NCBI GenBank assembly: GCA_015660995.1
Contig: JACTUC010000002.1
Coordinates: 1 to 43,479 of the forward strand
From: Candidatus Methanomethylicaceae archaeon
Lineage (GTDB): Archaea; Thermoproteota; Methanomethylicia; Methanomethylicales; Methanomethylicaceae
Reading direction: 5' to 3'
Length of the DNA: 43,479 nt
Both the position numbers and the translations under genes were made by a program. Positions 1 to 43,479 of this stretch are shown piece after piece. A model generated the notes under the pieces. The model ran no database searches. It was not told the origin of the DNA and saw nothing but the letters and a program-made list of their open reading frames with translations. Every line of letters starts with the position of its first letter. The first letter of the stretch is position 1.

Positions 1-908
1 TTCCTGGCTTCCCCAGGCAATTTCTCATAATCAGTTACCCCTTTGCACTCGTGGAAGAGCGCGTCGAGCTTGGTCAGGGCTATCTGTGTGGCCGAGTTGA
101 TCTTTATGGACCTCTCTGCCATGGCGTAATCGAAGGGCGCAGCTCTCCTCTTCCTCTTGGTAACCGTTGCGATCTCCATCCATCCACGCTTGGTTGACTC
201 CTCCTCACTCAGCTCCCCTTCGAGGGGCCCGCCCCCTACCCGAGTCACGTAGGCCTTGAAGACGACGACAACATCATCGACGTCCATGGGGCCGATACCC
301 ACTTCGCTGCAGACCCCGGATGCCGATACATCCCTGCTGGTGACGAAGGGGTACGTGCCGTGGTAGAGCGAGAGGTATAGCCCTTGGGTTCCCTCCAGCA
401 GGACCTCCCCACCGGAATCGAGGCATTTGTGGACCTCGCCGCAGACGTCTGTGGCATAAGGCTTCAGCTCTTCAAAATCTTTCGCCAGTTTTAACAGCCG
501 CAGGGTTCTGTCGACCGTCGCAGCTCCAACGCCCGAGCCGGTTGAGCCCACCTTCTTCATAAGGAACTCGTCCTTCCTCTCCCTCTCTATGTGCTCTGGG
601 AGGATCACCCCGCTATTAGCATCAACACCTATCCTGCCCTCGACCCCAGTCATCTCGACCTCTTTCATGAAGGTCTCAATGCTGTACAGAGCCCCAGCCG
701 CCACGAGGAGCCGCGTCTTCGGGCTCACGAACGCGCAGGGCACAATCCTCAGCTTGATCTCCTTACCCTCGTTCACCAAGGTATGCCCGGCATTTATGGA
801 GCCAGTCCTGACAGCGATCTTGTACTTGTCCTTGAAACCCAGATAGGCGGCTACCTTTCCCTTCCCCTCGTCTCCGAAGAAGCCTCCAACGAGAACGGTT
901 ACCCCCAT
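1..908 (-). CDS. purA: Adenylosuccinate synthetase, 3' end outside window
   Basis: It joins IMP and aspartate using GTP to form adenylosuccinate, the first committed step to AMP, in the cytoplasm. The reverse-strand frame opens with ATG at 908 and stays open to the window edge (302 codons). The N-terminus has the P-loop-like GGFFGDEGKGKV, followed by NAGHTL with the catalytic His. Further on are STGSGVGAATVDR, EGTQGLYLSLYHGTYP, YVTRVGGGP and the guanine-binding TKLD, in the family order. Archaeal PurA proteins are about 340 residues, so only some tens of residues are missing. A GGTGA ribosome site lies 5 bases before the ATG, and an AT-rich TATA candidate lies near 941-953 on this strand. It is divergent from cofE across 147 bases. 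Identity is secure. Confidence 0.95.
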   Translation of the reverse strand, partial: MGVTVLVGGFFGDEGKGKVAAYLGFKDKYKIAVRTGSINAGHTLVNEGKEIKLRIVPCAFVSPKTRLLVAAGALYSIETFMKEVEMTGVEGRIGVDANSGVILPEHIERERKDEFLMKKVGSTGSGVGAATVDRTLRLLKLAKDFEELKPYATDVCGEVHKCLDSGGEVLLEGTQGLYLSLYHGTYPFVTSRDVSASGVCSEVGIGPMDVDDVVVVFKAYVTRVGGGPLEGELSEEESTKRGWMEIATVTKRKRRAAPFDYAMAERSIKINSATQIALTKLDALFHECKGVTDYEKLPGEAR

Positions 909-1055
909 AATCTCACCAGTGGAGAGTAGTTCTTGCCCATATAATAATTTATTACCTGCATTAGTATGAGTCTGCGCAACCCGACCTCTTGATCTTTTTT
1001 AGGAGAAACGCTATATTCTTGCGCCTGCTTTCATTCATCTGAAACGGTTTTGTAG

Positions 1056-1835
1056 GTGAAGGAATTGCAAATATTCGGCATCAAGACTTCAATAATACGT
1101 CCAGGAGACAACCTTGTGTCCATAACAATCGATATGGCAAAGAGATCGGGCAACCCCCTCAAAGGCAGAGACATTATAGTTTTTTCCGCAAAAGCAGTCG
1201 GGACCTCCCAGAACCGCCTTGTCGACCTATCTAAGGTCAAGCCGTCCAAAAAAGCGCTTGCGATTGCAGAGAAGTACCACCTCGAACCTGCTTTCGCTGA
1301 GCTTGTCTTGAAAGAAGCTGACGCGATCCTCGGGGGTGTCGAATACGCTCTCCTCACACTCAAGCATGGAGTGCTGATTGCCAATGCTGGCGTCGATCAC
1401 TCGAATGCCCCGCTCGGATACGCAGCATTGTGGCCTGAAGACCCCCAGAAGTCTGCAGAAGATCTCAGAAAAGACTTCAAGAAAGCTGGCGTAGATGTTG
1501 GAGTGCTCGTAATCGACAGCAGAACCCAGCCTATGCGCATGGGCAGCAGCTCCGTGGCGATCGGCTCGGCAGGCTTCAGACCAGTAGAGGACCTGAGGGG
1601 CAGGAAGGACCTGTTTGGGAGGGCCATGAAGATAAAGAGGGCAGCCATTGCTGATGAGCTGGCCTCTGCAGCCAACCTGATAATGGGCGAGACCTCCGAA
1701 TCTGTTCCAATTGCCATTATAAGGGATGCTCCAGTCAAATTCGAGGAGGGGCACACAATTGAGGAGGCTTTCATACCTATGGACCAATGCCTCGTGATGC
1801 AAGTGCTAAAAAACTGTAGGGATATCGAGAAATAA
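1056..1835 (+). CDS. cofE: Coenzyme F420-0:L-glutamate ligase
   Basis: CofE adds L-glutamate residues to F420-0 with GTP, finishing the deazaflavin hydride carrier F420. The 259-residue product matches the usual stand-alone archaeal length. Recognisable family segments are IANAGVDHSN, the metal-site region DSRTQPMRMG, IGSAGFRPVEDLRGRKDLFG and ADELASAANLIMGE. The start is GTG at 1056; no strong ribosome site precedes it, and a TATA-like GCTATATTC near 1009-1016 suggests a short leader. The bacterial FbiB C-terminal nitroreductase domain is absent, as expected in archaea. It implies that the organism makes F420. No other F420 gene lies in the window. Confidence 0.95.
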   Translation: MKELQIFGIKTSIIRPGDNLVSITIDMAKRSGNPLKGRDIIVFSAKAVGTSQNRLVDLSKVKPSKKALAIAEKYHLEPAFAELVLKEADAILGGVEYALLTLKHGVLIANAGVDHSNAPLGYAALWPEDPQKSAEDLRKDFKKAGVDVGVLVIDSRTQPMRMGSSSVAIGSAGFRPVEDLRGRKDLFGRAMKIKRAAIADELASAANLIMGETSESVPIAIIRDAPVKFEEGHTIEEAFIPMDQCLVMQVLKNCRDIEK

Positions 1836-1885
1836 AAGTGGGATTGTTAAACAACTATAATTAATGTGATGGATTATTACAGAAA

Positions 1886-1896
1886 ACTTTAATTAG
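1886..1896 (+). promoter_or_regulatory. TATA box for the Lrp/AsnC gene
   Basis: ACTTTAATTAG sits about 43 bases before the ATG at 1934, placing the predicted transcript start near 1918. The short leader contains an AGGGG ribosome site at 1923-1927. The call rests on position and composition only. Confidence 0.4.
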
Positions 1897-1933
1897 GCTA
1901 CGTGTTTCATAAAAAAAATCACAGGGGAATTAA

Positions 1934-2386
1934 ATGTCAGTAGATTTGGACGATCTCGACCAGTTGATCATCACGCGGCTCCAGGAAAATGCGCGTACGC
2001 CATTCTCCAAGATTGCTAAAGAAGCGGGGGTCAGCGAGGCCACGGTCTTCCTAAGGGTCAAGCGCCTCCGGCAGATAGGCGTTGTGAAGGCCTTCAGGGC
2101 GATAGTCTCACCATCCAAGGTCGGGAAAAGCCTCACCGCCTTCATTCTGGTGAGGGCGGATCCCCGGAAGTACACTGAGGTATTGAGCGTCGTAAGGAAC
2201 CTCGTTGAGGTTACGGAGGCATACGATGTAACCGGTCCCTATTACCTGATCTTAAGGGTCGACGTCTCCAATAAGGAATCGCTGGCAAAGGTAATTGACC
2301 TCATCGGTGCTGTCGACGGCGTATCGAGCACGGAGACTGCCATCGTGCTCAAAGAGGTAAAGGAGAACGTCGGAATAAAGCTCTGA
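1934..2386 (+). CDS. Lrp/AsnC-family transcription regulator
   Basis: This is a 150-residue DNA-binding regulator of the feast/famine type. Residues about 1-60 form the winged helix (LDQLIITRLQENARTPFSKI, then AGVSEATVFLRVKRL as recognition helix). Residues about 65-145 form the RAM effector-binding and oligomerising domain, with the conserved VTGPYYLILRVDV turn. Such proteins usually bind amino acids or related small molecules, form octamers, and often control their own gene. It has its own promoter and is followed 30 bases after its stop by the TATA-like region of hypB. The regulated genes cannot be read from the sequence; adjacent hypB is one candidate. Confidence 0.9.
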   Translation: MSVDLDDLDQLIITRLQENARTPFSKIAKEAGVSEATVFLRVKRLRQIGVVKAFRAIVSPSKVGKSLTAFILVRADPRKYTEVLSVVRNLVEVTEAYDVTGPYYLILRVDVSNKESLAKVIDLIGAVDGVSSTETAIVLKEVKENVGIKL

Positions 2387-2503
2387 CATCTCCATTCCGC
2401 CATTTTTTATTGGCGCTTGGTTCCACTCAACGACTTCGCATCCGCATCGCTGACAATCGCAGGAGTTATTAATCCGCCCGTGGATTTCCTATCGGTGCTT
2501 ACA

Positions 2504-3181
2504 GTGACCAAGCCCCTAATCATCAAGGCCGACGAGGATGAGGTCCTAGACATCGAGCTGGAAGAGGATTTTATAAAGGCAAACGAGAAGATGGCAGAGC
2601 TCAACAGAAGGTCCTTCGACCGGCATCGCATCAAAGTTGTAGATTTCATGGGTTCCATAGGCGCAGGCAAGACCTCACTGATCGAGAAGCTCGTTGAGTC
2701 CCTCAAAAAGAAATACAAGGTCGGCGTCATCGCAGGCGACACATCGACCGCAATAGACGCCGAGAGGATAGCCAAGCACGGGGTCCCCTCGATTCAGATC
2801 AATACCGGTAGGGAGTGCCACCTCGACGCGCCCCTGGTGAGGAAGGCGTCGAAGAAGCTCCTCAGACACGGCGTAAACCTCATCCTCATTGAGAACGTGG
2901 GCAATCTGATCTGTCCAGCAGAGTTCCCCCTCGGCGCGCACAAGAGGGTAGTTGTGGTGAGCGTCACCGAGGGCGAGTACATGATCAAGAAAAAGGGCGA
3001 CATATTCAGAGCAGCTGATGTCGGCGTTATCAATAAGAAGGATATGTCCGGTCCCATGGGGATAGACGTAAGTGAGCTCGTCAAGGATGCCCTGAACGCG
3101 AACCCCAAGATCAAAGCCGTTGTGACCAGCACGCGTACTGGCGAGGGCATTCCAGAACTGATTGAAGCTTTAGATCTATGA
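2504..3181 (+). CDS. hypB: Hydrogenase nickel-incorporation GTPase HypB
   Basis: HypB is a SIMIBI-class GTPase that helps deliver nickel to [NiFe]-hydrogenase. Visible motifs are the P-loop GSIGAGKTS, the GDTSTAIDAER switch, the metal-site NTGRECHLDAPL (Cys-His pair), IENVGNLICPAEFPLGAHKR with the second conserved Cys, and the base-recognising INKKD. The N-terminal CCxxC motif and the His-rich stretch of some bacterial HypB proteins are absent, as in archaeal forms. The frame is open upstream to 2417, but a TATA-like TTTTTTAT near 2403-2410 would put the transcript start inside that extension. I therefore chose GTG at 2504; GTG at 2480 or 2495 is also possible. No hydrogenase or other hyp gene is nearby. 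Confidence 0.9.
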   Translation: MTKPLIIKADEDEVLDIELEEDFIKANEKMAELNRRSFDRHRIKVVDFMGSIGAGKTSLIEKLVESLKKKYKVGVIAGDTSTAIDAERIAKHGVPSIQINTGRECHLDAPLVRKASKKLLRHGVNLILIENVGNLICPAEFPLGAHKRVVVVSVTEGEYMIKKKGDIFRAADVGVINKKDMSGPMGIDVSELVKDALNANPKIKAVVTSTRTGEGIPELIEALDL

Positions 3182-3191
3182 GAAATCTAAT

Positions 3192-3211
3192 GAGATCCTA
3201 TAGGATATCTC
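3192..3211. repeat. Inverted repeat just after hypB
   Basis: GAGATCCTATAGGATATCTC contains a perfect 12-base palindrome, ATCCTATAGGAT. It is extended by GAG/CTC arms offset by two bases, so the RNA could form an 8-pair hairpin with a two-base bulge. It begins 11 bases after the hypB stop and may be a processing or termination hairpin, or a protein-binding site. Confidence 0.35.
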
Positions 3212-3575
3212 ACTTTGCCCCATGCACCTTGCGCATGTGCTCGTCAAAGTCTTTCTTATTATTAAAAGTCATGCCACAAATTGTATTCTTTCGATTTTTG
3301 TGGTTCCGCTGGACGCAGACGAATTCGGTCATGCACTATCGCACTCGATCTAGCTCTTCTGAAGATCCATCATTAAAGCATTATTCCTTCTTCGGTCTTT
3401 AAGCTATCTTGCAAACTCCACCCAATATCGCAGATTATGCAAAACGCAGGTCTGGGGATTCCTTTTTAACCACCAGTTTCAATTTATTACCTGGCGGATG
3501 AAGTGACGATGGTCTCTTGAGCTCGCGCTGTGAGAGATTGATGGGCGAACTGACGCCTGAATTTTACCGAGCAAA

Positions 3576-3585
3576 CGTTATAACG
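3576..3585 (+). promoter_or_regulatory. Candidate promoter of the carboxylase operon
   Basis: CGTTATAACG is a palindromic TATA candidate centred about 27 bases before a predicted transcript start near 3607. This leaves a leader of about 20 bases before the ATG at 3630. It supports the ATG over longer versions of the gene. Confidence 0.4.
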
Positions 3586-3629
3586 CAGCATGGAAATATT
3601 TCTAGCCAGCTTGAAATTTGGTGAAACAA

Positions 3630-5207
3630 ATGCTGAAGAAGATACTTGTTGCCAACAGGGGAGAGATCGCACTTCGCGCCATCCGTGCCTGCATGGAGAT
3701 GGGCATTAAAACCGTTGCTGTCTACTCAGAGGCTGACGCCCACGCAAAATTCGTATACTACGCGGATGAAGCGTACCTGATAGGACCTGGCCCTGCTGCC
3801 CAGAGCTACCTCAAGATGGAGAAGATCATCGAGGTGGCCAAGAAGACAGGAGCCGAGGGGATCCACCCGGGCTATGGCTTCCTTGCCCAGAACGCCAAGT
3901 TCGTGAGGATGTGCGACGAGGCTGGCATCGAGTTCATCGGCCCCAAAGCCAACGCTCAGGAGCTCTTAGGTGACAAGCTCGGCGCCAGGAGATCGATGAA
4001 GAAGGCCGGGATACCCATCGTTCCGGGAGCCCTCGACGCAGTGCAGGACGATAAGGACGCCCTGCAGGTAGCCGAGGAGGCGGGGTACCCCGTGATGGTC
4101 AAGCCAGCGGGCGGAGGCGGAGGCATAGGGATGCAGGTCTGCAGATCCAAGGATGACCTACTGGAGGCCATAAAGAAGGCCCAGAGGCTTGCGGCGTCCG
4201 CGTTCTCGAGGCCCGAAGTTTACATAGAGAAGTACGTCGAGAAGCCGAGACACATCGAGATACAGATCCTCGCGGATAAGAAAGGCGACTGCATCTATCT
4301 CGGCGAGAGGGAGTGCTCCATCCAGAGGAGGCACCAGAAGCTCATCGAGGAGGCACCCTCTCCGGTGATGTATCTCGATCCAGGCCTCAGGAAGAGGATG
4401 GGCGAGACCGCGGTTAAGGTCGCAAAGGTCGCCGGCTACGAGAACGCCGGGACCTGCGAGTTCCTCTTCTCTGAGAAGGAGCACGATTTCTACTTCTTGG
4501 AGGTGAATAGCAGGCTCCAGGTCGAACACCCGGTCACCGAGCTGGTGACGGGCATAGACATCGTGAAGGAGCAGTACAAGATTGCATCTGGGGAGCCGCT
4601 CTCCTTCAGGCAGGAGGACATCAAGATAACTGGCCACGCCATGGAGTGCCGCATCAACGCAGAGGATCCGATGAACAACTTCGTCCCCTCGATTGGGCTG
4701 ATCACCAACTACATCGAGCCGGGCGGCATAGGCATTAGGATCGACGGCGGTATTTATGCAGGCTACACGATCCCGCCGTTCTACGACTCCCTTGCAGTCA
4801 AGCTCCTGACCTGGGGCAACAACAGACCCGAGTGCATCGCCAGGATGAGGCGTGCGCTGAACGAGTTCGTGATCGAGGGCATCCAGACAGTCATACCCTT
4901 CCACAAGGTCATGATGGACGACGAGGAGTTCATCAAGGGTCACATCCACACGGAGTTCATACAGGACAGGAACATACTCGACCGTGTGAAGGTGCGTGTT
5001 GACGAAGACGAGGTGTGGAGGAAGGGCAAGGCAAACATCCTAAGCAGGATCGAGGCAAAGCAGGAGAATCCCTCAGGGGCCAGCGTTTCTGACAAGAAGA
5101 CCGTTGCGCTGGCAGCGGCGATCGCGTCCTACATAAATGGCAAGCCCCAGAGGCAGCCCACCAGCAACGGCTGGGTGATCTCTGACAGGGTAAGGAACTC
5201 GAGGTAG
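3630..5207 (+). CDS. accC: Biotin carboxylase subunit of an acyl-CoA carboxylase
   Basis: It uses ATP and bicarbonate to carboxylate biotin on the carrier protein encoded next. The 525-residue chain opens with the biotin-carboxylase signature MLKKILVANRGEIA and carries IHPGYGFLAQNA. It then has the glycine-rich ATP-grasp loop KPAGGGGGIGMQVC, GERECSIQRRHQKLIEEAPS, and EVNSRLQVEHPVTE with the catalytic Glu/Arg region. A C-terminal tail of roughly 60 residues follows the core and may contact the partner subunits. ATG at 3630 was preferred to GTG 3621 because the family begins there and because of the nearby TATA site. The carrier gene starts on the base after its stop. A stand-alone subunit next to a carboxyltransferase argues for acyl-CoA carboxylase rather than pyruvate carboxylase. 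Confidence 0.93.
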   Translation: MLKKILVANRGEIALRAIRACMEMGIKTVAVYSEADAHAKFVYYADEAYLIGPGPAAQSYLKMEKIIEVAKKTGAEGIHPGYGFLAQNAKFVRMCDEAGIEFIGPKANAQELLGDKLGARRSMKKAGIPIVPGALDAVQDDKDALQVAEEAGYPVMVKPAGGGGGIGMQVCRSKDDLLEAIKKAQRLAASAFSRPEVYIEKYVEKPRHIEIQILADKKGDCIYLGERECSIQRRHQKLIEEAPSPVMYLDPGLRKRMGETAVKVAKVAGYENAGTCEFLFSEKEHDFYFLEVNSRLQVEHPVTELVTGIDIVKEQYKIASGEPLSFRQEDIKITGHAMECRINAEDPMNNFVPSIGLITNYIEPGGIGIRIDGGIYAGYTIPPFYDSLAVKLLTWGNNRPECIARMRRALNEFVIEGIQTVIPFHKVMMDDEEFIKGHIHTEFIQDRNILDRVKVRVDEDEVWRKGKANILSRIEAKQENPSGASVSDKKTVALAAAIASYINGKPQRQPTSNGWVISDRVRNSR

Positions 5208-5639
5208 GTGCCATTGTCAAGGACAAGCAAGTTCCAGCTGAGCATCGGCAACACCCAGTACAGCGTGAACATCAGCGAGAAGGCCTACGGGCTATACGAC
5301 GTGAAGGTAAATGATGAGACATTCAAGATAAGCATAGCCGACCTGCTCTCCCCTTCAGTGCAGAGTGCCTCGTCAGTTGCAGCTGCTGCTACGAGCGTAC
5401 CGGCAGAAGGAGGCACGACAGCTGGCGCTGGTCCAGTCAAGGCTGCGATGCCTGGCACAGTCATGACAATAAAGATGAAGATCGGCGACGCCGTAAAGGT
5501 GGGAGACATACTACTTACACTCGAGACGATGAAGATGGAGAACCCCATCAAGTCCAATAGGGCAGGGAAGATCAAGGAGATCAGCGTCCAGCCTGGCAAG
5601 TTCGTCAATGTAGGCGACACGCTGGTGGTAATAGAATAA
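5208..5639 (+). CDS. Biotin carboxyl carrier protein
   Basis: This 143-residue protein carries the covalently bound biotin that shuttles CO2 between the carboxylase and the carboxyltransferase. Residues about 1-48 are a small N-terminal region, residues 49-76 an Ala/Ser/Gly-rich flexible linker, and residues 77-143 a biotinyl/lipoyl-like fold. The biotin site is ETMKMENP with Lys109. The common AMKM motif reads TMKM here, a change seen in several carriers that should not block biotinylation. GTG at 5208 directly abuts the previous stop; TTG at 5214 is an alternative. It is the likely substrate of the biotin ligase at 8711-9664. Confidence 0.92.
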   Translation: MPLSRTSKFQLSIGNTQYSVNISEKAYGLYDVKVNDETFKISIADLLSPSVQSASSVAAAATSVPAEGGTTAGAGPVKAAMPGTVMTIKMKIGDAVKVGDILLTLETMKMENPIKSNRAGKIKEISVQPGKFVNVGDTLVVIE

Positions 5640-5658
5640 GCAGAAGGAGGAGATAAAA

Positions 5659-7233
5659 ATGGCAACACCATCATTATCCGAAAAATTCAAGGAACTTTCT
5701 GATCTGAAGGAGAAGGCCAAGCTAGGCGGAGGAAGCGAGGCAATAGATAAGCAGCACAAGGGAGGGAAGATGACCGCCAGGGAGCGCGTGGACAAGCTCA
5801 TGGATCCTGGCAGCTTCACCGAAGTAGACCAGTTCGTGGTTCACAGGTGCTACGACTTCGATATGCAAAAGAAGAAGGTCCTCGGCGACGCAGTGGTGAC
5901 AGGCTATGGCACCGTCAATGGTAGGCCAGTCTTCGTCTATGCCCAGGACTTCACTTTCGTCGGCGGATCCCTCAGCGAGATGCACGCAAGAAAGATCACC
6001 AAGATCCAGGACATGGCAATGAAGGCAGGTGCTCCGTGTATAGGGCTAAACGACTCAGGCGGCGCGAGGATCCAGGAGGGGATAAACTCACTCTTCGGCT
6101 ATGGTGAGATCTTTTACAGGAACGTCATGGCTTCGGGCGTAATCCCGCAGCTCATTGCGATAATGGGTCCATGCGCGGGTGGCGCAGTATACTCGCCGGC
6201 TCTTGCCGACTTCATCTTCATGGTCAGGAAGACCAGCTACATGTTTATCACGGGACCCAAGGTTGTCAAGGCCGCTATCGGCGAGGATGTAACCTTCGAG
6301 GCTCTCGGCGGTGCGGACTCGCATGCCAAGCTCAGCGGGGTCGCCCACTTCGCGGTCGACAGCGACGAGGAGTGCCTGAGGCAGATGAGAACTCTCCTCA
6401 GCTACCTACCGTCCAACAACATGGACGACCCCCCGATAATGGAATCCGCCGATCCGCCTGACCGCATGGACGAGGAGCTCAACGAGACCGTCCCATTGGA
6501 CCCCAAGAAGCCCTATGACGTTCATGATGTCATAATGCGCGTCTTCGACAGAAGCTCGTTCTTCGAGGTTCAGGCGCTGTTTGCCCCCAACGCGGTCATC
6601 GGATTCGCGAGGCTCAGTGGCAGGTCAGTGGGCGTGATCTGCAACCAGCCTATGGTCTATGCCGGCTGCCTCGACATCGACTCCTCAGACAAGATCGCTA
6701 GGTTCGTGAGAACCTGCGACGCCTTTAACATACCTGTCGTCACATTCGTAGATGTACCTGGGTATCTCCCCGGGACGAAGCAGGAGCACGGCGGAGTGAT
6801 CAGGCACGGCGCCAAAGTCATCTATGCCTACTCTGAGGCTTCAGTGCCAAAGCTCTCCGTGATAATGCGCAAATCCTACGGCGGCGGATACATTGCCATG
6901 TCCAGCAGGCACCTTGGCGCTGATGTCGTCCTCGCGTGGCCCACTGCCGAGATAGCGGTCATGGGACCAGATGGGGCGGTAGAGATTATCCACAGAAACG
7001 AGCTAATGAAGGCAAAGACCCCTGAGGAGACAAAGGAGATCACCAACAAGCTGGTGGCAGAGTACAGGAACAAGTTCGCCAACCCGTACATAGCAGCGCA
7101 GATGGGCTACGTGGACTCGGTCATACTCCCCAAGGAGACACGGCCGATGCTAATCAAGGCACTTGAAACCCTCGTATCGAAGAGAGACATGCAACCCAGG
7201 GCTCCGAAGAGGCACGGGAACATCCCCGCCTAG
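5659..7233 (+). CDS. pccB: Acyl-CoA carboxyltransferase (propionyl-CoA carboxylase beta / MmdA family)
   Basis: It transfers CO2 from carboxybiotin to an acyl-CoA, giving methylmalonyl-CoA from propionyl-CoA and perhaps malonyl-CoA from acetyl-CoA. The 524-residue chain has two crotonase-like halves. The N-terminal half includes NDSGGARIQEGINSLFGYGE, GPCAGGAVYSPAL and FITGPKVVKAAIGEDV. The C-terminal half includes VDVPGYLPGTKQEHGGVIRH, the oxyanion loop KSYGGGYIAMSSRHLGAD and AWPTAEIAVMGPDGAVEI. A strong GGAGGAGAT ribosome site (5646-5654) precedes the ATG by 4 bases. The membrane sodium-pump subunit of methylmalonyl-CoA decarboxylase is not in the operon, so a soluble carboxylase is more likely. 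Substrate choice cannot be settled by eye. Confidence 0.92.
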   Translation: MATPSLSEKFKELSDLKEKAKLGGGSEAIDKQHKGGKMTARERVDKLMDPGSFTEVDQFVVHRCYDFDMQKKKVLGDAVVTGYGTVNGRPVFVYAQDFTFVGGSLSEMHARKITKIQDMAMKAGAPCIGLNDSGGARIQEGINSLFGYGEIFYRNVMASGVIPQLIAIMGPCAGGAVYSPALADFIFMVRKTSYMFITGPKVVKAAIGEDVTFEALGGADSHAKLSGVAHFAVDSDEECLRQMRTLLSYLPSNNMDDPPIMESADPPDRMDEELNETVPLDPKKPYDVHDVIMRVFDRSSFFEVQALFAPNAVIGFARLSGRSVGVICNQPMVYAGCLDIDSSDKIARFVRTCDAFNIPVVTFVDVPGYLPGTKQEHGGVIRHGAKVIYAYSEASVPKLSVIMRKSYGGGYIAMSSRHLGADVVLAWPTAEIAVMGPDGAVEIIHRNELMKAKTPEETKEITNKLVAEYRNKFANPYIAAQMGYVDSVILPKETRPMLIKALETLVSKRDMQPRAPKRHGNIPA

Positions 7234-7451
7234 CTTCCCCCTTTTTTTCATTAAAACCCTATCTCTGTCCGCGTCTTGGTTTTTTCTTAAACTCTTCATT
7301 TCGAAGCACATGATGACCGCTGAAAGCAGCGATTACCTGCCATCAGCTTATGGTAACGATCATTCTTGGAAAAGTTAATAATGCCTTGCACACTGCATAT
7401 TATTCATTATTTACAGGTATAGAATGTTTAGACACAAAGGAGAGATCCACT

Positions 7452-8654
7452 TTGGATAGACCACTCGAAGGTATACGTGTATTGAGCCTGACTGGGGCCC
7501 TCTTCGGCCCCTACTGCGGTTTGATCCTCGCAGACCTTGGCGCTGAAGTAATAAAGGTTGAGCGTCCCGGCTTTGGCGACATGAGCAGAGAATGGGGTCC
7601 GTTCTTCCCCAACGTCCAGGGCCCGGATAAGAGTGGCTACTTCGTGAGCATCCACAGGAACAACAAAGGTATAACACTCAACCTCAAGGACCAGAAGGCG
7701 AAGGAGATTCTCAAGGAGCTAGTAAAGAAGAGCGACGTCCTCATCGAGAACTTCAAGCCAGGCACTATGGACGAATGGGGGATCGGCTACTCTGAGCTGA
7801 AGAAGATCAACCCTAAGCTGATCTACGCTACCGGATCTGGCTTCGGGCAGTATGGTCCCTACAGCAAATGGCCCAGCTACGACATCATCGGCCAGGCAAT
7901 GGGTGGCTTCATGGATCTGAACGGCTGGCCAGATAAGCCCCCGGTGAGGGCCGGCTCATCAATTGGTGACATCATATCAGGTATGTTCCTCGCTATAGGA
8001 ATACTCGCAGCCCTGAGGTACCGCGAGATCAGTGGTCGTGGCCAGATGATTGACGTGGCTCAGGTCGACTCCATGATCGCCGTGCTCGAGAATGCTGTCA
8101 TCCGCTACACGATGGAGCACAAGATCCCTACACGGATTGGGGCAAAGCACCCCGCGATTACTCCCTTCGATATCTTCAAGGCAAAAGATGGCTATGTTGT
8201 CATTGCGGTTGGCAACGACGGGATATGGAAGCGCTTCTGTGCCGCAGTGGGCAAGCCTGAATGGACAAACGATCCTAGATTTGCCAACAACACCTTGAGG
8301 TGCCAGAACGAGGCTGCACTGAAGCTCCTTATAGAGGACTACACTAAGGATAGGACGCGTTGGGACATTGCAAAACTCCTGCTGGCAAACGACGTGCCAT
8401 CTGCGCCCGTCTACAACGTGGGCGAGGCGATCGACGATCCACATGTCAAGGCAAGAGAGATGATAATTGAGTTAGACCAGCCCCAGTACGGGAAGGTGAG
8501 AGTCGCTGGTTGTCCGATCAAGTTCTCAGAGACACCGATAAAGACCTTTTCACCGGCACCGCTTCTTGGGCAGCACACCGAAGAGATCCTCTCAAAGCTG
8601 CTGGGCTACAGCAAAGCCCAGATCGACGACCTGAAAAAAGCAGGTGTGATCTGA
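7452..8654 (+). CDS. CaiB/BaiF family III CoA-transferase
   Basis: Family III enzymes move CoA between carboxylic acids through an aspartyl-CoA anhydride. The 400-residue protein starts MDRPLEGIRVLSLTGALFGP and keeps LADLGAEVIKVERPG, IENFKPGTMDEWGIGY, ATGSGFGQYGP and the catalytic-Asp region GSSIGDIISGMFLAIGILAA. It ends with the expected C-terminal IKFSETPIKTFSPAPLLGQH. The frame is open back to 7350, but TTG at 7452 has an AAAGGAGA ribosome site 7 bases upstream and gives the normal family length. It lies 218 bases after the carboxylase operon, probably with its own promoter. It may load or unload the acid whose CoA ester the carboxylase uses; the substrate is unknown. Confidence 0.9.
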   Translation: MDRPLEGIRVLSLTGALFGPYCGLILADLGAEVIKVERPGFGDMSREWGPFFPNVQGPDKSGYFVSIHRNNKGITLNLKDQKAKEILKELVKKSDVLIENFKPGTMDEWGIGYSELKKINPKLIYATGSGFGQYGPYSKWPSYDIIGQAMGGFMDLNGWPDKPPVRAGSSIGDIISGMFLAIGILAALRYREISGRGQMIDVAQVDSMIAVLENAVIRYTMEHKIPTRIGAKHPAITPFDIFKAKDGYVVIAVGNDGIWKRFCAAVGKPEWTNDPRFANNTLRCQNEAALKLLIEDYTKDRTRWDIAKLLLANDVPSAPVYNVGEAIDDPHVKAREMIIELDQPQYGKVRVAGCPIKFSETPIKTFSPAPLLGQHTEEILSKLLGYSKAQIDDLKKAGVI

Positions 8655-8710
8655 CAGCCAGTAAGCCTTGGCGCGCTTCGCACAGACTAAACCCTTTTTT
8701 GTGATGCTTC

Positions 8711-9664
8711 TTGCCATCCCCGATTGTCGATGAATTCCTCTTGGGGGGAGACTTTGTCTCGGGAGAGGAGATCGCCAGAAAGGCAGGTATATCTAGGACT
8801 GCAATCTTCAAGCGCGTCCGCGCCATGAGGAAGGCGGGCTACGTGATAGAGGCCTCAAAGGGGCGGGGCTATAGGCTAGTACCAAGGTTTGATGGGTTGT
8901 TACCCCTGGAAATCAGGATGAGATCCCGATCAAGACAATTCGGTGCAAGCATTGTGGTAATGGACAGTGGCGACTCCACTCAGAACCACCTCAGGAGCCT
9001 TGCGCTCTCTGGAGCACCCGAGGGCACCGTAGTTGTCGCCTTGGAGCAGACTTCGGGGAAGGGAAGGATGGGGCGGAGCTGGTCCTCACCGAGGGGGGGT
9101 CTTTGGTTCAGCCTTCTGCTCAGGCCTTCGCTGCAGCTCAGGGACCTTCCAAAGCTTACCCTCCTCTTCGGCGTAGCCGTTGCAGAAGCAGTCGAGGAAC
9201 TGGGAGTCGATGTGTGCCTCAAATGGCCCAACGATCTCCTGGTAGGCGGGAAGAAGGTGTGTGGCATCCTCATGGAGACCTCCGCGGAGCTCGACAGGGT
9301 TGAGTACGTGCTGGTTGGCGTGGGCATCAACGCAAACTTCCTCACCACGTCGCTTCCCGAAGATGTCCGATCGAAATCCACGACGCTCTCAGAAGCTTTG
9401 GGGAAAAAAATTGACAGGTGCGGGCTAATCGCCAGGATATTAGAACTATCTGAAGAGCTCTATAGAGAGGCCCAAGAAGATGGCTTCGAGAACGTACTCA
9501 ACGCGTGGAGATCCAGATCATGCACTACAGGGCGCAATGTAACCGTAATGTCTTTTGGCAATGTGCTGAAAGGAACTGCAGTTGGCATCGATGAAGACGG
9601 CTCCCTCCTGCTTGAAACAGAGAGCGGTCGCGTACGGGTGTACTCCGGCGACGTCATCCTTTAG
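8711..9664 (+). CDS. birA: Biotin-protein ligase with N-terminal helix-turn-helix
   Basis: It activates biotin with ATP and attaches it to the carrier lysine. Residues about 1-60 form a winged helix (SGEEIARKAGISRTAIFKRV), so it may also act as a biotin-responsive repressor like E. coli BirA. The catalytic part has DSGDSTQN, the nucleotide loop TSGKGRMGRSW, CLKWPNDLLVGGKKVCGILM and GVGINAN. A small SH3-like C-terminal domain ends near GDVIL. The 317-residue length is normal for a bifunctional ligase. The start is TTG at 8711. Its position just after the carboxylase and CoA-transferase genes fits modification of the carrier at 5208-5639. A regulated operator has not been identified. Confidence 0.93.
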   Translation: MPSPIVDEFLLGGDFVSGEEIARKAGISRTAIFKRVRAMRKAGYVIEASKGRGYRLVPRFDGLLPLEIRMRSRSRQFGASIVVMDSGDSTQNHLRSLALSGAPEGTVVVALEQTSGKGRMGRSWSSPRGGLWFSLLLRPSLQLRDLPKLTLLFGVAVAEAVEELGVDVCLKWPNDLLVGGKKVCGILMETSAELDRVEYVLVGVGINANFLTTSLPEDVRSKSTTLSEALGKKIDRCGLIARILELSEELYREAQEDGFENVLNAWRSRSCTTGRNVTVMSFGNVLKGTAVGIDEDGSLLLETESGRVRVYSGDVIL

Positions 9665-9672
9665 CGTTGGGT

Positions 9673-10908
9673 CTAGCATTCCCTCTTCCCGCTGCCGCTA
9701 CTGATGTCAAGAAGCGAAAGCCGGTCCCTTATCTCCGCCTGCAGGTTCTCTGGCAGCCCCGGTAGACCTGGGTCGAGGAACCCTTTCACGAGCACCCCTA
9801 CGGCTTGGTCGGGTGCTATCCCCCTCGCCATAAGATAATAGAGCTCCTCCTCCTTCAGCTTGCCTATCGCTGCCTCGTGGGAGAGCTCGGTCTCCGAATG
9901 CTCGGCTATTAGCTCGGGTATCGCGGTTATGGTCGCCGTCGGGCATAGCATTAGGCCCCTACACTCAAGGTGACCTTTGGTGTCCTTGGCTTGCCCGAAC
10001 ATCTGGCCCCTGCTCCAGACCTTGGCGCTTCCGGTGGCAACGACCTTGAAGCTCGACTCGCCTGAAGTGCCCTCCTCCATCAGGTAGATCCTGTTCCCCT
10101 GGTCGACTATTGAATCCTTGCTGACATACATTATGGTGCTGAACTTCGCCTTCGCCTTCCTCCCCGTCAGGTATGCCGTCGGGTAGCTCTGGATGTCCCT
10201 TACGGGCTTGATGAGGATGTAGTTCGAGATGAACGTCCCTCCCTCCTCCACTATCGCTGCTGTCCTAGGCCTGATGTACGTCTCATCCGCCCAGCTGTGG
10301 ATCATGGTGAAGATCAGCGTTGCGTTCTTCTTGACATAGAACTCGCTGATCCCCAGGTGCGCTGCCTTCTTCGCCCTATTTCCAATGGTGCACCCTGTGA
10401 TTATGTTCAGCACCGATCCTTCTTCCGCGATGATTAAATTGTGCGGTGCTTGCAGCACGCCGTCAGTCTCTATGTAAAGGCATGCTTGGACAGGCTGCTC
10501 GATCTTCTCAAAAGGCGCCGACCTTATGAAGTACCCCTTTGTCTGCTTGAGCTCCGCCATGGCGGTATACTTGTCCTGCTCGACAGAAACCGCCTTCCAA
10601 TAGTAGTCCCTAAGCCACTCGTACTTGTCGAGCGCCACGTCGGTGGGCATGAGCTCGAGCCCCTTTATCTTCGAAGCTAGCTGGCTGAGCAGCACGGAGT
10701 GGTCCAGCTGGAAGTATGTCCCGCTCTTTATCTGGCTGACGTCAACCCCAACTTCGAGGCTCTTCTTCTTGACGTCATCCGCGATGGTGCCTGGCATGCT
10801 TCCTGGATCAACGAAATCGCTTAGATCGATGTCGTTCCCGAAAGTTGCCCTCTTCGTGATGGCCCCCATCGCCTTGGTTCTGAACTTCTCTCTCCAAGAG
10901 TTATCCAT
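9673..10908 (-). CDS. sufB: SufB/SufD-family iron-sulfur assembly scaffold
   Basis: SufB-type proteins form the scaffold on which Fe-S clusters are assembled, in complex with the SufC ATPase. The 411-residue protein has the beta-helix core (IIAEEGSVLNIITGC, NYILIKPVRDIQSYPTAYLT) and the conserved C-terminal segment HLECRGLMLCPTATITAIPE followed by SETELSHEAAIGKLKEEELY. Only one SufB/D-like gene is present, so the complex is probably a homodimeric SufB2C2 type, as in other archaea with the minimal system. Its ATG overlaps the end of sufC by 8 bases, indicating coupled translation. It ends 8 bases from the end of convergent birA. Confidence 0.92.
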   Translation of the reverse strand: MDNSWREKFRTKAMGAITKRATFGNDIDLSDFVDPGSMPGTIADDVKKKSLEVGVDVSQIKSGTYFQLDHSVLLSQLASKIKGLELMPTDVALDKYEWLRDYYWKAVSVEQDKYTAMAELKQTKGYFIRSAPFEKIEQPVQACLYIETDGVLQAPHNLIIAEEGSVLNIITGCTIGNRAKKAAHLGISEFYVKKNATLIFTMIHSWADETYIRPRTAAIVEEGGTFISNYILIKPVRDIQSYPTAYLTGRKAKAKFSTIMYVSKDSIVDQGNRIYLMEEGTSGESSFKVVATGSAKVWSRGQMFGQAKDTKGHLECRGLMLCPTATITAIPELIAEHSETELSHEAAIGKLKEEELYYLMARGIAPDQAVGVLVKGFLDPGLPGLPENLQAEIRDRLSLLDISSGSGKREC

Positions 10909-11656
10909 TTGCCGTCTCCTCCTTGATCAATTGATCGTAACCTATGCTCTCGATCCTCTCAACCAGATCATCGTAACTCCCGCTGATCACGACCCTGCCG
11001 CCTGACATCACGTGGACCTTGTTGGGCTTCAGGTACTCCAAGATGTACCTGTGGTGGGTTATTATTATGATGGAGCAGTCGTTGTTCTCGAAGTAGTCCT
11101 TTAGGCTATTCCCCACCACCTTGAGCGAGTCGATGTCCACGCCGCTGTCGGGTTCATCCAGTATCATGAGTTTTGGCCTCATGGCAAATATCTGGGCGAG
11201 CTCGGACCTCTTCCTCTCCCCCCCTGAGAAGCCGACGTTGACCTCTCTGGTGGCGTAGAGCGACGGGTCTAGGTCGACCCTCTCGAGCATCTTCTTAGCC
11301 AACTCGATGTCGTCCCCCGGCTTCGGAGTCCACGGGTTGACACCGCCTGCCAGCGATATGATGTCACCCAGCTTTATCCCTCTTATCGCGGGCGGAGCCT
11401 GGAACGCCAGCGCGATCCCGAGCCTTGCCCTTTCGTCTATGGTCTGGTAGGTGACATCCCTACCTTCGAATACAACCTCCCCCGACGTGACCTTGTACTG
11501 CGGGAACCCCATAAGTGTGAGCGCTAGCGTCGTCTTCCCAGAAGCATTGTGCCCCATCACTGCGATAATCTCCTTGTTACCGACGCTGAGGTCCACACCC
11601 TTCAGGAGCTCCTTCCCCTCAACACTCACATGCAGATCCTTGACTTCAAGTAACAT
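10901..11656 (-). CDS. sufC: SufC, ABC-type ATPase of Fe-S cluster assembly
   Basis: SufC powers conformational change of the SufB scaffold and is cytosolic despite its ABC-transporter fold. The 251-residue protein has the Walker A GHNASGKTT, a Q-loop region (LAFQAPPAI), the signature GFSGGERKRSELAQ, the Walker B LMILDEPDSGVD and the switch His in IIITHH. It opens MLLEVKDLHVSVEGKELLKG, typical of the family. It is the first gene of the sufC-sufB unit. No SufS or SufU is adjacent, so the sulfur donor is unknown. Confidence 0.94.
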   Translation of the reverse strand: MLLEVKDLHVSVEGKELLKGVDLSVGNKEIIAVMGHNASGKTTLALTLMGFPQYKVTSGEVVFEGRDVTYQTIDERARLGIALAFQAPPAIRGIKLGDIISLAGGVNPWTPKPGDDIELAKKMLERVDLDPSLYATREVNVGFSGGERKRSELAQIFAMRPKLMILDEPDSGVDIDSLKVVGNSLKDYFENNDCSIIIITHHRYILEYLKPNKVHVMSGGRVVISGSYDDLVERIESIGYDQLIKEETANG

Positions 11657-11955
11657 TCAGAGCAACTCCATTGCCATTCTATAACAATAACTCATGCAAA
11701 ATGTTATATTTTTTCCTACCGGAGACTATAGAAAGTAATAGATTTTTAATCCCAAACCCAAATTAATTATTACCTCTCTCAATCATACACACCGTGCGCA
11801 AACATTCTAGATTATCAACTTCTATTGACTTTATGGAGTTAAAACGTTCTAATGAATTTCAATTTCCACATACACTGAGCGCTCTTCGGTCGCCTATTCG
11901 GCCTTGATTTAAAACCACACCCGCTTTACTATTAACAAAAATGTGGCGATAAAAC
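11657..11955. other. Divergent intergenic region between sufC and pilin gene
   Basis: About 300 bases, AT-rich, with no recognisable gene. It should hold the sufC promoter on the reverse strand (AT-rich TATA candidates around 11690-11770) and the pilin promoter at 11924-11934. I found no clear operator. Confidence 0.5.
11924..11934 (+). promoter_or_regulatory. TATA box of the pilin gene
   Basis: CTTTACTATTA is centred about 27 bases before the ATG at 11956. The message would therefore be leaderless or nearly so, consistent with no ribosome site before the ATG. Confidence 0.45.
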
Positions 11956-12405
11956 ATGAGAGCCATTAGTCTGAAAAGAAACAAGAAAGGTGTCTCTCCA
12001 ATTATCGCCACACTGCTACTCATCGTTATCGCAGTCGCTGCAGCAGTCGTAACATACGCTTTCGTCACAGGCTTCATCGGGACAGCAACTGCACAGTCCC
12101 ATCTGCAAGGAACAATGATCATCGATTATGGAAACATAACTAGCGCTACAAATATCATAGTTTATGCAAGAAATACCGGAACTAACCCGGAGATTCTAGG
12201 CACAGCATATGTAGATAATACTCTCATACCAACTGCTACTGTTACTTATGGTGGAGTCGTCGCTCCTGTTACATTAGCTCCCGGTGCTGTCGTCATAGTG
12301 AGCATTACTAGCGCCAGCGCCGTATGGGATGATGGTATATCGCACCTAGTGAGAATTGTTGCCAATGACGGAACACCCGTTGTATATGGCATGCATACTG
12401 GGTAG
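11956..12405 (+). CDS. Archaeal type IV pilin / archaellin-like protein
   Basis: This 149-residue secreted filament subunit begins with a class III signal peptide. A basic leader (KRNKKG) is followed by the predicted PibD/FlaK cleavage after Gly12, then VSPIIATLLLIVIAVAAAVV, the hydrophobic helix that packs in the pilus core. The remainder (about residues 43-149) is Thr/Val/Ala-rich beta structure typical of pilin heads. No prepilin peptidase, secretion ATPase or membrane platform gene is nearby, so it would rely on machinery elsewhere. Whether it is an adhesion pilin or another pilin-like subunit cannot be told. Confidence 0.85.
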   Translation: MRAISLKRNKKGVSPIIATLLLIVIAVAAAVVTYAFVTGFIGTATAQSHLQGTMIIDYGNITSATNIIVYARNTGTNPEILGTAYVDNTLIPTATVTYGGVVAPVTLAPGAVVIVSITSASAVWDDGISHLVRIVANDGTPVVYGMHTG

Positions 12406-12548
12406 ATCTCACATCCTGGCAATTCTTAGAATTCATCATTCATCCTAATTGAGTTAGTTAGCGAACAACAATACCTCTTAATTGATCATGGTCGCGATAG
12501 TCTATTTATTACTTAATTCTTTAGACCGTGCAATATTTCTTAGAATAT

Positions 12549-12560
12549 TTTTTATAGTAT
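12549..12560 (+). promoter_or_regulatory. TATA box of the small membrane-protein gene
   Basis: TTTTTATAGTAT predicts transcription from about 12581. This is downstream of the longest possible start at 12482, so the frame upstream of ATG 12596 is probably not translated. Confidence 0.4.
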
Positions 12561-12595
12561 CTCCAGCTAATCATAAAACACCTGGCGTGTTTAAG

Positions 12596-12826
12596 ATGCC
12601 CGTCTCTGAGTCAGTCATGAAATTCTTTGCCTATTTCGCGATCTGCGCATTCGGAACCATTGTTCTGGTGATTGCTTTAGTCACCTACCAGAACCAAGGG
12701 TTGGATACCTCAGCGATTAACATTGGCCTGGCATTCTTCGTGCTACTGGATGTCATCTTTTTTGCTGCTCTAGCAGCTGCGCTTAAGGGTTGGATTGGCG
12801 GCAAATCTCAAACAGAAGAACCCTAG
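12596..12826 (+). CDS. Small two-helix membrane protein of unknown function
   Basis: The 76-residue product has two hydrophobic stretches. One is about residues 7-30 (FFAYFAICAFGTIVLVIALV) and the other about residues 42-62 (IGLAFFVLLDVIFFAALAAA). A polar linker joins them and an acidic/Gln tail follows. I recognise no family. The ATG at 12596 was chosen because the TATA candidate lies just upstream; the frame is open to 12482. It follows the pilin gene by 190 bases with its own promoter, so a link to pili is possible but unsupported. Confidence 0.55.
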   Translation: MPVSESVMKFFAYFAICAFGTIVLVIALVTYQNQGLDTSAINIGLAFFVLLDVIFFAALAAALKGWIGGKSQTEEP

Positions 12827-13028
12827 CAGAGCTGTCAGAATTGACGCCTTTTGATGAACCTTTTTTTTCCACGTTGTTCTTGGACTCCATGTTGCAATTT
12901 CATTCATTAGAAACTTGGCAAGAAGCTAGGGAGTGCAAACCATAAGCGGAAACAACTAATAGTGCGCTCCCGTTGTATTAGTTATATTTTTTTGCCCGTT
13001 AACGCCACTATTCATCTCGGTGATTTGA

Positions 13029-13712
13029 TTGAGGGTTGCCATCTTATACTCTGGTGGGAAGGACAGCACGCTCTCGGCTTACCGCATCCTGAGGGCGGGC
13101 CACGTGATAGTTGCCCTCATCTCCGTGATCTCGCACCGCAATGACTCATGGATGTTCCACATCCCAAATGTGGAGCTTACAAAGGTCCAGGCGGAGTGCA
13201 TGGGGATCCGGTGGGAGAGGGTGGAAGTGTCAGGTGAAAAAGAGGTTGAGGTCCAAGAGCTGCAATCAGCCATATCCCTCATGAAGGGGAGGCTAGGGAT
13301 AGAGGCGCTAGGTACGGGGGCAATCGCCAGCAGGTACCAGAAGGATAGGGTGGGCAGCATCTGCAGATCGCTGGGTCTCGGCGAGCTCTCGCCTCTCTGG
13401 GGATCACCTGAGGATGCGCTGCTGAGGGAACTGCTCGATCTCCGCTTCGAGATCTATTTCACCTCCGTCTCTGCCGAGGGATTGGGTAGGGACTGGCTCG
13501 GGAGCAAGCTCGGCGAATCAAGAATGGCTTCGCTCCTGATGCTCAAGAGAAAATATGGCATAAATGCATCTGGAGAGGGCGGCGAGTACGAGACCTTCGT
13601 CTGCGACTCCCCCCTGTTCAAGAGAAGGATAAAGGTACTGGAAAGCGAGACCATCTGGCATCATAATTCGGGCACTTGGGAAATAAAGAAGTTCGATACG
13701 GTTGAGAAGTGA
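13029..13712 (+). CDS. dph6: Diphthine--ammonia ligase (Dph6 / ATPBD4 family)
   Basis: Dph6 carries out the ATP-dependent amidation that ends diphthamide synthesis on the histidine of elongation factor 2. The 227-residue protein starts MRVAILYSGGKDSTLSAYR, with the PP-loop SGGKDS used by N-type ATP pyrophosphatases. It contains GTGAIASRYQKDR, LGLGELSPLWG and the C-terminal GEGGEYETFVCDSPLF, all family hallmarks. The start is TTG at 13029, with a GGTGAT ribosome site a few bases upstream. No other diphthamide gene lies in the window. Confidence 0.9.
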   Translation: MRVAILYSGGKDSTLSAYRILRAGHVIVALISVISHRNDSWMFHIPNVELTKVQAECMGIRWERVEVSGEKEVEVQELQSAISLMKGRLGIEALGTGAIASRYQKDRVGSICRSLGLGELSPLWGSPEDALLRELLDLRFEIYFTSVSAEGLGRDWLGSKLGESRMASLLMLKRKYGINASGEGGEYETFVCDSPLFKRRIKVLESETIWHHNSGTWEIKKFDTVEK

Positions 13713-13802
13713 TGCCGTGGCGTCTCCACAGCGAAGAAAACTAAACTGGATAGCTTTTTATTCTCAGTAGCATCTAAAATAGCGGATCAGGGAGGGGTCT
13801 AT

Positions 13803-15407
13803 TTGACAAAGTACATCTTTGTTACCGGCGGCGTTTTGAGTAGCGTGGGCAAGGGAATCCTGACGTCCTCTGTCGGGAAGATGCTGCAGGTCAGGGGGTA
13901 CTCTGTCTCCGTCGTGAAGATAGATCCCTACGTCAACGTCGACGCCGGAACCATGAACCCCTACATGCACGGCGAGGTCTTTGTCACCGAGGACGGCGGC
14001 GAGACTGACCTGGACCTCGGCCATTACGAGAGGTTCCTTGACACTAACATTCCGAAGTTCAACAACATAACCACTGGCCAGATCTACGCGTCCGTAATCG
14101 AGAAGGAGCGTAAGGGTGACTACCTGGGCAGATGCGTCCAGATAATACCGCAGATCACTGACGAGATAAAGGACCGCATTACGACCGCAGCCAAGATGGC
14201 GGGAACAGACATCCTCCTCGTTGAGATCGGCGGGACTGTTGGCGACATAGAAGGCCTCCCCTTCACGGAGGCTGCCAGGCAGCTGCGCTTGGAGGAGGGC
14301 TACGAGAACACACTCTTCATACACCTAGCGCTTGTCCCCATCCTCGACGTGACGAAGGAGCAGAAGAGCAAGCCCTTCCAGCACAGCGTGCAGGAACTGA
14401 GGAGGATCGGGGTCCAGCCCGACGTCCTCGTAGGGAGGTGCCGCGTCCCCATGGAGGACAGCATCAAGAAGAAGATCTCCCTCTTCGGGAGCGTGCCTCT
14501 TGACTGCGTCTTCTCTTCCTACGACGCCGAGAGCATCTACCAGGTGCCGCTGGAGCTGGACAAGCAGGGCATGGGCGAATGCATCACAAGGCGGCTTGCG
14601 CTTTACAACTCCAAAGCCGACTGGTCGTCGTGGATACCAATAGCCGAGTCGTTCAAGAAGCACTCGAAGGTGCTCAAGATTGGTATGTGCGGAAAATATA
14701 CGAAGCTCTCCGACTCCTATGTCAGCATAACTGAGGCCCTCCGCCACGCCGCCGCAAAGCTTGGGGTCCAGGTATCCATTGAGTGGATCGAGACCACAAA
14801 GTATGAGGAGAACCCTTCGGAGGTCCGGGAGATGGACCAGTACCATGGCATCATGGTCCTGCCGGGCTTCGGAGCGAGGGGAACCGAGGGCAAGATACGC
14901 GCTATAAGCTTTGCACGGGAGAACAAAAAACCCTTCCTCGGCATCTGCTTCGGGTTCCAGCTGGCAGTTGTAGAGTTCACACGCAACGTCCTAGGGCATG
15001 CCACTGCAGACACCACAGAGGTGAACCCCGGAACAGCCTACCCTGTAATCGATTTCCTGCCTGAGCAGAAGGCCATTTCGCATCTTGGTGGGACCATGCG
15101 TCTTGGAGCCTACAAGATACTGCTTGAGCCCGGGACGCTTGCTCACACACTCTACGGGACTTCCGAGATCTACGAGAGGCATCGCCATAGGTACGAGGTC
15201 AATCCGAATTACTGGAAGGAGTTGGAGGCTGCCGGGCTGAAACTGAGCGGCTGGTCAGCGGACAAGAAGAGGGTCGAGTTCATTGAACTGCCATCCCACC
15301 CGTTCTTCCTAGGGACACAGGCTCACCCGGAATTCAAGTCAAGGCCTGGAAGGCCATCACCGCCCTACTACGGGTTTGTTGAGGCATGCATGAAATCTTC
15401 CAGCTAG
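13803..15407 (+). CDS. pyrG: CTP synthase
   Basis: It makes CTP from UTP, ATP and glutamine. The N-terminal amidoligase domain (about 1-270) begins [20 protein letters not shown] and includes [20 protein letters not shown] and [15 protein letters not shown]. The class I glutamine amidotransferase domain (about 290-534) has the nucleophile Cys382 in [11 protein letters not shown] and the C-terminal His/Glu in AHPEFKSRP. Also present is HRHRYEVN. The length of 534 is normal. The start is TTG at 13803 with a GGAGGGG ribosome site. It ends facing the regulator at 15507-15812. Confidence 0.96.
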
Positions 15408-15434
15408 CCTTAGCGTTTTTAAAAAATGCGCGCA

Positions 15435-15457
15435 AAGGGGTTCAAAACCAACCCCTT
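15435..15457. terminator. Hairpin between convergent genes
   Basis: AAGGGGTT and AACCCCTT form a perfect 8-pair stem with the 7-base loop CAAAACC. It lies 28 bases after the pyrG stop and 50 bases after the regulator's stop on the other strand. No T-run follows it on the plus strand. On the minus strand it is followed at some distance by a T-rich stretch. It is a plausible shared terminator or processing site. Confidence 0.45.
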
Positions 15458-15506
15458 CTGAACGTCAACAAAAATCAAAGTAGAGTTTGGGCTAGACTAG
15501 ATCAGA

Positions 15507-15812
15507 CTAGACCAAAATCAGCCTTACTTCCCTGACGTTAGTGCTGCAGACCTTCTTTACTCCCCTTACGCCTGGCTTGTACGATGTCTTTACCAAGCCT
15601 GCCTCTTCCAGAATCCGCATCTGAGCACTCGCGTTGGCCTTGCTCTGCTTGATAAGCTCGGCCACCTCCTGCATATCCACATCCTTCTCCTTGATGAAGT
15701 TCAGGATCTGGATCCTTGTCTGCGAGGAAAGCGCCATAGCAACCTTCGCTACATCTTCCCCTTTTACTGTAAGAACTCCTTCATCCGCACCAATGGGTTT
15801 GTCGCTCATCAT
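15507..15812 (-). CDS. ArsR-like winged-helix transcription regulator
   Basis: The 101-residue protein carries one helix-turn-helix domain. The DNA-binding helices are SSQTRIQILNFIKE and MQEVAELIKQSKANASAQMR, followed by a wing around GLVKTSYKPGVRGVKKVC. There is no clear ArsR metal-binding ELCVCDL motif, and the Cys near the C-terminus is isolated, so a metal ligand is not supported. An ATG pair at the start follows a GGTGATC ribosome site. The 5' region shared with the divergent DUF460 gene is very AT-rich. The target is unknown. Confidence 0.8.
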   Translation of the reverse strand: MMSDKPIGADEGVLTVKGEDVAKVAMALSSQTRIQILNFIKEKDVDMQEVAELIKQSKANASAQMRILEEAGLVKTSYKPGVRGVKKVCSTNVREVRLILV

Positions 15813-15970
15813 AGATCACCTATCATTTTATTTTGCAAACAAACTAATATTTTTTATACATTTAAGCTTTTCGTTCCAATTATTGTTTATCTGTTTAACT
15901 ATTAAATTGCAACAGAAGCTAATCTTAAAAAGACATTAGTTATAAGTTTGACAAGCATTATTTAATGCAA

Positions 15971-15978
15971 TATATAAA
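15971..15978 (+). promoter_or_regulatory. TATA box upstream of the DUF460 gene
   Basis: TATATAAA predicts a transcript start near 15996-16002. It makes ATG 15996 nearly leaderless, or ATG 16023 the start with a leader of about 20 bases. A second TATATATAAA lies at 16001-16010. Confidence 0.45.
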
Positions 15979-15995
15979 CCTTTAGCTGATTGCCC

Positions 15996-17948
15996 ATGAA
16001 TATATATAAAACTGTCTTAGGTATGGACAAATTACCATCCTATAATGGGTTTTCAATTGTAGTGATCAACGAATTTGGAATCATTCTAAAAAAAGACGTA
16101 CAGTCCATCGAAGAGGTTTCAGAGGAAGCCCGATCGAACAGGGTCGAAGCCATTGCGACCGACAATATCTACGAAATTGGCTCCGAGTCCGAGATACGCC
16201 GGTTCACAGGCTACCTTGGCAACGCAGATCTGGTCCAGGTCACCGGTTCTCCGGCTAGCGGGTTCAGACCGCTATCCCAGATTGGAAAGGACCTCGGCTT
16301 CTCCTCCGGCGAGAAACTCTCCCCATCCCGCTCCGCCGAGGTCTGCGCCCGCGCCGCAGCAGCGGGCAGAGGCTACGCCGTGAAGATATACGATCCAGAG
16401 ACCCGCATATCGATATCGAGGAGGAGAAAGTTTGGGTCCGGGGGCATGAGCGAGGGGAGGTATCGGCGGAGCATTCAGGGCGCCATCCTCAACCTCACGA
16501 ACACAATAGAGTCCACCCTCCACTCCAAGGGGATAGATTTCGACCTTTCCTTCAGGAAAGGCTCCCACGGGATCGAGGGAGCCACGTTCTTTGTCTACGC
16601 CTCAAGAAACCACCTCTTCGGCATAGTCCGCCCCATACGAACTTCAAGCATAAATGTGAAGATAACGCCCACATTCACAAAGTCTTTCGAGTTCTCGCCT
16701 TTCGGGTCAGCCGAGGAGAGCCCTCCCAAGCGGTACTTGATAGTTGGCGTGGACCCAGGCATGGTTACAGGCCTCGCCGTGATGGACCTCAACGGTAGGG
16801 TTCTGGACGCCTCAAGCGGCCGCGGCATTACAAGGGGGCAGATTACCCGCGACCTTTCAAACCTCGGGCGGGCCCTAATCTTCTCTACGGACGTCAACCC
16901 GCCCCCGGCGCTTATTGAGAAGCTGGCCGCAACCCATAGCGCCTTGCTCTTCTCCCCCGAGCGGTCCCTAAAAACCTCTGAGAAGAAGGAGATTGTGGAC
17001 GGGATCGCCTCCGAGCAGGGTGTTAGGGTCGAAGACTCGCACCAGAGGGACGCACTTGCCGCAGCTGCCAAGGCATTCTCCTTCTACAGGAACAAGCTTG
17101 AGCAGGCTGCCTCGCATGCTAGGGCTGAAGATCGCCCTGTGCAGCTGGATGAGTTGAAGGCGAACGTCCTACGGGGCATGAGCATTTCGGACGCAATAGC
17201 TGCTTCAAAGGCACCGGTTTTCGAGCAGACCGAGGCAGGACGGAAGAAGGCTGGGTCGGAGAGGGAGCAGATTCGGATTCTAGAGAACAAGTGCGTCGAC
17301 CTCAGGGTCGAGAGGGACAAGCTGCTGGCAAGGATTCTTGAGATGGAGCAGAACATTGACGAGCTTGAGAACAGCCTGCGCTTGGCAAGGCTCGGCGATC
17401 GCAAAAAGCTGTCAAAGGAGGATGCTGTCTACGAGCTTGACCGCCGCGTGAGGTCGCTTATCGCAGATGTGGAACAGATGAGGGGAGAGTTGGAATTAGC
17501 CAGATCCGAGAACGAGCGGATGCGCTCATCCCTTGTCGAATTCGTCTTGGGCGGATGCACCCTCTTCAGGAGATACAGCAGCGTCTTCGAAGCGACCCGC
17601 GACCTGCAGAATCTGCCAGACGAGGGGGTTGTGTTTGTGGACGAGGTCGGCACACTCTCCGAAGAGACCTTAATGGCACTCAGGTCCTCAGGAATCTCCG
17701 CGTTCGTCGTGGGAAAGATCTCAACGGATGAAAAGTTGCAGTTCTTGGGGGTGGGAATCCCTATGGTCCTTCTGCCTTCGCTCACATCGCAGGCCTACGG
17801 CATCGTTGAAGCGGTGGAGAAGGACTCCCTCCGTCGCTCGCTTGAGGATGCTAGGAGGGAGCTGCAGGACTTTTCGGCCTCGAAAGCCAAAAAGATAAAG
17901 GGTCTCTTTGAGGAGTACCGAAGGGAACGGCTCAAGGAGGCTCAGTAG
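15996..17948 (+). CDS. DUF460 protein with RNase H-like fold and coiled coil
   Basis: This 650-residue protein belongs to the archaeal COG2433/DUF460 group, predicted to have an RNase H-like nuclease fold. Its biochemical role is not established to my knowledge. Residues about 1-240 form an N-terminal region opening with TVLGMD, which looks like a degenerate first strand of the same fold. A second RNase H-like unit starts at LIVGVDPGMVTGLAV (DPG at about 253-255) and ends with DSHQRDALAAAAKAF. Residues about 395-520 are long charged coiled coil, followed by a small C-terminal domain with EGVVFVDEVGTLSEETLMAL. ATG 15996 keeps the TVLGMD strand; 16023 is an alternative. Its last 7 bases overlap the convergent SAM synthetase gene. 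Confidence 0.85.
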   Translation: MNIYKTVLGMDKLPSYNGFSIVVINEFGIILKKDVQSIEEVSEEARSNRVEAIATDNIYEIGSESEIRRFTGYLGNADLVQVTGSPASGFRPLSQIGKDLGFSSGEKLSPSRSAEVCARAAAAGRGYAVKIYDPETRISISRRRKFGSGGMSEGRYRRSIQGAILNLTNTIESTLHSKGIDFDLSFRKGSHGIEGATFFVYASRNHLFGIVRPIRTSSINVKITPTFTKSFEFSPFGSAEESPPKRYLIVGVDPGMVTGLAVMDLNGRVLDASSGRGITRGQITRDLSNLGRALIFSTDVNPPPALIEKLAATHSALLFSPERSLKTSEKKEIVDGIASEQGVRVEDSHQRDALAAAAKAFSFYRNKLEQAASHARAEDRPVQLDELKANVLRGMSISDAIAASKAPVFEQTEAGRKKAGSEREQIRILENKCVDLRVERDKLLARILEMEQNIDELENSLRLARLGDRKKLSKEDAVYELDRRVRSLIADVEQMRGELELARSENERMRSSLVEFVLGGCTLFRRYSSVFEATRDLQNLPDEGVVFVDEVGTLSEETLMALRSSGISAFVVGKISTDEKLQFLGVGIPMVLLPSLTSQAYGIVEAVEKDSLRRSLEDARRELQDFSASKAKKIKGLFEEYRRERLKEAQ

Positions 17949-19162
17949 AGGCTGGCTTTCCTCTGGAGTATCAGGTCGGTGACCTTGTCTATGGACTCGA
18001 GCTCAGAGTTCACCAGCTCGTTCAGCTCCTGCTTCATACTACCAGTGAACGCTGCCCCATCCTCTAGGAGGACCTGCACGTTTGCCATGTGCGGGTCGTC
18101 AATTGCCCTTCCTATCTGGCTGACTATCTTGACATAGACCTCCTCTATGCCCTTTAGCTTGGATGCCTTTGCGGCTATATTGGCCGCCAATACATTGTAT
18201 ATCTTGCCTGTGTGGTTTACTGGGTTCTTACCTGCAGCAGCCTCGAGGGACATAGGCCTCGACGGGGTTATCAGGCCGTTCGCCCTGTTTCCCCTCCCCG
18301 TCTCGCCGTCATCACCCATCTCTGCCGAGGTGCCTGTGACGGTGAGGTAGACGCTGCCCATTTCCAAGTGGTCAGCGTTGTTGAGGAAGATCTCAACCGG
18401 CAGCTCACACTTCTTGGCAACGAAGCTGTCAAGCGCCTTCACCGCTTCTTCTTTCACTGATATATAGTGATCCATATCCGGAATAAGCTTCGAGATCATA
18501 GCTGCCGCGATGGTCAGCTTGATCTCCTTGCCCGTCCTCAGGCCCATGACCTTGACGTCTTCTCCTATCTCTGGCATCCTCTTCCTCATGCCGTCAGAGT
18601 TGACGAACCTCTCTGTCTCGTAGACCAGTCTCTCGAGGGTATCGAGGGGTGCGTAGCCCACGCCGAAAGAGGTGTCGTTGGAGCAGGGATTATTACTTCC
18701 TACGCTGTTGTAGTTGCAGACAAGATCCGATGACCCCTTACCCAACCTTTGGTCGATTATCACATGCGAGTCGGGGTCGAGGTACCTGATATTGTTCTTT
18801 AACCACGCTTTCGCTGAGTCCACCGCAAGCCTGCCGACAGGGACAAAGATCTTCTCGCCATCCATATTTACCTCGCTGGTCGCCCTGCCAGACATCATGA
18901 TGTATATCGGCGAGATTACCTCTCCCCCTCCGAAGGCAGGGCGCGACTGCCCCCCTACAAGCAGGACCTTGTCAACGTTGTGATGGAGTATTTGCCCGAA
19001 TTTCTTCTTGTACTCACTACATAGGGCTAGGCTGAACTCCTCTGAGAGGCTGTCCGCGATGTAGTCTGGATGGCCCAAGCCCTTCCTCTCGACAAACTCG
19101 ACGCTGTGAGACTCTATAGGCTGTTGCTTCAGGTGCTCCAAAACAATGTTCTTTCCACTCAT
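17942..19162 (-). CDS. mat: Archaeal-type S-adenosylmethionine synthetase
   Basis: It makes S-adenosylmethionine from methionine and ATP. This is the divergent archaeal MAT family (about 400 residues), not the bacterial/eukaryal MetK. Family landmarks are [57 protein letters not shown] and [20 protein letters not shown], then [17 protein letters not shown]. The ATG at 19162 gives 406 residues, a normal length. It supplies the methyl donor for the methyltransferase at 19650-20174. It is transcribed alone and ends against the DUF460 gene. Confidence 0.96.
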
Positions 19163-19341
19163 AGACCTAACCTCTGAGACACGTCGTATTTAGCAATAAT
19201 CACTATTTAATATCGTTTTCTGGTTAAAAAATTACTCCAGTTAATTTTCTACAAGCGCTGATGCTGCCATCGGTCTAAAATTAGGATGAATTGCGGAAGC
19301 TCTTCGACCCGCCATCTAGCTCTGGACTGGGTAGCGTCTGA

Positions 19342-19566
19342 TCAGACCGTCTTGATGTACAGGATATTATTGCCCCTTACCAGAATCTTGCCGTACTTGG
19401 CAACGGCATTTCCATCGTCGACCGCCTCGATCGCGTCGGTAAGGATCAGGTTCATCGTCGAGTCGTATTTTACAAGGTCGCCAATATATTCATGGCCATC
19501 CTTCAGCTTCACTAATATCTGGTTGTGCAAAGACTTGTTCAGCAGTCTTATTGGCTCACTCGGCAT
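19342..19566 (-). CDS. Lsm (Sm-like) RNA-binding protein
   Basis: Archaeal Lsm proteins form heptameric rings that bind U-rich RNA and act in RNA processing. The 74-residue product contains the Sm1 motif (NQILVKLKDGHEYIGDLVKYD, including the central Asp-Met-Asn-type position as STMNLIL) and the Sm2-like KILVRGNNILYI. The frame is open upstream to 19644. ATG at 19566 (MPSEPIRLLNKSL) matches the family start and sits 11-13 bases after the transcript start predicted from the TATA box at 19600-19610. The stop overlaps a perfect palindrome, GTCTGATCAGAC. Confidence 0.88.
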   Translation of the reverse strand: MPSEPIRLLNKSLHNQILVKLKDGHEYIGDLVKYDSTMNLILTDAIEAVDDGNAVAKYGKILVRGNNILYIKTV

Positions 19567-19599
19567 AAAATAAACACCATTTTTATGACGGCGTCCTTT

Positions 19600-19610
19600 A
19601 TTATAAAAAG
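19600..19610 (-). promoter_or_regulatory. TATA box of the Lsm gene
   Basis: On the reverse strand CTTTTTATAA is a near-consensus archaeal TATA element. It predicts transcription from about 19578, so the Lsm protein must start at 19566 rather than further upstream. Confidence 0.5.
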
Positions 19611-19649
19611 CTGTCGGAAGTTTGAATTCTCGCCAGCTCCCCATGGAGC

Positions 19650-20174
19650 TTAGCTATTCTTGTACCCCATCACGAAGACATCCCTCATGCTCTCCGATTC
19701 GTAGACCTGAGCCTCTGCTCCCCTTATCCTGCCACCTATCCCCTTGGCAAAGCTCGCCTTATTCAGGAGGCTGATGCCGAAGGCGCTCCCCCTTTTGAGG
19801 ACCCTCATGATCTCGTCCAAGCCCTTCTGCGGGTCTTCCACCAGCTGGAGCACGCTTACGCAGAAGACCTTGTCGCAGGACTCGCCACGGATGGGCAGTG
19901 CCTCCACATCGCCTAGGACGAACTCAGCACCTGAGTGCCTCTTCTTCGCTTCCTTGAGCATCTCCACTGACGTATCGATTCCTATGTGGAATCCGTTGCC
20001 CAAGTGGCTGAGGAGCATGCCTGTGCCACACCCAGCATCAACTACCGTCTCGCCATCATGGACCATCACCCTCTTGAGAATGAAGCTTATCTTCAGTAGT
20101 TGCTCTTCCATGTATCGCATATCGTAAATGCCAGCGGTGCTGTTGTAGTCCTTAGCGATCTCCTTCTTTCCCAA
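19650..20174 (-). CDS. SAM-dependent methyltransferase (class I, UbiE-like)
   Basis: The 174-residue protein has the Rossmann SAM-binding motif VVDAGCGTGMLLSHLG, then the acidic ribose-binding strand GIDTSVEML, FVLGDVEALPI and the post-motif VSVLQLVEDP. These place it in the methyltransferase type 11 group. The C-terminus is short. The substrate is unknown; UbiE-like proteins act on quinones, lipids or other small molecules. The start is TTG at 20174. It lies 42 bases after the moaD-like gene on the same strand and is probably co-transcribed with it. Confidence 0.85.
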   Translation of the reverse strand: MGKKEIAKDYNSTAGIYDMRYMEEQLLKISFILKRVMVHDGETVVDAGCGTGMLLSHLGNGFHIGIDTSVEMLKEAKKRHSGAEFVLGDVEALPIRGESCDKVFCVSVLQLVEDPQKGLDEIMRVLKRGSAFGISLLNKASFAKGIGGRIRGAEAQVYESESMRDVFVMGYKNS

Positions 20175-20216
20175 TTATCCAAGCCTCCAGAAATACCGCA
20201 CAGACGTGTGGGCTGC

Positions 20217-20495
20217 TCAACCGCCAGCAGCTGGAGGGAAGAAAGAGACTGTATCCCCATCCTTAAGTTTTGTATAGAGCCCCCTCAACCCCCTAATGTC
20301 CGTGCCGTTCACTATCACCCTGACCAGCCCTTTCAGCCCGTCACCCTCCATCAGCTGCTCTCTGAAGCCCCATGAGAAGTGGTCGTCGAGGGCAGAGATG
20401 AGATCTATGACCGTGTCCCCCATGAACTCTACCTCCGTGGCTGCCATGCCCGCCTTCTCCCTCAACAGGGCGAAGAACTCGGCCTTGACTTTCAT
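20217..20495 (-). CDS. moaD: MoaD/ThiS-family sulfur carrier protein
   Basis: The 92-residue beta-grasp protein ends in the exposed Gly-Gly (FFPPAAGG) that is adenylated and thiocarboxylated in this family. MoaD supplies sulfur for molybdopterin, the cofactor that holds tungsten or molybdenum. VNGTDIRGLRGLYTKLKDGD and VSFFPP are typical. A GGGGAGGTT ribosome site (20501-20509, reverse strand) precedes the ATG. It is divergent from the AOR gene by 71 bases, and MoaD-like genes often accompany tungsten aldehyde oxidoreductases. A role in tungstopterin synthesis is therefore favoured over thiamine synthesis, but SAMP-type protein modification is also possible. Confidence 0.85.
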   Translation of the reverse strand: MKVKAEFFALLREKAGMAATEVEFMGDTVIDLISALDDHFSWGFREQLMEGDGLKGLVRVIVNGTDIRGLRGLYTKLKDGDTVSFFPPAAGG

Positions 20496-20517
20496 GGGTG
20501 AACCTCCCCGTTCGAAA

Positions 20518-20525
20518 GATATAAG
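20518..20525 (+). promoter_or_regulatory. TATA box of the AOR-HPS gene
   Basis: GATATAAG is centred about 26 bases before a predicted transcript start near 20548. The roughly 19-base leader contains GGAGAT at 20555-20560, spaced 6 bases from the TTG start at 20567. This supports the chosen start. Confidence 0.45.
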
Positions 20526-20566
20526 TGTGCGCTGGAATTTACGATTAACCGTCCGGAGATATTAAT

Positions 20567-23065
20567 TTGGGCGGCTACCTCAACAAAATCCTACGCGTCA
20601 ACCTTTCCTCTAACGAGCTCTCAGTTGAGGGCATCAACTGGGATACCGCTGCGGATTTCGTGGGCGGTAGAGGTTATGGCGCGAAGATCCTCAGCGATGA
20701 ACTTCCAGTTGGGATCGATCCCCTTAGCCCCCAGAACAAGCTCATAATAATGACCGGTCCGCTCACTGGAACTGCTGCGCCCACGTCAGGAAGGTTCTCC
20801 GTATCGACGAAGTCGCCCGCAACCGGTACAGTGCTCGACGCCAACAGCGGAGGCTACTTTGGCACAGAGCTGAAGAGGGCAGGCTTCGATGGCATAATCA
20901 TAGAGGGGAGGAGCGAGACACCCGTGTACCTCTCCATCATCCACGGGAATGCAGAGATCAGAGACGCCTCAGCCCTTTGGGGCCGCGACGTTTTTGAGAC
21001 CGAGGACCGCCTCAAACAGATAGTAGGCGATCCCCTCGCAAGGGTCGCGTGCATAGGCCCGGCCGGCGAGCGCCTGGTGAAGATAGCAGCCATAATGAAC
21101 GAGAAGCACCGTACGGCCGCCAGGGGCGGTGTCGGCGCAGTCATGGGGTCCAAGAAGCTGAAGGCCATCGTCGTCCGCGGAAAAGGTGAGATCCCGCTCT
21201 CGAACCCCTACGCCTTCATGAAGGAAGTCAAGCAGACCCTGAGCGTGCTCAGGGGGCATCCACTGACTGGGGATAGTCTTGGGCGGTACGGGACCGCAGT
21301 TCTTGTGCACTCGATAAACAAGGCAGGCGTCTTCCCAGTAAGGAACTACTCGACTGGCTTCTTCGAGGATGCCGAGGAGGTGAGCGGCGAGAACCTGTCG
21401 AAGACGATCCTAAAGGGGAAGAAGGGGTGCTACGCGTGCCCAATCATGTGCGGCAGGATTACCCAGATAAAGACCCCGTCTGGTCAGATCCTCGACACCG
21501 AAGGTCCCGAGTACGAGAGCCTCTGGGCGCTTGGGCCAAACTGTGGCATAAAAGACCTCAGCGCGATCGCTTATGCCAACGACCTCTGCAACAAGCTCGG
21601 CGTAGATACCATCTCGATGGGGCAGGCTGTGGGATTTCTCATGGCGTGCGCTGAGAATGGTAAGGTAAAGCCGGAGGATATTGGCCTGTCCCTCAACTGG
21701 GGCAATGCCGAGACGCTGTTCAAGATAATTGAGATGACCGCAAAGAGGGAAGGGATAGGCGATCTGCTTGCAGAGGGCACAAAGAGGGCGGCTGCAAAGC
21801 TCGGAGCTGAGGACCTCGCAATGCACGTGAAGGGTCTCGAGCTACCTGCGTACGACCCAAGAGGGCTCAAGGGCCAGGCGCTCTCCTTTGCCACCTCCAA
21901 TAGAGGAGGATGCCACCTCAGGGCTTTCATGGTCCCGGCAGAGGTACTAAGCACCCCGAGGTACCTGAACCCCAATTCCTACGACGACAAGGCCGCCCTG
22001 GTCAAGGTGATGCAGGATGTCTTCGCGGTGCTGGACTCCTTGGTGCTCTGCAAGTATACGACCCTGGCTCTCTTCTCCACCCTTGCGTTTGAGCCGGATT
22101 CCTATGCCAGACTGCTCACAACAGCGACCGGCTTCTACGTTGACCGCGAAGAGTTCTACAAGATTGGCGAGAGGATATACAATGTCGAGCGCTTATTCAA
22201 CGCCCGGGAGGGCTTCAGCAGGAAAGACGACTACCTGCCCAAGCGCTTCCTCGAGATCGGCATGCCAGATGGCCCTGCGAAGGGCCAGAAAGTCGACATG
22301 GATAGGTTATTAAACGAGTATTATGCAGTGAGAGGTTGGGATTATAACGGCATACCTACCGACAGGAGGGTAACCAAGCTGGGTCTGAAGCCTTTGTATG
22401 AGGGTCCAAAACTCCAGGTCGCCATCGATGAGAGATACCTGAAAGACGCCCTCCCTATTGCCGAGGGAGCCTACAGAGGCGGCGCGGAGATCATCGAGGC
22501 AGGAACGCCCCTCGTGAAGTCGGAGGGTCTGAGGGTGGTCAAAGAATTCAGAAGGGTATGTCCCAATGCCTCCATTTTAGCAGATCTCAAGACATTCGAT
22601 ACTGGCTGGCTCGAGACCGAGCTAGCGGTCGAGAATGGGGCAGATATAGTAACCGTCATGGGCGCCACCGACGACTATACAATCAAAGACGCCGTGGGCG
22701 CGGCGCGTAAATACGGCGTGAAAGTAATGGTCGACCTGATGAACCTCAAGGATCCGCTGGCAAGAGCTATAGAGGTCGAGAAGTTGGGTGTCGACATCGT
22801 CTGCATGCACGTTGGCATCAGCGCTCAGGCAAGAGAGAGGGAGATCGACCAGAAGGTCGCGCTGGTGGAGAACCTGGTAAAGTCCGTTAAAGTGACCGTG
22901 GCTGTTGCAGGAGGGATAAAACTCGAGGTCATCCCCCAGATGGTCAGGGCAGGCGCTAGCCAACTTATTGTTGGGGGCGCCATTACCAAGTCTGCCAGCC
23001 CTGAAGAAGCAACAAAAAGGTTCGTCGATCTTATCAGGACAACGTGGAAAGGCACGAAGGCCTAA
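20567..23065 (+). CDS. Fusion: tungsten aldehyde:ferredoxin oxidoreductase + 3-hexulose-6-phosphate synthase
   Basis: One uninterrupted 832-residue frame joins two enzymes. Residues 1 to about 607 form a complete AOR-family protein: it starts GGYLNKILRVNLSS and has the pterin-binding GRGYGAKIL and FSVSTKSPATG. The cluster-ligand cysteines are Cys288, Cys291, Cys295 and Cys495 (GCYACPIMCG and LVLCKY), nearly the numbering I recall for Pyrococcus AOR. It ends with the usual EYYAVRGWDYNGIPTDR. After a short linker, residues 614-832 form an HPS domain of the OMP-decarboxylase superfamily. It has VAID, the catalytic D673-x-K675-xx-D678 in ADLKTFDTG, CMHVG, and the phosphate-binding VAGGIK and IVGGAIT. 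Inference: HPS cleaves hexulose 6-phosphate to ribulose 5-phosphate and formaldehyde, and AOR oxidises the aldehyde to formate, reducing ferredoxin. The start is TTG with GGAGAT. The aldehyde substrate of the AOR part is not proven. Confidence 0.92.
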   Translation: MGGYLNKILRVNLSSNELSVEGINWDTAADFVGGRGYGAKILSDELPVGIDPLSPQNKLIIMTGPLTGTAAPTSGRFSVSTKSPATGTVLDANSGGYFGTELKRAGFDGIIIEGRSETPVYLSIIHGNAEIRDASALWGRDVFETEDRLKQIVGDPLARVACIGPAGERLVKIAAIMNEKHRTAARGGVGAVMGSKKLKAIVVRGKGEIPLSNPYAFMKEVKQTLSVLRGHPLTGDSLGRYGTAVLVHSINKAGVFPVRNYSTGFFEDAEEVSGENLSKTILKGKKGCYACPIMCGRITQIKTPSGQILDTEGPEYESLWALGPNCGIKDLSAIAYANDLCNKLGVDTISMGQAVGFLMACAENGKVKPEDIGLSLNWGNAETLFKIIEMTAKREGIGDLLAEGTKRAAAKLGAEDLAMHVKGLELPAYDPRGLKGQALSFATSNRGGCHLRAFMVPAEVLSTPRYLNPNSYDDKAALVKVMQDVFAVLDSLVLCKYTTLALFSTLAFEPDSYARLLTTATGFYVDREEFYKIGERIYNVERLFNAREGFSRKDDYLPKRFLEIGMPDGPAKGQKVDMDRLLNEYYAVRGWDYNGIPTDRRVTKLGLKPLYEGPKLQVAIDERYLKDALPIAEGAYRGGAEIIEAGTPLVKSEGLRVVKEFRRVCPNASILADLKTFDTGWLETELAVENGADIVTVMGATDDYTIKDAVGAARKYGVKVMVDLMNLKDPLARAIEVEKLGVDIVCMHVGISAQAREREIDQKVALVENLVKSVKVTVAVAGGIKLEVIPQMVRAGASQLIVGGAITKSASPEEATKRFVDLIRTTWKGTKA

Positions 23066-23075
23066 CAGGCTCTTC

Positions 23076-23083
23076 TTTTTTTT
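23076..23083 (+). terminator. Oligo-T terminator after AOR-HPS
   Basis: A run of eight T follows the AOR-HPS stop by 10 bases and resembles an archaeal intrinsic terminator. It lies in the 25-base gap facing the fumarase beta gene. Confidence 0.5.
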
Positions 23084-23090
23084 ATCTGAG

Positions 23091-23642
23091 CTATGCCTTA
23101 CCTTTTTTTCGTAGTGTCTCTCCATTTGAGTCCATGGTTACGAAGCACGGACCAAAATCTGCGACCTCTATTACCCAGACAGCCTCTGGCTCACCTAGGT
23201 CCTTCCAATAGACGCCCAAAATCCGCTTCGCCGATCTGGCAGCCAGAGCACCTGCACCGCCGGGGTACTCCAGGTACACAGCGCCATGCTTCTTTAGCGC
23301 TTCCCTTGTGCCGTTGCCCATGCCGCCCTTCCCTATTATGCCCCTTAACCCCGTAAACCCAATGAGATCTGGCTCAGACCTCTCCATCCTCATGCTCGTG
23401 GTTGGGCCAGCCGATACCACTACATCCCCCTTAATAAGCGGGCCACAATGGTAAATGACTCCCCCCTTCAATTCAAAGGGGAGCTTTTCCCCCCTCCGTA
23501 GCAGTTCCAGTGCGCGTAGATGAGCCATATCGCGCATGGTGAAAACTGCCCCTGAGAGATAGGCGACGTCTCCTACCCTGAGCTGCCTGACGTCCGCCTC
23601 CTCCAGCACGGTCCTCAGTCTGTATGATCCCAAAACCTTCAC
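23091..23642 (-). CDS. fumB: Class I fumarate hydratase, beta subunit (C-terminal domain)
   Basis: With the alpha subunit it interconverts fumarate and malate; this domain covers the [4Fe-4S] active site. The 183-residue product contains VRQLRVGDVAYLSGAVFTMR, KGGVIYHCGPLIK, SAGPTTSMRME, GIIGKGGMGNGT and EAVWVIEVADFGPCFVTMDS. The frame is open to 23750, but I chose GTG at 23642. It overlaps the alpha stop as GTGA, has an AGGAT ribosome site nearby, and the product then begins VKVLGSYRLRT like other beta subunits. The longer form would overlap the alpha subunit by 112 bases. The four-base overlap implies translational coupling. Confidence 0.92.
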   Translation of the reverse strand: MKVLGSYRLRTVLEEADVRQLRVGDVAYLSGAVFTMRDMAHLRALELLRRGEKLPFELKGGVIYHCGPLIKGDVVVSAGPTTSMRMERSEPDLIGFTGLRGIIGKGGMGNGTREALKKHGAVYLEYPGGAGALAARSAKRILGVYWKDLGEPEAVWVIEVADFGPCFVTMDSNGETLRKKGKA

Positions 23643-24487
23643 CTCAAGATCCTGAAGCCGCTCGAATCCCATACTGCGGAGACCCTGCGAAGAGCCCAGC
23701 ACTGTACGCTCACCGAGACTGGTAGGCTCGCGGTGTGGCAGTGTGCCCATTCAACCCTCACGCCCAGAGCGGTGGCCCTCCCCCCCATCCCCATCGGTCC
23801 GATGCCAAGGCTGTTTATCTCAGGCAGAAGCTCATCCTCGAGCTGCGCAGCAGTCGGATCCTCTGTTCGCCTGTCGAGGGGCCTCAGCAGCGCTTTCTTT
23901 GCAAGATAAGCAGCCCACTCGAGAGACCCTCCCACGCCCAGTCCCACAATTATCGGCGGGCATGGCTTCCCCCCGGCATCCGCCACGGTCTCGATGACGC
24001 ACTCCTTAATCCCCCCAACTCCTCGATCGGGCTCAAGCATGAAGCTCCTGCTCACGTTCTCCGATCCCGCACCCTTGGCCATTATCTGCATCGTCACCTT
24101 CCCCCCCTCGCATCCTTCCTCCACGAAATGGACGATGGGGTTGTTCCTTCCAAGGTTCCTCCCTTCGTTTTCCCGGGTGAATGGGTTGACAGTGTTGGGG
24201 CGGAGGGGAACCTCCCTGGTCGCCAGTGATATACCTTCCCTTATTGTGTCCAGAACTCTGTCCTGACTACCAGCGCACTTCACAAAGAACACTAGTGTGC
24301 CCGTGTCTTGGCACATCGGCAGCCTCCTCTGGCGGGCGTACCCGATATTCTCGATAATTACCTTGAGCGCCTCCCTGCTGTTGCCCTCCTCGCCGGAGAG
24401 GCAAACCCTTAGCCTCTCTTCTATGTCCCTTGGAAGGTCTGTCTCAAGGATGCGGATAGCCTCAGCTACTTCGCTGGCATCCATCAA
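23639..24487 (-). CDS. fumA: Class I fumarate hydratase, alpha subunit (N-terminal domain)
   Basis: The 282-residue subunit binds the oxygen-sensitive [4Fe-4S] cluster. Candidate ligand cysteines lie in LPMCQDTGT, GGIKECVIETVA and VEWAHCHTASLPVSV. Other landmarks are NPFTRENEGRNLGRNNPIVH, MAKGAGSENVS and GIGPMGMGGRATALGV. It ends NVQCW-like (SVQCWALRRVSAV), the usual end of split alpha subunits. The cluster-dependent enzyme indicates anaerobic or low-oxygen life and would use the Suf system. The pair is convergent with AOR-HPS and could serve a partial citric-acid cycle or propionate route. Confidence 0.93.
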   Translation of the reverse strand: MMDASEVAEAIRILETDLPRDIEERLRVCLSGEEGNSREALKVIIENIGYARQRRLPMCQDTGTLVFFVKCAGSQDRVLDTIREGISLATREVPLRPNTVNPFTRENEGRNLGRNNPIVHFVEEGCEGGKVTMQIMAKGAGSENVSRSFMLEPDRGVGGIKECVIETVADAGGKPCPPIIVGLGVGGSLEWAAYLAKKALLRPLDRRTEDPTAAQLEDELLPEINSLGIGPMGMGGRATALGVRVEWAHCHTASLPVSVSVQCWALRRVSAVWDSSGFRILR

Positions 24488-24543
24488 CCATCACATCGGA
24501 GATTTCATAAGTCTGAGGTGGGAAATAAGAATGCCGTGTATTG

Positions 24544-25035
24544 ATGTTGTCTTCCTATGATCAGCTCCACAAGTTCACATCCGAGTCCACTCAGATCGTG
24601 CGGTACGTCTACTTCCGGAGCTTTGCCAGGTCCGACCAGGACATGGTTCCGCTAAAAACAAAGGTAATCCCTTTGGGCGAGGTGGGGCGCGGATTCTTCG
24701 ACGCGCTTAGGGGAGTAATCACTGCCTCAAAGGAGAGGGACAGGAGCGCGCTCTTCGTCAAGCTCTACAGGAACGGCGATCCCAAAGACATCATCGCACT
24801 CTCGGAAAAGTTTAAGCAGGAGGCTTACAGGCCGACGACTGACGAGTACGAGCGTGGCTTCCTCGTTGCATGGGAGATAGCTCTGAAGACCTTGGCCGAG
24901 CTCAAGGCGAACTACCCCGAATATCCGCTGAAAGACGAGCAGCCTGCCAGAACCCAGCGTGCAGAGGCAGAGGACGCTGAGTACGAAATAAAACCCAGGA
25001 AGAAGTCTAAGGTAAGACAGGCGACAGCAGGTTGA
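24544..25035 (+). CDS. Hypothetical protein with charged tail
   Basis: The 163-residue product is not recognised. It looks soluble and mostly alpha/beta: residues about 1-60 contain VRYVYFRSF and TKVIPLGEVGRGFFDALRGV, and residues about 75-120 are helical (IIALSEKFKQEA, YERGFLVAWEIALKTLAEL). The last 35 residues are first acidic and then Lys/Arg-rich (RKKSKVRQ), perhaps disordered and able to bind nucleic acid. ATG 24544 is chosen; TTG 24541 is in frame. The gene diverges from fumA by 56 bases and its 3' end overlaps the convergent membrane-protein gene by 29 bases. Confidence 0.7.
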   Translation: MLSSYDQLHKFTSESTQIVRYVYFRSFARSDQDMVPLKTKVIPLGEVGRGFFDALRGVITASKERDRSALFVKLYRNGDPKDIIALSEKFKQEAYRPTTDEYERGFLVAWEIALKTLAELKANYPEYPLKDEQPARTQRAEAEDAEYEIKPRKKSKVRQATAG

Positions 25036-25360
25036 AAGTGATTGTCCAGGTTACAAACCAAAGGAGGAAGAATGAGAAGATTCCCGTCAGAATGTACTTG
25101 TTTTTGTCCAGCACTGCGCTGGAGATTCTTTTTACCGCCTTGAATAACAGGTAGGTAATGATAAACAGCGATAATGCGATAGCTAGTCCGAGAGAGCCGT
25201 AGGAATCTCCGCTTACCCCGGTCAGACTAAGCGCGCCGCTCAGTATTCCACCACCGATGGCAAATGCGACTCTTATATAGTACATCTTCCTGTAGGGTGT
25301 CTGCGGCTTCGCTGGTGACTGCTGTGAAGCTTGGCCTGACATCGCTTGACCTTCTTGCAT
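25007..25360 (-). CDS. Three-helix membrane protein, possibly EMC6-like
   Basis: The 117-residue protein has a Gln/Pro-rich N-terminus and three hydrophobic helices. These are about residues 29-48 (VAFAIGGGILSGALSLTGVS), 54-74 (GSLGLAIALSLFIITYLLFK) and 90-110 (ILTGIFSFFLLWFVTWTITF). The spacing of an Arg before helix 1, SGALSLTG at its end, LLFKA after helix 2, LTG opening helix 3 and a Trp-Thr within it resembles eukaryotic EMC6, a subunit of the ER membrane-protein insertase. This is by eye from memory and remains tentative. Start ATG 25360 fits a TATA box at 25384-25391; ATG 25342 is an alternative. Its 5' end overlaps divergent NFACT. Confidence 0.6.
   Translation of the reverse strand: MQEGQAMSGQASQQSPAKPQTPYRKMYYIRVAFAIGGGILSGALSLTGVSGDSYGSLGLAIALSLFIITYLLFKAVKRISSAVLDKNKYILTGIFSFFLLWFVTWTITFNLLSPVLP
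25273..25280 (+). promoter_or_regulatory. TATA box of NFACT, inside the opposite gene
   Basis: TTATATAG predicts transcription near 25303, just before the NFACT GTG codons at 25315 and 25324. The element lies within the codons for KMYYIR of the EMC6-like gene on the other strand. Confidence 0.4.
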
Positions 25361-27279
25361 TTCTTAAAGAACTTGAATACGCCCTTATAAGTGCTCGCAT
25401 TGAGAATATTTACCAGCTGGAAGATGGAACCTTCCTCTTTAGGCTCCATTCGAAGGCAGGCCAGGAGAATCTTCTCGTCGAACCAGGCAAAAGACTCAAC
25501 CTGACCAGCTTCAAGCATTCCATTCCTGAGAAGCCAACAAGCCAAGCCGCCCAGCTGAGGCATTACCTATCATCTGCTAAAGTTGCTTCCATCGGGCAGG
25601 TGGATTTCGACAGAATCCTTTACGTAGACGTAGTAAGGGGCGATCAGAGGCTCAGGGTGTATCTGGAGATCTTTGGCGATGGGAACATAGTAGTCACGGA
25701 TGAGTCTGGCATTATAAAATACGCCCTTACAAACAAAGATATGAAAGACCGCACAATAAAGCCTGGCCGGGTCTATCTACCTCCTCCGCACCGCGGAAAG
25801 GAGATGACCGAAGCCGTTGCACCCGAGGAGATACGGAGTCAGAAGTTCAACGTGGCAAGAGCGCTCACGAGGATCTACAATCTGCCGCCAGAGGTTGTTG
25901 AGGAGGCTTTGCTTAGGGCCAGCATCAATCCGGATTCTTCCTCGGAGGGGTTCACTGCAGGAGCCCTGGCAGCATTCCTCTCCAGCGCCCTATCGATAGT
26001 CGAGGAGGTGAGAGCTGGCTGCCTCAAGCCCAACATCGTGATGTCGGGGGGCAAGGGCACCTCCGTACTACCTGTGGAATTTCATTCGCAGGGGAACAGC
26101 AGGAAGAGCCTGCCTACCTTCAATGAGGCGGTTGACGAATACTTTTCAACCCTCAGCACAGAGAGTCTTGCCACGAAGCGGAAGTCTCCAGCCGAGGCAG
26201 AGTTGAAGAACCTCGAAGCAATACTTGTCCGGCAGGTCTCCCACATCAAAGAGCTAGAGGATGCCCGGATTCAGGAAAACGAGATTGGACGCCTTGCCAT
26301 GGCAAACCTCGGGTCCGTCCAGTCAGCGATCGAGACAGTAATGAGATCGCGGAGGGCTGGGACAGAGTGGGAACTCATTGAGCGATCCGTCGCTAGTTTG
26401 GGCGTGAAAAAGATAGATGCCTCGAAGGGGATCCTCACCATTACCCTCGGAGATGAAGAGGTGAAGATAGACTTCAAGCTGTCTGCTGCCGATAACGCCG
26501 AGCGGCACTTCAGTGCCTCCAAAGAAGCTGCGAAGAAGCTCGAGGGCCTGATGGAAGCTGTGAAGGATACCGAGGGAAAGGTCGAGATGGTAAAACGGGG
26601 GTTGTCTACCGTTGTTGCCCCTGTAATTATAAAGGCTATGAAAAAGGAGTGGTACGAGCGCTTCAGGTGGACCTTCTCCAAGCAGGGCTTCCTGATAATT
26701 GGCGGAAAGGACTCGACTCAGAACGAGGTGCTCGTGAAGAAGCACATGGACCCATCCGATATCTTCGTCCACTCCGATGTCCCAGGAGGCTCTGTAGTAA
26801 TAATAAAATCGGGGGGGCAGGAAGTACCTGAGGAGACCAAGTATCAGGCAGCCTCTTTCGCGGTCTCATACTCAAGGGCATGGAAGGCTGGCCTCGCAGC
26901 AGCCGATTGCTATTGGGTCAAGCCCGACCAAGTGACAAAGACTCCCCCATCAGGCGAGTATATGGGAAAGGGAGCATTCATGATATACGGCGAGAGAAAC
27001 TACCTCAGGAATGTGCTGGTTGCCCTCAATCTGGGAATAAAGTTCTCGGAGGATGCCTTCAAGATTGTTGTGAGTGTCGGTGCAAATGCCGAGGGTGCAG
27101 AAGCCTCTGTGAAGCTAACGGCTGGCGACTATGAGGGAGTGGATCTTGTGAAGCGGATTAAAGAGGCGCTTACGCGAAAGTCCGGGGAAAAGTTTGCGAG
27201 GCTGATACGAGCCGTGCCAGACTCCGAGATCTCTGCCAACCTGCCACAGGGTGGTTGCGCGGTCGATCAGCTTCCTTAA
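25324..27279 (+). CDS. NFACT family protein (Rqc2/RqcH homologue)
   Basis: NFACT proteins bind large ribosomal subunits carrying stalled nascent chains and recruit tRNA to add C-terminal tails. The 651-residue protein has NFACT-N (LTSLDLLAFLKELEYALISA, FRLHSKAGQENLLVEPGKRL), and a helix-hairpin-helix region around ALTRIYNLPPEVVEEALLRA. A middle coiled coil (about 290-460) follows, then the NFACT-R domain with ERFRWTFSKQGFLIIGGKDS, VKKHMDPSDIFVHSDVPGGS and GKGAFMIYGERNYLRNV. GTG at 25324 fits the family start and the TATA box; the open frame reaches 25264. It is divergent from, and overlaps, the membrane-protein gene. Confidence 0.93.
   Translation: MKLGLTSLDLLAFLKELEYALISARIENIYQLEDGTFLFRLHSKAGQENLLVEPGKRLNLTSFKHSIPEKPTSQAAQLRHYLSSAKVASIGQVDFDRILYVDVVRGDQRLRVYLEIFGDGNIVVTDESGIIKYALTNKDMKDRTIKPGRVYLPPPHRGKEMTEAVAPEEIRSQKFNVARALTRIYNLPPEVVEEALLRASINPDSSSEGFTAGALAAFLSSALSIVEEVRAGCLKPNIVMSGGKGTSVLPVEFHSQGNSRKSLPTFNEAVDEYFSTLSTESLATKRKSPAEAELKNLEAILVRQVSHIKELEDARIQENEIGRLAMANLGSVQSAIETVMRSRRAGTEWELIERSVASLGVKKIDASKGILTITLGDEEVKIDFKLSAADNAERHFSASKEAAKKLEGLMEAVKDTEGKVEMVKRGLSTVVAPVIIKAMKKEWYERFRWTFSKQGFLIIGGKDSTQNEVLVKKHMDPSDIFVHSDVPGGSVVIIKSGGQEVPEETKYQAASFAVSYSRAWKAGLAAADCYWVKPDQVTKTPPSGEYMGKGAFMIYGERNYLRNVLVALNLGIKFSEDAFKIVVSVGANAEGAEASVKLTAGDYEGVDLVKRIKEALTRKSGEKFARLIRAVPDSEISANLPQGGCAVDQLP
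25384..25391 (-). promoter_or_regulatory. TATA box of the EMC6-like gene, inside NFACT
   Basis: CTTATAAG is palindromic and lies about 27 bases upstream of the reverse-strand ATG at 25360, giving a leaderless message. It is part of the NFACT coding sequence (ALISA codons). Confidence 0.4.
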
Positions 27280-27285
27280 TGATGA

Positions 27286-27297
27286 GTTATATATTTG
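27286..27297 (+). promoter_or_regulatory. TATA box of the first CBS gene
   Basis: GTTATATATTTG lies 29-40 bases before the ATG at 27326 and predicts a leader of about 8 bases. It begins 7 bases after the NFACT stop. Confidence 0.45.
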
Positions 27298-27325
27298 CGA
27301 AAGATAGTACTAACCGGGGCTGCAA

Positions 27326-27880
27326 ATGGCCGGCATCCGCGCGAGAGTTCTCGTAAGCGATGTGATGACAAAAAACCTCATAACGCTTTCTGATACTTCA
27401 AACGCGAAAGAAGTCGCCATAGCCATGAGTGGGAATGATGTCGGCTCGGTAATAATAGTGAGAGATAGTCACCCTGTCGGGATTATCACCGAGAGAGACC
27501 TTGTCGAAAGAGTAATGGCCAAGAGCTACAAGCCAGAATCAACGGTATCCAGCAGCATAATGTCCTCTCCTCTCTCCGTCATCGATCCGAGCGCAGAGGT
27601 TATGGAAGCTGCGAGGAAGATGGCAAAGCTTCGCGTCCGGCGGCTCGTGGTCGTCCAGAGGGGGGAGATGGTGGGGATAATCACTTCAAGGGACATACTT
27701 TCCACAGCCCCCGAACTCATCGAAGTACTCTCCGAGGCAAGTAGGAATCGCTTGCTACCCCGCCAGAAGGGCGAGGATCTTGCTGGCTACTGCGACAACT
27801 GCGAAGAGTGGTCAGACACGATCAAAGAGGTAAATGGTCAGTTCCTCTGTGATGAATGCAGGTCCGAATTAGGCGTTTAA
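27326..27880 (+). CDS. CBS-pair protein with C-terminal zinc ribbon
   Basis: The 184-residue protein has two CBS motifs forming one Bateman module: about residues 10-65 (VSDVMTKNLITLSD, GSVIIVRDSHPVGIITERD) and 75-130 (IMSSPLSVIDPSA, VRRLVVVQRGEMVGIITSRD). Such modules bind adenine nucleotides or SAM. Residues 156-178 hold a CxxC-x15-CxxC zinc ribbon (Cys156, 159, 175, 178). This combination is common in archaea, but the partner protein is unknown. It is the first of three consecutive CBS genes. Confidence 0.88.
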   Translation: MAGIRARVLVSDVMTKNLITLSDTSNAKEVAIAMSGNDVGSVIIVRDSHPVGIITERDLVERVMAKSYKPESTVSSSIMSSPLSVIDPSAEVMEAARKMAKLRVRRLVVVQRGEMVGIITSRDILSTAPELIEVLSEASRNRLLPRQKGEDLAGYCDNCEEWSDTIKEVNGQFLCDECRSELGV

Positions 27881-28055
27881 TCGTGCAAACAGGTAGAAGA
27901 AAAATGAATGCCCTTAGTTCTCCAGCTATCTTACGCTATAGCTTTTTTCTCTACCCTGGTTACGCAAATTTTTTAAGCCTCTATGCAGCCTTCAATCGAG
28001 GAACATTGCAGCCAATGGCTAAGTCGAATCACGTAATTCCGCCAAACTTTTAGAG

Positions 28056-28907
28056 GTGCAAAAAACTTTGATGGTTAGAGATCTGATGCAGAGTCCGGTG
28101 AAAGTCATAAACAGAGTTGATACTCTTTCTCACGCAAGGAAAACCATGATGAAGGAGCATCTAAGTAGGCTCATTGTCGTGGAGGGCACCAAACCGGTTG
28201 GCACACTGACAAGGCGAGATATTGTCAGAGGCATTAATGACTACAGGATGCGTCAGAGGGAACTGGACACGATAGTTGTTGACGAGGTAATGCGATCGCC
28301 AGTCTCCACAACCACAGAAACTGAGTCGGTGGCTGACGCAGCGAGGAAGATGGTCTCGCAAAATGTGCGTGGTCTGCCAGTTGTTGACCTTGCGGGGGAG
28401 CTCATAGGAATTGTGACAAAGACCGACCTCACGAGATACTTCTCTGAAAACTTTACAGGGAAGTTGAAGGTCGGCGATATCTGCCAAAACAAGGAGAATA
28501 CACCTATCATACACCCGACCCAGAGTGTCTCCCGAGCCATGGACCTTATGCAAGATTGTTCAACTGACCGAGTTGTAGTGGTGGACGGAGAAAAGCCTGT
28601 GGGCATCATAACCGAGACCGACCTTTCCAACATACGGACGCACTCAGGCGGAGGATCATTTGTGAAGGGCAGCGTCAGAGACTCCGAGGCGGTCTCCCAA
28701 ACCAGGATTTACATTAAGCCTACTGCTGAGGACATCATGACAAAAACCCTCCAGGTCGTCGCGAGCACAAAGGACGCTGCCCAGGCTGCCAGGATGTTAA
28801 TCTCCCGAGAGATCGGCGGCATGCCCGTTGTCAGCAGGGAAGGCAACCTTGTCGGAATGGTAACTAAGTTCGATTTCGTAAAAGTAATCGCAAAGGAGGA
28901 AAAATAG
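28056..28907 (+). CDS. Quadruple CBS-domain protein
   Basis: The 283-residue protein consists almost wholly of four CBS repeats. They open with MVRDLMQSPVKVINRVD, VVDEVMRSPVSTTTET, KVGDICQNKENTPIIHPT and AEDIMTKTLQVVASTK, and each ends in a GxxTxxD-like turn (GTLTRRD, GIVTKTD, GIITETD, GMVTKFD). Two Bateman modules would form a disk that senses nucleotides. No catalytic domain is attached. GTG 28056 is the longest start. ATG 28071 is equally possible, with GAGGTG 12 bases upstream. A TATA-like AATTTTTTAAG near 27968-27978 gives it its own promoter. Confidence 0.88.
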   Translation: MQKTLMVRDLMQSPVKVINRVDTLSHARKTMMKEHLSRLIVVEGTKPVGTLTRRDIVRGINDYRMRQRELDTIVVDEVMRSPVSTTTETESVADAARKMVSQNVRGLPVVDLAGELIGIVTKTDLTRYFSENFTGKLKVGDICQNKENTPIIHPTQSVSRAMDLMQDCSTDRVVVVDGEKPVGIITETDLSNIRTHSGGGSFVKGSVRDSEAVSQTRIYIKPTAEDIMTKTLQVVASTKDAAQAARMLISREIGGMPVVSREGNLVGMVTKFDFVKVIAKEEK

Positions 28908-28909
28908 CG

Positions 28910-29713
28910 ATGAAGCTTACCGATATTATTGTGAATGATGTTCCTACGCTTAACAAGAATCGCCCGCTACTGGATGCCATAGATTCTCTGAACAAGCTCT
29001 CGCTGGAGAGCGTCTGCATCACCGACGACGAGAAACTGATCGGCACTCTCTCCTACCGAGACATCCTGTTCAGGATAGGCGCCCAGAGGCTCAGGGCTGT
29101 GGCGCCGGAATCGCTGTACATATCTGGGTTCGTCAAGGACTTTCCTGCGACGCTGTCAAACGACACTTCGGTGAGGAAGGCAGCAAAGCTCCTGCTCGAG
29201 CTTTCTGCCAACTCGTTGCCGATGTACTATGGTGAGACCTTCTTGGGCCTCGTCAACAGGCACGGCATGCTCAAGCTTGTTGAGAGCTCCTCGGTCGCCA
29301 TCTCGTCTCTCATGCGGCGCAACTACCCGCTGCTGCATCCATATGACAGGGTGATCCACGCGCGTAAGATCCTGCTGGACAATGGCGTCGTCATCATACC
29401 CGTGGTAAACGAGGAAGGGCGACTACTCGGCACTGTAACCGAAAAGGAGACGTTAAACTCACTGATCGAGTTCCAGAAATACGTCCCTGAAAAGCACCAG
29501 AAAGCCAGAATAAGGCAGCTCTCCGTATCCTCTGCCATGCGGGTCGGAATACCAATCGTGGAAGGGGATCTGCCTCTGGGAGATGCAGTCCAAAGGATGA
29601 TCAAGGAATCGCTGCCCGGCCTCGTTGTAACGGAATCTTCCAAGGTAATGGGCTTGCTCTCACCCCAGGAAGTGCTTGAGTACATCGTGGGCAGCTTCCC
29701 TGAGGAACAGTAA
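28910..29713 (+). CDS. CBS-domain protein, four divergent repeats
   Basis: The 267-residue protein has four degenerate CBS motifs. The clear ones are about residues 1-60 (MKLTDIIVNDVPTLNKNRPL, KLIGTLSYRD) and 130-195 (SLMRRNYPLLHPYDRV, GRLLGTVTEKE). Weaker ones lie around 70-125 (ETFLGLVNRHG) and 205-262 (KVMGLLSPQE). It differs enough from the neighbour that the pair is not a recent duplication. An AAAGGAGGA ribosome site (28892-28900) lies inside the end of the upstream gene and the genes are 2 bases apart, so they are translated from one message. The partner and ligand are unknown. Confidence 0.83.
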   Translation: MKLTDIIVNDVPTLNKNRPLLDAIDSLNKLSLESVCITDDEKLIGTLSYRDILFRIGAQRLRAVAPESLYISGFVKDFPATLSNDTSVRKAAKLLLELSANSLPMYYGETFLGLVNRHGMLKLVESSSVAISSLMRRNYPLLHPYDRVIHARKILLDNGVVIIPVVNEEGRLLGTVTEKETLNSLIEFQKYVPEKHQKARIRQLSVSSAMRVGIPIVEGDLPLGDAVQRMIKESLPGLVVTESSKVMGLLSPQEVLEYIVGSFPEEQ

Positions 29714-30169
29714 TTGCAATTCCTGGCCGACGCAATGCTAGGGAAGCTTGCAAGGTGGCTCAGGATAATCGGTCACGACACAGCATATGATCCATCCCTC
29801 GACGATGGGGCAATGATATTCAAGGCAAAATCAGAGAGCAGGGTGCTTGTTACTAGGGATCTCGAACTGTCCCAGAGAGCAAGACGGGAGGGAGTCGAAT
29901 CAACCTTGATAATATCCCATCTGCTCGCCCAGGAGCTGGAGGAGATGCTGCCCCTCTTGGGGATCGGTCGTGCCGGATCAAGGTGCCCCCTCTGCAATAC
30001 TGCCCTGACTGAGGCAGATCGCGCTATGCAGATTGAAAAGGCACCAGGGAACGCACGGCTGTGGTTATGCCCGTCCTGCGGAAAGACATATTGGCATGGC
30101 AGCCATTGGAAGGGAATAAGAACCACCCTCGAGTCTCTAGGTTTGAGTGATGCAAATGACCTCACTTGA
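29714..30169 (+). CDS. Mut7-C RNase domain protein with zinc ribbon
   Basis: Mut7-C is a PIN-like RNase fold. The 151-residue protein starts MQFLADAMLGKLARWLRIIG with Asp6 as a likely metal ligand, and has VLVTRDLELS with Asp49. The C-terminal zinc ribbon uses Cys91/Cys94 (CPLCN) and Cys119/Cys122 (CPSCGK), followed by the family ending TYWHGSHW. The TTG start follows the previous stop TAA with no gap, so translation is probably coupled to the CBS gene. RNase activity is inferred from the fold. Confidence 0.9.
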   Translation: MQFLADAMLGKLARWLRIIGHDTAYDPSLDDGAMIFKAKSESRVLVTRDLELSQRARREGVESTLIISHLLAQELEEMLPLLGIGRAGSRCPLCNTALTEADRAMQIEKAPGNARLWLCPSCGKTYWHGSHWKGIRTTLESLGLSDANDLT

Positions 30170-30767
30170 AGAAGGCATTTTCCTGGTGAAGCTTGCGAGG
30201 ACCGCTGTAACAAAATACATGACCGACTCGACTGTGATGTCTCCACCTAACCCACCTTCAAAGAGCCTCTTAGCTAAGTCCGGCGTCTTCGTGACCATTG
30301 AGAAGTTGAAGGGCGGCGCCAGAACCCTTCGGGGGTGCATCGGCTATCCCCTACCATACATGCCGCTGGTCGAGGCGACAGTCGATTCCGCCGTGAGCGC
30401 TGCCTTTAACGATCCCCGTTTCCCTCCTCTCAAACCCAAGGAGCTCGAGGAGGTAGTATTCGAGGTCAGTGTGCTCACGCCACCAGCCATCGTAAAAACC
30501 AATGATCCAAAGCTATACCCCAAACTGATCAAGGTGGGCAGGGATGGTCTGATCATAGAAAAGGACTTCTACAAGGGACTACTTCTCCCTCAGGTACCGA
30601 CCGAATACGGGTGGGACGAGGAGACCTTCCTCTCCGAGTGCTGCATGAAGGCAGGATTGCCACCTGACAGCTGGCTCTCGAAGGATGTCAAGGTCTACTC
30701 TTTCAGCGCTACGGTCTTCACTGAGGTTACCCCGGGCGGGGATGTAGTTTTCAAGAGCCTCGAATGA
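30150..30767 (+). CDS. AMMECR1 domain protein
   Basis: The 205-residue protein is a full AMMECR1 domain, a widespread family without a proven biochemical function. Key segments are FVTIEKLKGGARTLRGCIGY with the invariant LRGCIG, DPRFPPLKPKELEEVVFEVS, GLIIEKDFYKGLLLPQVPTE and WDEETFLSECCMKAGLP. In many archaea AMMECR1 is next to or fused with MEMO or radical SAM proteins, neither of which is here. ATG 30150 overlaps Mut7-C by 20 bases (GTG 30147 is also in frame), and its own stop overlaps the next start. Confidence 0.9.
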   Translation: MQMTSLEEGIFLVKLARTAVTKYMTDSTVMSPPNPPSKSLLAKSGVFVTIEKLKGGARTLRGCIGYPLPYMPLVEATVDSAVSAAFNDPRFPPLKPKELEEVVFEVSVLTPPAIVKTNDPKLYPKLIKVGRDGLIIEKDFYKGLLLPQVPTEYGWDEETFLSECCMKAGLPPDSWLSKDVKVYSFSATVFTEVTPGGDVVFKSLE

Positions 30768-31984
30768 GAACGGTCGATGATGGTATGCGTATTTACTTTG
30801 CTCCCTGTGGAATTGCCCTGGGCCATGCGGGGAGGTGCATCCCGGTTGCCAAGACATTCGTTAGACGGGGGCATGACGTCTATTTCTCAACGTACGGCGA
30901 GGCTGTGCCATTCGTCAGGAAGGCGGGCTTTCAGGTCGGTGAAGTGCCCGCTATAAAACCCTTCGAAACCGAGGATGGCACCTTCAACATAAGGCGGACA
31001 TTTGCTCATGGGCCCAAAGACTTGATGACTTTCAGCTATCAGGTGGGAGATGAGCTGAACCTCATCGAGCACTTCAAGCCTGACCTCGTGATCTCGGACA
31101 GCCGTCTATCGACGGTATTGGGAGCAAGGATAATGCGCATAAGGCCGGTGCTCATCCTCCACCAGCTAAGGATAATGATGCCCCACCTAAAACCAGTCTT
31201 GGGTAACAGGGCGAAGCTCAAGAGAGCATTTGAGCGCACAAGCTTGGAGGTCCTGGGAAGCATGTGGAAGCTGAGCAAGGTCATAATCGTGCCCGACTTC
31301 CCGCCTCCATACACAATTGCTAAGGCCAACGTCGTGCCTTCCAACCAGTATCTCAAGAAGATCAAGTTGGTCGGACCTATAGTTCCAAAATACCCTGAAG
31401 AGTTACCAGCGGCTGAGGAGATAAAGAGAAACTTAGGGCTAAATGATCGCCCCCTGATCCTTGCAGCCATCAGTGGCACACTCGCCGAAAAGAAGCTGAT
31501 AGCAGGAAAGCTGACCGATATCTTCAAGGAGTTCCCAGACCGCTACAACATAGTGCTCACGAGAGGGCTATCGGAGATCCCGAACCCCCCAGATACTCAG
31601 GAGATGCTTAACAAGAGGCTGAGAGTCTACAACTGGATAAACGACAGGTACTCATACCTGAAGGCATGCGACATCCTCGTCACCCGCGGGGGTCACAATA
31701 CGGTTGCAGAGGCGATATGTTTTGGCAAGCCTATGGTCGTTGTACCGACTCCTGCCCACTCAGAGCATCAGGGGATAGCCGAATCCATAGTGAAAATGGG
31801 CCTTGGTGTCTCCATCCAGCAGCAGAACCTTACGAAGGATGAACTTCTGGGAGGTGTTGAGTCAATTGCAAATTCCACAGTTTTTATGGAAAAAGTCAAG
31901 GATGCCCAAAAGTTCGCCTTGCGTTTCAATGCCATAGAATCCATTTACAGGACTGTCTGTGATTTGCTGAAGGTGCCATACTGA
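30764..31984 (+). CDS. MurG/UGT-like GT-B glycosyltransferase
   Basis: The 406-residue protein has a GT-B fold. The N-terminal acceptor domain contains GIALGHAGRCIPVAKTFVRR (the Gly-rich GHxxR loop) and PDLVISDSRLSTVLGARIM. The C-terminal nucleotide-sugar domain contains AISGTLAEKK, RVYNWINDRYSYLKACDILV and the donor signature TRGGHNTVAEAICFGKPMVV with PTPAHSEHQG. It resembles MurG and MGDG-synthase-like enzymes. With no peptidoglycan expected, glycolipid or N-glycan synthesis is more likely. ATG overlaps the AMMECR1 stop as ATGA. ATG 30785 would remove a polar leader. Confidence 0.88.
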   Translation: MRTVDDGMRIYFAPCGIALGHAGRCIPVAKTFVRRGHDVYFSTYGEAVPFVRKAGFQVGEVPAIKPFETEDGTFNIRRTFAHGPKDLMTFSYQVGDELNLIEHFKPDLVISDSRLSTVLGARIMRIRPVLILHQLRIMMPHLKPVLGNRAKLKRAFERTSLEVLGSMWKLSKVIIVPDFPPPYTIAKANVVPSNQYLKKIKLVGPIVPKYPEELPAAEEIKRNLGLNDRPLILAAISGTLAEKKLIAGKLTDIFKEFPDRYNIVLTRGLSEIPNPPDTQEMLNKRLRVYNWINDRYSYLKACDILVTRGGHNTVAEAICFGKPMVVVPTPAHSEHQGIAESIVKMGLGVSIQQQNLTKDELLGGVESIANSTVFMEKVKDAQKFALRFNAIESIYRTVCDLLKVPY

Positions 31985-32026
31985 GTCTTCGAAGATTAGA
32001 TCATAAAAAAAGAGGGCTGAGGGAGC

Positions 32027-32257
32027 TCACTGCATGGATATAAGGGTTGCAGTTCTGAGTAGTCCCTCTACCCTTCTTATCTCTTCAACCCTTCTGCTTA
32101 GCTCCTTTACGTCGTCAGTTACGACCTTGACTATCACATCGTATTCGCCGAAGACAACAGTGCCTTCGACGACATCCTTTATGCTGAGGCACCTCTCAAG
32201 GACCTCTTTCTCTTTTCCTATCTGACAAACACCTAGTATGTATGCTGAGAAAGCCAT
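32027..32257 (-). CDS. Stand-alone RAM (AsnC C-terminal) domain protein
   Basis: The 76-residue protein is the effector-binding domain of Lrp/AsnC regulators without the DNA-binding part. Landmarks are MAFSAYILGVCQIGKEKEVL, VVFGEYDVIVKVVTDDVKEL and the ending LRTATLISM. Such small proteins form rings and may bind amino acids or modulate full-length Lrp proteins; the regulator at 1934-2386 is a possible partner. It is convergent with the glycosyltransferase and divergent from the transglutaminase-like gene. Confidence 0.88.
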   Translation of the reverse strand: MAFSAYILGVCQIGKEKEVLERCLSIKDVVEGTVVFGEYDVIVKVVTDDVKELSRRVEEIRRVEGLLRTATLISMQ

Positions 32258-32355
32258 TCTAAATCCTCCAAAACTCTATCTTCCATATACTAAGAATTAT
32301 TAATAATCTTTTGCCTGTGCTCTTATCCAATTCTCGAACCTTGTGCCCGATAGTA

Positions 32356-32366
32356 ATATATTTTTA
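32356..32366 (+). promoter_or_regulatory. TATA box of the transglutaminase-like gene
   Basis: ATATATTTTTA is about 57 bases before ATG 32418 and predicts transcription from about 32388. Confidence 0.4.
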
Positions 32367-32417
32367 GATGGACTGCATTATCTTCATTGTTGCTCATTCT
32401 TATAATCAGGTGTTTCG

Positions 32418-33593
32418 ATGATACTCCTCCCGCTGTTCCTTTTGGCACTTGCAAGCACAGGCGCGGTGAGCGGATCTTCCTTCACCTACAACTTAACAAT
32501 GACCTTGGTCAATGGCAACGACAGTTTCCTACCAAACTCAACGAACCCCTATTACTGCCTCCTAAACCAGAACGTGTTCCCGAACTCAACATCCCAGACA
32601 TCGATCATTCAATCCGTACTCTTTGACGGTAACCCTGCCATCTGGGTGATGGATTCGGATTCAGACGGGAACCCTGTGATAAGGATATTGACTAATCAAA
32701 CGCTCGAACCCCGCGAGAATGCAACGGTAGAGCTCTCCTTCAGCTTATACCTACAGCCAGTGGTTATAGACCTCTCAGGCATTGGCAACATATCCGAAAT
32801 ACCAAGCTCGATCGTCGAGGCATTCCCGCTCACTGGAAGCTACAACCTTTCTCAGATGCCGAATGCCTCCCAGCTTGTTGCCACGGCCCAGGCAATCAAA
32901 GGTGAGGATCAAAATACCCTCACAGTAGTGTTCGACATGCTTCAGTGGTTCGAGGGCAATATGGTCTACGCTTCAAATTACCCGTATCCCCAGAACGTCT
33001 CGCAGACCTTTAGCACCCTTAGCGGTGACTGCGACGACCAAGCCAACCTCTTCGTGACCTTCTGCCGGATTGTAGGTATCCCCGCCTATACAACCCTAGG
33101 CCCCATTTACCTTCCTGGCAATGATGTTGAGACCGACTCCAACATGGTCTTCAACCTCACCAACGTAGGGTGGCATGGATGGGCTATGGTCTATCTCCCC
33201 AACAATAGCAGTGGCGAATGGGTGCCAGTCGACCTGACCTTCTTCAGCGGGGCGTATAATCAAGACGGGCATATCTTGAGTGGTAACCTGTTCCAACACA
33301 TCAACTCCTCGGCATTCGCCTACTGGAGCACTGCGGAATACCTAGACATCAAGAACGCTGACTATATCAGTGACTCTGTTGCCACGAGGTCCGTTTTGAT
33401 AAACTCAAGCATAACCTGGATCGAATCGCATGACATGGTTCTCGTTGCCCAAAATGTCCCAATACTCACGCAAATTTACGAAAATCTCGCCCTCATTCTA
33501 GCCCTGTTCTCCCTCTCCTCCATCCTCTTCTTCACATGGGACCAGCTCCGGCGTAGGTCTCGGGATGGATCACCTCACCCCGCTCCCTCCTAA
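32418..33593 (+). CDS. Secreted, membrane-anchored transglutaminase-like protein
   Basis: The 391-residue protein begins with a signal peptide (MILLPLFLLALASTGAVSGS) and ends with a membrane helix (about 357-373, ALILALFSLSSILFFTW) followed by an Arg-rich cytoplasmic tail. Most of it therefore faces outside. Residues about 165-275 form a transglutaminase-like papain fold with Cys205 (SGDCDDQANLF), His253 (GWHGWAMV) and Asp272 (WVPVDLTFF) as the triad. Archaeal members may be proteases or amidases. There are many N-x-S/T sequons, suggesting heavy N-glycosylation. The substrate is unknown. It stands alone, with an AT-rich region after it. Confidence 0.85.
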   Translation: MILLPLFLLALASTGAVSGSSFTYNLTMTLVNGNDSFLPNSTNPYYCLLNQNVFPNSTSQTSIIQSVLFDGNPAIWVMDSDSDGNPVIRILTNQTLEPRENATVELSFSLYLQPVVIDLSGIGNISEIPSSIVEAFPLTGSYNLSQMPNASQLVATAQAIKGEDQNTLTVVFDMLQWFEGNMVYASNYPYPQNVSQTFSTLSGDCDDQANLFVTFCRIVGIPAYTTLGPIYLPGNDVETDSNMVFNLTNVGWHGWAMVYLPNNSSGEWVPVDLTFFSGAYNQDGHILSGNLFQHINSSAFAYWSTAEYLDIKNADYISDSVATRSVLINSSITWIESHDMVLVAQNVPILTQIYENLALILALFSLSSILFFTWDQLRRRSRDGSPHPAPS

Positions 33594-33672
33594 GCCTCGC
33601 CTTGGGCATCTCAGCTCTAAGTACTATACCATAATGGCAAATAGAATAAACTCAAAAGAAATCGACTAATAA

Positions 33673-33722
33673 ATCAAAAATATTTGATAAAATATATTCT
33701 TCTTCTTTAAAAAGGAATATTC
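33673..33722. repeat. Short inverted repeats upstream of NCS1 permease
   Basis: ATCAAA-AATA-TTTGAT (33673-33688) and the palindrome GAATATTC (33715-33722) lie in a very AT-rich stretch 40-100 bases upstream of the permease TATA box. They could be regulator-binding sites. In DNA this AT-rich, chance is a real alternative. Confidence 0.25.
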
Positions 33723-33761
33723 TGATAATTTTCTTATTCAATATAAATCCTTTTGGGAACA

Positions 33762-33770
33762 CTTAAATAG
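33762..33770 (+). promoter_or_regulatory. Promoter and ribosome site of NCS1 permease
   Basis: CTTAAATAG at this position predicts a transcript start near 33793. A strong AGGGAGGATT ribosome site follows at 33805-33814, 6 bases before the GTG start. Confidence 0.45.
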
Positions 33771-33820
33771 CGTTTGAATTGATATTATCAGCCGGTTAAA
33801 TCATAGGGAGGATTCTTTTA

Positions 33821-35293
33821 GTGACAACAGAAGCAACAATTACTCCACAAGGCTATAAAGAAAATCCAGACCTTATGCCAGTACCTGCAGATCAAAGAGC
33901 CAAGGGATACAACCTTTACACCTGGACATTCATGATGTTCAGCATGAACACCTGCATCCCCATGTTCTTCCTAGGGCCCATAGGTGGGGGCCTAGGTTTA
34001 AGCCTCTGGCAAGTTTTGGCCGGTGCACTCATCGGAAACTTCGCGGCGGTCGTAGTGATGTTCTTGAACGGCATGGTTGGTGTGAAATACGCTATACCCT
34101 ACCCGGTGCAATTGAGAGAGTCCTTTGGCTTCAAAGGAATTCATCTGCCTGTCCTAATTAGAGGGATTTCAGGAACCATGTGGTTCGGTATTGAAGTTTG
34201 GGCAGGTTCCTACGCATTGACCTTGATCGCTCTCTGGGCCCTGGGTGTGGCGAATTGGCAAACGGCAGTCTTCACTTGGATGGTCCCTGCTGTAATAGTC
34301 TACCTAGTACTACTAGTTGCCGTAATGCGATATGGCTTAAGAGGCATTGGTAGGATGGCAGATTTCGCCGGTCCGCTGATGATCCTCTACTTCGTCTGGC
34401 TTGCATACTTCCTAGCTACTCAGTCGCAATTTTCAGGCAATATTCCAGGTCTCTACGTCAGCACCGCTAGCTACTTCTCCGTAAGCTTCCTCTTGTATCT
34501 CGCCGTACAGACCAACTGGTGGGCGACCGTTGCCCTAAACATATCAGACCTCTCGAGGGGAATGCATCCCAAAAAGTCCGGGGCATTCTTCTGGGGTCTG
34601 ATAATTGGAGTCGTTCTATGCCAAGGACTCGGAACGATCTTGGGCTTTGCAGTTACCCAACTCACTGGCACAACATTGCCTCAGGACACCATACTGAAGT
34701 ACGCAGGCAGCGGACTGGGCATCTTAGGAGGCATTGCGGTCGTGGTAGGTCTAATCTTTGCCTTCCTGGCGCCTTGGTCCACTGACATTACAGCCAACGT
34801 GCCACCTCTCATCGATATCTTCATAGGTTCATTGAAGGTTCGATGGAAGACGGCTGTCGTCTTTGCAGGCATTGTAGGCTTCATAGTAACCCCATGGTGG
34901 GCTGTAAGCGCAGGTTCACAATACACAGGCTACATTCAGGGCTGGGCAGGAGACTATGGCATCCTTTTGGGTCCCATTGCAGGAATTATGATCGGTAGCT
35001 ACTGGATCAATAGGAAACACACCCTTGATCTACAAAAGATGTACACGTCCGGTCCAAACAGCTATTTTAAGGGCGGTTGGGGCCGTGCTGCGTATCTCTC
35101 ATGGATTTCCACTGTAGTTGTCTGCTATATCATAGCAATTCTTATGAATATGGCCTGGTCTACTGGTCCCTGGTCTAATGCCTTCTTAGCCTACCTTGGT
35201 GCTTTTCCATTCCCAGCAAGCGTTACTTGGTACTTTGCTGTCCTATTTGGCGTCATATTCCAAGTGCTATATGCTAGGGCTTTGAAGGAGTAA
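33821..35293 (+). CDS. NCS1-family nucleobase/cation symporter
   Basis: NCS1 permeases take up purines, pyrimidines, hydantoins or thiamine with H+ or Na+. The 490-residue protein has about 12 hydrophobic helices. It opens with the family N-terminus NPDLMPVPADQRAKGYNLYT, and has GISGTMWFGIEVWAGSYALT, the helix 6 region TNWWATVALNISDLSRGMHP and APWSTDITANVPPLIDIF. The C-terminal half includes GIMIGSYWINRKHTLDL. Trp and Asn residues at these positions line the substrate site in Mhp1-like carriers. The substrate is not predictable here. No catabolic gene is adjacent; salvage feeding purine and pyrimidine genes is possible. Confidence 0.9.
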   Translation: MTTEATITPQGYKENPDLMPVPADQRAKGYNLYTWTFMMFSMNTCIPMFFLGPIGGGLGLSLWQVLAGALIGNFAAVVVMFLNGMVGVKYAIPYPVQLRESFGFKGIHLPVLIRGISGTMWFGIEVWAGSYALTLIALWALGVANWQTAVFTWMVPAVIVYLVLLVAVMRYGLRGIGRMADFAGPLMILYFVWLAYFLATQSQFSGNIPGLYVSTASYFSVSFLLYLAVQTNWWATVALNISDLSRGMHPKKSGAFFWGLIIGVVLCQGLGTILGFAVTQLTGTTLPQDTILKYAGSGLGILGGIAVVVGLIFAFLAPWSTDITANVPPLIDIFIGSLKVRWKTAVVFAGIVGFIVTPWWAVSAGSQYTGYIQGWAGDYGILLGPIAGIMIGSYWINRKHTLDLQKMYTSGPNSYFKGGWGRAAYLSWISTVVVCYIIAILMNMAWSTGPWSNAFLAYLGAFPFPASVTWYFAVLFGVIFQVLYARALKE

Positions 35294-35441
35294 AAACCCA
35301 AATCCTTTCTTTTTTCTTTTTTTTCAAACTTTTTGGAGTGATTACTTTTAGATCAAGCTTAAATTACTCTTAAGGAATATGAGTTTCTGGGCTTTCTCCA
35401 CAAAATAAGGAGATTGCGTTGTACTAATTAAAATTAGACTG

Positions 35442-36110
35442 GTGGTTAGGTTGTCCGACGCCGAAACTAGGAATCTTGCTGAACTCAAAAAGGATATCGA
35501 AGAACGAATAGCAGAGGCTGAGAAAGATCTTATCCTCCTAAAGACTTCCCTTAAACTTGTAGATGAGGCCCTTGCAAAAGTGAGCTTCCAGCCCGCGAGC
35601 AAACTAGTGGAGAGAAAGGAGAGTGTGCCCGTAGCTGCTGAGCCAGCATTGAGAACAAGAATGGAACCAAGAGTTGTAGATGAAACCAGACCCTTTAGGG
35701 AAGCACAACCTGTGGCTCCAGCTCCTACAGTACCCGCTCCTTCAGTGGCTGAAGAGCAGGCCTTCCCGATTAAATCAAAGATGGGTGAAGACCTGGGGGT
35801 CTTCTATGTCGGGAGGAACCAGATCAGGATAGTGCCGCACGCAGGCCTGAGCTTCAGCATCAAAACCCCTCCTTTCCAGTCTTTCTTCGTGGATAGGGTA
35901 ATTGGTGAGATGCACCGCAAGGACGAGATGGCCGTTGACGCAGGAGCAAAGGATCCATCGTCCATGATAGAGCACGAGATTAAGCTCGATGGCGATGCCA
36001 TCAGGGAGATCATTGTGCGGAACATCGAGGAGGAGGCAAGGATAAGAGAACTCCGAAGCTCGATTAGGTGGACGCTGGAGAGAATGATGGAGAAGACTCC
36101 ACGCACCTAG
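35442..36110 (+). CDS. Unknown protein: coiled coil, Pro/Ala linker, C-terminal domain
   Basis: The 222-residue product is not recognised. Residues about 1-45 form a charged coiled coil (AELKKDIEERIAEAEKDLIL). Residues about 55-108 are a flexible linker rich in Pro, Ala, Val and Glu, with APAPTVPAPSVAEEQ. Residues about 110-222 appear folded, with GVFYVGRNQIRIVPHAGLSF, PPFQSFFVDRVIGEMHRKDE and a helical, Glu/Arg-rich end. The layout suggests a scaffold or oligomer with mobile domains. The start is GTG 35442 or TTG 35451, close to the transcript start implied by TAATTAAAA near 35424-35432. It is convergent with the HAD gene, 3 bases apart. Confidence 0.75.
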   Translation: MVRLSDAETRNLAELKKDIEERIAEAEKDLILLKTSLKLVDEALAKVSFQPASKLVERKESVPVAAEPALRTRMEPRVVDETRPFREAQPVAPAPTVPAPSVAEEQAFPIKSKMGEDLGVFYVGRNQIRIVPHAGLSFSIKTPPFQSFFVDRVIGEMHRKDEMAVDAGAKDPSSMIEHEIKLDGDAIREIIVRNIEEEARIRELRSSIRWTLERMMEKTPRT

Positions 36111-36113
36111 AGA

Positions 36114-36797
36114 CTAGTTCCTTTTTCCGTTTATCTTCTCCACTATTCCTACGATTTCGTACAAGTTACCTATCAAATAGTCGGGACTGAGACTTTTCAG
36201 ATACTCCGCATCTCGCACACCCGTCGTCACGGCCACAACCGTCACTCCGAGTTCCTTCGAAGGCTTGATGTCCATCTCGCTGTCCCCCACAACCACCGCT
36301 TCCTTCGCCCCCGCCCCCAAGGATTTCAAAACGGCGCTGAGATGAATGGAGTCTGGCTTCGGTTGGCTCACCATGTCCCTGCAGACGACTGAATCAAAGA
36401 GTCCCTCTATCTTATGCCTTCTTAGGGCAATGTCTGTCGCGGTCCTGTTGTTGTACGTGAATACCGCCAGCTTCAACCCCATTAATCGAAGAGCCACTAG
36501 CGTCTCCTTGGCCTGGGGGAGGAGTTTGGAGACTCTGGCAGCGTTTATCTCATGCTTTACGGGGATCTCCTCAGCCTCTCTGATCAATTTGTCGATCCAA
36601 ATTGAATCCTTTCCTCTCTCTGAAAAGAAGGATCTGAACGTTTCCTTTATGGCTGAGAAGGAGTCTTCTGGCTTCACAATGCCCGCCGCCAACCCTTTTC
36701 CCTCAAGGAACCTGATGACCTCCTCCTTTATTGTCCTTGAGTTCAGGTTGAATTCCATCAGCACACCGTCCAGGTCGAATATCACTGCCTTCAGCAT
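36114..36797 (-). CDS. HAD-superfamily phosphatase
   Basis: The 227-residue protein carries the four HAD motifs: FDLDGVL with the nucleophile Asp, LAVFTYNN for motif II, KPDSIHL with the motif III Lys, and VVVGDSEMDIKPSKELGVTV for motif IV. A helical C1 cap fills residues about 20-90. It resembles phosphoglycolate phosphatase and other beta-phosphoglucomutase-like enzymes, and the substrate is unknown. The frame is open to 37001, but ATG 36797 gives the normal MLKAVIFDLDG start. A TATA-like GTTATTTATG near 36830-36840 on this strand agrees. Confidence 0.88.
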   Translation of the reverse strand: MLKAVIFDLDGVLMEFNLNSRTIKEEVIRFLEGKGLAAGIVKPEDSFSAIKETFRSFFSERGKDSIWIDKLIREAEEIPVKHEINAARVSKLLPQAKETLVALRLMGLKLAVFTYNNRTATDIALRRHKIEGLFDSVVCRDMVSQPKPDSIHLSAVLKSLGAGAKEAVVVGDSEMDIKPSKELGVTVVAVTTGVRDAEYLKSLSPDYLIGNLYEIVGIVEKINGKRN

Positions 36798-36952
36798 TGA
36801 AGCCACCAGAGCCACTAGAGACATCTTCCCTTCCGCATAAATAACTGATGGATCTGCTTCGATATTGGTCACCGAGCATAGCCACGTGCGGAAAATATAG
36901 AAAGGCAGATAGAGGCAGACTTGGAATAATTTGATACTGAGATGGTGGCTGT

Positions 36953-38740
36953 TTGCGCTACGCCGAGCTTGCTGAGGTGTACGACAAGGTAAGCCAAACA
37001 ACCAAGAGGCTGGAGATAACCGATATACTCGTTGGCTTCCTGAAGGAATGCCCGTCAGATATCATAGACAAGGTCGTATATCTGACCCAGGGCCGGCTCT
37101 ACCCTGAATTCGTGCCAATAGAGCTTGGTGTAGCGAACCGACTTATCATAAGGAGCATCGCCAAGGCAACTGCAGTCAAGGAGTCCGAAGTGGAGCAGCT
37201 CTACAAAAAGATCGGCGACCTTGGCAATGTCGCTTACGATCTCCTTTCCAAGAGCAGCAAGCAGTCAACCTTGGACAGCTACTCAACAGAGACGAGAGGC
37301 AATGGTGTTACTGTCGAGCACGTCTATGAAAACCTCGACCGCATAGCAAGGGCGCAAGGAGGAGGATCGCAGGAGGAGAAGATCCGACTCCTCTCCGACC
37401 TATTGAGAGACGCTTTACCCCGGGAGGCAATGTACATCGTAAGGACTGTCTCCGGCGCCCTAAGGCTCGGTGTCGCTGATATGACAATCTTAGACGCCAT
37501 GGCGATAGCCTTCTGCGGTTCGAAGGATGCCCGACCCCCAATAGAGAATGCTTACAACGTCAGTAGTGATCTAGGCGCGGTGGCAAGGATCCTGGTGGAG
37601 AGAGGGCTGGGCGCCATCAAGTCCTTCGGAGCTTCCCCCGGCCGACCCATAAGGCCAATGCTGGCAGAGAGACTATCCTCGCCAGAGGAGATCCTTGAGA
37701 AGATGGGCGGAAAATGCGCTGTGGAGTACAAGTACGACGGTGAGAGGGTACAGATACATAAGCAGGAGGGCGGGTCAACCGCACTCTACTCTAGGCGGCT
37801 GGAGAATATCTCTGACCACTACCCAGATGTGCTTAAGCTCGCTGGGGAGGGAATCCGATCGAAATCCTGTATCGTTGAGGGGGAGATCGTAGCCGTTGAT
37901 CCTGATACGGGTGATCTTCTGCCTTTCCAGCAGCTCATGCACAGGAGGCGTAAATACGGCATTGAAGAAGCAATGTCCGCTTACCCTGCCTCCCTCCGGT
38001 TATTTGATGCCCTCTATTACGATGGAAAAGACCTCACTGGCGAGCCCTATCCCCGCAGAAGGGCGATGCTTTCGAAGATTGTAAAGGAAAGCGAGCGTCT
38101 GCGTCTGGCGGAGCAGAAGGTTGTGGTAAAAGCCGAGGAGCTGGAGGCATTCTTCGAGGACGCCATCGCAGAGGGCTGCGAGGGGCTCGTGGCAAAGTCC
38201 CTTGGAGAGGAGTCTCTATACAAGGCTGGAGCCCGCGGGTGGCTTTGGATTAAGTACAAGAGGGACTACAAGAGCGAGATGAACGATACGGTGGACCTTG
38301 TTGCCGTGGGCGGCTATATGGGCACTGGCAGGCGCGCAGGCAACATAGGAACCCTCCTTCTTGCAGCCTACGACGAGTCAGACGATGTCTTCAGAACCGT
38401 CTGCAAGTGCAGTACTGGCTTCAGCGATGAAGAGATAAGGAACATGAAGAAGTTACTCGACCCTTCCATCATCCCGCACAGGCACGGGCGTGTGGATTCG
38501 AAGCTCATACCCGACATTTGGCTCGTCCCGTCCAAGGTCCTCGAGATACGCGGTGCCGAGATTACGCTCTCGCCGATCCACACCTGTGGGCTTGATTCCA
38601 TCAGGAAGGGGGCAGGCATGGCGATCCGCTTCCCCCGCTTCACTGGCAAATGGAGAACCGACAAGAGCCCAGAAGACGCGACGACGGTGAATGAGATAAT
38701 AGAGATGTACAACAAACAGCTGAAGAAGATCAGCGAATGA
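36953..38740 (+). CDS. lig: ATP-dependent DNA ligase
   Basis: It seals nicks between Okazaki fragments and after repair. The 595-residue protein has the helical DNA-binding domain (about 1-230, ending in GAIKSFGASPGRPIRPMLAE). The adenylation domain has nucleophile Lys260 in VEYKYDGERVQIH, SRRLENISDHYPD, VEGEIVAVD, LRLFDALYYDG, EGLVAKSL and WLWIKYKRDY. The OB domain ends near GMAIRFPRFTGKWRTDKSPE. The length matches archaeal LigI-like ligases. The start is TTG 36953. It is divergent from the HAD gene by 155 bases. Confidence 0.96.
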   Translation: MRYAELAEVYDKVSQTTKRLEITDILVGFLKECPSDIIDKVVYLTQGRLYPEFVPIELGVANRLIIRSIAKATAVKESEVEQLYKKIGDLGNVAYDLLSKSSKQSTLDSYSTETRGNGVTVEHVYENLDRIARAQGGGSQEEKIRLLSDLLRDALPREAMYIVRTVSGALRLGVADMTILDAMAIAFCGSKDARPPIENAYNVSSDLGAVARILVERGLGAIKSFGASPGRPIRPMLAERLSSPEEILEKMGGKCAVEYKYDGERVQIHKQEGGSTALYSRRLENISDHYPDVLKLAGEGIRSKSCIVEGEIVAVDPDTGDLLPFQQLMHRRRKYGIEEAMSAYPASLRLFDALYYDGKDLTGEPYPRRRAMLSKIVKESERLRLAEQKVVVKAEELEAFFEDAIAEGCEGLVAKSLGEESLYKAGARGWLWIKYKRDYKSEMNDTVDLVAVGGYMGTGRRAGNIGTLLLAAYDESDDVFRTVCKCSTGFSDEEIRNMKKLLDPSIIPHRHGRVDSKLIPDIWLVPSKVLEIRGAEITLSPIHTCGLDSIRKGAGMAIRFPRFTGKWRTDKSPEDATTVNEIIEMYNKQLKKISE

Positions 38741-38865
38741 TCAGGCGCCGCTCGAAACTTTAATAAGGAAGAATTCTTCCAAATTTGCTTGGGCAGAAGT
38801 GAAGGAACTGACCCCAAATCAGCTTCTTTTTACGGAGGCCCTAAAGTCAAGAAGGAGGGAAGCAG

Positions 38866-39117
38866 ATGGGATACTATCAAGGTGGACCCCGAAAATTCGG
38901 CGGTCCGAGACGAGGCCCAGCCAACTTTGGTCCTAAGCCAGTAGAAGAGGGCAAGGAATACGAAGTAGACATCAAGGAAGTTAGCAGGCGCGGCGAAGGC
39001 ATAGCCCGAGTAGAAGGCTTTGTAATCTTCGTTCCAAACACAAAAGCTGGCGACCATGTTAAGGTAAAGGTTACCAAGGTCTCAAACCGGTTTGCTACAG
39101 GCGAAGTCATTCAGTAA
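38866..39117 (+). CDS. Small TRAM-domain RNA-binding protein
   Basis: The 83-residue protein has a Gly/Arg/Pro-rich N-terminus (about 1-27, PRKFGGPRRGPANFG) resembling RGG-type RNA binding. A single TRAM domain follows (about 28-83, VDIKEVSRRGEGIARVEGFV, then IFVPNTKAGDHVKVKVTKV). Stand-alone archaeal TRAM proteins act as RNA chaperones, sometimes linked to growth at low temperature. An AAGGAGGG ribosome site (38852-38859) precedes the ATG by 6 bases, suggesting high expression. The ACTTTAATAAGG near 38757-38768 may be its TATA box. Confidence 0.9.
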   Translation: MGYYQGGPRKFGGPRRGPANFGPKPVEEGKEYEVDIKEVSRRGEGIARVEGFVIFVPNTKAGDHVKVKVTKVSNRFATGEVIQ

Positions 39118-39258
39118 GAAGAGCGGTCGTCCTTAACAGGACATCTCTTCTTTTTCTATTTTTTCATTTTTTTGATTCAAACGCAAATTCCTTAGCCATA
39201 GCTGACATCGAAAAATCTTTTTACCGACCTCGACAAGCTAGTACTCAGTGCGCATAGA

Positions 39259-40005
39259 ATGCTAGAGCTTCTATTTCCCTTCGGGACGCTGGCCCTTGAT
39301 GAAGGTATGTCTCTCTCGCTTAATGGCAAGACTCTGGGGTCATTACCGCGAGTTCTTAAGGATCTCTCACCAGTTCTCTACGACTGGAGCGTAATTGGCA
39401 GCCTGTCCGGGGACACGGTGCTGTACCGCATGTTCCGGAATGCCATACTTGAAAAAGACGAAGGCATTTTCAGAAGGTGGAGGCTCCGCTTTGACATTAC
39501 GGTGATATCGGCGATCGCCCTCGGTCAGGAATTCAACAAAACCCTCGGCCACTACCACCCTGAGGCAACCAGCTCGCTGACCTATCCCGAGGTATACGAA
39601 GTGCTGCATGGAAAAGCTACATTCCTGCTTCAGAGAAAGGAAGAAGGAAGGATAACCGATTTCGTAGTAGTGGAGGCGAAGGCTGGAGACGCGCTGCTGA
39701 TACCTCCGAATTACGGCCATGTGACAGCCAACACGGGCAGGACTCCCCTAATATTGGCTAACTTGGTCTCTAACGAATTCTCCTCCATCTACAGCGAGTT
39801 TGTTGAAATGAAGGGCGCAGCTTACTATCTCCTAAGGGACAAGAGGCTAGTACCTAACGAAACGTACGCGCAGTTGCTCAAACCAAGATATGCTGGCTGC
39901 AACTTCACCATCTCAAAAGATCTGTATACCGATTTCCTCTCTTGCCCATCCTGCTTCTCATATTTGATCGATCCGACGAAGATAGGTAACCTGGGCCAAA
40001 TCTGA
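39259..40005 (+). CDS. pgiA: Cupin-type phosphoglucose isomerase
   Basis: It interconverts glucose 6-phosphate and fructose 6-phosphate using a cupin fold and a metal ion, unlike the bacterial enzyme. The 248-residue protein has metal ligands His98 and His100 in LGHYHPE, a Glu in YPEVYEVLHGK (Glu111 or Glu114) and His154 in NYGHVTANTG. Compared with the Pyrococcus motif as I recall it, about four extra residues separate the His pair from the Glu. A C-terminal extension of about 50 residues contains two cysteines (SCPSCF). It starts the sugar-phosphate block with pgk and gap. Confidence 0.88.
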   Translation: MLELLFPFGTLALDEGMSLSLNGKTLGSLPRVLKDLSPVLYDWSVIGSLSGDTVLYRMFRNAILEKDEGIFRRWRLRFDITVISAIALGQEFNKTLGHYHPEATSSLTYPEVYEVLHGKATFLLQRKEEGRITDFVVVEAKAGDALLIPPNYGHVTANTGRTPLILANLVSNEFSSIYSEFVEMKGAAYYLLRDKRLVPNETYAQLLKPRYAGCNFTISKDLYTDFLSCPSCFSYLIDPTKIGNLGQI

Positions 40006-40023
40006 GGTTAAGGACCATAAGGG

Positions 40024-40040
40024 CTTAAATTTTTAAATTA
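40024..40040 (+). promoter_or_regulatory. TATA region of the pgk-gap unit
   Basis: CTTAAATTTTTAAATTA lies 35-51 bases before the pgk ATG, predicting transcription around 40055-40062. A short leader with AAAGAGGTT follows. Confidence 0.45.
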
Positions 40041-40074
40041 AACCCTCCTAGAAGGTTTCAAAGAGGTTCACATT

Positions 40075-41319
40075 ATGAAAAGTGGCAGTTCTGCCTTCTA
40101 TACAATGGATGACTTTGATCTAAAGGGCAAGAAAGTCCTACTAAGGGTTGACATAAACTCCCCCATAGATCCCAAGACTGGCCAAATAACCGACGACACG
40201 AGGATAAAGAGCCACGCAGATACGATCAGGGAGCTTGTTGACAAAGGCGCGTCGGTGGCGATCCTGGCCCACCAGGGACGACCTGGCGACAGCGACTTCA
40301 CGACCTTGGCGCCCCACCTTCCGTTGCTCTCGAAATACATAAACCGCAAAGTGAAATACGTAGAAGACCTTTTTGGTCCGTGCGCCCGCTCCTCCATATC
40401 CTCCATGAAAGCGGGTGATGTACTCCTCCTCGAGAACGTCAGGTTCTTTTCAGAAGAGAACATCGAGAAGGTGCCAGAAGCCCAAGCCAAGACACTCCTC
40501 GTGAAGTACCTAGCGCCACTCTTCGACCTGTACATCAACGATGCCTTTGCTACTGCCCACAGGGCTCACCCCTCGCTGGTTGGGTTCCCAGTGGTCATGC
40601 CTTCAGCTGGCGGACGGCTCCTACAGAAGGAGGTAGACTTCCTGAGCTGCGTCTTCAGCGAGTCCTCTAAGCCATGCATATTTATACTGGGTGGAAGCAA
40701 GGTCCAAGACTCGGTGCAGCTGATGGAAACCCTTCTTCCCAAAGGGATAGCCGACAAAGTTCTGCTCACGGGGCTGGTCTCTCACCTCTTCCTCATAGCC
40801 TCCGGGAAGCATCTCGGAAGATCAGCGGTCAAGGTCCTGGAAGGCAAGGGGCTGAACTCCATGCTCCCAAGGGCCGAATCCCTTCTGAAGAAATACGGCG
40901 ATAAGATAATGATGCCTGTCGATGTGGCTGTCCTCAGGTCCAATTCCCGTTGCGAGACCGATCTGGATAACATAAAAGACTGCCCCATCTACGATATCGG
41001 CCCCGAGACTTCAAAATTGTACAAAGACGTGATCAGTCATTCCAAGACGATAATAATGAGGGGTCCAGCGGGGTACATAGAGGACCAAAGGTTCACGAAG
41101 GGTTCAGAGGAGCTGCTTCTCTCCCTCGTGCAGTCGAGGGCAAAGACTCTCCTTGGTGGAGGGCACCTCAGGGCAATATCCGAGAGGCTCGGCATTGCGA
41201 ACACGATAGGCTACTTCAGCACCGGCGGGGGCGCTTTCATAACCTTCCTGTCAGGGGAGAAGCTCCCTGCATTGGAAGTCTTAATTACCTCCGCCCAGAA
41301 GTTTAAGTCAGACAGATAA
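40075..41319 (+). CDS. pgk: Phosphoglycerate kinase
   Basis: It interconverts 1,3-bisphosphoglycerate and 3-phosphoglycerate with ADP/ATP. The 414-residue protein has the N-domain KKVLLRVDINSPIDPKTG, ILAHQGRPGD, LLENVRFFSEEN and INDAFATAHRAHPSLVGFP. The C-domain has FILGGSKVQDSVQLMETLL, SAVKVLEGKGLN, IMRGPAGYIEDQRFTKGSEE and STGGGAFITFLSGEKLPALE. The ATG is at 40075; a shorter start at MDDFDLKGKK is possible. It ends 16 bases before gap and is transcribed with it. Confidence 0.95.
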   Translation: MKSGSSAFYTMDDFDLKGKKVLLRVDINSPIDPKTGQITDDTRIKSHADTIRELVDKGASVAILAHQGRPGDSDFTTLAPHLPLLSKYINRKVKYVEDLFGPCARSSISSMKAGDVLLLENVRFFSEENIEKVPEAQAKTLLVKYLAPLFDLYINDAFATAHRAHPSLVGFPVVMPSAGGRLLQKEVDFLSCVFSESSKPCIFILGGSKVQDSVQLMETLLPKGIADKVLLTGLVSHLFLIASGKHLGRSAVKVLEGKGLNSMLPRAESLLKKYGDKIMMPVDVAVLRSNSRCETDLDNIKDCPIYDIGPETSKLYKDVISHSKTIIMRGPAGYIEDQRFTKGSEELLLSLVQSRAKTLLGGGHLRAISERLGIANTIGYFSTGGGAFITFLSGEKLPALEVLITSAQKFKSDR

Positions 41320-41335
41320 ATTCAAGGTGGATGCT

Positions 41336-42355
41336 ATGGGGGTTAAGGTCGCGGTTAACGGTTACGGAACCATAGGCAAGAGAGTTGCCGACGCAATTCT
41401 GAAACAGAAGGACATGACCCTCGTGGGCGTGACAAAGACAAAGCCCAACTACGAAGCGCGGCTCGCCACAGAGCGGGGGATAAATGTATACGCCTCCTCT
41501 GCGGATAGCCTGAAGCTCTTCGACGGAACCGGCTATAGGGTAGCGGGGACCCTTGACGATCTCGTCAGCAGCGCAGATGTCGTTGTGGACTGCACCCCCG
41601 GGAAGGTCGGCGCCACCTACAAGCCTCTGTATGAGAAATATAGGGTAAAGGCAATCTTCCAGGGAGGGGAGAAGCATGACACAACCGGATTCTCATTCAA
41701 CGCTTACTGCAACTATAAATCTGCGCTGGGGAGGGATCTGGTAAGGGTTGTGTCCTGCAACACGACTGGGCTGTGTCGAGTAATAAACGCGCTCGACAAG
41801 GGCTTCGGGGTTAAGAAGGTCAGAGCCCTCCTAGTCAGGCGCGGAGCCGATCCTGCCGAGAACTCAAAGGGGCCGATAAACAGCATAGTTCCGGACCCCG
41901 TGACCATACCCTCTCACCACGGTCCTGACGTGCAGAAGGTGCTGCCGAATATCGACATTACAACGGTCGCGCTGGCAGTTCCCACGACGCTGATGCACGT
42001 CCACGTCCTGAACATGGAGCTGAATAGGGATGCCACCGAGCAGGAGATCATCGGCACCCTCTCGTCCTACAGGAGGATAAGGCTCTTCTCCTCGGCGGAA
42101 GGGATCTCATCAACCTCAGAGATCATAGAGTTTGCTAGAGACATCGGCAGGCATAGGTATGACCTGCCGGAGCTTGCAATATGGAAAGAGTCCATAAAGT
42201 CCTTCGGGCGGGAGATTTACCTGTCGCAGGCGGTGCACCAGGAGTCCATAGTGATACCAGAGAACATCGACGCAATCCGAGCAGTAGCAAGGATCACAGA
42301 AGACCCGGAAGAGTCCATAAGGATGACCGATGAATCGCTAGGCCTTGGCAGGTGA
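41336..42355 (+). CDS. gap: Archaeal (type II) glyceraldehyde-3-phosphate dehydrogenase
   Basis: It oxidises glyceraldehyde 3-phosphate to 1,3-bisphosphoglycerate with NAD(P)+, probably mainly for gluconeogenesis in archaea that also have ferredoxin-linked enzymes. The 339-residue protein begins MGVKVAVNGYGTIGKRVADA (Rossmann motif) and has DCTPGKVGATYKPLYEK, the catalytic Cys141 in VSCNTTGLCR, and VRRGADPAENSKGPINSIVP. The frame is open to GTG 41327, but AGGTGG five bases before ATG 41336 sets the start. Its TGA lies within the ribosome site for the stress protein that follows in the same frame. Confidence 0.95.
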   Translation: MGVKVAVNGYGTIGKRVADAILKQKDMTLVGVTKTKPNYEARLATERGINVYASSADSLKLFDGTGYRVAGTLDDLVSSADVVVDCTPGKVGATYKPLYEKYRVKAIFQGGEKHDTTGFSFNAYCNYKSALGRDLVRVVSCNTTGLCRVINALDKGFGVKKVRALLVRRGADPAENSKGPINSIVPDPVTIPSHHGPDVQKVLPNIDITTVALAVPTTLMHVHVLNMELNRDATEQEIIGTLSSYRRIRLFSSAEGISSTSEIIEFARDIGRHRYDLPELAIWKESIKSFGREIYLSQAVHQESIVIPENIDAIRAVARITEDPEESIRMTDESLGLGR

Positions 42356-42364
42356 CACACCATC
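42350..42364 (+). promoter_or_regulatory. Ribosome site followed by apparent AUC start
   Basis: AGGTGA at 42350-42355 overlaps the GAPDH stop TGA and is complementary to the archaeal 16S 3' end. Six bases later comes ATC (42362-42364), exactly where the universal stress protein should begin. No ATG, GTG or TTG occurs in this frame before the first beta-strand. Confidence 0.5.
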
Positions 42365-42784
42365 TTCAAAAACATACTGGTTCCAATAGACGGTTCCCCC
42401 GCTTCCATCAGAGCCCTTGATATAGCTATCGAGTTCTCGATGAGAGATGGATCGAAGCTCTCCCTGATCCACGTGGTCACGCCTCCAGCCGTCGGCGTCT
42501 CGGCAAAGATCCTGAAAGAGCTAACGAAAGCTGGCGAATTGGCTCTCGAGACTGGAGAGTCTAAATGCAGGTCCTTTGGCCTTACCGCCAGGAAGATACT
42601 CAAGGTTGTGGAGAATAACAGGAGTTCAACAGCGTCTGAGATAGCCAAGGCTGCGATCGAAGGAAGGTATGACTGCGTGATCCTCGGCTCTAGGGGGTAC
42701 GCAGGCGACAGGGGTATCTTGATGGGGAGCGTCGGGGTCTCCCTGGCGATAAGCCTCCCATGCACAACAATAATCGTGCGCTGA
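42362..42784 (+). CDS. Universal stress protein (UspA family), start unusual
   Basis: The 140-residue frame has a complete Usp fold: the first strand and ATP-binding loop FKNILVPIDGSPASIRALDI, KLSLIHVVTPPAV, EIAKAAIEGRYDCVILGSRG, and the nucleotide motif GSRGYAGDRGILMGSVGVSL with CTTIIV at the end. Many such proteins bind ATP and aid stress survival. The first in-frame ATG is at 42440, inside the domain, and would delete the first strand. The frame is continuous with GAPDH through a single TGA. Initiation at ATC 42362 is favoured by the AGGTGA site; an extra base in the sequence, which would make GTG 42352 the start, is an alternative. Confidence 0.8.
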   Translation: MFKNILVPIDGSPASIRALDIAIEFSMRDGSKLSLIHVVTPPAVGVSAKILKELTKAGELALETGESKCRSFGLTARKILKVVENNRSSTASEIAKAAIEGRYDCVILGSRGYAGDRGILMGSVGVSLAISLPCTTIIVR

Positions 42785-42844
42785 CCGTGCTCCTTTTTTA
42801 AGGACCTTTTTCCAAGTAAAATCTTGCTTGTTGGTGGACTTCCA

Positions 42845-43479
42845 ATGGATACGATTCGTTTCGGGACGGACGGCTGGCGCTCCCGAATGGACGACGACTT
42901 CACTGACAGCAACGTTAGGAGGGTGGCAGAGGGGATAGCCGACTATATTGTTGCCACCAAGGGAAAGCGCGTCTTTGTTGGCTATGACGGGCGTGCAAGA
43001 TCTCGCAATTTCGCTGAGACATGCGCTACGGTCCTAGCCACAAATGGGATAGAGTCACTCATCTCCCCAAGGCCCGTCCCTACGCCTGTCTCTGCCTTTG
43101 CCGCTGTTCGGTACTCGCTGGCCGGTGCCATAATGATCACAGCCTCGCACAACCCTGCCATCTACAATGGCATAAAGTTCATTCCTTACTATGGTGGTCC
43201 AGCAACAAATGAAATTACAGCACAGATAGAGGCCATGATTCCCGAAGAGGCAAAGGAGTTCGGGGATCTTGAGCGCCTAATGAGAAGTGGCATGGTGGTT
43301 GGCCTTGACCCTATTGAAGATTATATTTTGCATTTGGAAACCCTGCTATCTTTAAAGAATTTGAAAGTCAGGGTCGCAGTAGACCCAATGCATGGTGCAA
43401 CCTCGGGCATTATTGAAAAGATCCTTATAGAGCTCGGCGCCGACGTCAGGGTCATAAGAGGCAAGATTGACGATCAGTT
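42845..43479 (+). CDS. Phosphomannomutase/phosphoglucomutase family, 3' end outside window
   Basis: Alpha-D-phosphohexomutases move phosphate between C1 and C6 of hexoses (or hexosamines) for cell-surface sugar and glycogen synthesis. The 211 visible codons start MDTIRFGTDGWRS and include VGYDGRARS, the phosphoserine loop ITASHNPAIYNGIKF with Ser101, and VAVDPMHGATSGI, which opens domain 2. Full proteins have about 450 residues, so half is missing and the sugar-specificity loop cannot be read. GGTGG lies about 8 bases before ATG 42845. It follows the glycolytic genes on the same strand. Confidence 0.92.
   Translation, partial: MDTIRFGTDGWRSRMDDDFTDSNVRRVAEGIADYIVATKGKRVFVGYDGRARSRNFAETCATVLATNGIESLISPRPVPTPVSAFAAVRYSLAGAIMITASHNPAIYNGIKFIPYYGGPATNEITAQIEAMIPEEAKEFGDLERLMRSGMVVGLDPIEDYILHLETLLSLKNLKVRVAVDPMHGATSGIIEKILIELGADVRVIRGKIDDQ

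Follow-up and report, generated by a model that had tools for sequence, protein, structure and literature searches.

Why should an AOR-family enzyme be joined in frame to a 3-hexulose-6-phosphate synthase (HPS)? This question is raised by a single gene in a 43,479-nucleotide stretch of archaeal DNA (hereafter, the window), which lies on contig C24 of a genome of 1.63 Mb and 98% completeness. AOR and HPS are each known, and their joining in one protein seems to be undescribed: we found no published AOR-HPS fusion in the open-licence literature, which agrees with a preliminary description of this DNA that likewise knew of none.

The gene is a single stop-free frame on the plus strand (20567-23065) encoding 832 amino acids, in which a complete AOR (residues 1-607) is followed, after a linker of about six residues, by a complete HPS (residues 614-832). 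The preliminary description had claimed just this arrangement, and the uninterrupted frame and its Pfam domains bear it out. The features of the locus are as follows:

20567 to 23065, plus strand: AOR-HPS gene, stop codon included; TTG start, with equal start and length in relatives.
20555 to 20559, plus strand: GGAGA, a Shine-Dalgarno-like motif seen in the sequence 7 bases 5' of the TTG start.
20582 to 21181, plus strand: AFOR_N domain, residues 6-205 (Pfam PF02730, 6e-82, model positions 1-198 of 199).
21230 to 22387, plus strand: AFOR_C domain, residues 222-607 (Pfam PF01314, 8e-147, model positions 4-385 of 385).
21428 to 21451, plus strand: cluster cysteines C288, C291 and C295 (CxxCxxxC), from the alignment with 1AOR; invariant in the fusions.
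22049 to 22051, plus strand: fourth cluster cysteine, C495, aligned with C494 of 1AOR; invariant.
22073 to 22090, plus strand: six-residue insertion, residues 503-508, found in fused AORs and a gap in nearly all unfused AORs.
22388 to 22405, plus strand: linker, residues 608-613, from the gap between the Pfam limits and the sequence.
22406 to 23062, plus strand: HPS domain, residues 614-832 (PF00215, TIGR03128, and fold matches to 9LJ9 and 3AJX).
22583 to 22600, plus strand: HPS active-site motif D673-x-K675-x-x-D678, aligned to 3AJX; invariant.

The TTG start is supported by the GGAGA motif upstream of it and by homologues that begin at the same residue. We saw no operon clues at the locus, where the fusion gene has a divergently oriented methyltransferase gene on one side and a convergent gene for fumarase on the other. 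An AlphaFold model of the fusion had a mean pLDDT of 72.8, with residues 420-495 below 50 and the AOR half at low confidence.

Relatives with names in GTDB contigs belong to Ca. Methanomethylicia (Methanomethyliaceae, Methanosuratincola; formerly Verstraetearchaeota) and, at a greater distance, to Nezhaarchaeota. The window's family (f1, Ca. Methanomethylicia, relatives of methane producers) is represented by 22 genomes, of which 17 have the same fusion; 16 copies are full length and 76-84% identical to that of the window, and one (G015) is split across two contigs. Among the five f1 genomes in which we found no fusion, three are 59-77% complete and yielded no HPS, and G002 and G013 have only an unfused HPS. 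Fusions at about 60% identity are present in f6 (Nezhaarchaeota and kin) and f3, a divergent copy is borne by G022 (f2), and a phylum-wide HPS search covering 398 genomes added f13, f15, f28, and f40, with the AOR and HPS halves each 53-60% identical. In total, about 30 genomes from eight family-level groups carry the fusion, in a sample enriched for the window's kin. The preliminary description had staked its reading on conservation in relatives, and this conservation was found both within f1 and in other groups. An assembly join or a frameshift can be ruled out, because many genomes assembled independently of one another contain the full-length, unbroken fusion; this holds also for the junction at 22390-22406, where a join would have counted against the preliminary reading.

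In separate trees for the two halves, AOR and HPS, the fused sequences fall together with the same main branching, and both trees place the copy of an unplaced archaeon (L053) as the earliest-branching fusion. The sole non-fusion row within the fused HPS clade, L029, starts at a contig end. Our first trees hinted at a second, independent fusion in G022, which we then rejected on gene order, the insertion, and the AOR-half clade. The gene order of G022 is that of f1 (AOR-HPS, fumarase pair, unknown gene, NFACT, CBS, CBS), its fusion carries the fusion-specific six-residue insertion, and the AOR halves form one clade (99% SH-aLRT) after removal of one long branch. A common HPS clade of the fusions including G022 was also not rejected (p 0.6). 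Given the congruent trees of both halves, the shared insertion, and the gene order in G022, a single origin of the fusion is the simplest reading. Between f1 members, dN was 0.08-0.16 and dS exceeded 1.3 in both halves (dS is near saturation and the ratios are rough), and with this low dN relative to dS both halves are under purifying selection.

Other genes of the window were also noted. A 164-residue frame (24541-25035, plus strand) with no Pfam or NCBIfam match keeps a constant position between the fumarase pair and NFACT, at 48-59% identity in f1 and 37% in G022. A second frame, of 95 residues (19286-19573, plus strand) and without a Pfam match, adjoins an S-adenosylmethionine synthetase gene and is 61-79% identical in f1. 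At several f6 and f3 loci (L031, L032, L047, L048, L049, and L051), a convergent CTP synthase gene directly follows AOR-HPS; the CTP synthase of the window lies about 5 kb upstream. Consecutive genes for a biotin carboxylase, a carboxyl transferase, and a class III CoA-transferase (3618-8654, plus strand) suggest an acyl-CoA carboxylase pathway.

We compared the C-terminal half with HPS and with its relatives of other function. Against TIGR03128, the curated NCBI model for HPS (cut-off 200 bits), the domain alone scored 203 bits and the full protein 198.5, and the Pfam OMPdecase/HUMPS match spans residues 614-819 (2e-32). Residues D673, K675, and D678, together with E644, D723, and H748, are invariant over the 21 aligned fusions, so the D-x-K-x-x-D site of the preliminary description stands. 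The KGPDC mutations E112D/R139V/T169A, which favor HPS activity (entry 1XBX), served as reference positions; KGPDC positions 112, 139, and 169 correspond to D723, I751, and A781 in the fusion, which is the HPS pattern. Assignment as a KGPDC or an OMP decarboxylase was rejected on this residue pattern and on scores below the curated cut-offs (PRK13306, 96 bits of 250; PRK13813, 50 of 208; pyrF, 33 of 92). With a curated score, motif, and residues all of the HPS type, the C-terminal half is predicted to be an HPS.

In the N-terminal half, the cysteines at 288, 291, 295, and 495, proposed earlier as ligands, match C288, C291, C295, and C494 of Pyrococcus furiosus AOR (1AOR). E317 and H450 align with E313 and H448 of 1AOR, which we take to be active-site residues, and both are invariant together with the four cysteines in the alignment of 21 fusions. 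Full-length domains, cluster cysteines, and these E/H residues place this half in the AOR family, and tungsten, a 4Fe-4S cluster, and ferredoxin-linked oxidation would be predicted for it. The preliminary description had also cited the formaldehyde:ferredoxin oxidoreductase (FOR) of Pyrococcus as a member of the AOR family, but the fused protein is not closest to it: the AOR half scores 615 bits against 1AOR and 365 bits against P. furiosus FOR (1B25), and, judged by sequence, it is of the AOR type. It has its domains, cluster cysteines, and E313/H448 equivalents in common with 1AOR and kin (9MQX and 9G7J), at about 47-49% identity, but those enzymes have neither an HPS domain nor the six-residue insertion of the fused AORs. 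This insertion sits shortly after the fourth cluster cysteine, where nearly all of the 21 unfused AORs compared, including 1AOR and 9MQX, have a gap, and it could help to form the pocket or to hold the HPS domain in place. The window's own genome contains at least four further AOR-family genes, none of them fused to HPS, that are 30-47% identical to the fused AOR (G000:C24:131160-132986, G000:C24:90095-91786, G000:C28:8960-10783, and G000:C9:66341-68107).

P. furiosus AOR accepts many aldehydes. The AOR half, which falls in this broad-specificity type and not in the FOR type, might then act on another aldehyde (e.g., glyceraldehyde or one derived from amino acids), with the fusion providing stability, assembly, or co-expression instead of channelling, and HPS is indeed also joined to domains of unknown use (HPS-RraA/MenG; PMC5241800). 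We consider this explanation unlikely, since it leaves as coincidence that a formaldehyde-releasing lyase and an aldehyde oxidase are joined so widely where the usual sink is absent, and since the AORs that are fused make up a separate clade marked by an insertion of its own.

The gene content of f1 bears on the direction in which such an enzyme would run. PHI, which the preliminary description had listed for inspection, is present in every fusion-bearing f1 genome, and in the window's own genome it is a gene separate from the fusion (G000:C1:84303-84818). The fusion is the only recognizable HPS in 16 of these 17 genomes, the exception being that of the window. The unfused HPS of this genome (G000:C6:20861-21460; L001, L159) belongs to a different clade, at about 37% identity, and lies near the genes for methylenetetrahydrofolate reductase and the DUF5981 partner of that enzyme; the HPS most closely related to it comes from G002, a genome in which we found no fusion. 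Fae and Mch are each absent from all 22 f1 genomes (0/22), and another outlet for formaldehyde would therefore be needed, which fits the view of the preliminary description that the fusion serves to cope with formaldehyde. Among the 398 genomes, carriers of AOR-HPS have no Fae, except in f6, where Fae stands alone in frames of 174-195 residues, and none of the carriers has a Fae frame of Fae-HPS size; most other Fae genes are frames of 400-550 residues, the size of Fae-HPS, and L119, L178, and L179 were confirmed to contain HPS.

The remaining genes that had been named for inspection gave a mixed picture. The N-terminal part of transketolase is encoded in some f1 genomes, including the window's own, and is missing from several (e.g., G004, G005, G006, and G010). 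As for formate-using genes, the PurP family is present as tandem pairs in 22/22 f1 genomes, and formate-THF ligase (FTHFS) is present in none (0/22) and absent also from f2, f3, and f6. PurP activity has been shown for not every PurP-like protein (PMC3261824). PF00384 (formate dehydrogenase, formylmethanofuran dehydrogenase) is missing from nine f1 genomes, namely the window's own and eight more (some of these incomplete), and present in the remaining f1 genomes.

RuMP enzymes detoxify formaldehyde in bacteria, and this has been proposed in Brockarchaeota (PMC8065059). By analogy, the HPS half might trap formaldehyde of external origin or from methyl metabolism in the synthetic direction, with the AOR half clearing the rest. 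That the fusion serves such a purpose appears most improbable: it is the sole HPS in most f1 genomes, several of which are without transketolase, so the reverse direction would be needed for pentose, and the fusion gene stands alone, outside any stress operon.

Starting from the fusion itself, its conserved active-site residues, its single origin, and its gene context, we infer which substrate the AOR half takes, in which direction the flux runs, channelling, and the use of formate along the following lines. The preliminary description had proposed oxidation of formaldehyde to formate with reduction of ferredoxin and channelling, and our results support that proposal in part. The protein is probably a bifunctional reverse ribulose-monophosphate enzyme, in which the HPS half would free formaldehyde and the AOR half would oxidize it to formate. 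PHI would convert fructose 6-phosphate to hexulose 6-phosphate, the HPS half would cleave this to ribulose 5-phosphate and formaldehyde, and the tungsten AOR half would oxidize the formaldehyde to formate, passing two electrons to ferredoxin. Because the potential of the formate/formaldehyde couple is very low (PMC7143981), this oxidation would run downhill and draw the unfavorable cleavage forward, saving the electrons and stopping toxic formaldehyde from accumulating. In lineages that lack the H4MPT sink for formaldehyde, AOR-HPS would thereby stand in for Fae or Fae-HPS. This reading draws support from the retention of the fusion and its catalytic residues in divergent genomes, the congruent trees, and the low dN relative to dS, as well as from a gene context in which the fusion is mostly the sole HPS, PHI is always there, Fae and Mch are lacking, and transketolase has gaps. 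Counted against it are the AOR-type half, with the many aldehydes taken by P. furiosus AOR, the unfused HPS of the window's own genome (L001) and of G002 and G013, the stand-alone Fae that Nezhaarchaeal (f6) genomes retain beside the fusion, the PF00384 protein of several f1 genomes, and the AlphaFold model, with its low-confidence AOR half, in which the two active sites are not seen to face each other.

Both the AOR and the HPS reactions are reversible. Run in the opposite direction, the AOR half would reduce formate with low-potential ferredoxin and the HPS half would fix the resulting formaldehyde onto ribulose 5-phosphate. HPS/PHI is reversible (PMC5241800), Desulfurococcus has been proposed to follow a formate-formaldehyde-RuMP route with a different set of enzymes (PMC7143981), and a fusion would shield the reactive intermediate. 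Formate assimilation of this kind is nevertheless highly unlikely in our judgment, since formate reduction is uphill (PMC7143981), formate is not an energy source for the isolate Methanosuratincola petrocarbonis (PMC12244365), transketolase, which is required to regenerate ribulose 5-phosphate, is missing from several fusion genomes, and the window's own genome has no FDH-type enzyme.

If the enzyme instead releases formate, as we favor, then this product may have a use. Many archaea make purines with PurT and PurP, two enzymes that depend on formate (PMC3261824, PMC10025317), and the source of formate for purines is an open question where formate dehydrogenase is lacking (PMC10025317, PMC3261824). 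Cells of f1 probably need formate for purine building, and formate from AOR-HPS could perhaps enter formate-dependent purine synthesis (PurP; PurT/PurP) there. PurP in all f1 genomes, the absence of PF00384 from the window's own genome, and the lack of FTHFS support this use. Each pentose comes with the release of one C1 unit. Two formates go into a purine if PurT and PurP make it, and none into a pyrimidine. For an even nucleotide mix, the demand would therefore be about one formate per ribose, the amount that the enzyme would produce. We tentatively suggest that one enzyme might yield ribulose 5-phosphate and formate together and be the main source of free formate for purines in archaea that have neither formate dehydrogenase nor an H4MPT sink for formaldehyde.

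HPS is already known in fusions with three other partners, namely PHI, Fae, and a MenG/RraA-like domain (PMC5241800; PMC11291895). Fae-HPS (NF009833) is a close parallel in layout, with HPS likewise C-terminal to an enzyme that would take the released formaldehyde in archaeal reverse RuMP, and it has been read as formaldehyde capture by the fusion partner (PMC5241800). In Fae-HPS, however, Fae binds formaldehyde to H4MPT, whereas in AOR-HPS a tungsten oxidoreductase would oxidize it, and the HPS domains of the two fusions branch in different parts of the HPS tree. No Fae domain was found by Pfam in the AOR-HPS protein, and none in its own genome, so it is not Fae-HPS. The HPS-PHI fusion (9LJ9, Thermococcus enzymes; NF041755) has an HPS domain about 50% identical to ours and also serves reverse RuMP as a pentose source, but its partner is the isomerase on the other side of HPS, which is a separate gene in the AOR-HPS genome. 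HPS-RraA/MenG-like (NF005442), with a C-terminal partner of unknown role, is another HPS fusion and is present in genomes of f6 and f3 that also carry AOR-HPS. At f6/f3 loci L123 and L128-L131, extra HPS domains lie in frames of 430-455 residues, that of L123 being an HPS-RraA-like fusion. For Culexarchaeia (PMC9723716) and Brockarchaeota (PMC8065059), conversion of formaldehyde to formate by AOR and RuMP enzymes that are separate proteins has been proposed; the proposed chemistry is the same, but the enzymes are unlinked, and in Culexarchaeia formate passes to formate-THF ligase (PMC9723716), an enzyme absent from f1.

AOR-HPS is thus a new combination of domains that is real, conserved, and of single origin, and its metabolic rationale is well supported. 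Archaea that run RuMP backwards for ribose free one formaldehyde per pentose, and the conserved fusion offers one testable answer both to the fate of this formaldehyde without a Fae/H4MPT pathway and to the source of free formate without formate dehydrogenase, in a lineage that includes a cultured member, Methanosuratincola. The joining of a tungsten enzyme to a carbon-carbon lyase would put tungsten enzymes in central biosynthesis and not in fermentation, and, if true, such a formate supply for purines would be of wider interest.
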